From the NCBI GenBank assembly GCA_026415675.1, contig JAOAGQ010000056.1, forward strand, positions 1 through 51,531: a DNA stretch of 51,531 bases, written 5' to 3'. The position numbers and the translations under genes are program-made. Each line of letters starts with the position of its first letter. Within the stretch, counting starts at the first letter, position 1. This document shows positions 1 to 51,531 of the stretch, piece after piece. Source of the stretch: Syntrophorhabdaceae bacterium. GTDB taxonomy: Bacteria; Desulfobacterota; Syntrophorhabdia; Syntrophorhabdales; Syntrophorhabdaceae. Below the pieces are notes generated by a model that saw only the letters and a list, made by a program, of their open reading frames with translations, ran no database searches and was not told the origin of the DNA.

Positions 1-452
1 CACACAGCAGTATCTCCCGAACCGTTAAGCTCTTCAGAAGCCTCCTTGATAATAACATCCAGAAGGTACTTGGAATAAATCTGAGCAGTTTTGACTGGGT
101 CATCGAGGTATCGGAGCCGGCCCATCCGGATGTGGCCTATACGAAGACCTTCGATTTCCATCTTGACCTAATATGGTTTTTCTTTCCCATGTTTATATTC
201 AGAAGGGTCTTTGAAAGGCATTTTATCAAACAGATACCCCGTTCAGTCGACATCCACCTCTCCCGTCTCGCCTACCAGTGGGAAATAAGGATAAACAAGA
301 CCATAGATGAGATAGGTGAACAGGCCCTAAGATATATAAAAGATGAGCTGTCAACCATAGAGGCAATGATATCAAAGTCCTCAGGTGATAAAGAGGAAAT
401 AAGAAGAAAAATGGATGAACTGTATGAAGGGATGGAGAAGATCGCCCTTTGA
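1..452 (+). CDS. Dynamin-like GTPase, C-terminal fragment (5' end outside window)
   Basis: The frame is open from base 3 to a TGA at 450-452, giving about 149 residues without the true start. The visible part has a short hydrophobic segment (DLIWFFFPMFIF), then a basic stretch and a helical, charged tail with KIPR/QIPRS- and LSRLAYQW-like wording. From memory this matches the C-terminal membrane-paddle and helical region of bacterial dynamin-family proteins of Deltaproteobacteria, where a hydrophobic loop precedes a helix bundle. The GTPase domain, which would prove the call, lies upstream of the window. A membrane-associated role in fission or stress protection would be typical of the family, but that is inference. 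An internal ATG at position 132 exists but has no ribosome site and lies inside the conserved part. Confidence 0.5.
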   Translation, partial: HSSISRTVKLFRSLLDNNIQKVLGINLSSFDWVIEVSEPAHPDVAYTKTFDFHLDLIWFFFPMFIFRRVFERHFIKQIPRSVDIHLSRLAYQWEIRINKTIDEIGEQALRYIKDELSTIEAMISKSSGDKEEIRRKMDELYEGMEKIAL

Positions 453-459
453 AGCTTAA

Positions 460-687
460 ATCGTATCGAAAGGCCATGATTCTATCATTGAACCGGAGGT
501 AAATAAGCGGTGGGGGATCACAGAGGAAGGGGGAAGACTCCATTTAAAAGAGGGCGATGCGATTATAGAGGCCGTTGATGTATGGCATTATGGAAAGAAC
601 AAAGGAAAGAAGAATGGGGAGGTCATCGTCTTCTATGCCGGTATCGAAAATCAACGGATCCCCATCTATAAAAAACAGAACGAGTAA
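460..687 (+). pseudogene. Start-less cupin-like remnant
   Basis: An open frame of 75 codons ends at TAA 685-687. It is closed upstream by TAA 457-459 and holds no ATG, GTG or TTG codon. Its translation looks coding and has the C-terminal half of a small cupin barrel: GDAIIE, a VWHYGKN motif, then GEVIVFYAG and a short basic tail. Whole proteins of this kind are usually about 110-150 residues, so the N-terminal half with the first metal-binding motif is missing. It starts only 8 bases after the dynamin-like gene stops. The simplest reading is a 5'-truncated gene fragment left by a deletion. A frameshift or a non-standard start cannot be excluded. The family call rests on short motifs only. Confidence 0.45.
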
Positions 688-735
688 GTGCCCTGTTATA
701 TAAGGTAAAACATAGAGAAGCACTTTAATCGGGGG

Positions 736-1842
736 TTAAAGTATCGCCTTTAGGGCATTTAGTAAACGGGTTACGTTCTCCTTCTTTGAGGTATGACCCA
801 TAAGCCCTATCCTCCAGATCTTGCCTGCAAGGGGGCCAAGCCCGGCCCCTATCTCTATTTTGAATTCGTTTCTCAGTCGCCTTCTCACGGCAAGTTCATC
901 AACCCCCTCTGGCACGGAGACCGCATTTAACATGGGGAGACGATAAGGCTCATCTACGAGCATTTTTAAACCGAGTTCCTCTATGCCCTCGACGAGATAT
1001 TTATGGTTCTCCTGGTGTCTCTTAAAGACATTCTCGAGGCCTTCTTCAAAGATCAGAAAAAGGGCCTGATAGAGGGCATAAATCTTATTTATCGGTGCCG
1101 TATGGTGATAGACCCTGTTCGAACCCCAATAATTTGCGATAAGGGTGAGATCAAGATACCAGTTTGGTACCTTTGTCTTTCTGCTGTAGAGTTTCTCCAT
1201 AGCCTTATCTGAAAAAGAAAGAGGTGATAGACCTGGAGGACATGAGAGGCATTTCTGTGTACCTCCGTATAGGGCATCTATATTCCAATCGTCCATCCTG
1301 ATCTCCATGCCCCCTAAACTCGTGACCACATCGACAAGGTAAATCGTATCAGAACCGTTTAGTATGCTCCCTATTTCAGCCACAGGGTTCATCACCCCTG
1401 TCGATGTTTCCGCATGGATAATGGATACAATCTTGTAGTGGGTGCTTTTGATCTTCTTTTCCACGACCTCCGGTATGGCAGGGGTACCCCAGGGGAACTC
1501 AAGGACATCAACATCTGCACCGAGGCGGGTGGCAACATCCTGCATCCTTACCCCAAACACACCGTTTATGATTACAAGGACCTTATCGTCGGGCTCCACA
1601 AGATTAACAAAACACGCCTCCATCCCCGCCGAGCCCGTACCGGAGATGGGGATGGTGAGGGTGTTCTTTGTGTTCAATATATTTCTCAGCATTTCCTTTA
1701 AGGCATCCATTATTTTTATAAAATAAGGATCGAGATGGCCCAGTGTCTTTTTGCTCAACGCATCATAGACTTTCTGTGGTACACAGGAAGGCCCGGGTCC
1801 CATGAGGAGTATATCTTCAATATCATCGAGTAGGTTTTTCAT
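736..1842 (-). CDS. Class V aminotransferase (alanine/serine-glyoxylate type)
   Basis: A PLP-dependent fold-type I aminotransferase of the alanine-glyoxylate/serine-pyruvate/purine-catabolism group, 368 residues from the chosen start. Visible signatures are the N-terminal MGPGPSCVP, the [10 protein letters not shown] phosphate-cup region near residue 67, VDVVTSLGG near 170, and the PLP lysine K197 in GGTQKCL. The C-terminal domain ends with [17 protein letters not shown], standard for the family. I take ATG 1840-1842 as the start because AGGAG sits 9-10 bases before it. The longer frame (TTG at 1932) adds 30 unconserved residues and contains a promoter-like site. It is divergent from the PBP gene and has no partner gene to name its substrate. 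It could serve glycine/serine interconversion or nitrogen transfer to glyoxylate. Confidence 0.85.
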
Positions 1843-1904
1843 TTCATGATTCTCCTTAGAGATTCTCTGCGGCGAGAAAATTATTTCACCCGATAGAGAT
1901 TGAT

Positions 1905-1932
1905 AATCTACCATAATCTGCCATTTTTTCAA
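1905..1932 (-). promoter_or_regulatory. Candidate promoter for the aminotransferase gene
   Basis: Reading the minus strand, TTGAAA (1927-1932) and TAGATT (1905-1910) are separated by 16 bases. They lie 60-90 bases before the preferred ATG at 1842. This is a sigma-70-like match by eye only. It overlaps the region that the longer TTG start would translate, which supports the shorter protein. Confidence 0.35.
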
Positions 1933-1983
1933 TAGTGAGTTTTAAAGGGGCCATTTCTTCTTTTTAGTCCCCTCCAAATGGTT

Positions 1984-1989
1984 TATAAT
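1984..1989 (+). promoter_or_regulatory. Perfect -10 hexamer abutting the PBP start codon
   Basis: TATAAT ends 7 bases before the ATG at 1997, so a transcript starting at the usual distance would begin at or next to the start codon. No Shine-Dalgarno sequence is visible before this ATG. The -35 region (TTTTTA at 1961-1966, spacing 17) is weak. This suggests leaderless or near-leaderless translation of the PBP gene. Confidence 0.4.
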
Positions 1990-1996
1990 AATCCCT

Positions 1997-3898
1997 ATGC
2001 TTGTGAAAACCTCTGTAAAACTGGCCATATTTTTACTCGTCATCCCCTCGCTCCTCGGAGTGAGTTTCGGGTATTCCCTTGTGAACTACCTTGAAATCCC
2101 TGACGTAAAACAGCTCGAAACATATAAACCGAAATCGGCAACGAGGCTCTATTCGGACGATGGGACGCTTTTTGCCGAACTTTTTGTTGAAAAGAGGATA
2201 CCCATTCCACTAACGGAAATCCCTGTCCATGTGAGAAACGCATTCATCGCCATTGAGGATGTGAGGTTTTACAAACATTTCGGGGTGGATATAAGGGGTA
2301 TCGCGAGGGCTCTATACAGAAATATAATAAGAAAGGGCATTTCCGAAGGGGCATCGACCATCACCCAGCAGCTCGCAAGGAACCTTTTTCTGACCTCTAA
2401 AAAGAGCATAAAGAGAAAGATAGAAGAGGCCATCCTCGCCATTCAGATTGAGAGGACCTACTCGAAGGATGAGATACTGAATATGTACCTAAACCTCATA
2501 TACCTCGGGGAGGGTGCCCACGGGGTTGAAGCTGCAAGCTATACCTACTTCCACAAGAAGACTAAAGAGCTGACCGTAGAGGAGGCGGCCACCCTTGCGG
2601 CATTAACAAAATCGCCCTCCCGCCTCTCCCCTTTTAAGAACCAGCAGAGGACCCTCGAGAGGAGAAATCTCGTTATAAAGAAGATGTATGAAGCAGGCTT
2701 CATAGATAGAAATACCTACACAAATGCCTTAAAGACCCCCATAGTTCTTGCCCCTTTGAGGACTTACGAAAAAAAGACAGGCTATTTCACCGAGTATGTG
2801 AAACAGGTATTGGAGGAACACCTCGAAGGTTCCCAGGAGATATACACAAAGGGACTTAATATAAAGACCACAATAAACCTGGAGATGACCAAATACGCCT
2901 ATGAAGCCATCGAAAAGGGTATTCAGGCATATAAGTCGAGACATCCCTCCTCAACAACAACACCTGAAGTTGCCCTTATAGCCATTGAGGTGAAAACAGG
3001 GGATATAAAAGTGCTCATAGGGGGAAAGGATTTCTCCCTATCACCCTTTAACAGGGCAGTTCAAGCGAAAAGGCAGCCCGGTTCAGCTTTTAAGCCTATT
3101 ATCTATCTTGCGGCCCTTGAGATGGGCCTATCCCCAAACTACACATTGCTGGATGCCCCTATAACCATTGTAAATCCGTACACTAAAGTTCCGTGGAGTC
3201 CTAAAAATTACAGAAACGAGTACTACGGCACTGTAACGATGAGAAAGGCCCTCGAGCTTTCCCTTAATACGGCAACGGTCAGACTCCTTGAGAAGATAGG
3301 TGTGGAAAAGGCGATAGAGATGGCGAAGAGGCTTCATTTAACGAGTAAATTTGAACCTAACCTCTCCCTTGCCCTCGGTACAACCGAGGTACTACCCATC
3401 GAACTTGCGGCAGCGTATGCGACATTTGCCAGGGGAGGGGTATATATACATCCCGTTTCTATAAAAAATATCACATCAAACGAAGGGGAAGAGATATTCA
3501 ACGAGGTTTATGAAACGGAAAGGGTCGTTTCCGAAGAGGCGGCATACAATCTCGTCGATATTATGAAGGGTGTCATAAAATCAGGAACCGCAAAGGGCGC
3601 ATCGAAGATGCCGTATTCCCTTGCAGGTAAAACGGGTACCACGGATGACTTCAAGGATGCGTGGTTTGTAGGTTTCTCTCCCCATCTCCTCTGCCTCGTT
3701 TGGGTGGGATACGATAAGGGTACGTATCTCGGTAACAAGGAATCAGGGGCTACCGCAGCCCTTCCAATCTGGATGGAATTTATGTCGAGGGCCCTGCCTT
3801 TTTATCCAAACGAAGATTTTAATATGCCCGATAACAGCACGAAAATAAAAGAAAACATTAAAATAAAGGAAAGAGGCGACAGGGATAACGACGGATAA
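1997..3898 (+). CDS. mrcA: Bifunctional penicillin-binding protein 1A (transglycosylase/transpeptidase)
   Basis: Class A PBP of 633 residues that polymerises lipid II and cross-links peptidoglycan at the outer face of the inner membrane. Residues 8-27 form the single N-terminal membrane anchor. The GT51 domain follows, with catalytic E87 in EDVRFYKH, the GASTITQQLARN box at 118-129 and the RKIEEAILAIQIER box. The transpeptidase domain carries all three motifs: SAFK at 363-366 (nucleophile S363), SLN at 422-424 and KTGT at 545-548. The tail after about 610 is short and charged. The length is slightly below the usual 650-850, with no large insert between the domains. It is a stand-alone gene, divergent from the aminotransferase. 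The ATG is chosen because the membrane anchor follows directly, although no ribosome site is seen. Confidence 0.95.
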   Translation: MLVKTSVKLAIFLLVIPSLLGVSFGYSLVNYLEIPDVKQLETYKPKSATRLYSDDGTLFAELFVEKRIPIPLTEIPVHVRNAFIAIEDVRFYKHFGVDIRGIARALYRNIIRKGISEGASTITQQLARNLFLTSKKSIKRKIEEAILAIQIERTYSKDEILNMYLNLIYLGEGAHGVEAASYTYFHKKTKELTVEEAATLAALTKSPSRLSPFKNQQRTLERRNLVIKKMYEAGFIDRNTYTNALKTPIVLAPLRTYEKKTGYFTEYVKQVLEEHLEGSQEIYTKGLNIKTTINLEMTKYAYEAIEKGIQAYKSRHPSSTTTPEVALIAIEVKTGDIKVLIGGKDFSLSPFNRAVQAKRQPGSAFKPIIYLAALEMGLSPNYTLLDAPITIVNPYTKVPWSPKNYRNEYYGTVTMRKALELSLNTATVRLLEKIGVEKAIEMAKRLHLTSKFEPNLSLALGTTEVLPIELAAAYATFARGGVYIHPVSIKNITSNEGEEIFNEVYETERVVSEEAAYNLVDIMKGVIKSGTAKGASKMPYSLAGKTGTTDDFKDAWFVGFSPHLLCLVWVGYDKGTYLGNKESGATAALPIWMEFMSRALPFYPNEDFNMPDNSTKIKENIKIKERGDRDNDG

Positions 3899-3903
3899 CT
3901 TAC

Positions 3904-3932
3904 TTGACACACCTATTACGAATGTTTAAATT
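3904..3932 (+). promoter_or_regulatory. Promoter of the NEW3/ABC operon
   Basis: A consensus -35 TTGACA (3904-3909), 17 bases, then TAAATT (3927-3932). It sits just after the PBP stop and 60 bases before the first operon gene, which has its own GGAGG ribosome site. The operon is thus probably transcribed independently of the PBP gene. Confidence 0.5.
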
Positions 3933-3991
3933 ACTTTTGGTTAAATATTGATTCAAAAAGACTATTCAGGCTGATATCTGGAGGGTAAATT

Positions 3992-5209
3992 ATGTTTTTG
4001 ATGTTTTCTAACAGCAAAAGAATGCTTTTTTGGCTATGCTTTGCCGTCTCCTTTTTGCTCCTCGGTTCTCTACCTCTTTTTGCCAACAACGACAAGGATA
4101 AAGATAATAGACCTGAACGGGGCATAGGTGTATATACCGAATATTCGGGGGTGGCCATAACAAAAGGGGAAAGCGTCAAGATGGACCTCATCCTCGACAA
4201 CAAAGGGAAAAGGGATGAGGTTATTGATATTAAGATTTCGAGTGTTCCAAAGGGATGGAAGGCATACCTTAAAGGGGGGAATTACTCCGTTGACGGGGTA
4301 TATGTACCAGGGGGAAAGACAAAGAACCTCTCGTTGAGCCTTGAGCCGGATAAGACTGTGGGCCTTGGTACATATACATTTCAGTTCAATGCGAAGACAC
4401 TGGATGGGGCCTTGGTGGCGTCCCATAAACTTAATGTAACTGTTCAGGAGAGAACACCGGGAAGCTCCGATATACAGATCACCACATCATATCCTGTTAT
4501 AAGGGGCCAGTCCGATGCAAAATTCGAATACTCCCTCGATATCCTGAACAAAAGCGAGCAGGATAGGACGTTTAACCTCACAGCGATCATGCCTGAAAAA
4601 TGGGAGGTCAATTTTAAACCATCCTATGAATCGAAATATATATCGAGTCTCAGGGTAAAGGGGGGGCAGAGTCAGACCGTTTCCGTTGAGGTTACCCCAA
4701 GTAAGGATGCAAAATCCGGGGAGTATCCTTTTATTGTGAGGGTTTCTTCAGGAGATGTGGCCGCTGATGTAAAACTTATGGTGATCCTAACCGGTAACTA
4801 TAAGCTCGATGCAGGAACACCGACAGGTATCCTCTCCCTGGAAGCAACCGCTGGTAAACCCACAAAATTTAACATTTTCGTAAAGAACACAGGCTCTGCG
4901 GTGAACAGGAATATCACGTTCTCCTCCTTCAAGCCGGAGAACTGGGATGTTACCTTCAAGCCGGAAAAGATAGATGCCCTCGAGGTGAATGAACTGAAAC
5001 AGGTTGAGGTTACGGTAAAACCTGCGCAGCAGGCCCTTGTCGGGGATTATTCGGTAGGGGTAATGGTAAATGGTGAAAAATCGGATAAGACGATAGAGAT
5101 GAGGGTGACGGTCAAGGCATCTACCGCCTGGGGCTGGATAGGGGTTGGCATAATCCTTTTCGTGATAGTAGGGCTTAGCGGACTCTTTATATGGTTTGGG
5201 AGAAGATAA
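3992..5209 (+). CDS. NEW3-domain exported, membrane-anchored protein
   Basis: A 405-residue protein with an N-terminal signal peptide (hydrophobic residues 11-30, ending near LFANN). An all-beta region with repeated Ig-like units follows: about 45-150, 160-265 and 275-375. Each has the 'P..W.V.F.P' pattern of NPCBM-associated NEW3 domains (for example EKWEVNFKP and ENWDVTFKP). A C-terminal membrane helix (WGWIGVGIILFVIVGLSGLFIWF) ends in RR, leaving a two-residue cytoplasmic tail. The bulk of the protein should lie outside the inner membrane. GGAGG lies a few bases before the ATG. The next two genes, an ABC ATPase and a permease, follow without a gap. In this family arrangement the NEW3 protein is thought to be the extracytoplasmic partner of the exporter. 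The cargo is unknown. Confidence 0.8.
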   Translation: MFLMFSNSKRMLFWLCFAVSFLLLGSLPLFANNDKDKDNRPERGIGVYTEYSGVAITKGESVKMDLILDNKGKRDEVIDIKISSVPKGWKAYLKGGNYSVDGVYVPGGKTKNLSLSLEPDKTVGLGTYTFQFNAKTLDGALVASHKLNVTVQERTPGSSDIQITTSYPVIRGQSDAKFEYSLDILNKSEQDRTFNLTAIMPEKWEVNFKPSYESKYISSLRVKGGQSQTVSVEVTPSKDAKSGEYPFIVRVSSGDVAADVKLMVILTGNYKLDAGTPTGILSLEATAGKPTKFNIFVKNTGSAVNRNITFSSFKPENWDVTFKPEKIDALEVNELKQVEVTVKPAQQALVGDYSVGVMVNGEKSDKTIEMRVTVKASTAWGWIGVGIILFVIVGLSGLFIWFGRR

Positions 5210-5210
5210 G

Positions 5211-5969
5211 GTGGATGAAGGGAAACTGGTCGTAGAGGCAAAAAACCTGACAAAGGAGTATAAGGGCTTCAAGGCCGTTGATAACCTTACCCTTGAAATA
5301 AAGGAAGGGGAGATCTTCGGTTTTTTAGGACCGAACGGTGCCGGCAAGACAACCACGATCCTTATGTTCCTCGGTCTTACAGAACCTACATCAGGGACGG
5401 TCCGTATATGCGGTTTCGACCCTGTGAAAGAACCCCTTGATGTAAAAAAGATAGTAGGGTATCTCCCTGAAAATGTGGGTTTTTATGATGATATGAACGC
5501 TGCGCAAAATTTAAGGTATGTGGCGAGATTGAACGGGATACCCGATGAAATCTCGGAGAAAAGGATAGAGGAGCTGTTACTTGAGGTCGGGCTTGCAGGG
5601 GATAAGAACAAGAAGGTCGGCACATTCTCGAAGGGTATGCGCCAGCGTCTTGGCATAGCGGAGACATTGATCAAAGAGCCAAAAGTTGTCTTTCTCGATG
5701 AACCCACAATAGGTCTCGACCCGGAGGGAACCAACCAGATGCTCGACATGATAAAGAGTTTGAGTACAAAAAAGGGCATAGCGGTCTTTCTTACTTCCCA
5801 CCTCCTAGACCAGGTACAGAGGATATGCGACAGGGTAGGCATTATGTATAACGGGAATTTGATCGGGGTCGGTACCATAGATGAACTCGCTAAAGAGAAA
5901 CTGGGACTCGGGGCTGAAAAATTTACCCTCGAGGAAATATATATGAAATTTTTTAAGCAAGGGGAATAG
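5211..5969 (+). CDS. ABC transporter ATP-binding protein
   Basis: An ABC-2-type ATPase of 252 residues from GTG 5211. Numbering from that start, Walker A GPNGAGKT is at 40-47, the signature FSKGMRQ at 139-145 and Walker B VVFLDEP at 159-165. These are followed by TIGLDPEG and the switch histidine in LTSHLL. I prefer GTG 5211 because GGGAG lies 8 bases upstream. A TTG at 5196 in the same frame would overlap the NEW3 gene by 14 bases and has no ribosome site. It should drive the permease that follows directly after its TAG stop (5967-5969). The sequence resembles the CcmA/NosF/GldA group, which export or remodel surface components. The substrate cannot be deduced. Confidence 0.9.
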   Translation: MDEGKLVVEAKNLTKEYKGFKAVDNLTLEIKEGEIFGFLGPNGAGKTTTILMFLGLTEPTSGTVRICGFDPVKEPLDVKKIVGYLPENVGFYDDMNAAQNLRYVARLNGIPDEISEKRIEELLLEVGLAGDKNKKVGTFSKGMRQRLGIAETLIKEPKVVFLDEPTIGLDPEGTNQMLDMIKSLSTKKGIAVFLTSHLLDQVQRICDRVGIMYNGNLIGVGTIDELAKEKLGLGAEKFTLEEIYMKFFKQGE

Positions 5970-6935
5970 ATGAGGGGTATACTGACTATATTCAGAAAAG
6001 AAATGGAAGACCACTTTAGTAGCACGAGATTTCTGATCATCTCTGCTGTTATTGTGATGGTGGGTGTGATCGTCACATCGATGGTAGGAATGGCAATACA
6101 GGAAGAGTTAAAGGGGATGGTTAAGCCTACGTTGATCTTTCTCCTTCTCTTCACTTCAACGGGAAAACTATTCTCCTTTGTCCAGTTCATTGGTTTTTTC
6201 GGACCCCTTATAGGGATTATCCTCGGTTTTGATGCAATAAACAGAGAAAGGATCTCAAGGACATTGAGTAAACTCGTCTCCCAACCGATATACAGGGATT
6301 CGATCATTAACGCAAAATTTTTAACAGGGGTCACGATAACCGCCATCATCCTCGTTGCAATAATACTTTTGATCTCCGGTCTCGGCATAAAACTGATCGG
6401 GGTGGTCCCTGGGGCAGAAGAGGTGGGAAGGCTACTTATATACCTTATCGTGACACTCCTCTATATATCATTCTGGCTCGGCATATCGATCCTCTTCTCG
6501 GTGATTTTTAAAAGTACGGCCACCTCTGCCCTCGCATCTCTTGCAGTATGGATATTCTTCTCCTTTTTTGTAGGTCTGGGGGCAGGTTTTGTCTCCGATG
6601 CGATTGCCCCTGTGAATCAGACTTCTGCCGGCGTTGATGCGGAAAGCATCATGAGAAACGTAAAAGTTCAGCGGATAATTTCCCTTTTTTCCCCGATGAC
6701 GTTGTATGGAGATGCAACAGGAATGATACTCGACCCCATGAGGAAGACAACGAGCGCCCTTGTTCTCATGGGACCTCTGGAGAGGTTATCCATATCGAGA
6801 TTTCAAAACCCTCTCCCTCTGGTGGAGAGCCTGTATATAACCCTCCCCCATATCGTATCCCTGGCGGCCATCACGATTCTATGTTTTGGGATATGCTATC
6901 TGGTCTTTATGAAACAGGAGGTGAGGGCCGTTTAG
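5970..6935 (+). CDS. ABC-2 type transporter permease
   Basis: A 321-residue integral membrane protein with about six hydrophobic segments: near residues 18-38, 65-90, 112-138, 148-172, 180-205 and 292-315. The short cytoplasmic start MRGILTIFRKEMEDHFSS is typical of ABC-2 permeases. A conserved DAINRERISRTLSKLVSQPIYRDSI stretch follows the second helix, with family-like wording (ERE.GTL..LL..PI.R). A soluble loop of about 85 residues between the fifth and sixth helices should face the periplasm. It starts immediately after the ATPase stop, so translation is coupled. It overlaps the convergent glycosyltransferase gene by 4 bases at its 3' end. With the NEW3 protein and the ATPase it completes a three-component exporter. 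Confidence 0.85.
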   Translation: MRGILTIFRKEMEDHFSSTRFLIISAVIVMVGVIVTSMVGMAIQEELKGMVKPTLIFLLLFTSTGKLFSFVQFIGFFGPLIGIILGFDAINRERISRTLSKLVSQPIYRDSIINAKFLTGVTITAIILVAIILLISGLGIKLIGVVPGAEEVGRLLIYLIVTLLYISFWLGISILFSVIFKSTATSALASLAVWIFFSFFVGLGAGFVSDAIAPVNQTSAGVDAESIMRNVKVQRIISLFSPMTLYGDATGMILDPMRKTTSALVLMGPLERLSISRFQNPLPLVESLYITLPHIVSLAAITILCFGICYLVFMKQEVRAV

Positions 6936-7750
6936 TCTCGATCGATAATAAGAGGGAGTCGACTAAAGTATTCTGCTTCTTTGATCAGGTTCCTTTTTCT
7001 TGCGCCGTTGGCGAGAATCTCACATTTTTTTAGAAGCTCTCTTACCGCCTCTTTTTTCATCTCTTCATCGAGGATACCCTTCTTTAGGATATTCACAATA
7101 CTTTTTACCCTGAACCTGTCCATCGCCTCATATTTTTTTGATAGCTGGTCTTCATGGCCTCCCCTTTTTATGATTAAGGGTTTATCAACAAAGAGTATGG
7201 GGTATCTTGCAGAGATCCTAAGCCACATATCGTAATCCTCACATACGGGGAGCGTCTCATCGAAAAGCCCCACCTCATTGAAAACCTCTTTTTCTATTAC
7301 AACAGAAGAGGGGCTTATTATGCACAGGGGGAGGCAAAAGGGAAAGATATAACCGGAATATTTTCTATGTCTTAATTTCTGGTTTATCCTTTTGCCATTT
7401 TTTAACCATATCTCGTCCGTATATGAAATTCTATAACCCTTCTCCTCCATGAGCATGATCTGGGTCGAGAGCTTTTTCTTTTTCCAGAGGTCATCTACAT
7501 CAAGAAAGGAGATATATCTTCCCTTTGCAACCCTTATCCCCTCGTTTCTTGCGCTACTTATCCCGCTGTTTTCCTTCCATATGTATTTTACAGGCAGGCC
7601 CTCAACCTCTTCCCTGGAGCCATCCGTTGAGCCGTCATCTATGATGATCACCTCTTTGGCTGGGTAGTCCTGACTCAGTACTGAAAGGGTGGCGTCTTTG
7701 AGAAAATGACGTCTGTTGAAGGTGGTTATTACAACAGAGACCGTATCCAT
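6932..7750 (-). CDS. Family 2 glycosyltransferase
   Basis: A 272-residue GT-A fold transferase that would move a sugar from a nucleotide donor. The nucleotide-binding start reads VSVVITTFNRRHFL, then EVIIIDDGSTDGS near residue 35. ISSARNEGI and the metal-binding FLDVDDLW follow near residues 76-83. No membrane helix is seen, so it is cytoplasmic or peripheral. It lies 12 bases after the GH57 gene on the same strand and is probably cotranscribed with it. The C-terminal third is basic and helical, not a known added domain. The acceptor is unknown; cell-surface glycan or glycogen-like polymers are both possible. Confidence 0.85.
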   Translation of the reverse strand: MDTVSVVITTFNRRHFLKDATLSVLSQDYPAKEVIIIDDGSTDGSREEVEGLPVKYIWKENSGISSARNEGIRVAKGRYISFLDVDDLWKKKKLSTQIMLMEEKGYRISYTDEIWLKNGKRINQKLRHRKYSGYIFPFCLPLCIISPSSVVIEKEVFNEVGLFDETLPVCEDYDMWLRISARYPILFVDKPLIIKRGGHEDQLSKKYEAMDRFRVKSIVNILKKGILDEEMKKEAVRELLKKCEILANGARKRNLIKEAEYFSRLPLIIDRD

Positions 7751-7762
7751 TAGGGTTAGAGG

Positions 7763-9814
7763 TTATATCTTCGTGAGGCCAAGTCTTATTTTGAAAGGTC
7801 TTTCCCCTTCTTTTAGGTCAATAGGCCATATAGGCAAAACCATGGTTGACTGGTAATTCCTTTCAAAGCCATATTCAGACAAAGAGACAACCTCAACGGG
7901 GTGGGTCCATACTTCAACCTGCTCTCCAAATTCGAGAAAAATCTCCACATGCTGATAGGGGTCATGGAGCTTAACATATTTCGTCGGGTTTAATCTCCCT
8001 GTTTCTGTGAGATCAAACCTACCTCCCTCTGTCTCCATGAACCTACCCCCCCCTGTTCCGAGAAGGGAAAAGTTGAATTCTACGCCAAATAAAAAGGGTT
8101 CGGTGGGTTCCCCCTCTATGCGGTACTCCACTTCAAACCCTGGCTTTTCTGCCTCAAAGAGGAAGTCCTTTTTTACGGAGAGGGTGCTCCCCGTATCCGT
8201 CTTCCAGTAGTGCCCTTTCCTTTCAAGGGAAAGGCGGATTTTGCCCTTTTCCTTTTTTGTTGTCCCTTGATACATCTCCTTTACAAAATCCCCGGGCTCA
8301 CAGTATTTGCTCTTATAAAAACTGTCAAAGGTCACATCCCTTCCCATAACGTGGTCTATAAAAGATGCCCTTCTGTACCAGTCGTAGTGCAAAAACCTGT
8401 CAAGGCCTTCTTCCTTAGAAATCACAAGGTCGTGTATGGTCTTTGTTCCGTCGGCAACTCCAGAGGTGACGGCCTTTTTTATCTTCTCATGGTATCCTTC
8501 ATACCTTCTTTTTAGTGTTGCCATGAGATTCGCAGAGGAAGGTTTAAAGTCGAGTTCGTATAATACCCCCCCTTCCTTCAGATAAAAGTATGCCTTTAAG
8601 TTATTGTTTTCAACGATGATCTCATCGATGCCATCGAAGTTTATATCCGTTTTCTTACAGTTTATGAAAGGTTTTTCTGGAGCAAGGAGCTTTTCCGCCT
8701 CTATAAGGTGGCTATAAACCGATGCCCTGAGATGGGGTAGATACAATCCCCCGAAGACGCCATGCCAGTAGCTATCGTTGCACTGACCCATAAAAACCTG
8801 TCTTCTCGCCTCAACGTTTCTCTTTGCCCTCATAGAGACATCGAGCATCTTTTTGTGCATGTCGTTTGACTCTTCGTATTTCACAAGAAAGTGCTTGAAG
8901 TAGCCCCCTTTTATAAACTCCCTCAGCTGTTCATCGGCCGTTGACTTATAGTGTTCGTATTTTATGGAAGAGGATGGGGGGAGACACCATTCCGCCATCT
9001 CCTTATATGAGTTACAGGTTAAATATACCCTTCCTTCAGGGGGATTCTTTTCTATAAACTCACCGAATGTAACTGTTTTAAGCCACGAAATATTTTCTTC
9101 AAGGTACTCAAAGAATTTCCTGAGCCATTTTGCCTTATATACATGGTCGAATGTCCCCGGCCAGAGACCGAATTTTTCCCCATCGTCCCCGAATACGGCA
9201 AGCCTCTTTTTTGCCTTATCAAGGCTTCTGAAATATCCGTCTATCTCTTCGAGAGGTTTAAAGGGGATGGCGTATCTTAGTACCTCAAGACCGGGAAATA
9301 CGGAAAGCCTGCTGCCCTCGTATTCGGTTATATAGTATCCGTATAGCTCATCCTCTGTAAGACCAACGGCCTTAAAATGGTTGTCGTCCACTATTATATA
9401 TTCGATCCCTGCCCTTGAGATCGTCTTTGGCATATGGGGCTCATATACCCTTTCGGCAAGCCACATACCTCTTGGGGATACACCAAATAGATTTTCCAGA
9501 TAATCCCTGTGCATCTTTATCTGGGATATCCCGTCTTCTTCATTTATAAGGGATAGGATCGGTTCATACATGGCCCCAGAGACGATCTCTATCATCCCCT
9601 GGTCAATCATGTCCCTTATAGTTTCAACATAGGGCCTTTTATGCTCCTTCAACCAGGAGAGGAGATATCCCGAAAAGTGGAGATTGATCTTAATATTTTT
9701 GAATTCGGAGAGGACGTCAAGGAAGGGTCTGTAGGCCCTTTCATACGCCTCTTCAAGGATAAAATCCATATTTCCTACAGGTTGATGGTTGTGGATACAT
9801 AGAAGAAGTTCCAT
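7763..9814 (-). CDS. GH57 4-alpha-glucanotransferase / alpha-amylase
   Basis: A retaining alpha-glucan-acting enzyme of 683 residues, the usual length for GH57 glucanotransferases. The first motif is IHNHQPVGN at 7-15. The nucleophile is E121 in MWLAERVYEP and the acid/base is D211 in FGDDGEKFGLWP. Spacing between them matches the Thermococcus litoralis glucanotransferase (E123/D214). The C-terminal beta-sandwich (DUF1925/DUF1926) runs from about 400 to the end. There is no signal peptide, so it acts on cytoplasmic glucan such as stored glycogen. It starts 22 bases after tRNA-Asp with no room for its own promoter, so it is likely read from the tRNA promoter. Sequence alone does not separate transferase from hydrolase activity. 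Confidence 0.9.
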   Translation of the reverse strand: MELLLCIHNHQPVGNMDFILEEAYERAYRPFLDVLSEFKNIKINLHFSGYLLSWLKEHKRPYVETIRDMIDQGMIEIVSGAMYEPILSLINEEDGISQIKMHRDYLENLFGVSPRGMWLAERVYEPHMPKTISRAGIEYIIVDDNHFKAVGLTEDELYGYYITEYEGSRLSVFPGLEVLRYAIPFKPLEEIDGYFRSLDKAKKRLAVFGDDGEKFGLWPGTFDHVYKAKWLRKFFEYLEENISWLKTVTFGEFIEKNPPEGRVYLTCNSYKEMAEWCLPPSSSIKYEHYKSTADEQLREFIKGGYFKHFLVKYEESNDMHKKMLDVSMRAKRNVEARRQVFMGQCNDSYWHGVFGGLYLPHLRASVYSHLIEAEKLLAPEKPFINCKKTDINFDGIDEIIVENNNLKAYFYLKEGGVLYELDFKPSSANLMATLKRRYEGYHEKIKKAVTSGVADGTKTIHDLVISKEEGLDRFLHYDWYRRASFIDHVMGRDVTFDSFYKSKYCEPGDFVKEMYQGTTKKEKGKIRLSLERKGHYWKTDTGSTLSVKKDFLFEAEKPGFEVEYRIEGEPTEPFLFGVEFNFSLLGTGGGRFMETEGGRFDLTETGRLNPTKYVKLHDPYQHVEIFLEFGEQVEVWTHPVEVVSLSEYGFERNYQSTMVLPIWPIDLKEGERPFKIRLGLTKI

Positions 9815-9836
9815 AGTGAACCCTTTTTATTGAAGA

Positions 9837-9913
<77 letters not shown>

Positions 9914-9918
9914 GCATA

Positions 9919-9993
9919 TGGTAGGCGGGACAGGTTTTGAACCTGCGACCCCCGGCTTGTAAGGCCGATGCTCTCCCGCTGAGCTACCCGCCC
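9919..9993 (-). tRNA. tRNA-Val(TAC), CCA encoded
   Basis: Acceptor GGGCGGG pairs with CCCGCCT (one G-U), with discriminator A and encoded CCA. The anticodon stem TCGGC/GCCGG encloses loop CTTACAA, giving anticodon TAC, which reads GTA codons. The D loop AGCGGGAGA and T loop TTCAAAA fit. It is the first gene of the tRNA pair, preceded by a good promoter at 10004-10032. Confidence 0.95.
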
Positions 9994-10003
9994 AGGTGGA
10001 TTT

Positions 10004-10032
10004 AATATAGCAACTTTGTTTTACAAAGTCAA
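10004..10032 (-). promoter_or_regulatory. Promoter of the tRNA-Val/tRNA-Asp operon
   Basis: On the minus strand TTGACT (10027-10032), 17 bases, then TATATT (10004-10009). This places the start of transcription a few bases before the mature tRNA-Val 5' end at 9993. Five of six -35 bases and five of six -10 bases match consensus with ideal spacing. No terminator is visible between tRNA-Asp and GH57, so the transcript may continue into 9814-6932. Confidence 0.65.
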
Positions 10033-10053
10033 AAAGATAGTGCATGGATATCC

Positions 10054-10311
10054 TTACTTTCCCTCTCCATTATCTAAATCCTGGGAGGGGCAGGTATTAT
10101 GCCCTATCTCCCCGAGACAGGTGGCAGCGAATTTACAGTAAGCGGCACAGCCTAAATCCATTTTGGGATTGACAACAATATTTTTACATTTTCTGCACCT
10201 CCTTGTCGTTTCGTCTTTAAAGAATTCGACGGCGTTTCCGCAATGGGGGCATACTGTTTCGAAAATATCCCCTGGCTTCCAGTACCTCATATCCTGTCCC
10301 GGACATCTCAT
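10054..10311 (-). CDS. Small zinc-ribbon protein
   Basis: An 85-residue protein with a CPHCG...CRKC zinc ribbon (cysteines at about 21, 24, 39 and 42) and three or four further cysteines in a C-terminal CAAYC...TCLG segment that could hold a second metal. The N-terminal MRCPGQDMRYWKPGDIFE wording occurs in conserved unnamed proteins of anaerobic Deltaproteobacteria, recalled rather than searched. AAGGAG lies before the ATG. It lies 81 bases after hemW on the same strand and ends just before the tRNA promoter. The function is unknown; nucleic-acid or protein binding through the ribbon is possible. Confidence 0.75.
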   Translation of the reverse strand: MRCPGQDMRYWKPGDIFETVCPHCGNAVEFFKDETTRRCRKCKNIVVNPKMDLGCAAYCKFAATCLGEIGHNTCPSQDLDNGEGK

Positions 10312-10392
10312 GGTATCTCCTTTTTCATTCTTCTTTATGTATCAATTTAAACCATCCGAGGGAGGATTGCTTTGATTTGAGTCAAAAATCAC

Positions 10393-11502
10393 TTAGGAGA
10401 AGAGATAGGCTATGCCATCTGCCATAAGATAGCCCTTAACCGTTGGGACTGCCCGTCCGTCCTTTATTTCGACATAGCCTGATAATAACAGGTTCTCGAG
10501 TATTTCTTGATAACGGGGTATGGAGGCAATAACGCCTAAATCAACACCCTCTTCTGTTCTCAAACCGAGCATGATACTTTCGAGTCTAATCTGCTCTTCC
10601 GTCAATGTTTCTTTCGCCTCTACCGGTTTTATCCCTCTCGCGAGTGAGTCCATATAACCCTTTATCGATTTTATATTCCACCATCTATCCTTCTCTTTGA
10701 AAGAATGGGCCGATGGACCAAGGCCAAGGTAGGGCTTCCGTTGCCAGTATCTTCTATTGTGTCGGGAGTAATATTTGGGTCCCTTTGCAAAATTAGAGAC
10801 CTCATAATGGATATACCCCCTGTCTCTCAAGTATTGGGATGTGTGTAGATAGAACGAAACCTCTTTTTTCTCTGAGAAGGGTTTTATCCTCTTTTGTGAT
10901 TTAAGCAAGTTGAAGGGTGTTCCCTCCTCGATGGTAAGGGCATAACAGGATATGTGGGCAGGCTCAAAGGAAAGGGCCTTTTCAAGGCTCATATGCCATG
11001 TGTTTTTCGTCTGTCCCGGTATGGCGAAGATTAAATCGATCCCTATATTCTCAAATCCATGGGATTTCGCCAAAATGATAGCCCTTTCGGCCTCCCCTGA
11101 GGTATGCCTCCTCTTTAAAAAGGAGAGTTCTCCGTCATGAAAAGACTGTATGCCGAGACTCAACCTGTTTATGCCATGCTCCTTGAATGTTTTTATCTTT
11201 ACGGGATCGATGTCATCGGGGTTTGCCTCGATTGTGACCTCTGCCCCGGAGGTTACGGGGAATACACGGCATACGGTTTCCATCAAAATCTCGATGTGGT
11301 GTCTGTTCAGCAAACTCGGCGTTCCACCCCCTATATAAATAGAATCAAAAATATCGAACACCCCTTCATAAAGGGAAATCTCTTTGAGCAAGGCTTCAAT
11401 AAAAGGGTCGATGAGGTCGACCTCTGGGGTGGAGTAGAAACCGCAGTAGGGACATTTGGTCTTGCAGAAAGGGATATGGATGTAAAGTCCTGCAACCTCT
11501 AT
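10393..11502 (-). CDS. hemW: HemW-like radical SAM haem chaperone, non-standard start codon
   Basis: A radical SAM protein of the HemW (oxygen-independent coproporphyrinogen oxidase-like) family. The iron-sulfur motif is C13-x3-C17-x2-C20 in HIPFCKTKCPYC, preceded by GLYI as in the family. After it come IYIGGGTPSLL, EANPDD, NRLSLGIQSF, GIDLIFAIPGQT and the C-terminal HemW domain (GLGPSAHSF). The first standard start codon, TTG at 11391, would remove the cluster motif. Upstream in frame the candidates are ATA 11500-11502 and ATT 11506-11508. ATA has GGAG 8 bases before it and gives the expected N-terminus and a 369-residue protein, so I chose it. It follows lepA by five bases and is translationally coupled. 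The role is haem delivery or insertion, as known for HemW, not coproporphyrinogen oxidation. Confidence 0.85.
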   Translation of the reverse strand: MEVAGLYIHIPFCKTKCPYCGFYSTPEVDLIDPFIEALLKEISLYEGVFDIFDSIYIGGGTPSLLNRHHIEILMETVCRVFPVTSGAEVTIEANPDDIDPVKIKTFKEHGINRLSLGIQSFHDGELSFLKRRHTSGEAERAIILAKSHGFENIGIDLIFAIPGQTKNTWHMSLEKALSFEPAHISCYALTIEEGTPFNLLKSQKRIKPFSEKKEVSFYLHTSQYLRDRGYIHYEVSNFAKGPKYYSRHNRRYWQRKPYLGLGPSAHSFKEKDRWWNIKSIKGYMDSLARGIKPVEAKETLTEEQIRLESIMLGLRTEEGVDLGVIASIPRYQEILENLLLSGYVEIKDGRAVPTVKGYLMADGIAYLFS

Positions 11503-11507
11503 GAGAA

Positions 11508-13304
11508 TTACTCCGTATCCGTTCTCAGAACGGCCATAAAAGCACTCTGGGGGATCTCCACGGAACCGACCACCTTCATCCTCTTCTTACCCTTCTTCTG
11601 TTTTTCCAGAAGCTTCCTTTTTCTTGTGATATCCCCACCGTAGCACTTTGCCGTCACATCTTTTCTGTACGGATTGATGGTGGAGCGGGCGATGATCTTT
11701 CCCCCTATCGCCCCCTGGATCGCTATTTTGAACTGCTGCCGTGGAATTTCTTCCTTTAGACTCTCACAGGCCTTAACCGCCCTGTCCCTTGCCCTTTCCC
11801 TGTGGACTATCATGGACAGGGCATCCACCTTTTCTCCGTTTACGAGTATATCGAGCTTTACGAGGTCACTCTCCCTGTAGTCGACGATCTCATAATCGAA
11901 AGAGCCGTATCCCTGGGTTATGCTTTTTAGTCTATCATAGAAATCGAAAATCACCTCTGCAAGGGGCATGTCGAATATCAACTCCACCCTTCCGGGGCCA
12001 GGATAGTTCATCCTTGAGTTTACCCCCCTTCTTTCCATGCAGAGTTTCATCACAGGACCTACATACCGTTCGGGGATCATGATACTCGCCCTTATATAAG
12101 GCTCTTCACTCTTCTTTATCTGCGCCGGATCCGGATAATAGATGGGGTTATCGACCTGGACGATACTGCCGTCTGAGAGGGTGAATCGATACTGGACGCT
12201 CGGGGCTGTCATGATGATAGACTGGTCGAACTCCCTTTCGAGTCTTTCCTGCACAATCTCGAGGTGGAGGAGCCCCAAAAATCCACATCTAAAGCCCTGA
12301 CCGAGGGCGGCGGAGGAGTCCTTCTGGTAGACAAGGGCAGCATCGTTTAATTTGTATTTTTCGAGGGCCTCGGCAAGGGATTGGTAATCATCGGATGAGA
12401 CAGGGTATATGGATGAAAAGACGACAGGTTTTACCTCTTTAAAGCCTGGGAGGGGCTTTGGGGCCGGATTCATCTCGTGGGTTATCGTATCCCCTATCCT
12501 TGTGTCGCTTACCGTCTTTATCCCCGCAATAATATAACCTACCATGCCTGCGGTGAGCTCTTTTTTAGGCTCCATCTTCAACCTGAAGATCCCCACCTCT
12601 TCAACCTTATACTGGGCCCCTGTAGACATAAGCCTTATCGTATCCCCTTGCCTTACGGAGCCGTCGAAGATCCTGCAGCTCACTATGGTTCCCCTGAAAG
12701 AATCGTACTGGGCATCGAAAATAAGGGCCGTTAAAGGTTTGTCTACATCCCCCGATGGAGGGGGTATCCTCTCCACGATCGCCTCAAATATATCCTCTAT
12801 CCCTATCCCTTCCTTTGCCGAGCATAGAAGGGCCGAATCCGCATCGAGTCCCAGTTCATGGTCTATCTCCACCTTGACCCTTTCGATATCGGCAGAGGGG
12901 AGGTCTATTTTATTGATAACCGGTATGATGGTTAGGTTGTGTTCCATGGCAGCGTAAAGGTTTGCCAGGGTCTGGGCCTCCACGCCTTGCGAGGCATCGA
13001 CGAGTAAGAGAACCCCTTCACATGAGGCAAGGGCCCGAGAGACCTCATAGGAAAAATCGACATGTCCAGGGGTATCTATGAGGTTTAGTTCGTAATAGAG
13101 GCCGTTTTTTGCATTATAGGGGAGATTCACCGTCTGACTTTTGATCGTGATCCCCCTTTCCCTTTCGATGTCCATGGTATCGAGGATCTGGTTGCGGAAC
13201 TGCCTCTCATCCACGAGGTGTGTGTACTGGATAAGCCTGTCCGCAAGGGTCGACTTCCCGTGGTCTATATGGGCAATAATACTAAAATTCCTTATCTGCT
13301 TCAT
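11508..13304 (-). CDS. lepA: Elongation factor 4 (back-translocase)
   Basis: LepA/EF4, a ribosome-bound GTPase of 598 residues, the exact family length. G1 is AHIDHGKS at 11-18, followed by [14 protein letters not shown] (switch I), DTPGHVDF and NKIDLP. Domains II, III and V follow, with the LepA-specific C-terminal domain [22 protein letters not shown] near residues 553-574. The charged [14 protein letters not shown] stretch is typical. The next gene downstream is hemW, and the order lepA-hemW is a common bacterial pairing. A strong Shine-Dalgarno is not visible before the ATG. Confidence 0.98.
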
Positions 13305-13399
13305 CTTTTAAAAAAGCTGCTTAGAATTTAAGGTTTATGAATCGCCATATTATAGCCTATTGAACATGCCATGTCTATCTTTCCCTCCCGATAAAAATG

Positions 13400-13429
13400 G
13401 TGACAACAGAAGAATAGCCGTTATATAAT
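13400..13429 (+). promoter_or_regulatory. Promoter of the MFS transporter gene, very short leader
   Basis: GTGACA (13400-13405), 18 bases, then a perfect TATAAT (13424-13429). The ATG begins 9 bases after the -10 hexamer, so the expected mRNA starts within about three bases of the start codon. Transcription should therefore give a leaderless or near-leaderless message. Confidence 0.55.
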
Positions 13430-13438
13430 GGCGAGAAG

Positions 13439-14644
13439 ATGCACTACGCTTGGATCATTGCATTTACGGGCACCCTTGTACTCGTTCTCACCCAGGGTTT
13501 TGGTCGCATGTCCTATGCGGTGATACTCCCCTCGATGAAAAAGGGGCTCATGCTCACATATACCCAGGCAGGGCTCATCGGAACTGCAAATTTTGTTGGT
13601 TACCTCATCCTTGCCGTAATTGGGGGCATAATAGCGGTCAGGTTTGGTTCAAAAAGGACGATCTTCATCTCCCTGATCGTTATGGGTATCACCCTCTTTC
13701 TAACAGGGCTTTCAGATTCCTTTACCTTCGCCTTTGTCATGAGGTTTATAACAGGAATGGGAAACGGCGGGGCTGTTGTACCCATGATGGCCCTTACAGC
13801 ATCGTGGTTTGCCCAGAAAAAGCGGGGGCTTGCATCGGGTATTCTCACCGCAGGGACAGGGATAGGTCTTACTTTCACAGGTCTCGCCCTGCCCTTTTTG
13901 ATCGGTAAATTCGGAGAGCAGGGATGGAGATACGCATGGTTTACCCTGGGGACTATCGTATTTTTCTTCTCCTTTCTCTGCAATGCCTTTTTAAAGGACG
14001 ACCCATCGGAGAAGGGCCTTTCGATGTATGGAGGGGAAGAAAGGGTTGCAACCTGCAAACATTCCACGATCTTCTCTCTCTGGGGTGATGTGGTGAGAGA
14101 AAAAGAGGTCTGGAAATTGGGTTTTGTCTATTTTATGTTTGGATTCTCGTATATCATATTTATGACCTTTTTTGTTGCCTATCTCACCCATGAAGTGGGC
14201 CTACCACCACAAAAGGCAGGGAATATCTTCGCTTTACTCGGTCTATTCAGTATAGGAAGCGGCATCATCTGGGGTTGGTTATCGGATATATTGGGAAGAA
14301 GGATGGGGCTTTTCCTCTCCTATATAACCCTTTCAATACCCTGTGTAATCCTGATACTATCGAGGGATACTATTGCATTCTACGCCTCATCCATTATTTT
14401 CGGTATCTCCCTCTCCTCTGTTGCCACCATCATGGCAGCGGCAGCAGGGGATGTAACAGGAAAAAGGCTTGCCCCTGCCACACTGGGATTTGTCACCCTC
14501 CTCTTTGGGATAGGTCAGTCCATAAGCCCTGCAGTTGCAGGGTGGATAAAGGATATAACAGGCACTTTTATAGGCTCTTTTGCTTTATCCGCCTCTGCCT
14601 CCATAATCGGGGCCTTATCCTCCCTCATGCTAAAGAGAGGATGA
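13439..14644 (+). CDS. Major facilitator superfamily transporter
   Basis: A 401-residue secondary carrier with twelve hydrophobic segments in two six-helix halves. The loop between helices 2 and 3 reads VRFGSKRTIF (a degenerate GxxxDRxGRR). Between helices 8 and 9 it reads LSDILGRRMG, the canonical MFS signature. The central cytoplasmic loop is around residues 185-225. It has no additional domain. It starts with the first helix two residues in, which fits the ATG at 13439, although no ribosome site is visible. It is convergent with a TRAP carrier, which suggests a small organic solute, possibly an organic anion. Family knowledge does not allow a more exact substrate. Confidence 0.85.
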   Translation: MHYAWIIAFTGTLVLVLTQGFGRMSYAVILPSMKKGLMLTYTQAGLIGTANFVGYLILAVIGGIIAVRFGSKRTIFISLIVMGITLFLTGLSDSFTFAFVMRFITGMGNGGAVVPMMALTASWFAQKKRGLASGILTAGTGIGLTFTGLALPFLIGKFGEQGWRYAWFTLGTIVFFFSFLCNAFLKDDPSEKGLSMYGGEERVATCKHSTIFSLWGDVVREKEVWKLGFVYFMFGFSYIIFMTFFVAYLTHEVGLPPQKAGNIFALLGLFSIGSGIIWGWLSDILGRRMGLFLSYITLSIPCVILILSRDTIAFYASSIIFGISLSSVATIMAAAAGDVTGKRLAPATLGFVTLLFGIGQSISPAVAGWIKDITGTFIGSFALSASASIIGALSSLMLKRG

Positions 14645-14652
14645 AGTTTTGT

Positions 14653-14683
14653 GAGAAAGGTCCTTAATCAATCGGACTTTCTC
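14653..14683. repeat. Inverted repeat between convergent MFS and TRAP genes
   Basis: GAGAAAGGTCC (14653-14663) and GGACTTTCTC (14674-14683) pair with one bulged base around a 10-base loop. It spans the 23-base gap and the last codons of the TRAP gene. It could end transcription in both directions, but no strong T tract follows on either strand. Confidence 0.35.
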
Positions 14684-16629
14684 ATCCTCTGCATGAGGAT
14701 TACCACAATCAATGAGACTATACCGATTACATCCCCCCATTGGCTCGGATATACAAAACTCAACGCCCCGATTATTGTTATAAGCCTCTCCAACGTATTG
14801 GACTTTTTCAGAAGCCAGCCGGAGCAGCCTGAGGCGAGTAGACCGATCCCGAGGAAGGCGGTTATGATGGTCACGATCCCTTCTGCCATACTTATGCCCT
14901 CCCAGTGCAATAAAAGGGCCCTGCCCGAAGGGAGGACAACAAAGATAAAGGGTAAAAGAAAGGCGGTAATCGCATATTTCCATGCCATCATGGTTGTTTT
15001 ATAAGGATCACCCCCTGTTATGGCCGCTGCGGCAAAAGGGGAAAGGGCGGTTGGGGGGGAGACCTCTGATAAGAGGGCGTAATAGAATATGAACATATGG
15101 GCCGCATACTCGGGAACCCCGAGCTTTGTCAAGGCCGGGGCAACGATAACCGCGGCAATGATATATGTGGCTGTAATGGGAACGGCAAGGCCTATAACCC
15201 AGAGGATCACCCCGGCAAATATGGCGGTTATTATAACACTACCCCCTGCATAACCTATTATGATAGAGGAGAGTTTGAGGCCAAGACCTGTAAGGCTCAC
15301 TGTGCCTACTATTATGCCTGCAGATGCACAGATCGCGGCTACATTTAGAACGGTGATAGAGCCTTCCCTTAAGGCGACAATGGTTTTAGATAATGTAAAT
15401 CTCGTCTCCTTTCTTATAAAAGAGCCGAGAAAACAGGTGAGAACCGCTGCGAGGACAGAAATATTGGGGGTGAAACCCCTGACAAGAAACACAACTATGG
15501 CGATTAAGGGAAAGAAGTGAAAACCATACGCCTTAATCAACTGGGAGACCGTCTGCTTTTTCTCGTACTGTACGGCCTTTAGACCAAATTTTTTGGCATC
15601 GAATTCGACCATCAGGAGAAGTCCCCAGTAGTAAAGGGCGGCAGGTATTATTGCAAGGAGTATCACATCCACATAGCTCATCCTCAAAAATTCTGCTATA
15701 AGGAATGCCGCAGCCCCCATTACAGGAGGGGTTGTGATGGCCCCCATCCCCCCGGCGGCAAGAAAACCGCCGGCGTTGTCCTTGTCGTACCCTGCCTTTT
15801 TTAACATGGGATATGCGACAGACCCTATCGCCACTGTGTTGGCAACACCTGAACCGGAAGCCATTGCAAGAAAATAGGATGTGGCCACCACAGAACGGCC
15901 TGCGGCAGTCGGTTTATTACCCATCGCGGTAAAGGCGATGTCTACATAAAATTTACCTGCCCCGGAGACGGAGAGGAATGCCCCGAATATGCAGAACATG
16001 ATTATGATCGTTGAAGAGACATCGATCGGCACGCCGAAGATACCCTCAAGGGTCATAAACATATGGCCTATGATACGATCTACATCATACCCCCTGTGGG
16101 TCCAGGGGGATGGCAGAAGTGGGCCTATATAGGCATATACGAGAAAGATAAGGCACGTAAGGGGCATGATCCAGCCGGAACTCCTTCTCGTTGCCTCAAG
16201 GACAAGGAGTATAAAAAGGACACCGAAGATCCTATCCCATTTCTCAGGGGTCACAGCCCGGTAGATGAACTCTTCAAAATCTATAAGCATATAGAGTATG
16301 CAGAGGACACCCAGGCAGGAGAGGACCACATCAAAAGCAGTAACCCTGTTTTTGTACTTCTTCGACATCGGGTAATACAGAAAAGAGAGGGCGAGAAGGA
16401 AGGCCACATGGATTCCCCTTACAATCTGGGTAGTTACAGGCCTGATGGTTGTGAATATCGAAAAGATAGACATGGAAATAGCGAGGATTGTGATCACCCA
16501 ATTCCAGATGCCCCCTACCTTTCTTGTGACCCCTTCCTCTTCCTCTATGAGTTTCTCGATCTTCTCTTTTTGTAGATCCGTTAATTCTTCAACGTTTTTG
16601 TTATCAACCTCCGCTTTTCTCTCTTCCAT
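14668..16629 (-). CDS. TRAP transporter permease, fused small and large membrane subunits
   Basis: A 653-residue fused DctQ-DctM permease of the TAXI-TRAP type. The N-terminal 50 residues are charged and coiled-coil-like. Four helices (about 42-165) match the small subunit, and the rest matches the 12-helix large subunit. Landmarks include GPLLPSPWTHRGYD, GSGVANTVAIGS near 255-270, GGMGAITTPPVMGAAAFLIAEFL and EVSPPTALSPFAAAAI near the end. The large subunit moves substrate using a sodium gradient. It lies 13 bases after the TAXI binding protein gene on the same strand, so the pair forms a complete transporter. Substrates of TAXI systems are usually dicarboxylates, glutamate-like or aromatic acids. 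Here the substrate is undetermined. Confidence 0.93.
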   Translation of the reverse strand: MEERKAEVDNKNVEELTDLQKEKIEKLIEEEEGVTRKVGGIWNWVITILAISMSIFSIFTTIRPVTTQIVRGIHVAFLLALSFLYYPMSKKYKNRVTAFDVVLSCLGVLCILYMLIDFEEFIYRAVTPEKWDRIFGVLFILLVLEATRRSSGWIMPLTCLIFLVYAYIGPLLPSPWTHRGYDVDRIIGHMFMTLEGIFGVPIDVSSTIIIMFCIFGAFLSVSGAGKFYVDIAFTAMGNKPTAAGRSVVATSYFLAMASGSGVANTVAIGSVAYPMLKKAGYDKDNAGGFLAAGGMGAITTPPVMGAAAFLIAEFLRMSYVDVILLAIIPAALYYWGLLLMVEFDAKKFGLKAVQYEKKQTVSQLIKAYGFHFFPLIAIVVFLVRGFTPNISVLAAVLTCFLGSFIRKETRFTLSKTIVALREGSITVLNVAAICASAGIIVGTVSLTGLGLKLSSIIIGYAGGSVIITAIFAGVILWVIGLAVPITATYIIAAVIVAPALTKLGVPEYAAHMFIFYYALLSEVSPPTALSPFAAAAITGGDPYKTTMMAWKYAITAFLLPFIFVVLPSGRALLLHWEGISMAEGIVTIITAFLGIGLLASGCSGWLLKKSNTLERLITIIGALSFVYPSQWGDVIGIVSLIVVILMQRMRKSD

Positions 16630-16642
16630 AATTTAACCCCGA

Positions 16643-17656
16643 TTATACAGGCACAATAATCCCTTTTTCTTTAAAATACCGAGCAGCCCCTGTATGATAC
16701 GGCACCGCCTTGTTACTCCCCCCATCCTTTAAGTTTATATTGAGGGCCTCTTTATGTATAGCCGCCAGTTCAGGTAAATGTTCGAAGATGGTCTTGACAA
16801 TATCATAACCGAGTTTTTCATCCATATCCTGATGGCAAATGAGGATGTTTCCCACGGTAGAAACGGCCACATCCGTCTCCATTCCCGTATAGACCTTTTT
16901 CGGCATCACCGATTTGTAATAGATAGGCCCATACTTCTCCGTCATCTTAGGGATTAAGTCATCATGGGGGATTATGTAAATCTTCACCCCCGGGGATGAG
17001 GCGAGGTCAAGGATCGCAGATGTGGGTAGGCCCCCTGACCAGAAAAATGCGTCGATCTTACCGTCCTTCAATGCCCCTGCCGACTCGGAAACACCGAGGC
17101 GGTCTTTCTTGATATCCCTCTCGTGGTTTATCCCCGCCGCCTCGAGGACCCTTAAGGCTATTACCTCGGTTCCACTTCCCGGAGCCCCCGTCGAAACCCT
17201 TTTCCCCTTTATGTCTGAGACCTTTTTTATATTCTTTCCTTCCAATGTAACGACATGGGTTAGGTTAGGGTATAGCACCGTAAGCGTCCTTATAGGAAGG
17301 GGTTTGCCTTTAAAGTTGCCGGTTCCTTTGAAGGCATCGTACCCCGTATCCCCCATAACAAAACCGAGATCCGCCTTTTTTGCCGCTATGAGTTTGCAGT
17401 TGTCCACCGAGGCCGCGGTAACCTCTGCTGCAGCCTCAAGGTTGGCGTGCTTTGTAAGGATTGTGGCGATACCACCGCCCATTACAAAGTAGACCCCGCC
17501 CATACCCCCTGTGGCAATGGAAATACGTTTTTTCTGCTGACCGAATAAGGTAAGGGGCTTAGCTGAAACCGTAACCCCTGCCATAGCGGCTACTACCTTT
17601 AAGAAATCTCTCCTTTTTAAAAATCCTTTCCTGTCAAGCAGTAAACTTAAATCCAT
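16643..17656 (-). CDS. TAXI-family TRAP solute-binding protein with Tat-like signal
   Basis: A periplasmic substrate-capture protein of 337 residues from ATG 17654-17656. That start is preceded by AAAGGAGG at ideal distance. A longer frame upstream (to 17800) has no such support. The N-terminus carries KRRDFLK followed by a hydrophobic segment, which fits a Tat signal. The mature part begins near QQKKRISIATGGMGGVYFVMGGG, a hallmark of TAXI proteins. It continues with VTAASVDN, GFVMGDTGYDAF, VSTGAPGSGTE and a C-terminal Y-rich region. It is cotranscribed with the fused permease downstream. A Tat route would be unusual for most binding proteins, but twin-arginine starts are common among TAXI proteins. 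Confidence 0.92.
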   Translation of the reverse strand: MDLSLLLDRKGFLKRRDFLKVVAAMAGVTVSAKPLTLFGQQKKRISIATGGMGGVYFVMGGGIATILTKHANLEAAAEVTAASVDNCKLIAAKKADLGFVMGDTGYDAFKGTGNFKGKPLPIRTLTVLYPNLTHVVTLEGKNIKKVSDIKGKRVSTGAPGSGTEVIALRVLEAAGINHERDIKKDRLGVSESAGALKDGKIDAFFWSGGLPTSAILDLASSPGVKIYIIPHDDLIPKMTEKYGPIYYKSVMPKKVYTGMETDVAVSTVGNILICHQDMDEKLGYDIVKTIFEHLPELAAIHKEALNINLKDGGSNKAVPYHTGAARYFKEKGIIVPV

Positions 17657-17876
17657 GGGAAACCTCCTTTTTTGTTTATGCCCTTTTGATTTCTTAATAT
17701 GATTGAATCGAATGGAAGAATTGTCACAACGTACCTCCAAGCCTCTACTTATAAAACCAAAACCCCAACGCCCTTTGATTGTATACAATAAAAAGGACAA
17801 TCCCGATTATTTTATTTATGTTTGCCTATCATCAACTACATTGTCAAGAAAATATTTACGGAGCCATCATTTATCT

Positions 17877-17904
17877 TTGGAAATGGTTTTTTTTCTGGTA
17901 AAAT
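17877..17904 (+). promoter_or_regulatory. Candidate promoter of the thymidylate synthase gene
   Basis: TTGGAA (17877-17882), 16 bases, then TAAAAT (17899-17904), about 48 bases before the ATG at 17952, which has its own GGAGG. It lies in a 295-base AT-rich divergent region that also has a TTGACA on the minus strand (17842-17847), for which I see no well-spaced -10. That region holds no other gene. Confidence 0.4.
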
Positions 17905-17951
17905 CATCATCACTTAAAATTTAGTAACAATAAAATTGTAATGGAGGAGAG

Positions 17952-18653
17952 ATGAAACCGGTATACATAGAGGCGAGGGATATACCTGATGCATGGTTTC
18001 AGTGCATATACAGGATTTTTGAAGAAGAGGGTACCCATGAATATACGATAGACAGGGGATCCTTCGAGGGGCAGAAGAGGAGAGAGTTCGATATGGTTAT
18101 GGTTCACATAAAGTATCCTGGGATTAGACCCCTTATACCGGATATTCCTACCGAACTTGCCATTCCGGCCCCTTCAAGCATGGAGTACGTAGAGGAGTAC
18201 TTACAGTAGCTTAGGACCGATAAAAAGGGGGCTAACGAACTTTACACTTACGGAGAGAGGCTTATAAATCCGAAGGTCTATATAGAAGGAAAGGAGTGGG
18301 CATTGAATGTAAACCCTGTACATGAGGTTATTAAGATGTACAAGGAGGGGAAATACGGTACAAATCAGGCAATAATGGAAATTGGTATGCCCCAGGACAT
18401 CCTCATTGAAGACCCTCCCTGCCTCCGTTTAATAGATACCCGTTTGATGGAGGGGAGACTCCACTTTTTCTTATATTTCAGAAGCTGGGATCTATGGGCG
18501 GGGTTTCCTTCAAATCTTGCGGCCATACAGATCCTGAAGGAGTATATGTGTCACGAGATCGGGGTTGAGGATGGAACCATAACGGCAATGAGTAAGGGCT
18601 TACATCTATACGAATACTCCTTTGAGTTCGCCTTAAAACGCCTAAGGAGATAA
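17952..18653 (+). pseudogene. thyA: Thymidylate synthase (archaeal-like ThyA) interrupted by in-frame TAG
   Basis: Two open stretches in the same frame, codons 1-85 and 87-233, join across a single TAG at 18207-18209. Together they read as one thymidylate synthase of the shorter archaeal/deltaproteobacterial type, which makes dTMP from dUMP and methylene-tetrahydrofolate. Evidence is the catalytic cysteine C157 in DPPCLRL, then HFFLYFRSWDLWAGFPSNLAAIQ and GLHLYEYSFE. The residues flanking the stop (EEYLQ*LRTDKKG) match family wording where a tyrosine usually stands, so TAT or TAC changed to TAG is the simplest event. The start has GGAGG four bases before ATG. The second part has no ribosome site. 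At least nine other genes here end in TAG, so the codon is a normal stop. Nonsense mutation, assembly error, suppression or pyrrolysine insertion remain possible. Confidence 0.85.
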
Positions 18654-18659
18654 GTCGTT

Positions 18660-19544
18660 TTATAGTCCTGTATCTATTGAAATGTTACCGATCGCACTCT
18701 TTATACCTTCCTCTATCCGCCTCTTATCGAGCTTTTCATCTATAACATCGGTGCTGTAAGTTCCATCATGGGCATTGTATAGGGTGATATAGACCCTATC
18801 CTCCTTCTCGGGGATTATCTCCATGATCACCTTCTTATGGTATAAAAACTTTATTCCGTAGTACGTTCTTTCAATATGTATATCCTTCCAGAGGGAGGGG
18901 ACGAAACACGACAGTCTTTCTATCTCTTCAAGAGAACGGAACGAAACCATATCCAGGGGGTCTTGAAGGGCGAAAACTGAAAAGCGATGTTTTAATTCCT
19001 CATTAAGACCCTCTCTTTCCTTTAAAGACGGTTCTTCCAGAACCTTCTCTATGTTTTGGGCTAAATCAACGATTTCTGAGTAGCTGTATTTACTTCTTTC
19101 CCAGAGTCTGTCAAAGATCTCCCCTGCCTTAATCCATGGAAATCCTTTCTCCGAATCGATAAAAATATTTTTCCTCAACCTTCTGTCATAAAAATTCTTT
19201 ATCCCCCCTTTCTCGAGGCGACTATCTACATATATACTCCATATCTGGTCGTGTCTTTTTTTCTTTTCCGGCTCTTTTTCTTTATCAGGGGTGATCTCCG
19301 GTCTGTAACCGAAAGATGGTTCAAAGGCATCGTACAGGTAGAGAAATTGGCGGTAGATCCTCCCGTATAAGAGATACCTATCCCTCCATATGTGGAGTGT
19401 TACATCAAACTTATTTTTTCTTTTATCGATGGAGATCCTTTCTTCCCAGGGAGAGGCCGTATCCCTTATGTGTATGTTCCTTATATAACTATGGATACCG
19501 AGAGAAACTACTACTTCATCGATTATTGCTATTCTATAATCCAC
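18660..19544 (-). CDS. Unknown 294-residue protein
   Basis: I do not recognise a family. It starts with GTG at 19542-19544, directly after the TAG of the upstream gene, so translation is coupled. The protein is soluble, with no signal or membrane helix. The first 75 residues look like beta strands. A charged linker of E/K/P lies near 84-95 (PDKEKEPEKKKRHD), followed by a helical region with WIKAGEIFDRLWERSKYSYSE and a final beta-rich part. The N-terminal half has WRDRYLLYGRIYRQFLYLYDAF, which could fold as a helix pair. It is probably cytoplasmic and partners the exported helical-repeat protein encoded upstream. A role cannot be given. Confidence 0.7.
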   Translation of the reverse strand: MDYRIAIIDEVVVSLGIHSYIRNIHIRDTASPWEERISIDKRKNKFDVTLHIWRDRYLLYGRIYRQFLYLYDAFEPSFGYRPEITPDKEKEPEKKKRHDQIWSIYVDSRLEKGGIKNFYDRRLRKNIFIDSEKGFPWIKAGEIFDRLWERSKYSYSEIVDLAQNIEKVLEEPSLKEREGLNEELKHRFSVFALQDPLDMVSFRSLEEIERLSCFVPSLWKDIHIERTYYGIKFLYHKKVIMEIIPEKEDRVYITLYNAHDGTYSTDVIDEKLDKRRIEEGIKSAIGNISIDTGL

Positions 19545-20150
19545 CTAAAATTCGCCTTCGAGGGCGTATATCTCAAGAAGCAGAGTTTTAGCCCTCATCC
19601 ATAGGGAATCCTTATTTCTTGAGAAAGGTAGTGTCTCCATAAGCTCTGTCAAAAAGATCCTCGCCTTTTCCGGCTCATTTTTTTTCCCATATATAAAACC
19701 GAGATTATAGCCACAGGTGTCTTTTATCGCCTTGTATCGGGGTATAAGTTGCTTTATCCTGTTCAATTTTATAAAAAACTCCTCTTTATCGGCCTGCGAC
19801 GTTTCAGGTTCGTTTATAAAACGTTCATACTGTTTCTGAATATGGGATACGGTGGTTATCGCCTCTTTTGTAAATTCGTATATCTTCGTGTATATGGGTA
19901 AAGAACCCTCGATATCACCCTTTTTAAGAAGCTCTTCTGCCCTTTTCAGTGAGGACTGGATATTTGCATCGGATATCACTATATCCTTTTTCACCACCTC
20001 TTTAGGTGCCGGTTTTCTCGCCTTTTTTTCTGCCCCTAAAGTGTATGAAGGGTAAAAAAATAAGGCATAAGCAAAAAACATAATAAAAAACATAACGGTT
20101 ACTGAATGGGCATCTATCCTGCAATTCTTTCCACTTGAGAGATTGTCCAT
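19545..20150 (-). CDS. Exported TPR-like protein of unknown function
   Basis: A 201-residue protein. Residues 16-38 form a hydrophobic segment after a short charged start, which fits a signal peptide or single anchor. After a K/P/E-rich linker (about 40-55), helices near 62-100 and 140-200 have the alternating pattern of tetratricopeptide units (for example AEELLKKGDIEGSLPIYTKIYE and NLGFIYGKKNEPEKARIFLTE). It could be a periplasmic scaffold. The stop is immediately followed by the GTG start of the next gene, so the two are likely one unit. AAGGAG is 11 bases before the ATG. It is encoded just downstream of tRNA-Met on the same strand. Confidence 0.7.
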   Translation of the reverse strand: MDNLSSGKNCRIDAHSVTVMFFIMFFAYALFFYPSYTLGAEKKARKPAPKEVVKKDIVISDANIQSSLKRAEELLKKGDIEGSLPIYTKIYEFTKEAITTVSHIQKQYERFINEPETSQADKEEFFIKLNRIKQLIPRYKAIKDTCGYNLGFIYGKKNEPEKARIFLTELMETLPFSRNKDSLWMRAKTLLLEIYALEGEF

Positions 20151-20212
20151 GGATCTATTTTCTCCTTCTCTTTTCCGGATTCTGTTTCGCTTAAGGGATG
20201 TATGTATTAAAA

Positions 20213-20286
20213 TGGCGGTGCAGGGAGTCGAACCCCGGACACTGCGGATATGAGCCGCATGCTCTGACCAACTGAGCTACACCGCC
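20213..20286 (-). tRNA. Elongator tRNA-Met(CAT), CCA not encoded
   Basis: Acceptor GGCGGTG pairs with CACCGCC, with discriminator A. The anticodon stem TGCGG/CCGCA encloses CTCATAT, anticodon CAT. The first base pair is G-C, not the mismatched pair of initiator tRNA. The D loop AGTTGGTCAGAGC and variable region fit elongator tRNA-Met. An isoleucine-type CAT tRNA is less likely but cannot be excluded by eye. Unlike the other two tRNAs here, the gene lacks CCA (TTT follows). Confidence 0.9.
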
Positions 20287-20296
20287 ATGCCCATTT

Positions 20297-20326
20297 TCTA
20301 TATGATAATAATATATTTCTTGTCAA
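20297..20326 (-). promoter_or_regulatory. Promoter of tRNA-Met
   Basis: On the minus strand TTGACA (20321-20326), 18 bases, then TATAGA (20297-20302), placing the transcript start a few bases before the mature 5' end at 20286. The -35 match is perfect. The region from 20327 to 20454 shows no gene, only a short ACAGG/CCTGT hairpin near 20370. Confidence 0.5.
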
Positions 20327-20454
20327 TAGTAAACTGATTGCATACCGTCTACAGTAGATTTTGAGGTAGTCAACAGGTATTGCCTGTGACCTTAAATAAA
20401 AGGCACGCTAAGAAACCCCCCTTAACGGATAGAAACCTTAATGACTAAAACATT

Positions 20455-21183
20455 CTATTTTGTAAAAACAGCCTTTAGAAGGTCTGTAACCCTTGCGGCA
20501 GGATTATTTCTTATCTTTTTTTCCTCCTCCCCGACCATATAGAAAAGACCGTCTAACGCCTTGTTTGTGACGTAATGATCAAGATCAAAATACTCTTTGC
20601 TGACAAACGGAATCGCCTCATAGCTGTGCATCATGGTTTTATATCTCTCCGTTGCACCGACCGTATTCAGGCTTTTGGAGACAACAGGTTTGAAAGCGTT
20701 GTATAGTTGGTTCGATGTTTTTGCTTTAAAGTATTCCGTTGCCGCCGTATCGTTTCCTTTTAGGATTGACATCGCATCTTCAAAGGTCATCTCTTTTATG
20801 GCGCCGATAAAGATCTCCTTTGCCTTAGGGGCGGCATTCTCTGCCGCCCTGTTCATGCTGAGAATAAACTCGTCGATTTGCCTTTGATAACCGAGCCTCC
20901 CCAGTACATCCGCAACTCTCTGAATGGAATCGGGGAAGAGGATCTTGATCATCTGATTCTTGAAATACCCATCTGTCTTCGATACAAGGGTAACGGCATT
21001 GCCTGTCCCTATCGTTAACGCCTCTTTCAAACCTGCGATCGTCGTATTTTCATCCGGTCCTTGTTTAGAAGGGACTTTTATACCTTTAAGGAGTGTGTCA
21101 AAGGGACTTGCGCTGTGAATATGTTTCATGGGTATAACCGTAAAACTGAATAAAAAAAGTATAAAAAAAACGATATGTTTCAT
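20455..21183 (-). CDS. DUF4197 exported protein
   Basis: A 242-residue protein with a typical signal peptide (hydrophobic residues 4-20). The mature part matches the DUF4197 pattern: [24 protein letters not shown] near 50-70, then [35 protein letters not shown]. It continues with [36 protein letters not shown] and a C-terminal [13 protein letters not shown]. The family is common in Gram-negative bacteria and helical, with no known reaction. It is probably periplasmic or an outer-membrane-associated lipoprotein relative, though I see no lipobox cysteine. It sits alone, 111 bases downstream of the alpha/beta hydrolase, with a GAGG ribosome site. Confidence 0.85.
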
Positions 21184-21294
21184 AAAACCTCACTTTACTC
21201 TTTTTTGATTACTAATTGTTCTTCCCTTTTTTATCGAGGATCGTTATGCCATGATATTCGATAGTTAATAATGGCATAATGATTCCCCTTAACA

Positions 21295-22323
21295 TCATCT
21301 TCTCTCATCGAGGAAACGCTGGACCTCTCTTATGAGTTCCATCCTGTTCTTTTCGACGGCAATCATGTGTGTCCCCTCTCCAAGGACAACCATACGTTTA
21401 TAGGGTGTGTTGGTAAGTCGACTAAAGACCTCCTGGGCCATAAAAAGGGGTGTATCCTGGTCCCATTCGGCGACAATAAGAAAAGTGGGTACCTTTATCT
21501 CTGAAGGGTTGTAGAGGGGGATACCTTTACCGAGAAAATCGGCTATATCCTTTAACACACCGTTCGGTGACCTTATAACCGGGGGTGTTCTCGTGGCCCC
21601 TACTGTATCCGTCGCAAGGTTTGCCTCCCACCATTTGTCAAACCACGCCTGGGGATGTATTTCCTCTTTTTTCGTCTCGGGGATCCCCCTTAAGGCCCGG
21701 GCTCTCGCCGTCTCTTTGGTTGTCATTCTATAGGCCCCGCTCCCTGTAAAAGGAGGGGGTTCTTTTAGTGTCCAGAGCGGGGCATAGAGCACAAGTTTTA
21801 CAACCTTACCGTTGTTTTGGGCTGTATATCCTCCCATTAAGGTAGTACCCCAAGACCACCCGACAAGATTGATCTTTTCCACTTTTCTTCTCTTGAGAAT
21901 AAAATCAACGGCAGAACCTACATCTTTTATGGCCTCTGCGGTGGTTGCAAAGGGCTGATTCTGTTCAGGGGGAGCATCCATGGATGGAGGTCGGGTAGAA
22001 CGGCCGTAGCCCCTTATATCCACTATATACGTATCATAACCCATCCTTGCAGTATAATCCATCCATGAACCTCCGGGGAGGTTTATGTCGAAGGTCGATT
22101 CAGAGGGGTACGTGGCTCCGTGGACAAAAAGCACTATCTTTTCCGGGGGGAATACCTTTTTTCCTGCAGGATATTTATTTCTGATATGGAGCTTGATGCC
22201 AGGTTCAGAGGACTCTATAAAAAATGTTTCGGTAGCGATTTTCATTTTTCCTGCCCCATACGAAGGTACAACTATAAAAAGTATAAGGATTACGATTAAC
22301 GAAAGAAGGAACAGTTTTTTCAT
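21295..22323 (-). CDS. Exported alpha/beta hydrolase
   Basis: A 342-residue serine hydrolase with an N-terminal signal peptide (hydrophobic stretch 3-22 ending SYGAGK). After it come the oxyanion-type VLFVHGATYP, the nucleophile elbow GWSWGTT, an acidic residue in VAEWDQDTP and the catalytic histidine in GEGTHMI. It should act in the periplasm or at the cell surface on an ester or amide. A lid-like insert lies between about 200 and 270. The sequence around DYTARMGYDTYIVDIRGYGRSTRPP is typical of epoxide-hydrolase-like esterases. It is a stand-alone gene, downstream of the nucleotidase and small protein on the same strand. No substrate can be inferred. Confidence 0.88.
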   Translation of the reverse strand: MKKLFLLSLIVILILFIVVPSYGAGKMKIATETFFIESSEPGIKLHIRNKYPAGKKVFPPEKIVLFVHGATYPSESTFDINLPGGSWMDYTARMGYDTYIVDIRGYGRSTRPPSMDAPPEQNQPFATTAEAIKDVGSAVDFILKRRKVEKINLVGWSWGTTLMGGYTAQNNGKVVKLVLYAPLWTLKEPPPFTGSGAYRMTTKETARARALRGIPETKKEEIHPQAWFDKWWEANLATDTVGATRTPPVIRSPNGVLKDIADFLGKGIPLYNPSEIKVPTFLIVAEWDQDTPLFMAQEVFSRLTNTPYKRMVVLGEGTHMIAVEKNRMELIREVQRFLDERR

Positions 22324-22391
22324 GGGAAGGCCCCCTTTCTTTTGTTTAAATTAGATTTTACAGACTTAATAGAAAAAATGTCAATTTTTAT

Positions 22392-22574
22392 TTATTTCAC
22401 AAAAAAACGTTCCCCTTCAGAGACTTCCCCGTCTAATCCCACCTCGTTTCCCCATTCATCGTAGACCTTTTTACCCCTCTCAATTTCGTTTAATAAATTT
22501 AGAAAAATAAGGGCATGTTTAATCGTCATCCCCGGTATCAGTTCTACAGGTTCGCCGTTTATAAACACCCTCAT
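22392..22574 (-). CDS. Small beta-grasp-like protein (60 residues)
   Basis: The start overlaps the stop of the 5'-nucleotidase gene (ATGA), which argues for real, coupled translation. The sequence begins MRVFINGEPVELIPGMTIKHAL, with the two strands and helix of a ubiquitin-like/ThiS-MoaD fold. It ends ...DGEVSEGERFFVK. It lacks the C-terminal GG needed for sulfur carriers, so it is not a standard ThiS or MoaD. I recall small unnamed proteins with similar wording in Deltaproteobacteria. A cytoplasmic role as a binding or signalling module is possible, but nothing here proves it. Confidence 0.65.
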   Translation of the reverse strand: MRVFINGEPVELIPGMTIKHALIFLNLLNEIERGKKVYDEWGNEVGLDGEVSEGERFFVK

Positions 22575-24112
22575 CTGTAAAAGACTTCCTTTATCCTTTC
22601 TTCTGTTTTCGGTTCTATCACCTTTCTCTTTTTTATGTATTGAACGACGATATCCCTTAGATATCTGCCTGCATCTGAATACAGAACCTTTCCGTCCTTA
22701 ATCATTCCTGCAGAGAGGGCATAATCTTTTGATGATGCCACCACTTCAAGAAATGTCTTATATCCATCTCCTCCTGCTGCCATAAAGTCGTTAGTGGCCA
22801 CAGAGTATTCTTTTTCTGACTCGAGAGGTTTGTCCCCGATATATATCTCCCTTATTCTGCTGCCTGTGGGAGCTTTTGGGTCATAGGTGAACTTCATGCC
22901 TGATATCTGGGGAAACCTTCCTGCCTCCTCAGGAACGGCTGAAACCCCGTGTTCCAAGACCTCTTTGATCTTTTTGCCGGGCATCTTAATTGCAACAATG
23001 TAGTTGTCAAAGGGCAAAATAGAATAGATGTCTTTTATCTTTATCTCACCCTTTTTGATCCCTATCCTTATTCCTCCACCGTTGGTGATGGCAATGTCGG
23101 TGCCTGCTCTATCCCTTATGATATCGGCTATGAAATTGCCGAGATTGGTCTCTTTTCTTCTTACATTTTCCCCATCCAAGTCACATAGAGTCCTCCCTAT
23201 CGTTTCCCCGAGGGTTCTATCTATGATCTCTCCATACTTATCAACGAGGGATTTGATCGAATCATCTTTTACCCCAATTTCCGGACTTATCTCTTCGAGA
23301 TGGCCCCGAAATCTTATTATTTTTCCATTCTCTACGGTTAGGTCCAATACGCCCAGGGCCTTTCCGTGTTCCCATGCCTGGACAACTATTGTATGTCCGA
23401 CTAATAATGGTTTTTCTAATCGTGTATGGGAATGTCCCCCTACTATGACATCGATGCCTTTTACTCTTTCTGCAATGGACCTATCTGCGGAAAACCCTAT
23501 ATGGGAAAGGAGGATGATGATATCCGCCCTCCCCTTTAAAACCTGCAGGTATTTCTCAACCGTATCTTTTGCCGGTAAAAACTTAAAACCAAAGACATTC
23601 TTTGGATGGGTAGATAAAGGGGTATCATCTGTTGTAATTCCGATAATCGCCACCTTTATACCTGCCATCTCTTTTATTAGATAGGGTTTTAAAAGATCCA
23701 ACCCCACTACATTCGCTCCCAATACGGGAAATCTTGCCTCTGAAACCCTTTTCTTTAGGTTTTCCTTTCCAAAATCGAACTCATGATTCCCGACGACCAT
23801 CGCATCGAATTTCATCTCGTTCATAAGCTCAATAACAGATTTTCCCTCTGTGAGATTTGCCCAGTTATTTCCCTGGATCATATCCCCTGCTGAGAGGAGG
23901 AGGGTTTCCTTTTCACTACGGAGTCTCTTTACCATCCCTGCAAGATACTGGGCACCCCCTGACAGTTTTTCAGAACCAAGTGTCCTGTGGCTTTCCGCAA
24001 AGCCATGGAAATCGTTTACGTATAGAATCCTTATCTCAACAGGTTCGGCGTAACCAAAGGAGAGAGAAAAAAAGAGAAAGATGATAAACGATAAGGTGTT
24101 TTTTATACCCAT
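22571..24112 (-). CDS. Periplasmic 5'-nucleotidase / 2',3'-cyclic phosphodiesterase (UshA family)
   Basis: A 513-residue exported metallophosphoesterase that hydrolyses nucleotides to nucleosides. The signal peptide is residues 1-22. The metal site is visible as VNDFHG (34-36), SAGDMIQGN near 74-82, VGNHEFDFG near 107-115 and VGGHSHT near 226-232. The C-terminal 5'-nucleotidase domain runs from about 300 and includes LGNFIADIIRD, ITNGGGIR and ATNDFMAAGGDGY, which clasp the base. It is slightly shorter than E. coli UshA. It ends with the ATGA overlap to the small beta-grasp gene. No strong promoter is obvious in the divergent gap to the IclR gene (24113-24384), which otherwise holds no gene. 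Confidence 0.92.
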   Translation of the reverse strand: MGIKNTLSFIIFLFFSLSFGYAEPVEIRILYVNDFHGFAESHRTLGSEKLSGGAQYLAGMVKRLRSEKETLLLSAGDMIQGNNWANLTEGKSVIELMNEMKFDAMVVGNHEFDFGKENLKKRVSEARFPVLGANVVGLDLLKPYLIKEMAGIKVAIIGITTDDTPLSTHPKNVFGFKFLPAKDTVEKYLQVLKGRADIIILLSHIGFSADRSIAERVKGIDVIVGGHSHTRLEKPLLVGHTIVVQAWEHGKALGVLDLTVENGKIIRFRGHLEEISPEIGVKDDSIKSLVDKYGEIIDRTLGETIGRTLCDLDGENVRRKETNLGNFIADIIRDRAGTDIAITNGGGIRIGIKKGEIKIKDIYSILPFDNYIVAIKMPGKKIKEVLEHGVSAVPEEAGRFPQISGMKFTYDPKAPTGSRIREIYIGDKPLESEKEYSVATNDFMAAGGDGYKTFLEVVASSKDYALSAGMIKDGKVLYSDAGRYLRDIVVQYIKKRKVIEPKTEERIKEVFYR

Positions 24113-24318
24113 ACTTTTTAAGAGTATGTTCTACGTCCTCTTTTTTTTGAGAAAAATAATACTTTTGATACGTTAGAGTATATGTAAGTAACCGATATCC
24201 GTCAAGGGAAAATAAAAGACAAGGGAAAGAAGGGCGCTCCCCTTTGAAAGATAATTAAAAAAGATTTTGTGGTAAAATCTTTCCCTCTCTTTGCCCCATA
24301 GACACGGTTAAAATTTCC

Positions 24319-24366
24319 TTGACAAAAACAGTGGGTATGGTAAATTTTCATAGTACGAACTATAAT
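24319..24366 (+). promoter_or_regulatory. Promoter region and candidate operator of the catabolic operon
   Basis: A perfect TTGACA (24319-24324) is followed after 16 bases by TAAATT (24341-24346). A separate perfect TATAAT (24361-24366) lies nearer the ATG at 24385. Between and over them, ATAGT (24350-24354) and ACTAT (24359-24363) form a palindrome around ACGA. IclR-family proteins bind palindromes at their own promoters, so this is a plausible operator for autorepression. Which -10 is used is not clear. Confidence 0.45.
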
Positions 24367-24384
24367 ATCATTCAGTGAAACCTT

Positions 24385-25173
24385 ATGGATAGAAAAGGAA
24401 GAGAAAAGGGGTTTTATAATAGGTCCCTCGAAAGGGCGTTGAAAATCCTCTGCGCCTTCTCTTCTGAGCGACAGGGAATGACACTGGGGCAACTCTCAGA
24501 GGCAGTGGGCCTACCTAAGGCAACCACCATGCGACTATCCATGACCCTAATAGACCATGACTTTCTGAGATATGACAGTCAGACAAAGAAATATTCCCTC
24601 GGTCTTAAACTCTTTGAACTGGGGAGTATTGTCTTTTCCACATTCTCTTTGAGGAAGATAGTCTCCCCCTATCTTGCCTCTCTCCAGGCAAAAATTGCAA
24701 AGACCACATTTTTAGGGGTGATCCTCGATGACCAACTCGTGTATCTCGACAAACACGAAGACCCGAGAAACCCCATAAGGTTTGCATCGAACATCGGTAT
24801 GAGAAGACCTCCTTATTTCGGTATGCTCGGTCAGCTCTTAATGGCCTACATGGAAGAAGAGGAGGTGGACAGGATTTTAAAGAAGACCCCCCTTGCGCCA
24901 CTTACAAAGCTCTCCATAGTCGATGTGGGAGAATTCAAAAAAAGGCTGATCTCCATAAGGGAAAAGGGCTATTTCATAGACGAAGGGGAGGCGATAGATG
25001 GGATTTCAGGCATTTCGGCCCCCATCTTCGATTATACAGGAAAGGTTGTGGGGGGTATAGGGATAGGCTTTATATCCATATCCGTTGACGAGGATGAGAA
25101 GAAGGCCCTTGTTAAGGAAGTCGTCCAGACCGCAAAAAAGATCTCCCAGGAGCTTGGCTATGGGGGTTACTGA
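24385..25173 (+). CDS. IclR-family transcriptional regulator
   Basis: A 262-residue regulator. An N-terminal winged helix-turn-helix spans about 12-75 (RSLERALKILCAFSS, then LGQLSEAVGLPKATTMRLSMTL). The C-terminal effector-binding IclR domain spans about 95-255 (SPYLASLQAKIAKTTFLGVI, then ISGISAPIFDYTGKVVGGIGI). Members bind small organic acids, often aromatics, and act as repressor or activator of adjacent catabolic genes. It leads a six-gene cluster on the same strand with gaps of 27-60 bases, so it likely senses the substrate of that pathway. A palindrome overlaps its promoter. Confidence 0.95.
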   Translation: MDRKGREKGFYNRSLERALKILCAFSSERQGMTLGQLSEAVGLPKATTMRLSMTLIDHDFLRYDSQTKKYSLGLKLFELGSIVFSTFSLRKIVSPYLASLQAKIAKTTFLGVILDDQLVYLDKHEDPRNPIRFASNIGMRRPPYFGMLGQLLMAYMEEEEVDRILKKTPLAPLTKLSIVDVGEFKKRLISIREKGYFIDEGEAIDGISGISAPIFDYTGKVVGGIGIGFISISVDEDEKKALVKEVVQTAKKISQELGYGGY

Positions 25174-25200
25174 AATATCTTTTAAGGAAGCGGGGTAAGT

Positions 25201-25980
25201 ATGGAAAAAGAGTTTGTGCTGTTTAGGAAGGAGGGCGCAATCGCCTATGTCACCATCAACAGGGAAGAGGCCTTAAACGCCCTGAATAGGGAGATTATGG
25301 AGAGGCTCGACGGCCTTTTTTATGAGATGGAAAAGGACGATGGTATTATGGTGGTTATCATCACCGGGGCAGGGAAAAAGGCCTTTGTTGCAGGGGCAGA
25401 TGTGCGGGAGATAAAAGAGGCGGGCCCCGGGAGGACGGCCTTTATAAAAAAGGGGCAGGAGATTCTGTCGAAAATCAGGCGATCGAGCAAGGTTGTCATT
25501 GCAGCGGTAAACGGGTATGCCTTAGGGGGTGGATGTGAACTCGCCCTTGCCTGCGATATAAGGTTTGCCTCGGAGAATGCGAGGTTCGGTCTGCCCGAAT
25601 CTACCCTCGGTGTTATGGCAGGATACGGAGGGACCCAGCTTTTAAGTAGACTCATCGGATGGGGCAGGGCAAAATACATCATGTTTTCCGGGAACATGAT
25701 TACAGCACAGGAGGCATACGAATACGGCCTTGTAGAGAGGGTGTGTACCCAGGAATCCTTGATAGAAGAGGTGGAAGCCCTTGCAAAGAAGATCTCCACA
25801 TGCGGTCCCCTTTCCTTAAAAGGTACAAAAAAGGCAATAGATGAGGGGTTGCAGATGCCCCTTGAAAAGGCCCTGGAATACGAGCTTGAGCTATACGATT
25901 ATGTGGCCAATTCAAAAGATGCAGAAGAGGGTCTTTCGGCCTTTCTTGAGAAGAGAAAGCCTGTCTTTCAGGGAAGATAG
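25201..25980 (+). CDS. Enoyl-CoA hydratase (crotonase family)
   Basis: A 259-residue crotonase. The oxyanion residues are in AFVAGADVRE (61-70) and NGYALGGGCE (104-113). Both catalytic glutamates of hydratases are present: E113 in GGGCELALACD and E133 in FGLPESTLG, matching rat E144 and E164. FGGxQ-like GYGGTQLL follows. This supports true water addition to 2-enoyl-CoA rather than an isomerase. It is the second gene of the catabolic cluster and supplies 3-hydroxyacyl-CoA for the dehydrogenase at the far end. A GGGG-type ribosome site lies before the ATG. Confidence 0.93.
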   Translation: MEKEFVLFRKEGAIAYVTINREEALNALNREIMERLDGLFYEMEKDDGIMVVIITGAGKKAFVAGADVREIKEAGPGRTAFIKKGQEILSKIRRSSKVVIAAVNGYALGGGCELALACDIRFASENARFGLPESTLGVMAGYGGTQLLSRLIGWGRAKYIMFSGNMITAQEAYEYGLVERVCTQESLIEEVEALAKKISTCGPLSLKGTKKAIDEGLQMPLEKALEYELELYDYVANSKDAEEGLSAFLEKRKPVFQGR

Positions 25981-26012
25981 ACATAATCTAATTTTTAAAA
26001 AAGGAGATAGAG

Positions 26013-27200
26013 ATGGCATACGAAAGGTTATTTTCACCGATCACATTAAGGGGTGTTACCTTCCCCAACAGGATCCATAGAACATCTATGGTTTCTGGCC
26101 TTACAACCGAGGACGGCTGGGTAACAGAAGACCTGAAGAAGCGTTATGTGAGAGAGGCAAAGGGAGGGGTAGGGAGCATTGTTGTAGAGGCTGCAGTGAT
26201 CATACCTTCCAAAAGCCCTTACAACCTGAGGATAAGTGACGACAGGTTTGTCCCCGGGCTTACAGAGCTCGTCAAGGCCATGAGGGAGGTGAATAGTGAG
26301 GTAAAGATAGGGATTCAGATTATGCAACATTTGAAACTCTCAAAGACAGGGTGGAGGCAGAGGGTAGAAGACTTTAAAACAGAGGAGCTACCTAAGATCG
26401 TGGAAGACCATGTGGCAGCGGCCAGAAGGGCCCTATCCGCCGGTTTTGATTTCATTGAGTTACATATGGCCCACGCCTATGTCCTATCATCTTTTTTGTC
26501 CCTTGTGAACAAAAGGACCGATGGTTATGGAGGGGGGAGGCTGGAGAACAGGATGAGGCTTCCCATAGAGGTCTATAAGGCCGTAAGAGGGCTTGTAGGG
26601 GAAAATTACCCCCTGGGGGTCAGGATAAACGGAGAGGATTTTTGTATCCCCGGCAACACCTTGCTCCAGAGTAGCCGCATAGCCCGAAAATTCGCCGAAC
26701 TCGGCGCTGATTACATAAGTGTCTCCGCAGGGAGCAGATTTGAGGATGCAAAGACCCCTGCTGAGGGTAACCCCCCGGATCCCATGTCCGGTTATAGTGG
26801 CCACAGGATGAGCCCTTGGTACTGGTGGCCTGATGGTTGCCATGTATTCCTCGCAGAAGGGATAAGAAAGGCCGTAAGATCCGCAGGTTTTGAGACCCCG
26901 ATTATAACAGCAGGAAAGATAAGGGATCCAAAACATGCGGAAGAGATACTCGCCGAGGGGAAGGCGGATATGATAGGGCTTTGCAGGGCCATACTGTGCG
27001 ACCCCGACTGGCCGATCAAGGCGAAAAACGGCAGGGAAAAGGAGATCGTAAAATGTGCGGCCTGCAACTGGTGTCTTGAGGCGGACTCAAGGTATGAACA
27101 GGTGAAGTGCATAAGATACCCTGAAGGTTATCTAAGTGCCCCGGAGCCGTTTTTACCGAGCATGGCAAGGCCGGCGGCCATAAAAGAGATCGAGGATTAG
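26013..27200 (+). CDS. Old-Yellow-Enzyme-type flavin oxidoreductase with iron-sulfur motif
   Basis: A 395-residue FMN TIM-barrel protein related to 2,4-dienoyl-CoA reductase and 2-enoate reductase. It begins LFSPITLRGVTFPNRIHRTSM and has the ligand histidine pair in LHMAHAYVLSSFLS, then NKRTDGYGGGRLENR, ISVSAG and TAGKIRDPKHAEEIL. Near the end cysteines C348, C351, C354 and C366 suggest a 4Fe-4S cluster with spacing 2-2-11. The usual dienoyl-CoA reductase pattern has three residues in the second gap. The NAD(P)/FAD-binding second half of the large enzymes is absent, so electrons must come from another protein. It probably reduces an activated C=C bond in the cluster pathway. Confidence 0.88.
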   Translation: MAYERLFSPITLRGVTFPNRIHRTSMVSGLTTEDGWVTEDLKKRYVREAKGGVGSIVVEAAVIIPSKSPYNLRISDDRFVPGLTELVKAMREVNSEVKIGIQIMQHLKLSKTGWRQRVEDFKTEELPKIVEDHVAAARRALSAGFDFIELHMAHAYVLSSFLSLVNKRTDGYGGGRLENRMRLPIEVYKAVRGLVGENYPLGVRINGEDFCIPGNTLLQSSRIARKFAELGADYISVSAGSRFEDAKTPAEGNPPDPMSGYSGHRMSPWYWWPDGCHVFLAEGIRKAVRSAGFETPIITAGKIRDPKHAEEILAEGKADMIGLCRAILCDPDWPIKAKNGREKEIVKCAACNWCLEADSRYEQVKCIRYPEGYLSAPEPFLPSMARPAAIKEIED

Positions 27201-27237
27201 GGCATCTTCTAATTAAAAAATAACATGAAAAAGGGGT

Positions 27238-28884
27238 ATGGCCATGATGGATTTTCCAAAACACAACAAAAAAGATGCGTTTAAGTATAGCAAATACAGG
27301 TGGTGGCTCGGTATTCCTCTCGGGGACCTAATAGACAGGGCTGCCTCTGTCTTTCCTGAGAAAGAGGCCCTTGTGGATGACAGAAACAGGGTTACATACC
27401 GTGAACTTCAGGATCGTGTGAATAGACTCGCCGTAGGCCTTATGGGGCTCGGTATAAAGTCAGGAGATACGGTCCTTCTCCAGATTCCAAACTGGGCAGA
27501 GTATGTATACTCCTATTTTGCCCTACAGAAGATAGGGGCAATCCCCGTTGTGCTTATCTCGGGATATAAACAGCTTGAGGTGGGACACTTAGGGAGACTC
27601 ACAGAGGCAAAGGCATGGATCGTCCCGGGCACATATAGAAAGATGGACTATACCTCCTTTATAGAAGAGGTTAGGGCGATGAACCCTCAGCTCGAACATG
27701 TGATCTCCGTAAGGGCCGAGAAGGAGAGCAAGGCCTATACAGATTCCGTTGAAAACCTGATGGACAGGAGGTTGAAGGAGAGGGATTTAAAGAGACTCCA
27801 ATCGAGGAGACCTAAACCTACGGCCGTAGCCCATATCATCCCCTCAGGGGGGACTACAGGACTGCCAAAGGGTATCCCGAGGACGCACAACGATTACCTC
27901 TGCAATGTGGAGTACAAACATAAGGGTTGGGAGATGAACACGTCGGATGTTTGCCTGATAGCGGTCCCTGTTGGCCATAATCTCGCGGTGTTACAGATCG
28001 TGGGAGGGATATTCTTCGCCTTCAAACTCGTCCTTCTCGATTCAACAAGGCCGGAAGATATAATGGGCGCAATCGAGAGGGAAAAGGTCACATACATGCC
28101 CACCGTGCCGTCCCTTGTGCGAAGGATGATCCAGTCCCCGGAGTTTTCGAAGTATAATCTCTCCTCATTGAAGAAGATATCCGCCGGAGGGGAGCCGAGT
28201 ACCCCGGAGTTGATCAGAGAGGTATACGAAAAGCTGAACTGCATATATATAAATGAGTTCGGTATGACCGAGGGACTCATATGCAGGACAAGCCTCACCG
28301 ATAGCGTGGAGACGATATGTAACACTGTGGGAAAACCTACATGCCCCTATAATGAGGTGAAGATACTCGATCCTTACGGCAACGAGGTGCCCTACGATAC
28401 GGACGGGGAACTCTCAGCCAAAGGACCCACCATATTCGCAGGCTATCTGAAAAACCCTGAAGAGAACAGGAAGTGTTTTACAAAGGACGGTTTTTTCAGA
28501 ACCGGGGATCAGGCGAGGATGTATCCTACAGGGTATATCAAAATCACAGGAAGGATAAAGGATCTGATCATAAGGGGAGGGGAGAATATAAGCCCCGTGC
28601 AGGTGGAGGAGCTTTTATGTGCCCATCCTGATATCGCCGATGCGGCGGTGATCGGTATGCCCGATAGGGAACTGGGGGAGAGGGTCTGTGCATATATAAA
28701 GATCATTGAAGGAAAGAGGGTTGAGGTAAAAGACATCGTTGAATTTATGGAGAGAAAGGGGGCGTCAAAACTCCTGATCCCAGAGAGATTTGAGTTTGTT
28801 GAAAACCTGCCCTTAACCGAGGCGGGAAAGCATGACAAGAAGGCCTTGAGAAAGGATATAGCGAGGAAACTTGGTCTTGAATAG
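27238..28884 (+). CDS. AMP-dependent acid-CoA ligase (EntE/DhbE-like)
   Basis: A 548-residue ANL-superfamily enzyme that adenylates a carboxylic acid and, most likely here, passes it to CoA. The P-loop is SGGTTGLPKG (about 203-212). NEFGMTEG, the DGFFRTGDQA acid, the GRIKDLIIRGGENISP hinge and a C-terminal AGKHDKKAL lysine region follow. The N-terminal wording (YSKYRWWLGIPLGDLIDRAA...) resembles 2,3-dihydroxybenzoate-AMP ligases. The segment VPVGHNLAVLQ retains the HN that in DhbE contacts the ring hydroxyl. This hints at an aromatic or cyclic acid but does not prove it. Lying in a CoA-ester operon without a carrier protein, it is more likely a CoA ligase than a siderophore enzyme. Confidence 0.9.
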   Translation: MAMMDFPKHNKKDAFKYSKYRWWLGIPLGDLIDRAASVFPEKEALVDDRNRVTYRELQDRVNRLAVGLMGLGIKSGDTVLLQIPNWAEYVYSYFALQKIGAIPVVLISGYKQLEVGHLGRLTEAKAWIVPGTYRKMDYTSFIEEVRAMNPQLEHVISVRAEKESKAYTDSVENLMDRRLKERDLKRLQSRRPKPTAVAHIIPSGGTTGLPKGIPRTHNDYLCNVEYKHKGWEMNTSDVCLIAVPVGHNLAVLQIVGGIFFAFKLVLLDSTRPEDIMGAIEREKVTYMPTVPSLVRRMIQSPEFSKYNLSSLKKISAGGEPSTPELIREVYEKLNCIYINEFGMTEGLICRTSLTDSVETICNTVGKPTCPYNEVKILDPYGNEVPYDTDGELSAKGPTIFAGYLKNPEENRKCFTKDGFFRTGDQARMYPTGYIKITGRIKDLIIRGGENISPVQVEELLCAHPDIADAAVIGMPDRELGERVCAYIKIIEGKRVEVKDIVEFMERKGASKLLIPERFEFVENLPLTEAGKHDKKALRKDIARKLGLE

Positions 28885-28944
28885 CATATCGTGATGATGG
28901 GATAATAAAGAAAAAGATTGTGAGAGCAAGGAGGGAAGCCATAT

Positions 28945-30990
28945 ATGAACGATGTAAAAAAGGTGATCACGGATTGTACCCTCTGTTACCATAGTTGCGG
29001 TACCATAGTTACGGTAGAGAACGGAAGGGCCATAAAGGTAGAGGGTTTGCCATCACACCCCCTCAATAAGGGCAAGCTCTGCGAAAAAGGGGAGGCGATG
29101 CTCGATAACATATATGACCCGAACAGACTCAAGTACCCTATGAAGAGGACAGAAAAGGGATGGGAGAGGGTAAGCTGGGACCAGGCCCTCGATGAGATCG
29201 CCTCAAAGTTACTCTCCCTGAAAGAACGATACGGACCTTCTGTTCTTGGTGTCTTCAGCGGGTCCATAGGTGTTGAAAACCTTGAGATGGCAGGTCTCAC
29301 CCAGAGGTTTAAAGCGGCCTTTGGCTCTCCCAACTTTTTTTCCGTTGAGAGCATATGTTATAGGATGAGGATCAGGACAAGGCAGTTGACCTTTGGAAAA
29401 TACCCCACAGAGGAACTCGATTCGAATCTTTACATCCTCTGGGGTCATAACCCGGAGCAGTCAGACTTTCCCTTGAAACTGGCGATCGAGGAAAACCTGA
29501 AAAAAGGGGCAAAGATCGTGGTCATAGACCCCAAAAGAATACCCATTGCAGATAAGGCGGTCATGTATCTCAGGATTAGACCCGGTACCGATGGCGCCCT
29601 TGCCCTTGCCATGATCCACGTTATCATAAAGGAAGGTCTCTATGACAGGGATTTTATAGAAAATTATACGGTTGGCTTCGATAAGCTTGTAACCCACATA
29701 GAGCCCTATACCCCTGAATGGGCGGAGAAGATCACCTGGGTTTGTGCGGATGATATAAGGAAACTCGCTCGACTCTTTGCCACCACAAAAGGGGCAAGTA
29801 TTTATCAGGGGACGTGTACCCAGGACCAGACCGCAAATGGGACACAGAACAGTCGTGCCTTCTCCATCCTCCAGATCATAACAGGGAATATCAATAACCC
29901 GGGGGGATGGGTGATAAGTCCGAGACTACCCCTCGGAAACGTGGGTATGGGGGTTGAGGGAGAGCCCCTCGGAGCGGATAAATACCCCCTGTTTTACGAG
30001 ATCTGGGGGAGAAAGAGTCCTTATGGCGTGGTCACCTGTGTGCCCGAGAGCGTACCGGAAAAACTGAAGGCCTTTTTTGTCATAGGGGGTAACCCAATCC
30101 TTTCTATGGCAGACTCCAATGCCTTCAAAGAGGCCTTCAGAAAGCTGGAACTCCTCGTTGTCCATGATATGTTCATGACGGAGACCGGGGAGTATGCCCA
30201 CTATGTCCTGCCTGCATGCTCCCATCTCGAAAAGTGGGGTGTTGCATATACGTATAACGTATGCCACTGCCTGCCCTATCTCATGCTGAGAAAAAAGGCG
30301 ATCGAGCCCCTGTATGAGAGCTGGTCTGAATGGAAGTTCTTTACAGAACTTGCCAAGCGGCTCGGGATAGGGGATAAATTCCCGTGGAAGACAGAGGAGG
30401 AACTCGTTGCATATGAACTCGAACCAACAGGACTTACCTTTGATGAACTCCTTCATGTAAAGCCGGAGGGTGCCTTTTATCAGGAGAAGAAATATGGCAT
30501 GGAGGGTGTGAGATTTGCAACCCCTTCGAGAAAGATAGAGATTTTTAGCCAGGCCTTGCTGGATATAGGTTTTGACCCCCTTCCCACATACCTCGAACCC
30601 CACAGGAGTCCATTGAGCACCCCGGAGTTACTTGAAAAATACCCCCTTATACTCTCAACGGGGAGCAGAAATCTCTATTACACCCACGGTCAGTTCAGGA
30701 ATGTGAAGAGCTTGAAGGAGAAAAATCCGGAGCCAAAGGCGGAGATTGGGCCGGAGACGGCAGAGAAATACGGCATTAAAGACGGGGACGAGATTATAAT
30801 AGAGACGAACAGGGGCCAGGTGAAGATGAAGGCCTCAGTTGATGGCCGTATGGCAGAAGGGGTCGTGATAGTACCCCATGGATGGCCGGGGGATGCGAAT
30901 GCAAACCTCTTGACGGATACAGAGTGCAGGGAACCGATAATGGGTTACCCTGAGATAAAGTCCCTTTTATGTGCCATTAGAAAGGCGTAG
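28945..30990 (+). CDS. Molybdopterin oxidoreductase (DMSO reductase/acetylene hydratase superfamily)
   Basis: A single-subunit Mo/W-bis-pterin enzyme of 681 residues. The N-terminal 4Fe-4S site is C11-x2-C14-x3-C18 and C46 (CTLCYHSCG, GKLCEKG). The likely metal ligand is C138 in SVESICYRMR. There is no TGA selenocysteine codon. Pterin-binding motifs include LWGHNPEQS, VVIDPKR, GTDGALALAMIH and QILTGNI-like IITGNINNPGG. The C-terminal domain (about 560 onward) has LSTGSRNLYYTHGQFR and ending HGWPGDANANLL. No twin-arginine signal or partner subunits are encoded, so it is cytoplasmic. It sits between a CoA ligase and 3-hydroxyacyl-CoA dehydrogenase, so it may hydrate or hydroxylate a pathway intermediate. 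Confidence 0.93.
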   Translation: MNDVKKVITDCTLCYHSCGTIVTVENGRAIKVEGLPSHPLNKGKLCEKGEAMLDNIYDPNRLKYPMKRTEKGWERVSWDQALDEIASKLLSLKERYGPSVLGVFSGSIGVENLEMAGLTQRFKAAFGSPNFFSVESICYRMRIRTRQLTFGKYPTEELDSNLYILWGHNPEQSDFPLKLAIEENLKKGAKIVVIDPKRIPIADKAVMYLRIRPGTDGALALAMIHVIIKEGLYDRDFIENYTVGFDKLVTHIEPYTPEWAEKITWVCADDIRKLARLFATTKGASIYQGTCTQDQTANGTQNSRAFSILQIITGNINNPGGWVISPRLPLGNVGMGVEGEPLGADKYPLFYEIWGRKSPYGVVTCVPESVPEKLKAFFVIGGNPILSMADSNAFKEAFRKLELLVVHDMFMTETGEYAHYVLPACSHLEKWGVAYTYNVCHCLPYLMLRKKAIEPLYESWSEWKFFTELAKRLGIGDKFPWKTEEELVAYELEPTGLTFDELLHVKPEGAFYQEKKYGMEGVRFATPSRKIEIFSQALLDIGFDPLPTYLEPHRSPLSTPELLEKYPLILSTGSRNLYYTHGQFRNVKSLKEKNPEPKAEIGPETAEKYGIKDGDEIIIETNRGQVKMKASVDGRMAEGVVIVPHGWPGDANANLLTDTECREPIMGYPEIKSLLCAIRKA

Positions 30991-31020
30991 TAATTTATAT
31001 AAGATGAAAAGGAGGGTACC

Positions 31021-31872
31021 ATGGAGATCAAGAAACTTGGCATAATCGGGTTTGGTCAGATGGGAGCAGGTATTGCCCAGGTCTTTGCCCAGTCAGGTTA
31101 TGAAGTGGTGGGGGTGGATATAAACGAGGCCTTGATGACAAAAGGTTTAAAAGGTATTGAGAAGCGCCTCGCCGGTCGGGTGGAGAAGGGTAAGATGACC
31201 CCGGAAGAAAAAGAGGCGGTCATGGCCCGGATAAAGACGAGTACGAATATTGAGGACCTCAAGGATTGCGACCTCATAGAGGAGGCGGTACCGGAGGATC
31301 TGGAGTTGAAGAAAAAGATCTTCTCTGAACTGGACAGGATATGTAAGCCGGAGACGATCTTCGGAAGTAACACATCGGGCCTTTCCATTACCGATATGGC
31401 CGTGGCAACGAAGAGGCAGGATAAGGTAATGGGGATGCACTTCCATAACCCCGCCCCGGTGATGCAGCTCCTCGAGCTTGTAAAGACGATCATGACAGGG
31501 GAAGAGACGATAGAGACGGTAAAAAAATGGGGGGCCACCCTCGGTAAGACCGTTGTTGTTGCCCCTGATGTGGGGGGATTTATTGTGACGAGGCTATTCA
31601 CACCCTTTTTGCTCGGGGCCATAAGGATGCTCGAGGCAGGTATTGCCACAAGGGATGAGATAGATGTATCGATGAAGCTCGCCGTAAACCACCCCATGGG
31701 GCCCCTCGAGGTCGTGGACTTCATAGGTCTCGATACGGAACTTTCCATAGCGGAGAGCCTATACGAAGAGACGAAGGACCCGAAATACGCACCGCCCCTT
31801 TTGCTTAAAAAGATGGTTACCGCAGGGTGGCTCGGCAGAAAGACAGGCAAGGGATTCTACGAATACAAATAA
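31021..31872 (+). CDS. hbd: 3-hydroxyacyl-CoA dehydrogenase (3-hydroxybutyryl-CoA type)
   Basis: A 283-residue NAD(P)-dependent dehydrogenase. The Rossmann motif is GFGQMGAGIAQ (10-20), ending with D at VVGVDI. EAVPEDLELKK, then SNTSGLSIT, the catalytic histidine region MGMHFHNPAPVMQLLELV and NHPMGPLEVVDFIGLD in the C-terminal dimer domain are typical. It oxidises 3-hydroxyacyl-CoA to 3-ketoacyl-CoA, the step after the crotonase encoded at the start of the cluster. AAGGAGG precedes the ATG. It is the last gene of the cluster; the next gene has its own promoter after a palindromic gap. No thiolase is encoded here, so the pathway must finish with enzymes made elsewhere. Confidence 0.94.
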   Translation: MEIKKLGIIGFGQMGAGIAQVFAQSGYEVVGVDINEALMTKGLKGIEKRLAGRVEKGKMTPEEKEAVMARIKTSTNIEDLKDCDLIEEAVPEDLELKKKIFSELDRICKPETIFGSNTSGLSITDMAVATKRQDKVMGMHFHNPAPVMQLLELVKTIMTGEETIETVKKWGATLGKTVVVAPDVGGFIVTRLFTPFLLGAIRMLEAGIATRDEIDVSMKLAVNHPMGPLEVVDFIGLDTELSIAESLYEETKDPKYAPPLLLKKMVTAGWLGRKTGKGFYEYK

Positions 31873-31879
31873 AGGGTCC

Positions 31880-31940
31880 CATAACTAACCCCATTTTCCA
31901 TATAAAAAATCCCTAAACCCAGGGAGAGGGGTTAGTTATG
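31880..31940. repeat. 13-base perfect palindrome arms enclosing an inner hairpin
   Basis: CATAACTAACCCC (31880-31892) and GGGGTTAGTTATG (31928-31940) are exact inverted repeats. Inside, TCCCT (31910-31914) and AGGGA (31921-31925) pair as a second stem. The whole lies just after the catabolic operon. It could end transcription or mark a small mobile repeat. No T tract follows, so a standard intrinsic terminator is not supported. Confidence 0.6.
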
Positions 31941-31976
31941 CCATATTTATGACTTTTCAGGAAAATATGGTATAAT
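31941..31976 (+). promoter_or_regulatory. Palindrome and -10 element abutting the HAD gene start
   Basis: CCATATTT (31941-31948) and AAATATGG (31963-31970) are inverted repeats. A perfect TATAAT (31971-31976) begins at the next base, and the ATG is at 31983. A transcript starting at the usual distance from this -10 would begin at the start codon. No Shine-Dalgarno is visible. The palindrome would overlap a -35 region (ATGACT, 31949-31954), so it could be an operator. Confidence 0.4.
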
Positions 31977-31982
31977 CCTCCC

Positions 31983-32639
31983 ATGAAAAAGGTTATCTCC
32001 TTTGATCTTGACGGTACCCTTGTATCTTCAGTATACGGGGACATGGTATGGAACCATGGTATCCCCATGGCATACGGAGAGAAATACGGTATCCCCTTCG
32101 AGGAGGCAAAAAAACAGGTGATAGAAGAATATAAGACGGTCGGGGATAGTAATATAGTATGGTATGAGATGGATTACTGGATTAGGCGCTTTGGACTTAC
32201 CGTTACCACTTTGGAGCTTATAGACCGCTATACCCCTTACATAAGGCCTATAGATGGGGCAGATACGCTTTTGAGATACCTTAAGGGCCGATATACCCTT
32301 GTGATCTCGTCGAATGCGGCCCGTATATTTGTTGAAAAGGAGCTTGAGGTCTCCGGTCTTGGTGCTTATTTTGACCATGTGATCTCTGCCACATCGGATT
32401 ACGAGATGGTAAAGAAAGAGCTGGGTTTCTATAGAAAGCTATGTGAAAGGTTTGGGGTTAAACCTGAGGAGGTGGTACACATAGGGGATAACAGGGAGTT
32501 TGACTTTGAAGTCCCATCCCTTTTGGGTATCGAGGCCTACCATTACATGGATGGTGGATCCGCCCCCTTACCCGGAGAAGAGGGGGTAAACAAAGAAAGG
32601 GTGATTAAAAGTCTCTATGAACTGATGGATAGGCTATGA
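31983..32639 (+). CDS. HAD-superfamily hydrolase
   Basis: A 218-residue phosphatase-like HAD protein. Motif I is SFDLDGTL (nucleophile D8 and acid D10), motif II is VISSNA near 103-108, motif III lysine is in the VKKELGFYRK region and motif IV is HIGDNREFDFE near 166-175. The cap domain is helical, inserted after motif I (about 17-85). It is a general metabolite phosphatase by family. The substrate is unknown. Its last 6 bases overlap the end of a convergent small gene. It is likely made from a near-leaderless transcript, since a TATAAT ends 7 bases before the ATG. Confidence 0.85.
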   Translation: MKKVISFDLDGTLVSSVYGDMVWNHGIPMAYGEKYGIPFEEAKKQVIEEYKTVGDSNIVWYEMDYWIRRFGLTVTTLELIDRYTPYIRPIDGADTLLRYLKGRYTLVISSNAARIFVEKELEVSGLGAYFDHVISATSDYEMVKKELGFYRKLCERFGVKPEEVVHIGDNREFDFEVPSLLGIEAYHYMDGGSAPLPGEEGVNKERVIKSLYELMDRL

Positions 32640-32873
32640 GGCCTTCCTCGTATATATGATTCTGTAACGGGCCCTGTCCAAATCGTAACAAGCCGTACAT
32701 GTCTCATCGCAACAGATAGACCCTTCCAATTCCCCTTCAGAGGGAAGGGGTTCAAGGTGGACCTCGAAGCCTATCTCCCTGTATAGCTCCACCATCTCCG
32801 ATAGGCGGGGTTCGCATGCGATAAACCTCTTCTCCCATCCCGCTTCTATCAATGCCTTTTCTTTTTCGGTCAT
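32634..32873 (-). CDS. Small cysteine-containing protein, unknown function
   Basis: A 79-residue protein from ATG 32871-32873, chosen because AGAGG lies about ten bases before it. A longer frame starting at 32897 would overlap the uxs gene by 11 bases. The body has an alpha/beta pattern (AGWEKRFIACEPRLSEMVELYREIGFEVHLEPLP). It ends with a cluster CCDETCTACYD that could hold a metal, and one more cysteine lies near residue 19. It lies at the 3' end of the ugd-uxs unit and is convergent with the HAD gene. I recall similar unnamed proteins in anaerobic bacteria, but no function. Confidence 0.65.
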   Translation of the reverse strand: MTEKEKALIEAGWEKRFIACEPRLSEMVELYREIGFEVHLEPLPSEGELEGSICCDETCTACYDLDRARYRIIYTRKAS

Positions 32874-32886
32874 AAAAGGGTTACCT

Positions 32887-33921
32887 CTATTCACCATCTA
32901 AGGTCATCTCTTCTTTTGCCTTTTTAAAATATGCGATGGTCTTCTCAAGGCCCTCTTCTAATGGTACCGAAGGTCTCCAGTTCAGATAGGTCTCAGCCTT
33001 TGTTATATCCGGTCGCCTCCTCTTCGGGTCGTCTTCGGGTAAGGTTTCATAGATGATCTCCGAACGGGATGCGGATTTTTCTATGATCTTCTGGGCTATG
33101 GATAGTATCGTTGTCTCCTCTGGATTGCCGAGATTGATAGGACCTGGAAAACCGGAGAGGTGTGGTTTTGTGTAATCCCTTTCCCTTTTCATCTCCCCTG
33201 TCTCGTAGTCCATCATCCTGATCATGCCCTCTACCATGTCGTCTATGTAGCAGAAGGAACGGGTCTGGGACCCGTCCCCGTATATGGTGATGGGTCTATC
33301 GTGTAAGGCCTGGATGATAAAGTTGCTTATCACCCTCCCGTCGTCGTGTCTCATTTTGGGCCCATAGGTGTTGAATATCCTCACCACCTTTATATCGACC
33401 TTATTCTGCCTGAGATAATCGAAGAACAGGGTCTCCGCTACCCTTTTGCCCTCATCGTAGCAGCTTCTTTTGCCTATGGGGTTCACGTTCCCCCAGTATT
33501 CTTCATGCTGGGGATGTATATCGGGGTCACCGTATATTTCACTTGTTGAGGCCTGCATAACCCTTGCCCTTACCCTCTTTGCAAGACCCAGCACATTTAA
33601 CGCCCCGAGAACATTCACCTTTATCGTTTTCACAGGATTATACTGATAATGGACAGGACTTGCAGGGCAGGCAAGGTTGAAGATCCAGTCCACCTCAAGG
33701 AGGATAGGCTGGGTGATGTCATGCCTTAAGAGTTCGAACCTCGGATGCCCCATAAGATGGGCGATGTTCGTCTTTTTCCCGGTGAAGTAGTTGTCAAGGC
33801 ATATCACCTCATGGCCATCGTTTATGAGCCTCTCACAGAGATGGGAACCTATAAAGCCCGCTCCCCCTGTGACAAGGATTCTTTTAGGGATCCTGTATGT
33901 ATGATATGTGTACTCTTTCAA
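32887..33921 (-). CDS. uxs: UDP-glucuronate decarboxylase (UDP-xylose synthase)
   Basis: A 344-residue extended-SDR enzyme converting UDP-glucuronate to UDP-xylose. The NAD motif is GGAGFIG (19-25), with D43 binding the ribose ([12 protein letters not shown]). The active site has TSEIYGDP, then Y155 and K159 in SCYDEGKR, the family's characteristic motif. [10 protein letters not shown] and the [13 protein letters not shown] region follow. Eight bases separate it from ugd, whose product makes its substrate, so the two form a pathway unit for surface polysaccharide precursors. No glycosyltransferase or polymer export genes lie next to it in this window. Confidence 0.96.
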
Positions 33922-33929
33922 GGGTCACC

Positions 33930-35264
33930 TCACTTAAGCACAGGGGGTCTCCCTATGCAGATATATGTGAACCCCATCTTTGCCATGGTCCTGAGATTAT
34001 ACTGGTTTCTTCCATCGAATATCACAGGGGCCTTCATGAGGGTTTTCATCCTTTCATAGTCAGGTTCCCTGAAGGATAACCATTCGGTGACGAGGACCAT
34101 AGCATCCACATCTTTTAAGGCATCATACTGGTTTTTTGCAAAAGCGATGGAGCTATTACCCTTAAAAATACCTCTCGCAACACCCATGGCCTTTGGGTCA
34201 AAGAGATTACAGAACGCCCCTTCCTTTGTCAGTGCGTTTACTATATATATAGAAGGGGCCTCCCTCATGTCATCTGTATTTGGTTTGAAGGCAAGGCCCC
34301 ATATGGCAAATCTCCTCCCTTTTAGATCACCCTTATAGAAACCCTTGATCTTATCGACGAAGGTCTTTTTTTGTTCATCGTTCACCTCCATCACCATCTC
34401 CAGTATGGAAGGTCTGTAATTATTGGTCATGGAAGTCTTGATGAGGGCCCTTACATCCTTGGGGAAACAGGAGCCGCCAAAACCCACCCCTGGGAAAAGG
34501 AATTTAGGCCCTATCCTTGAATCACTGCCGATCCCCCTCATCACCATCATCACATCGGCACCTACCTTTTCGCAGATGTTTGCCATCTGGTTCATAAAGG
34601 AGATCCTCGTTGCGAGCATGGAATTGGCTGCGTATTTCGTCATCTCGCTGGATCTAACATCCATTACGATAAATGGGGCCCCTGTTCTCGTATATGGTGC
34701 GTATAGCTCCCTCAATATCTCCTCCACCCTCTCGTGCTCCACGCCGATGACCACCCTCTCCGGTTTCATGCAATCGTCGACGGCCACCCCTTCTTTTAGG
34801 AACTCGGGGTTTGAAGCTATATCGAAGGTGACCTCGGCCCCCCTTTTTTTAAGCTCCCCTTCTATGGTCTCCTTTACCTTTTCGCATGTGCCTACCGGTA
34901 CCGTAGATTTTACCACCACAATTCGGTATTTATCCATGTTTTTTCCTATGTTTTCAGCCACTTCCATCACGTATTTTAAATCGGCAGAGCCATCCTCATC
35001 CTGAGGGGTATTCACACATATGAAAATGATGAGCCCGTGGTCCACCGCCTTTTTTATCTCCGTTGTGAAGGAGAGCCTTCCCTCCTTGATGTTGTTTTTT
35101 ACGATCTCCTCGAGATGGGGTTCATATATGGGGATGACCCCCTTTTTCAATTTCTCTATCTTGTCTCTGTCTATGTCCATACATATCACATCGTTGCCTG
35201 TCTCCGCAAAACAGGCACCTGTTACAAGGCCAACGTAGCCGACGCCGATTACAGAAATACGCAT
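33930..35264 (-). CDS. ugd: UDP-glucose 6-dehydrogenase
   Basis: A 444-residue NAD-dependent enzyme oxidising UDP-glucose twice to UDP-glucuronate. The N-terminal Rossmann fold is VIGVGYVGLVTG (5-16). VNTPQDEDGSADL and STVPVGT follow, then E-rich NPEFLKEG, K210 in SEMTKYAANS and the catalytic thiol C266 in GVGFGGSCFPKD. The C-terminal domain binds the UDP part (LAFKPNTDDMREAPS). It leads the ugd-uxs pair and has GGAGG just before the ATG. Length and motifs are standard. Confidence 0.97.
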   Translation of the reverse strand: MRISVIGVGYVGLVTGACFAETGNDVICMDIDRDKIEKLKKGVIPIYEPHLEEIVKNNIKEGRLSFTTEIKKAVDHGLIIFICVNTPQDEDGSADLKYVMEVAENIGKNMDKYRIVVVKSTVPVGTCEKVKETIEGELKKRGAEVTFDIASNPEFLKEGVAVDDCMKPERVVIGVEHERVEEILRELYAPYTRTGAPFIVMDVRSSEMTKYAANSMLATRISFMNQMANICEKVGADVMMVMRGIGSDSRIGPKFLFPGVGFGGSCFPKDVRALIKTSMTNNYRPSILEMVMEVNDEQKKTFVDKIKGFYKGDLKGRRFAIWGLAFKPNTDDMREAPSIYIVNALTKEGAFCNLFDPKAMGVARGIFKGNSSIAFAKNQYDALKDVDAMVLVTEWLSFREPDYERMKTLMKAPVIFDGRNQYNLRTMAKMGFTYICIGRPPVLK

Positions 35265-35296
35265 GTAACCTCCATGTTTTTTATTGTTTTTTTAAA

Positions 35297-35326
35297 CATT
35301 TACCCTGTTAATGGCCGTAAAGTCAA
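35297..35326 (-). promoter_or_regulatory. Candidate promoter of ugd
   Basis: On the minus strand TTGACT (35321-35326) is followed after 18 bases by TAAATG (35297-35302). It lies about 35 bases before the ugd ATG. The -10 match is poor. The wider divergent gap 35265-35480 holds no gene. Confidence 0.3.
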
Positions 35327-35402
35327 GGCTAAAGATGAAATGGTGCCTTTTTATGAGGGAAAAGGGATGATCAAGGGGCGGTTTACCTAAAAAGAAGAAT
35401 TT

Positions 35403-35431
35403 TTGATTTGCTTTAAAAGAAATATTATGTT
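35403..35431 (+). promoter_or_regulatory. Candidate promoter of the rimP-nusA-infB operon
   Basis: TTGATT (35403-35408), 17 bases, then TATGTT (35426-35431). A TATTAT at 35423-35428 overlaps it. The expected transcript start is near 35439, just before a terminator-like hairpin and about 42 bases before the rimP start codon. Confidence 0.35.
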
Positions 35432-35445
35432 AAAAATATACGATT

Positions 35446-35473
35446 AAGTGGGTTCGTCCCGCTTTTTTATTTT
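35446..35473 (+). terminator. Intrinsic-terminator-like hairpin in the rimP leader
   Basis: AAGTGGG (35446-35452) pairs with CCCGCTT (35458-35464) around the loop TTCGT, with one G-T pair. Four T, A, then four T follow to 35473. It ends eight bases before the rimP ATG, so it lies in the leader of that operon rather than at a gene end. In E. coli the nusA operon leader has terminators through which NusA represses itself. An analogous attenuator is plausible here. Confidence 0.6.
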
Positions 35474-35480
35474 AGGAAAT

Positions 35481-35948
35481 ATGTTGCCAAAAAAAGAAGA
35501 GATTTTAGGAAAGATAGAGGCGATTTTAACACCTATACTCGTTGAGGAGCGTCTCGAACTTGTAGACATAGAGTTTAAGCCCTCAGGGAAAAGATGGCTT
35601 CTAAGGATTTATATAGACAAAGAGGGTGGGGTTACCATCTCTGATTGCGAAATCGTCAATAGGGAGCTCGGCAGGATTCTGGATATAGAGGATGTAATCG
35701 AGCATGCCTATGTCCTTGAGGTGTCATCCCCGGGGTTGACGAGACCCCTTAAGTCTCTGTCTGACTTCGATAAGTTTATCGGAAGGGATTGTAAGGTGAT
35801 AACAAATAAACCTTATGGGGGGAACGTGGAGGTTACAGGTACTATCATAGGCACAACGGAGAATGAGGTTAAGATAAAGGTGAAGGATAGACTCTTTTTG
35901 ATCCCAGTGTGTGATATTAAAAAGGCACATCTGGATTTTTGTTTTTAA
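35481..35948 (+). CDS. rimP: Ribosome maturation factor RimP
   Basis: A 155-residue 30S assembly factor. It has the N-terminal alpha/beta domain (VDIEFKPSGKRWLLRIYIDKEGGVTISDCEIVNRELGRILD), then EVSSPGLTRPLK at the domain end. The C-terminal SH3-like barrel contains FIGRDC and NVEVTGTIIG. I chose ATG 35481 with AGGA upstream. A GTG/AGT-type extension to about 35448 would start inside the hairpin and adds unlike residues. It is the first gene of the long information-processing run, 9 bases before nusA. Confidence 0.93.
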   Translation: MLPKKEEILGKIEAILTPILVEERLELVDIEFKPSGKRWLLRIYIDKEGGVTISDCEIVNRELGRILDIEDVIEHAYVLEVSSPGLTRPLKSLSDFDKFIGRDCKVITNKPYGGNVEVTGTIIGTTENEVKIKVKDRLFLIPVCDIKKAHLDFCF

Positions 35949-35957
35949 GGAGCAGAT

Positions 35958-37229
35958 ATGTATTTTGATCTGAATTATGTGATCGAGCAGGTGGGGAAGG
36001 AGAAGGGCATACCGAAAGAGATTATCATCGAGACCCTTGAGGAGGCCATGCTCTCCGCCTCAAAGAAGAAATTCGGCAACCATCTCGATCTCGAGGCGAG
36101 ATATAACGAGGAACTGGGAGAGATAGAGGTCTTTCAGTTCAAAAGGGTTGTTGAGGAAGTAAAAGACAGGGACTCGGAGATAAGTTATGAAGAGGCGAAG
36201 GCCCATGACCCCGATTGCATGATAGGGGACAGCATAGGAATAAAGAGAGACACCTCCTCTCTTGGAAGGATAGCGGCACAGACGGCCAAACAGGTGATAC
36301 TCCAGAAGGTGAGGAATGCGGAGAGTGATGTTGTCTATAACGAATATAAGAACAAAAAGGGGGAGATAGTAACCGGGGTAATTCAGAGGGTAGAGAAGAA
36401 CCACTACATAGTAAATCTTGGCAAAGGGGAGGCCGTTCTTCCCTTCAAAGAGGTGATTCCCGGGGAGGTCTTCAAACAGAGAGACAGGGTTAGGGGGTAT
36501 ATCCTCGATGTGGAGAAGAATCAGAAGGGATGCGTTATAACGATATCCAGGACCCATCCAAATTTCCTGATTAAGCTCTTCGAACTTGAGGTGCCCGAGA
36601 TACAGGAGGGTATAGTAAAGATATTGGGGGCCGCCCGGGAACCGGGGGAGAGGGCAAAGATATCGGTGTACAGCGAAGATCCCGATGTGGATCCTATCGG
36701 GGCCTGTGTCGGTGTAAAGGGGTCAAGGGTGCAGGCCGTGGTGCAGGAACTCAAAGGGGAGAAGATAGACATTATCCCCTGGAACAGAGACCCTGCAAAA
36801 TTTATATGCAATACCCTTGCTCCTGCGAGGGTCTCAAAGGTGTATATAAACGAAGATGAGCACTCCATGGAGATCATAGTAAATGATGACCAGCTTTCCC
36901 TTGCAATCGGCAAGAAAGGGCAGAATGTGAGGCTTGCCTCGAAACTGACAGGATGGAAGATAGATATCAGCAGTGAGTCTGAGGTAGAGAAGAATTCCCA
37001 GATGGTCATTGAGGAGTTGATGGAAAATCTCGGGATAAGCGAGATACTCGCCAGGGTTTTAAATGATGAGTACCTCCGAGACTTGAAAGACATAGCGAAA
37101 CTTACCCCGGAAGAATTGAACAAAATTACAAGTATATCCGTGGAAGATTGCACACAGATCATTGAGAGGGCGAAGGAAGCTATAGGCAAAAAGGGGTTAA
37201 AGACGAAAGAGAAGACCCCACAAAAATAG
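35958..37229 (+). CDS. nusA: Transcription elongation/termination factor NusA
   Basis: A 423-residue NusA. The N-terminal RNA-polymerase-binding domain spans about 1-130, with TAKQVILQKVRNAE near its end. The S1 domain spans about 137-200 (GVIQRVEKNHYIVNLGKGEAVLP). KH1 includes VDPIGACVGVKGSRVQAVVQELKGEKIDIIPW, and KH2 has SLAIGKKGQNVRLASKLTGWKIDI. A short C-terminal helix-hairpin-helix-like unit (about 355-410) follows, with one copy instead of the two acidic repeats of E. coli. GGAG lies before the ATG. The operon start has a hairpin through which NusA may regulate its own production. Confidence 0.97.
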   Translation: MYFDLNYVIEQVGKEKGIPKEIIIETLEEAMLSASKKKFGNHLDLEARYNEELGEIEVFQFKRVVEEVKDRDSEISYEEAKAHDPDCMIGDSIGIKRDTSSLGRIAAQTAKQVILQKVRNAESDVVYNEYKNKKGEIVTGVIQRVEKNHYIVNLGKGEAVLPFKEVIPGEVFKQRDRVRGYILDVEKNQKGCVITISRTHPNFLIKLFELEVPEIQEGIVKILGAAREPGERAKISVYSEDPDVDPIGACVGVKGSRVQAVVQELKGEKIDIIPWNRDPAKFICNTLAPARVSKVYINEDEHSMEIIVNDDQLSLAIGKKGQNVRLASKLTGWKIDISSESEVEKNSQMVIEELMENLGISEILARVLNDEYLRDLKDIAKLTPEELNKITSISVEDCTQIIERAKEAIGKKGLKTKEKTPQK

Positions 37230-37258
37230 AATTTTGCTGGTAACTAAGGATTAAAGGT

Positions 37259-39937
37259 ATGGCGAAGATAAAACTTACAACACTTACAGAAAAGATGGGG
37301 GATGAAGAGGTCCTTGCAAGGTTGAAGAGCCTCGGCGTAAAGGTGAAAGACAGAAAAAAAGAGGTTGAGGCGGAACCGAAGAAGGAAGAGAAACCCCCTG
37401 CCCCTGAAAACACCGTTATCGAGAAGAGGATAGGATCAGGTATTATAAGGAGAAGGGTCCAGCAGCCTGTATCCCAGCCTCAGGGTAAGGTCCTCCCGGA
37501 AGAAAAGCCTAAGGCACCGGTAGGGAAAAAAGAGGAGATAAGACCGGATATACTTCATGGGGAAAAAGAGAAGACCCCGACAAGAAGTGAAAAGGAAGAG
37601 GAGGTCACCTCTCCTGTCAAGGTAGTTTTAACACCTCAGAAACCTACGGAAAAGATAGACGAATTGGTTAAGATGGTTGTGGAACCGGAAACAACACCCC
37701 ATGTCCCACCTGAAAAGCCAAAGGTAGAGATTAAGCCTGTTGTGGTAGAAGAGATAAAGAAAGAGCCCCCTCCTCAAGAAGAACCTCCTTCTTTAATCGA
37801 GCCGAAGGAAGAGGATAAACTTAAAGGGGATTTAGAACCGATAGCAGAAGAAGAGAAGATAGAGATTACCAAAGTCCTTGAGGAGGCATACAAACATGAA
37901 CTCGAAAAGGATGTCACCTTAGGTGACGAAGAGAGCTTTGAGGATGAGAGAAAGAAAAAGAAGGTTGAAAAACTTTTAAAGAGGCTGGAAGAGCAGGAGG
38001 CAGAGGAATACAAGCAGAAGAAGAAATCCCCCCTCAAGAGGAAGGTGGTAATAAAAGAGGAGGAGTTGTACGGGGGGAAGAGGATGAAGGCCAAGGCCAC
38101 CCCCCATAAGAGAGATAAGAAAGAGCGACAGGAAGTTGTTAAAGAAGAGGAAAAAAAGGCCGAAACAAAACCCCAGAAGAAGATAAAGATAGGGGATACA
38201 ATACAGGTAGATGCCCTTGCAAAAAGGCTCGGCATTAAGGCCCAGGAGATCATCTCCCGACTCTTTTCCCTCGGCATAATAGCAACGATCAACCAGAGCA
38301 TAGATTACGATGCCGCCTTTCTCGTTGCAAATGAGCTGGGTTTTGAGGTGGAAAAGGCCCTCTCCATAGAAGACGAGTTCCTCGCTATGGAGGAGGAGAA
38401 GAAAGAAAAGCCAGAGGATTTAAAGCCGAGACCCCCTGTTGTTACCATAATGGGTCATGTGGACCACGGAAAGACCCTTCTTTTGGACACCATAAGAAAT
38501 ACGAAAGTTGCCGAGAGGGAGGCAGGGGGGATAACGCAGCATATAGGGGCATATGTCGCCAATGTAAACGGGAAGGAGATCATCTTTGTCGATACCCCGG
38601 GCCATGAGGCCTTCACCGCAATGAGGGCAAGGGGGGCAAAAGTAACGGACATTGTCGTTCTCGTTGTTGCCGCAGACGACGGGGTGATGCCCCAGACTAT
38701 CGAGGCCATAAACCATGCGAAGGCGGCGAATGTACCGATCATAGTGGCGATAAATAAGATAGATAAAGCCAATGCAAACCCCGATCGGGTAGTAAAAGAC
38801 CTTGCCGAACTGGGTCTAATCCCGGAAGAATGGGGGGGTACAACCCTTTACGCCAAAATATCGGCAAAAAGAAAGATTGGGATTGAAGATCTGCTCGAAC
38901 TGATACTTCTCCAGGCGGAGATGCTCGAACTTAAGGCAAACCCCGATAAGAGCGCACGGGGTATCATCATAGAATCGGAACTCGACAAAGGCCACGGACC
39001 TGTCGGTACCGTCATCATACAGGATGGCACTCTAAAGATCCAGGATCCCTTTATTGCAGGTACCACCTTTGGAAGGGTAAGGGCGATGATTGACGATAAA
39101 GGAAAAAGGGTGCAGAAGGCCACACCCTCCATGCCCATACTGGTTGTGGGTTTCCAGGATGTACCCCAGGCAGGGGACAAATTTATCGTTACTACAGAAG
39201 AGAGTTATGCAAAGGAACTCGCAAAATTCAGATCAGAGAGGATGAAGGAACAGGTCGCCGTAAAAAGTGCAAGGACGACCTTAGAGGAACTCTATTCTAA
39301 GATAGGGGAAAACGAAAAGACCATACTCAATGTGATCGTAAAAGGGGATATGAGGGGTACGATCGATGCGATAAATGAGACCTTAAAGAAGATGTCCAAC
39401 GACCTTGTAGAGATACAGATCATCCATAGCGGGGTAGGGGCGATCACCGAGACGGATGTGAACCTCGCCACAACAACAGGGGCGATCATTGTGGGGTTCA
39501 ATACAAAACCCATCGGCAAGGCCCTATCCCTTGCAGAACAGGAGAGGGTGGAGATACGTACCTATTCTGTGATCTATGACCTGATAGACGATATAAAGAA
39601 GGCAATGGAGGGTATGCTCGCACCAAAGGTTGTTGAGACAACGATAGGCAAAGCCGAGGTGAGGAAGGTCTTTACCATATCAAAGACAGGGACTATAGCA
39701 GGTTCTTATATGCTTGAAGGGAAGGCAACGAGAAACGCTATGGTGAGGGTTATAAGGAGGGATAACCTCGTCCACACAGGCAAAATCGCATCCCTTAAAA
39801 GATTCAAGGATGATGTGAGGGAGGTCCTCTCCGGCTACGAGTTCGGTGTCTCCATAGAGGGATTGGATGATATCAAGGAAGGGGATATCCTTGAGTTCTA
39901 TATAGAGGAGAAGGAAAAACAGACCTTAAACGGATGA
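37259..39937 (+). CDS. infB: Translation initiation factor IF-2
   Basis: An 892-residue IF-2. The first 300 residues are very rich in K, E and P with low complexity, a known variable region. An IF2_N-like segment follows (about 309-362; [27 protein letters not shown]). The GTPase domain has GHVDHGKT near 399-406, [19 protein letters not shown] and NKIDKAN. Domains II, III and the fMet-tRNA-binding C2 end with the usual VAxG-like region ([36 protein letters not shown]). It overlaps DUF503 by four bases (ATGA). Confidence 0.98.
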
Positions 39938-40242
39938 GAGAGATGGTGGTAGGTATTTCGAGTTTGGAGCTTTTTTTGCCCGAAAACCATTCTTTGAAAG
40001 AGAAGAGGCATGCGGTAAAGAAGGTGGTGGAGAAGACAAGGGCAAAGTTTAACATCTCTATTATGGAAATCGACCCTTCCGATCTCTGGCAGAGGGCAAA
40101 GATAGGTTTTTCCGTTGTGGGTTTAAACAGGGACCATGTGAATACCACCATAGAGAATATTCGGGATTACATAGAATCCCTCTATATAGGAACGGTGATC
40201 GATACAAGGACAGAGATAATAGTGATGGGCAATGAGATATAG
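39934..40242 (+). CDS. DUF503 (YlxP-like) protein
   Basis: A 102-residue conserved protein with the family start VVGISSLELFLPENHSLKEKRHAVKKVVEKTRAKFN and SIMEIDPSDLWQRAKIGFSVVG. It ends in a strand and helix. The fold is ferredoxin-like. The family is placed between infB and rbfA in many bacteria, which suggests a role in ribosome assembly or translation, still unproven. It starts inside infB's stop and overlaps rbfA by 11 bases. A second ATG at 39943 is also possible, but the overlap favours the first. Confidence 0.9.
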   Translation: MREMVVGISSLELFLPENHSLKEKRHAVKKVVEKTRAKFNISIMEIDPSDLWQRAKIGFSVVGLNRDHVNTTIENIRDYIESLYIGTVIDTRTEIIVMGNEI

Positions 40243-40570
40243 ACGTTTGAAACTCCAGGATCTTCTGAGGGAAGAGGTCTCCGCGATCATAATGAGGGAG
40301 TTAAAAGACCCTGGTTTTGGGTTTATAACCATACTGGATGTGGAGATGACGGAGGATCTGAAGAATGCTAAGATCTATTACTCCATATACGGGGATGAGA
40401 AGGAGAGGGAGAGAACCGGGGATGCCTTGAAAAGGGCAAAAGGTTATATAAAGTTCTTGTTGGGAGAGAGGTTGAAGGTGAAGTATATACCGGAGATAAC
40501 GTTTATTCTGGATGACCCCTTTGAGAGGGTTGCCCGCATAGAAGAACTGTTGAAGAGGAGTAAGGCTTGA
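40232..40570 (+). CDS. rbfA: Ribosome-binding factor A
   Basis: A 112-residue 30S maturation factor with one type-II KH domain. The start YRRLKLQDLLREEVSAIIMRELKDPG, then FITILDVEMTEDLKNAKIYYSIYGDE and PEITFILDDPFERVARIEELL are diagnostic. It overlaps the previous gene by 11 bases and its TGA overlaps the TTG start of nrnA. Confidence 0.95.
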   Translation: MRYRRLKLQDLLREEVSAIIMRELKDPGFGFITILDVEMTEDLKNAKIYYSIYGDEKERERTGDALKRAKGYIKFLLGERLKVKYIPEITFILDDPFERVARIEELLKRSKA

Positions 40571-41529
40571 TAGAAGAAGTGTCGGATAGACTAAGGGGTT
40601 TAATAGAGAGCAAAAAGAGGTTTCTCATTACAACCCATATAGACCCGGATGGTGATGCCCTGGGCTCTGTCTTTTCCCTGTCTATAGCTTTTGAGAATTC
40701 AGGGAAAGAAGTGGTTGTATATCTCAAGGACAGGGTCCCGTATCGTTACCAATTTTTGCCAAAACCATCCCTCGTTGTGCATGGCCTTCCCGATGGTACA
40801 TTCGATGCCATCTTCGTACTCGATGCAGGAAACCTTTTCAGGGTTGGTGATGGTTATGAAAGATTAAGAGAGATGGGCACTATCGTAAATATAGACCACC
40901 ATAAGACGAACGAAATGTTTGGTCTTATAAATATAGTCGACGAAAAGGCATCTTCCACAGCGGAGTTGATTTATAAAATCTTCCGCAACCTCTCCATACC
41001 CATAAATAGAGAGATGGCAATCAACATCTATACAGGGGTCATGACGGATACCGGTTCATTCCGGTATGAGAATACGAACTCAGAGGCGTTTCTTATCTGT
41101 GAGGAGATGGTGAGACTCGGTGTGAATCCCTCCTATGTCGGTAGAATGGTATACGAAAATCACCCTGTGGAAAGGCTTCGCCTTATGGCGATGGTCTTTT
41201 CTACCCTCGAGAATATAATAAACGGTAAGATAGCGATGGTGCATGTCACAGAGGAGATGCTAAAAAAGGCAAACTCCTCTAAGGAGTATACCGACGGTTT
41301 TGTGGAACAGCTGAAAGAAACGGGAAGTCTCGATGTGGCGGTCCTCTTAAGGGAGATAAGCAAGAATAAGTATAAGGTAAGCATGAGGTCAAAGGGAAAT
41401 GTCGATGTGGCGGACATCTGCAGTGTTTTCGGTGGAGGGGGGCATAAGAATGCCGCAGGGTGTGTAATTGAAGGTACCCTCGAAGAGGTAAGACAAAAAT
41501 TGAAAAAGGAGTTTTTAAAAATACGGTAA
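40567..41529 (+). CDS. nrnA: DHH phosphoesterase, NanoRNase/pAp-phosphatase
   Basis: A 320-residue DHH/DHHA1 enzyme that degrades very short RNA and 3'-phosphoadenosine-5'-phosphate. The DHH domain has THIDPDGDALGS (22-33), VLDAGN, NIDHHKTNE and TDTGSFRYENT. The DHHA1 domain has the C-terminal GGGGHKNAAGC. The start is TTG 40567-40569 with GAGGAG six bases upstream, overlapping the rbfA stop. The place between rbfA and truB is the usual one in Deltaproteobacteria and Firmicutes. It shares one base with truB (TAATG). Confidence 0.93.
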   Translation: MIEEVSDRLRGLIESKKRFLITTHIDPDGDALGSVFSLSIAFENSGKEVVVYLKDRVPYRYQFLPKPSLVVHGLPDGTFDAIFVLDAGNLFRVGDGYERLREMGTIVNIDHHKTNEMFGLINIVDEKASSTAELIYKIFRNLSIPINREMAINIYTGVMTDTGSFRYENTNSEAFLICEEMVRLGVNPSYVGRMVYENHPVERLRLMAMVFSTLENIINGKIAMVHVTEEMLKKANSSKEYTDGFVEQLKETGSLDVAVLLREISKNKYKVSMRSKGNVDVADICSVFGGGGHKNAAGCVIEGTLEEVRQKLKKEFLKIR

Positions 41530-42413
41530 TGAACGGTTTTTTGATAGTGGATAAGAATTCTGGCATGTCTTCCTATGATGTGATAAGGAGGCTTAAGAAG
41601 ATAAGCCATTTTAAGAAGATCGGTTATATAGGCACCCTTGACAGGAATGCAACAGGTATACTCCCCGTTGCCATAAACGAAGGGGTTAAGGTAATCCAGT
41701 TCTTTGAGAATCAACAGAAGACATACAGGGCCGATATACTTCTCGGTACCACAACGGATACATACGATATTATGGGTAAGGTCCTCTCCTCTGTAACCCC
41801 AGAGGTCTTTCCTGTTGAAGAGATAACGAATATTCTCGATGGATATAAGGGAAGGATTCTTCAGGAAGTGCCTTTATTTTCATCGAAGAAGATAAACAGG
41901 AAGCCCATGTACCGCCTTGCAAGACAGGGTATCCCCTTAGAACCTCCAAAAAAGGAGGTGGAGATATTCAGTATCGGTCTTTTGGGTTATGAACACCCCC
42001 ATATAAAGATAGAGGTATCGTGTTCGAAGGGCACATATATCAGGTCCCTTGCCCATGACCTCGGTACGACCCTCGGTTGTGGAGCTACCCTATTCTCATT
42101 GAAGAGAACCCGACACGGCGATTTCACAGAGGATATGGCGGTAAATATAGACCGTATAAATGAACTCAAAGACATAGAGGATCACCTGATACCTGTGGAA
42201 GATGTACTCAAATCTTTCAGGCACCTTGTTGTGGAGGAGCCGCTTCTACGTTTTATCAAGCACGGATTACCCATCCCTCTTGCGGGGAGTACAAGGGAAT
42301 GGACGCAGGGTGAACTGGTGAGGCTTGTAAGCAGAAAGGGTATGTTAATCGGTATTGGTATGGCCGATACATTTACGAAGGCGGTTAAGATAAAAAGATT
42401 GATAAATATTTAA
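41529..42413 (+). CDS. truB: tRNA pseudouridine-55 synthase
   Basis: A 294-residue TruB that makes the T-loop pseudouridine. The start [22 protein letters not shown], the catalytic D38 in [18 protein letters not shown], and [24 protein letters not shown] are clear. The active-site loop normally reads GTLDPxATG; here the proline is R39. The C-terminal PUA-like part is short. The fused start and stop with nrnA suggests coupled translation, and rpsO follows. Confidence 0.95.
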
Positions 42414-42427
42414 TGAAGGAGGTAAAA

Positions 42428-42697
42428 ATGGCACTCAGAACCGACCAAAAAAAGGCAATCATAGATGGATTCAAAGTCCACGAGAAAGATACGGGTTCTC
42501 CAGAGGTACAGATTGCACTGCTTACAGAGAGGATTAAGCTGTTAACGGAGCATTTTAAAAAGTTTCCAAAAGATCACAATTCGAGACGGGGACTTTTGAT
42601 GCTCGTTGGAAGCAGGAGAAGGCTCCTCAATTACCTGAAGGAGAAAAACGTGGACAGATACAAGAGCCTTATAGAGAAGTTAGGCCTAAGAAAATAA
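42428..42697 (+). CDS. rpsO: 30S ribosomal protein S15
   Basis: An 89-residue S15 with its conserved core: [55 protein letters not shown] 42428 is preceded by AAGGAGG, so the in-frame ATG at 42413 is not the start. It binds 16S rRNA near helix 22 and would regulate itself in some bacteria. It is followed 20 bases later by pnp, the universal pairing. Confidence 0.98.
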
Positions 42698-42717
42698 GAG
42701 AAAAGAGGAAGTAATAC

Positions 42718-44820
42718 ATGGAAGAAAAAATAACGATCGATTATGCAGGCAGACCGTTGACCATAAGCACTGATCTGCTTGCAAAACAGGCAGATGGAAG
42801 CGTGCTGGCCCAATACGGTGATACCGTTGTCCTTGTCACAGCCGTAGGGGATAAAAAGGAGACGGAGAGGGATTTTCTCCCCCTTACGGTAAACTACCAG
42901 GAGATGTCATACGCAGCCGGTAGATTTCCCGGAGGTTTTATAAAAAGGGAAGGGAGACCTTCGGACAGGGAGACGCTTACATCCCGACTTATAGACAGAA
43001 GTTTAAGACCTATGTTTCCAAAGGGTTTTAACCGTGAAATACAGGTGATCGCAACGGTCTTGTCCGCGGATCAGGAGAATGACCCCGGTATCCTCAGTAT
43101 CATCGGGGCATCCTGTGCCCTTATGTTATCGTGGATACCTTTCCATGGCCCAATAGGAGGGGTTAAGGTCGGGAGAAAGGACGGGAGATTCATCATAAAT
43201 CCAACGATTGCAGAGCTTGAAGAGAGTGATATGGATATCGTGGTCTCCGGGACAAAAGATGGTATTGTAATGGTCGAGGGGGCTGCGAAATTTGCATCAG
43301 GGGAGGACTTAATAGAGGCCATCCACTTTGCCCATAGCCATCTCGAACCCCTGATAGAGTGCCAGGAGATACTCTGTAAGAAAAAAGGAAAGGAAAAGAT
43401 GGTATTTGTCCCCAAAGAACCTCCCCAGGGTCTAAAGGAGGAGATAAAGGGGGAGATAGAAAAAGAACTCATAGAGAGTTTTTCCATTCAAGGCAAGCTC
43501 GCAAGGGCAGAGAGGTTAAACGAGATATACACAAGGCTTGTAGGAAGTAGAGAAGGCATAGAAGAGCAAACAATAAAGGATATTTATGAAGAGATCACGA
43601 GGGAGATCTTAAGGGGTCAACTTCTGTCAACGGGCAAGAGGATCGACGGGAGGTCCCCGGAAGATATAAGAAATATCAGTTGTGCCGTGGGCATACTCCC
43701 CAGAACCCATGGTTCGGCCCTTTTTACAAGGGGAGAGACCCAGGCCCTTGCGGTGACAACATTCGGCACCTCAGAGGATGAGCAGAAGGTCGAGTCTTTA
43801 CAGACAGGGGAGTCTTTCAAGACCTTCCTTGTCCATTATAATTTCCCTCCCTTTTCCGTAGGGGAGATAGCTCCCTTGAGGGCCCCTTCGAGAAGGGAAA
43901 TCGGGCATGGTAATCTTGCGGAGAGGGCCCTATCCCCTATACTCCCCGATAAGAAGGATTTTCCCTACACGATCAGGATAGTCTCTGAGATACTCGAGTC
44001 CAACGGCTCTTCCTCGATGGCTACGGTTTGTGGTGGTTGCCTTTCCCTTATGGATGCAGGGGTCCCCATAAAGGAGCCTGTGGCAGGTATTGCCATGGGT
44101 CTTGTGAAGGACGAAGACAGGGAGATCATCCTCTCCGATATCATAGGCGATGAAGACCATCTCGGGGACATGGATTTCAAGGTTGCAGGATCGAGAAACG
44201 GAATTACCGCCATACAGATGGATATAAAGGTAAAGGGCATAACAAAAGAGATCATGTCTAAGGCCGTAATGCAGGGGCAAAGGGGCATAAACACCATCCT
44301 TGACATAATGGCACAGACACTGAGCAAACCGAGGGAATCCCTCTCGCCTTATGCTCCGAGAATGTTCACGATGCAGATAAATCCGGAAAAGATAAGGGAT
44401 GTGATAGGCCCAGGAGGTAAGGTGATAAGGGGAATAATAGAGCAGACAGGGGTTAAGATAGATATAGAAGATTCAGGCATGGTTACCATAGCCTCCCCCG
44501 ATGAGGAATCTGCAGCAAAGGCCATTGAGATCATAAAGAAACTCACAAAAGAAGTAGAAGTGGGTGAGACCTATCTCGGTAAGGTAAAAAAGGTGATAGA
44601 TGCCGGTGTTGTTGTGGATATTTTACCCGGGGTGGATGGGTTTGTCCATATCAGCCAGCTTTCCGACGGTTATATTAAGAAGACATCCGATGTGGTAAAG
44701 GAAGGGGATGAGATCCTTGTCAAGGTGGTCGAGGTAGAGCCGAACGGGAGGATCAGGCTTTCAAGAAAAGCAGTCCTTAAGGAGCAGCAGAAGAAAACCG
44801 GGGAACATAGGAACCAGTAG
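42718..44820 (+). CDS. pnp: Polyribonucleotide nucleotidyltransferase
   Basis: A 700-residue PNPase, a phosphorolytic 3'-5' exoribonuclease. Two RNase PH domains (about 10-210 and 320-545) are joined by a helical domain. The second core holds the active site in FNFPPFSVGE-like NFPPFSVGEIAPLRAPSRREIGHG and D residues in GDEDHLGDMDFKVAG. KH has the GxxG loop in VIGPGGKVIRGI and the S1 domain spans about 620-690 (GVVVDILPGVDGFVHISQLSDG). Gene length and order are standard; GGAAG precedes the ATG. Confidence 0.98.
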   Translation: MEEKITIDYAGRPLTISTDLLAKQADGSVLAQYGDTVVLVTAVGDKKETERDFLPLTVNYQEMSYAAGRFPGGFIKREGRPSDRETLTSRLIDRSLRPMFPKGFNREIQVIATVLSADQENDPGILSIIGASCALMLSWIPFHGPIGGVKVGRKDGRFIINPTIAELEESDMDIVVSGTKDGIVMVEGAAKFASGEDLIEAIHFAHSHLEPLIECQEILCKKKGKEKMVFVPKEPPQGLKEEIKGEIEKELIESFSIQGKLARAERLNEIYTRLVGSREGIEEQTIKDIYEEITREILRGQLLSTGKRIDGRSPEDIRNISCAVGILPRTHGSALFTRGETQALAVTTFGTSEDEQKVESLQTGESFKTFLVHYNFPPFSVGEIAPLRAPSRREIGHGNLAERALSPILPDKKDFPYTIRIVSEILESNGSSSMATVCGGCLSLMDAGVPIKEPVAGIAMGLVKDEDREIILSDIIGDEDHLGDMDFKVAGSRNGITAIQMDIKVKGITKEIMSKAVMQGQRGINTILDIMAQTLSKPRESLSPYAPRMFTMQINPEKIRDVIGPGGKVIRGIIEQTGVKIDIEDSGMVTIASPDEESAAKAIEIIKKLTKEVEVGETYLGKVKKVIDAGVVVDILPGVDGFVHISQLSDGYIKKTSDVVKEGDEILVKVVEVEPNGRIRLSRKAVLKEQQKKTGEHRNQ

Positions 44821-44823
44821 CCT

Positions 44824-46083
44824 ATGTACAGAAAGAGTGTTTTACCTAATGGAATCAATGTGGTAACAGAATCCATACCCTATTTCCCCACGGTCTCCAT
44901 AGGACTGTGGATAAAAACAGGGGGGAGGTTTGAGGATGAGAAGAGTAACGGCATATCCCACTTCATCGAGCACATGCTCTTCAAGGGTACTAAAAGACGT
45001 ACCGCCTTTGATATAGCCAAAGAGATCGATGCTGTTGGAGGGATACTGAATGCGTTTACGGGGAAAGAGTATACCTGTTTTTACACAAGAACCATGAGAA
45101 AAGACATGGATTTAGCCCTTGATCTCCTCTCGGATATGTATAAAAACTCCCTTTTCAAAGAAGAGGATATCCAGAACGAGAAGTCTGTAGTGATACAGGA
45201 AATAAAGATGGCGGAAGACAACCCCGAAGAGTACATATACGATATGTTCAATGCATCTTATTTCCGGGGCCACCCCCTCGGTATGCCCATCCTCGGAAAG
45301 GCAGAAAACATACAGGATTTTGACAGAGAGACCATCCTTACCTATTTTGAGAGACATTATAACCCGAGGAACCTTATTATAACGGCAACGGGGAGGATAA
45401 AGCACGAACACTTCCTCGAGAAGGTGGAGAGGTTGTTCGGGGATGTGGAGCAGAAAGGATGGGAAGATATGGTGATCTCAAAACCCGAACCTTACAAAAG
45501 TCTTGAGGTCTATGAGAGGGACTTAGAGCACATCTATCTATGCATAGGAACGAACGGTGCGAGCCAGGTGGAGAGGAAGAGATACCCCTTATATGTCTTA
45601 AATGCCATAATGGGGGGGAGTATGAGTTCCCATCTCTTTCAGGAGATCAGGGAGAAAAAGGGGCTTGTTTACAATATATACTCTTACGTGAACTGTTATC
45701 ATGATACAGGCACCTTCGGCATCTCCACTTCTACCTCGTCAGAGACGATTAAAGAGGTGTTGATGCTTGTGAGGGAGGAGATTGAAAGGATAAGGGATAA
45801 GGGTATCACAGAAGAAGAACTCTCCCTGTCAAAGGGACACATAAAGGGTAACCTCTTCATGTCGATGGAGAGTTCGGAGGCGAGAATGGGAAGGCTTGCG
45901 AAGAACGAGATCTATTTTGGCCATTACATACCTATGAAGGAGACGATAAGGGAGATAGATACCATCGATAAAGAAGAGGTGGATGCCATAGGAAGGGAGA
46001 TATTCAAAGGGATGAACGATATAGCCCTTACCCTTTTAGGCAGGATAGATAGGGGATACCTCGAAGAGATATGGAGAGACTGA
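44824..46083 (+). CDS. M16-family zinc peptidase (processing-peptidase-like)
   Basis: A 419-residue M16B peptidase. The zinc motif is H46-F-I-E49-H50 (HFIEHMLFKGT) and the distal ligand is E126, 76 residues after H50, as in the family. The second half has the RY-pair region (SSHLFQEIREKKGLVYNIYSY) and is the inactive-like partner half. Members are often placed with dut and pnp and act on small or misfolded peptides. It begins 3 bases after pnp's stop. Its stop overlaps the dut start by 13 bases. Confidence 0.95.
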   Translation: MYRKSVLPNGINVVTESIPYFPTVSIGLWIKTGGRFEDEKSNGISHFIEHMLFKGTKRRTAFDIAKEIDAVGGILNAFTGKEYTCFYTRTMRKDMDLALDLLSDMYKNSLFKEEDIQNEKSVVIQEIKMAEDNPEEYIYDMFNASYFRGHPLGMPILGKAENIQDFDRETILTYFERHYNPRNLIITATGRIKHEHFLEKVERLFGDVEQKGWEDMVISKPEPYKSLEVYERDLEHIYLCIGTNGASQVERKRYPLYVLNAIMGGSMSSHLFQEIREKKGLVYNIYSYVNCYHDTGTFGISTSTSSETIKEVLMLVREEIERIRDKGITEEELSLSKGHIKGNLFMSMESSEARMGRLAKNEIYFGHYIPMKETIREIDTIDKEEVDAIGREIFKGMNDIALTLLGRIDRGYLEEIWRD

Positions 46084-46529
46084 AGGTACTTGTCACCTTA
46101 AGAGATGGTGCGATGCTCCCCGAGTATGCCACGACCTTTGCCTCGGGGATGGATCTCTTCGCTTTTATCGAGGAACCTGTAACCATAAGACCCATGGAAA
46201 GGGTGTTAATACCTACAGGAATCAGGATAGGTATTCCGGAAGGATACGAGGCAGAGATAAGACCGAGGAGTGGCCTTGCGTATAGATACGGTATAACCGT
46301 ATTGAATACCCCGGGCACAATCGATAGTGACTACCGGGGAGAAGTTAAGGTGCTCCTTATAAATCTCGGAGAAGAGCCATACACAGTGAAGAAAGGGGAC
46401 AGGATCGCCCAGATCATTTTTAAACAGACCCTTTCCGTAGAGTGGTCTATCACGGAAAATCTGCCCGATACCATAAGGGGGGAGGGTGGTTTCGGCTCAA
46501 CAGGTGTAGAAGGCAAGAGAGAGGTTTGA
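46071..46529 (+). CDS. dut: dUTP diphosphatase
   Basis: A 152-residue trimeric dUTPase that keeps uracil out of DNA and supplies dUMP. All five motifs are present: ASGMDLFA, PRSGLAYRYGITVLNTPGTIDSDYRGE with the catalytic aspartate, and the C-terminal RGEGGFGSTG arm. It begins inside the M16 gene. dUMP is the substrate of thymidylate synthase, whose only visible gene here is broken at 17952-18653. Confidence 0.96.
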   Translation: MERLKVLVTLRDGAMLPEYATTFASGMDLFAFIEEPVTIRPMERVLIPTGIRIGIPEGYEAEIRPRSGLAYRYGITVLNTPGTIDSDYRGEVKVLLINLGEEPYTVKKGDRIAQIIFKQTLSVEWSITENLPDTIRGEGGFGSTGVEGKREV

Positions 46530-46536
46530 AGGTTTT

Positions 46537-47406
46537 TTGAAAGCAAAGGAACTTTACGGATTACTCGACAGATATGTAAACCACCTCGCCTCGGAAAGGG
46601 GTGCATCCCCCCACACAATAGACGCATATAGCAGGGACATCTTGGAATTTATAAAGTACATAGAGGACGGGAGCCCCCATTTCCTGAAAAGGGAAAATGT
46701 GGAATCTTACATGGGATACCTACGGGATAAAGGAAAGAAGGTAAGATCCATCGTCAGGGGGCTGTCCGCCTTAAGGGGCTTTTTCAATTTCCTGTTGGGA
46801 GAGGGGATAATAAAGGAGAACCCCATGGAGGATCTGGAAGTACCGAGATTCAAATTGCCCATACCTGAAGTGTTAAGCGAAGAAGAGATGCTATCCTTGC
46901 TTGAAACCCAGGAGGACAGAAAGACATCGATCAGGGACAAAACCATCCTCGAGCTACTCTATGCAACAGGGTTGAGGGTCTCTGAATTGATACAGCTGAA
47001 AAAAAGCGATATAAACCTCGAAGGGGGTTTCCTCATAGCATCGGGGAAAAGGTCTAAGGAGAGGGTTGTCCCCTTAGGGGAATATTCGAGAAAAGCGGTC
47101 AAGGAGTACCTGGAGCAGGAGAAACCCATAGGTCCCTATCTATTCCCGAACAGGCAGGGGGGGAAACTCACAAGGCAGACGGTCTGGAAGATCATAAGAA
47201 AGTACGGTGCAAAGATAGAGAGGGGGCATATCTCACCCCATACGATACGCCACACCTTTGCAACACACCTTCTCGAAGGGGGGGCGGATCTTAGATCCGT
47301 ACAACTACTTCTCGGCCATGAAGATATCTCAACTACTCAGATATACACCCACATCGACAGGAAACGTTTAAAGGAAGTGCACAAAAAGTATCACCCCAGG
47401 GGCTGA
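46537..47406 (+). CDS. xerD: Xer-type tyrosine recombinase
   Basis: A 289-residue recombinase. The N-terminal SAM-like domain spans 1-100 (VNHLASERGASPHTIDAYSRDILEFIKYI). The catalytic domain has R in ATGLRVSELIQL, K in ASGKRSKERVVP, H-x-x-R in SPHTIRHTFATHLLEGG, H in LLGHEDISTTQIYTHID and the nucleophile Y in that tail. The start is TTG 46537-46539 with GAAGG upstream. It is probably chromosomal dimer resolution (XerC or XerD), since no mobile element lies around it. Confidence 0.92.
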   Translation: MKAKELYGLLDRYVNHLASERGASPHTIDAYSRDILEFIKYIEDGSPHFLKRENVESYMGYLRDKGKKVRSIVRGLSALRGFFNFLLGEGIIKENPMEDLEVPRFKLPIPEVLSEEEMLSLLETQEDRKTSIRDKTILELLYATGLRVSELIQLKKSDINLEGGFLIASGKRSKERVVPLGEYSRKAVKEYLEQEKPIGPYLFPNRQGGKLTRQTVWKIIRKYGAKIERGHISPHTIRHTFATHLLEGGADLRSVQLLLGHEDISTTQIYTHIDRKRLKEVHKKYHPRG

Positions 47407-47441
47407 TGCCATGAATAAGACTTTTTGTTAGGCCTATTTTC

Positions 47442-50072
47442 ATGAAAGTGATCACCACCCACAACAATGCGGATTTCGATTCCCTATCCTCTATGGTGGC
47501 GGCAAAAAAGCTCTTTCCAGAAGCAACCCTCGTCTTCCCCGGTTCACAGGAAAAGACCTTACGGGAGTTTCTCATCCGTTCCACCCTCTATATGTTCGAT
47601 TTTGTAAAGGCAAAGGAACTCGATTACGGCTCCATAGATACCCTTATCCTTGTAGATACGAGACAGAAGAGCAGGATAGGAGAATTTTCAAAGGTTGTGG
47701 ATTCAAAGAAGGCAAAGGTCTATATCTTTGACCACCACCCTGCCAGTGACGACGATATAAAAGGGGATGTGGAGTATATAAGAACCATAGGGGCCACCGT
47801 CTCTATGATGGTACTTATGTTAAAAGAGGGTAACATCCCCATTACCCCTGAGGAAGCAACGGTTATGATGCTCGGTATCTATGAGGAGACCGGGAGTTTT
47901 CAGTTTGCCTCGACGACCACCTATGATTTTGAGGCAGCGGCCTATCTCCTATCGAAGGGCGCAAATGTCAACATCGTGTCGGATATGCTCGTCAAGGAGC
48001 TTACATCGGAGCAGGTATTTCTACTCCATGATCTTATGAACAATGCGTCCATATACAATATCAACGGCATAGAGGTTGTGGTTACCGAGGGTAGTTCAGA
48101 GGGGTATGTGGGGGACCTCGCCGTTATAGTCCACAAATTCCGGGATATGGAAAATTTGAATGCCCTCTTCGCCCTGTTCAGGATGGAGGACAGGGTATAC
48201 ATCATCGGGAGAAGCAGATTGCCCGAGGTAAATGTGGGGTATATCCTCTCCTTATTCGGAGGGGGAGGCCACAAAGAGGCCGCTTCCGCCACTGTAAAGG
48301 ATATGACGATCATCGAGGTAAAGGAAAGGCTCTTAAAAATCTTAAGGGATAATGTTAAACCCCTCTGGAAGGCGAAAGATATCATGTTCTTTCCTGTGAA
48401 ATCCGTCGATGCCACATCATCCATCAGGGAGGCGAAGGATACCCTTGTGAAGTACAATATAAATGCCCTGCCGGTATTATCGGAGGGAAAGGTAATCGGG
48501 GTGATCACGAGGCAGATAGCGGAGAAAGCGGCCTTTCATAAACTCGAGGATCTATCCGTTAAAGAGTATATGTCCACCGAATCTTCCACCGTAGAACCTG
48601 AGGATTCCATAGAAAGGGTGAAGGAGATCATCATCGGGAACAACCAGAGGTTTTTACCTGTGGTGAAAGAGGGAAAACTCGTCGGGGCGATAACAAGGAC
48701 AGACCTTTTGAGGGTCCTCGAGGATGAGATTGGAAAGACCGTAACGGGTAAGGTCGAGTACCACGATATGTATGAAAAGAGGAAGAATATAAAGAAATTG
48801 ATGGAGGAAAGACTCGACAGTGAGACCATAAAAAGGTTGATGGATATCGGGGCCCTTGCGGAAAGGATGGGGTACCACTCATATCTTGTCGGGGGTTTCG
48901 TGAGGGATCTCCTTTTGAGGAATGAGAATTACGATATCGACATAGTGATAGAGGGTGATGGTATCCGTTTTGCGGAAGAGATGGCAAAGGAGTTTAAGGT
49001 TAAGGTAAAGCAGCATAGAGAGTTTGCAACGGCAAAGATCATATATCCCGATGGTTTCAAAGTGGACATTGCAACGGCAAGGCTCGAATATTACAATGCC
49101 CCTGCCGCACTGCCGACGGTTGAACACAGTTCATTGAAACTCGACCTCCACCGGAGGGATTTCACGATAAATACAATGGCTATTTCCCTGAACCAGAACA
49201 GCTTTGGCCAGCTTTTCGATTTTTTTGGGGCCCAGAAGGATATTAAGGAAAAGACGATAAGGGTATTGCATAGTTTGAGCTTTGTTGAGGACCCTACAAG
49301 GGTATTCAGGGCGATAAGATTCGAACACAGGTTCGGTTTCCACATAGGGAAGCATACGATGAACCTTATTAAAAATGCGGTAAAGATGAGCTTTCTGTCA
49401 AAGATCAGGGGTAGGAGGATTTGGGCAGAACTCTCCCTGATACTCCTTGAGGAAAACCCCGAAAAGGTACTGAAAAGACTCCAGGAATTAGACCTTATGA
49501 GGTTCATATACCCTAATCTCCTGTTCGGAAAGGAGAAGGAAAAACTTTTCATCCAGATGCACGGGGTCTACAGGTGGTATGAACTTTTATACAAGGGAAA
49601 GAGGTGTGATAAACTTGAGTACTATCTTTTGGGGCTTCTCGATAATATGAGAGAGGAGGATGTGGTGGAGTTCTGCAGGATGATGGAGATGGCGGAACCG
49701 ATAAAAAGGAGGCTCCTCAATAATGTCAGCAGGGTGAAGGAGACGGTACTCAAGTTTGCCTTCGAACTCTATACGATGAAGAAGAGCCTTATCCACAGGC
49801 ATCTCGAGGGATTATCCCAGGAGGCGTTACTCTTCATCATGGCAAGGACGAGGTCCGACGAGATAAAGAAGGTGATCTCCAACTACATCACCTATGCGGA
49901 GAATTATAAGCCCCTCCTCACAGGTAAGGATTTAAAAAATATGGGTATTCCTGCAGGACCCATTTACAGGGATATCCTCGAGAAGTTAAAAGATGCTAAA
50001 ATCGACATGGGTTTAAAGACAAAAGAGGAGGAGTTTAATTTTGTCAAAGAGGCCTTAAAGGGAGGAGAATAG
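47442..50072 (+). CDS. Fused DHH/DHHA1 - two CBS - tRNA nucleotidyltransferase protein
   Basis: An 876-residue fusion. Residues 1-300 form a DHH phosphoesterase (HNNADFDSLSS at 7-17, FDHHPAS at 96-102, DHHA1 loop GGGGHKEAA at 273-281). Residues 310-430 hold two CBS domains (about 312-365 and 372-428). From about 465 comes a class II nucleotidyltransferase head: LVGGFVRDLLL, then the metal pair DIDIV at 498-502. RRDFTINTMAI and DPTRVFRAIRFEHRF follow, with a helical body to the end. This layout is known from Aquifex-like and Deltaproteobacterial genomes as A-adding or CCA-adding enzymes. The tRNA-Met gene here lacks CCA, so a CCA-adding activity is needed. CBS domains may sense adenylates. Confidence 0.93.
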   Translation: MKVITTHNNADFDSLSSMVAAKKLFPEATLVFPGSQEKTLREFLIRSTLYMFDFVKAKELDYGSIDTLILVDTRQKSRIGEFSKVVDSKKAKVYIFDHHPASDDDIKGDVEYIRTIGATVSMMVLMLKEGNIPITPEEATVMMLGIYEETGSFQFASTTTYDFEAAAYLLSKGANVNIVSDMLVKELTSEQVFLLHDLMNNASIYNINGIEVVVTEGSSEGYVGDLAVIVHKFRDMENLNALFALFRMEDRVYIIGRSRLPEVNVGYILSLFGGGGHKEAASATVKDMTIIEVKERLLKILRDNVKPLWKAKDIMFFPVKSVDATSSIREAKDTLVKYNINALPVLSEGKVIGVITRQIAEKAAFHKLEDLSVKEYMSTESSTVEPEDSIERVKEIIIGNNQRFLPVVKEGKLVGAITRTDLLRVLEDEIGKTVTGKVEYHDMYEKRKNIKKLMEERLDSETIKRLMDIGALAERMGYHSYLVGGFVRDLLLRNENYDIDIVIEGDGIRFAEEMAKEFKVKVKQHREFATAKIIYPDGFKVDIATARLEYYNAPAALPTVEHSSLKLDLHRRDFTINTMAISLNQNSFGQLFDFFGAQKDIKEKTIRVLHSLSFVEDPTRVFRAIRFEHRFGFHIGKHTMNLIKNAVKMSFLSKIRGRRIWAELSLILLEENPEKVLKRLQELDLMRFIYPNLLFGKEKEKLFIQMHGVYRWYELLYKGKRCDKLEYYLLGLLDNMREEDVVEFCRMMEMAEPIKRRLLNNVSRVKETVLKFAFELYTMKKSLIHRHLEGLSQEALLFIMARTRSDEIKKVISNYITYAENYKPLLTGKDLKNMGIPAGPIYRDILEKLKDAKIDMGLKTKEEEFNFVKEALKGGE

Positions 50073-50080
50073 ACTAAGAA

Positions 50081-50773
50081 ATGGCAGAACTCATGGTACC
50101 CACCCTCGAGGTGAGGCTTGAATGTTATGAGGGACCCCTATCTGTCCTTATAAGTCTCATAAAGAAGAACAGGGTGAGCATCTGGGATATACCTCTCTCG
50201 ACCATTACAGAGAGATTTCTCATGTATGTGGAACTCGTAAAAGAGATGAATCTCAGGATTGCGGAAGATTTTATAGAGATGGCCTCTTTTCTGATCTATA
50301 TAAAGTCAAAGATGCTTCTCCCCTCAGAGGATACAGACGGTCAGGGGGAAGAGGACCCGAGGGATAGACTGATCGAGAGGATAATGGAATATGAAAAGAT
50401 AAAGGCTATGGTGGAGGGGATAAATTCCCTTCCCATGCTCGGGAGGGACTATTTTGTAAGGGAGGTAAGGTCTATCGATAAGGAAGAGGATTACGACCTG
50501 CTGGAACTCTCCTCCATCTTTTTTGACCTGATAAAGAGTCGGGAAGAGAGATATATCGTGATAAGGGAGATCAAACCCACCCTTGAGGAGAAGATAAAGA
50601 CCTTAAGGGAAATACTCGATAACTCAGGGGTTTATGTCTGGTCCATGGAGGAGGTTGATGACCACGGAGAAAAGGTCGCCACCATACTCGGTATGCTCGA
50701 GCTGACAAAGGTAAGAATGGCAACGATATACCAGAGGAGACCCTTTGGAAAGATAGTGTTGAAGAGAAGATAA
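50081..50773 (+). CDS. scpA: Segregation and condensation protein A
   Basis: A 230-residue kleisin that bridges the SMC dimer in chromosome condensation. The N-terminal helix (EGPLSVLISLIKKNRVSIWDIPLSTITERFL) and FIEMASFLIYIKSKMLLPSE are diagnostic. The C-terminal winged helix ends VRMATIYQRRPFGKIVLKR. The middle is acidic. It starts 8 bases after the nucleotidyltransferase gene. ScpB is not next to it; sppA is instead. Confidence 0.94.
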   Translation: MAELMVPTLEVRLECYEGPLSVLISLIKKNRVSIWDIPLSTITERFLMYVELVKEMNLRIAEDFIEMASFLIYIKSKMLLPSEDTDGQGEEDPRDRLIERIMEYEKIKAMVEGINSLPMLGRDYFVREVRSIDKEEDYDLLELSSIFFDLIKSREERYIVIREIKPTLEEKIKTLREILDNSGVYVWSMEEVDDHGEKVATILGMLELTKVRMATIYQRRPFGKIVLKRR

Positions 50774-50811
50774 AGGGATTTAAGATTCTTATATAGAAGG
50801 AGATGGAAGAT

Positions 50812-51531
50812 ATGCCAAGTAAAAAAGCGAGGATGATACTTTTATCCGTTCTCATTCTTATTGCCCTTTTGTTTTTTGGTTCTATCCTTTTGGAGGATGG
50901 TCTGTTCAGGGAGAAGATAGGGGTGGTGGAGATAAGCGGGGTGATTACGGAGTCGAAGGATATTGTGGAGGATATCGTAAGATTCAAGGAAGACGAGAGT
51001 ATAAGGGGGGTGATTTTACGGATAAACTCCCCTGGTGGTTCCGTAGGTCCAAGTCAGGAGATATTTAGCGAGGTGAAGAAGTTAAGGGAGAAGAAAAAGG
51101 TTTACGTTTCGATGGGTTCTGTATGTGCCTCGGGGGGTTACTATATAGCGACGGCAGGGGAGAAGATCTTTGCAATGCCTGCCACGATCACCGGAAGTAT
51201 CGGTGTGATTATGGAACACATGGTCGTTGAAGACCTCTTTAAAAAGCTCGGTGTGCAGTCTAATGCCCTTAAATCGGGCCAGTTCAAGGATGCAGGTTCA
51301 CCCTTCAGAAAGATGAGGGAAGAGGAGAGGGTATACTTCCAGCAGATCCTCGATTCCATCCACGGCCAGTTCGTGAAGACCGTTTCGGTAGAGAGACGGT
51401 TACCCTTAGAGACGGTGAGAACCCTTGCCGATGGAAAGGTCTTCACCGGGGTTAAGGCAAAGGAGTTGAAACTTATAGATAGAATAGGTACCTTCTATGA
51501 TGTGGTCGATGAGATGAAGTTGGCGATGAAC
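50812..51531 (+). CDS. sppA: Signal peptide peptidase SppA (3' end outside window)
   Basis: 240 codons are open to the window edge. The N-terminal membrane anchor spans residues 8-27 (MILLSVLILIALLFFGSIL). The S49 domain follows, with INSPGGSVG, the nucleophile serine in SVCASGGYY and the general-base lysine in ALKSGQFKDAGSPFR. This single-domain form is usually about 290-300 residues, so roughly 50 residues are missing. It digests cleaved signal peptides in the inner membrane. ATG 50812 has GGAG nine bases before it. An ATG at 50803 in the same frame directly abuts GGAG and is less likely. Confidence 0.93.
   Translation, partial: MPSKKARMILLSVLILIALLFFGSILLEDGLFREKIGVVEISGVITESKDIVEDIVRFKEDESIRGVILRINSPGGSVGPSQEIFSEVKKLREKKKVYVSMGSVCASGGYYIATAGEKIFAMPATITGSIGVIMEHMVVEDLFKKLGVQSNALKSGQFKDAGSPFRKMREEERVYFQQILDSIHGQFVKTVSVERRLPLETVRTLADGKVFTGVKAKELKLIDRIGTFYDVVDEMKLAMN

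Follow-up and report, generated by a model that had tools for sequence, protein, structure and literature searches.

The gene described here resembles the methanogen-type thymidylate synthases of NCBIfam TIGR03283 ('thy_syn_methano', a family within Pfam PF00303), and the in-frame TAG that interrupts it invites comparison with several described situations. Belinky et al. (PMC7918605) reported bacterial in-frame stops under purifying selection, suggested that they are read through, and required each candidate stop in at least two species to exclude artefacts. Like those cases, the present gene is intact on both sides of its stop, but the stop occurs in one genome only. Pyrrolysine (amber) recoding likewise involves a TAG in frame within an intact gene. 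In contrast to such systems, the gene studied here is not a methylamine methyltransferase, its stop is not conserved, and neither PylS nor an amber-reading tRNA was found. It also resembles the singleton in-frame stops of draft genomes, which stem from sequencing errors or new pseudogenes, and shares with them one stop in one genome, absence of decay, intact orthologues in all relatives and a second odd base nearby. Unlike usual singleton draft stops, however, this one lies in a gene that looks essential, so that error is likelier than tolerated loss.

The window, i.e. the whole stretch of 51,531 nucleotides that was analysed, is an entire contig of a 2.56-Mb Syntrophorhabdaceae draft genome assembled in 75 contigs and 99.07% complete. 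Its nearest named relatives are metagenome-assembled Syntrophorhabdaceae/Syntrophorhabdus, Syntrophus-labelled genomes and unclassified Deltaproteobacteria. The gene and its landmarks, with the basis of each, are:

17941..17951, + strand: Shine-Dalgarno-like GGAGGAGAG ahead of the ATG start (sequence)
17952..18653, + strand: thyA-like gene for a short thymidylate synthase of methanogen type; 234 codons, counting the in-frame TAG and the final TAA (translation, profiles, homologues)
18207..18209, + strand: in-frame TAG at codon 86, where every homologue examined encodes Tyr (TAT/TAC) (alignment and named loci)
18213..18215, + strand: AGG (Arg) at codon 88, where 87 distinct homologues encode Met, Leu or Ile (homologue comparison)
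18420..18422, + strand: TGC for the catalytic cysteine (Cys157), 3' of the stop (translation, alignment)

Retranslation of the frame at 17952-18653 (+) yielded 85 residues, TAG, 147 residues and TAA. A good Shine-Dalgarno sequence, GGAGG, lies immediately 5' of the ATG, and apart from the TAG the frame contains neither frameshifts nor further stops. The dUMP-site motif RSWDLWAGFPSN and the catalytic Cys157 are both encoded 3' of the stop. Together with the profile matches given below, these results agree with the original prediction of a thymidylate synthase with one in-frame TAG, both halves in one frame, an intact GGAGG, start and active site, and a catalytic cysteine (codon at 18420..18422) placed after the stop. 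A search for local repeats near the stop, as a possible device, found none. Reinitiation in a split gene also appears unlikely: no possible start occurs past the stop until a TTG 31 codons further along, and its use would omit conserved residues 87-117.

When the TAG was treated as a single residue, the translated protein matched Pfam Thymidylat_synt (PF00303) at 40.9 bits against a cut-off of 24.3, and a PF00303 profile search of the genome scored thyA at 42.3 bits. TIGR03283 matched at 97.7 bits over residues 5-224, short of the 174.55 bits that define an equivalog. The same models also match each of the 30 aligned members, among which the catalytic Cys and the dUMP-specific Asn (RSxD...N motif) are invariant. 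The full-length match (5-224), short C-terminus, catalytic Cys and dUMP-contact motif are thus shared with methanogen-type enzymes, whereas this bacterial subgroup falls under the equivalog cut-off and the present copy has an in-frame TAG. Judging by these matches, the gene is a predicted ordinary short methanogen-type ThyA of a bacterial subgroup related to TIGR03283 but not filed as an equivalog. The roles of Cys157 and of the RSWDLWAGFPSN Asn were assigned from E. coli thymidylate synthase and presumably apply here. Because both Cys157 and RSWDLWAGFPSN come after the stop, the 85-residue product cannot be active.

We searched 99 genomes and took the 34 closest full-length homologues (family and order, 75-85% identity, none of the same genus). 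None of the 34 carries an internal stop, and their frames are uninterrupted, for which reason a conserved readthrough gene was rejected. At codon 86, 29 of 29 aligned homologues and 80 of 80 loci from named genomes, two sets that partly overlap, encode Tyr by TAT or TAC. The alignment therefore confirmed that the stop stands where the family usually has tyrosine. Mean identity to relatives is approximately 0.82 before the stop and 0.81 after it, indicating that the downstream half has not decayed. Furthermore, since relatives are 75-85% identical on both sides of the stop, the continuity of the frame is not due to chance. A decaying pseudogene was rejected given that further frameshifts, further stops and relaxed constraint are all absent, but a very recent pseudogene would look alike.

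Codon 88, on which the original prediction was silent, is also unusual. It reads AGG (Arg), as against M, L or I in 87 distinct homologues. Eight sense residues are private to the window protein, and Arg88, two codons past the stop, is the only one of them to be a radical change relative to all homologues (BLOSUM62 -1). For any one given substitution, the probability of falling at most two codons from the stop is about 4 in 232. The TAG and the AGG are each one change to G away from the closest homologue codons, and the two odd bases lie 5 bp apart. This clustering suggests a single cause, either a fault of base calling or assembly at this site or a mutation that altered several bases at once. 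An evaluation of Illumina HiSeq (PMC3334598) found A/C and G/T exchanges to be the commonest substitutions, and the platform used here may differ.

We consider it probable (roughly 60%) that the TAG is a local base-call or assembly error or reflects strain mixture; this and all gradings of the alternatives below are judgements, not computed values. A local consensus error, whether due to base calling, low coverage or mixed strains, would have changed two nearby bases and produced both the TAG at codon 86 and the Arg at codon 88, and the TAG would most likely be absent from the gene of the living population. This reading is favored because the stop is a singleton, the gene is undecayed and looks indispensable, another odd base lies 5 bp away and no decoding machinery was found. 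It fits the two-base cluster better than does a genuine new nonsense mutation or ordinary amber readthrough, and we infer a technical cause rather than a mutation in the cells. On the other hand, two clustered changes could also be one real multi-base mutation. The main counter-argument is the cleanness of the rest of the assembly, which makes an error less likely a priori. We scanned 451 kb (the window and 20 stretches of 20 kb) for stop-split genes, requiring coding character before and after the stop, and thyA was the sole strong case without a start near the stop (next start 31 codons on). The remaining strong candidates have a start at most 17 codons away, as in neighbouring genes, or an opposite long open frame. 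No interruption was found in any of the 41 full-length ABC-transporter domains of the genome. The lack of other stop-split genes in both samples also speaks against recoding.

Pyrrolysine insertion or global reassignment of TAG would be in keeping with an in-frame TAG in a gene that is intact elsewhere, but the machinery was not found and the probability of this explanation is close to nil. No PylS scored over the cut-off in the genome, whereas the same search did so in 1 of 14 control genomes; the four weak matches correspond to HisS, LysS, ThrS and EpmA. Every one of the 42 tRNAs over the Rfam cut-off was assigned an anticodon, and none has CTA; one further sub-threshold match was not called by ARAGORN. 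The tRNA model could miss an atypical tRNA-Pyl, and the exclusion of pyrrolysine therefore rests mainly on PylS. RF1 is intact (prfA, 487.8 bits, open frame), 13 of the 42 window genes end in TAG, and thyA alone has an internal stop. Global TAG reassignment was rejected on these grounds, in agreement with the earlier argument from other TAG-ended genes. Codon 86 is Tyr in all homologues, and a literature search found nothing relevant tying pyrrolysine to thymidylate synthase or to Syntrophorhabdaceae. Pyrrolysine insertion and a dedicated amber suppressor, both of which had been put forward originally, thus failed to find support, and within the limits of a 99% complete genome pyrrolysine or TAG reassignment is refuted. 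A real TAG could also be passed at low or moderate frequency by a near-cognate tRNA (Tyr or Gln), yielding enough full-length enzyme with no dedicated system. The need for thymidylate synthase, apparently the only dTMP route, and the published bacterial stops for which readthrough has been suggested (PMC7918605) speak for such readthrough. We nevertheless regard it as improbable: no suppressor tRNA was found among the 42, RF1 is intact, the stop is conserved in no homologue, no similar gene was found in 451 kb, and readthrough gives no reason for codon 88 changing too. The stricter version, in which the TAG is real and fixed, no other dTMP route exists and the sole synthase is made by amber readthrough with ordinary tRNAs, appears highly improbable. 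If it were true, DNA precursor synthesis would be limited by termination efficiency. Should the TAG be real and fixed, an essential enzyme would rely on readthrough with no tRNA dedicated to the task, a surprising situation.

The alternative of a genuine and very recent nonsense mutation holds that thyA is dead, with dTMP supplied by a ThyX hidden in a gap or by an unrecognised salvage kinase, or that the mutation is segregating. Searches of the 99.07% complete assembly found no ThyX, no second ThyA or other PF00303 homologue and no thymidine kinase. The gene is therefore the only thymidylate synthase of the assembly, as originally supposed. Imported thymidine, which had been offered as a fallback, lacks a detectable kinase, and the second intact synthase that had also been considered was not found. 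Consequently, cells with a fixed null would be expected to lack dTMP synthesis, barring a thyX or kinase gene hidden in an assembly gap. The family often shows redundancy and loss, since ThyX occurs in 25 of 39 family genomes, 24 of which also encode ThyA (one of these ThyA matches being a contig-end fragment and two being distant, ~40% identical), while one (G011) has ThyX without ThyA. Furthermore, the draft is in 75 contigs at 99.07% completeness and some expected tRNA genes such as Ile-GAT and Ala-TGC are absent, indicating that something is missing from the assembly; the Arg at codon 88 could represent early relaxed drift. Against a nonsense mutation, ThyA occurs without ThyX in 11 family genomes including the present one, so that this state is normal in the family (the other three genomes, with neither enzyme, are less complete), and no decay was seen beyond codons 86 and 88. 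Taken together with the missing alternative dTMP routes, these observations make a real nonsense mutation unlikely, though it deserves serious consideration. The original alternative of a very recent nonsense mutation or a base error holds up as a pair, with one genome, one stop and no decay, and within it we favor the local error. Reading the TAG as a biological curiosity is not supported. Where a draft genome has an essential gene in one copy only, and that copy contains a lone in-frame stop with a second odd base close by, the reads should be checked before recoding is claimed.

Downstream of thyA, the neighbourhood comparison revealed two further features:

18660..19544, - strand: hypothetical gene convergent with thyA, conserved beside thyA across the family
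19545..20150, - strand: second conserved hypothetical neighbour

Since these two convergent hypothetical genes adjoin thyA across the family, thyA sits at its orthologous locus. Neither gene in 18660-20150 has a Pfam match, and their convergent arrangement with thyA is kept across the family. An intact dUTPase gene is located on the same contig at 46071-46529, consistent with dUMP supply for thymidylate synthase. No DHFR of the PF00186 family was found in the genome, which seems to depend for dTMP solely on a short methanogen-type ThyA, with no classical DHFR beside it. The short ThyA subgroup is scattered among Syntrophorhabdaceae, Omnitrophota, Brocadiota-like and other bacteria, and one bin labelled Euryarchaeota. 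The co-occurrence of ThyX with a ThyA homologue in 24 of the 39 family genomes raises the question of whether this subgroup always acts as thymidylate synthase. In one homologue, among the 80 named-genome loci, a Tyr replaces the catalytic Cys.
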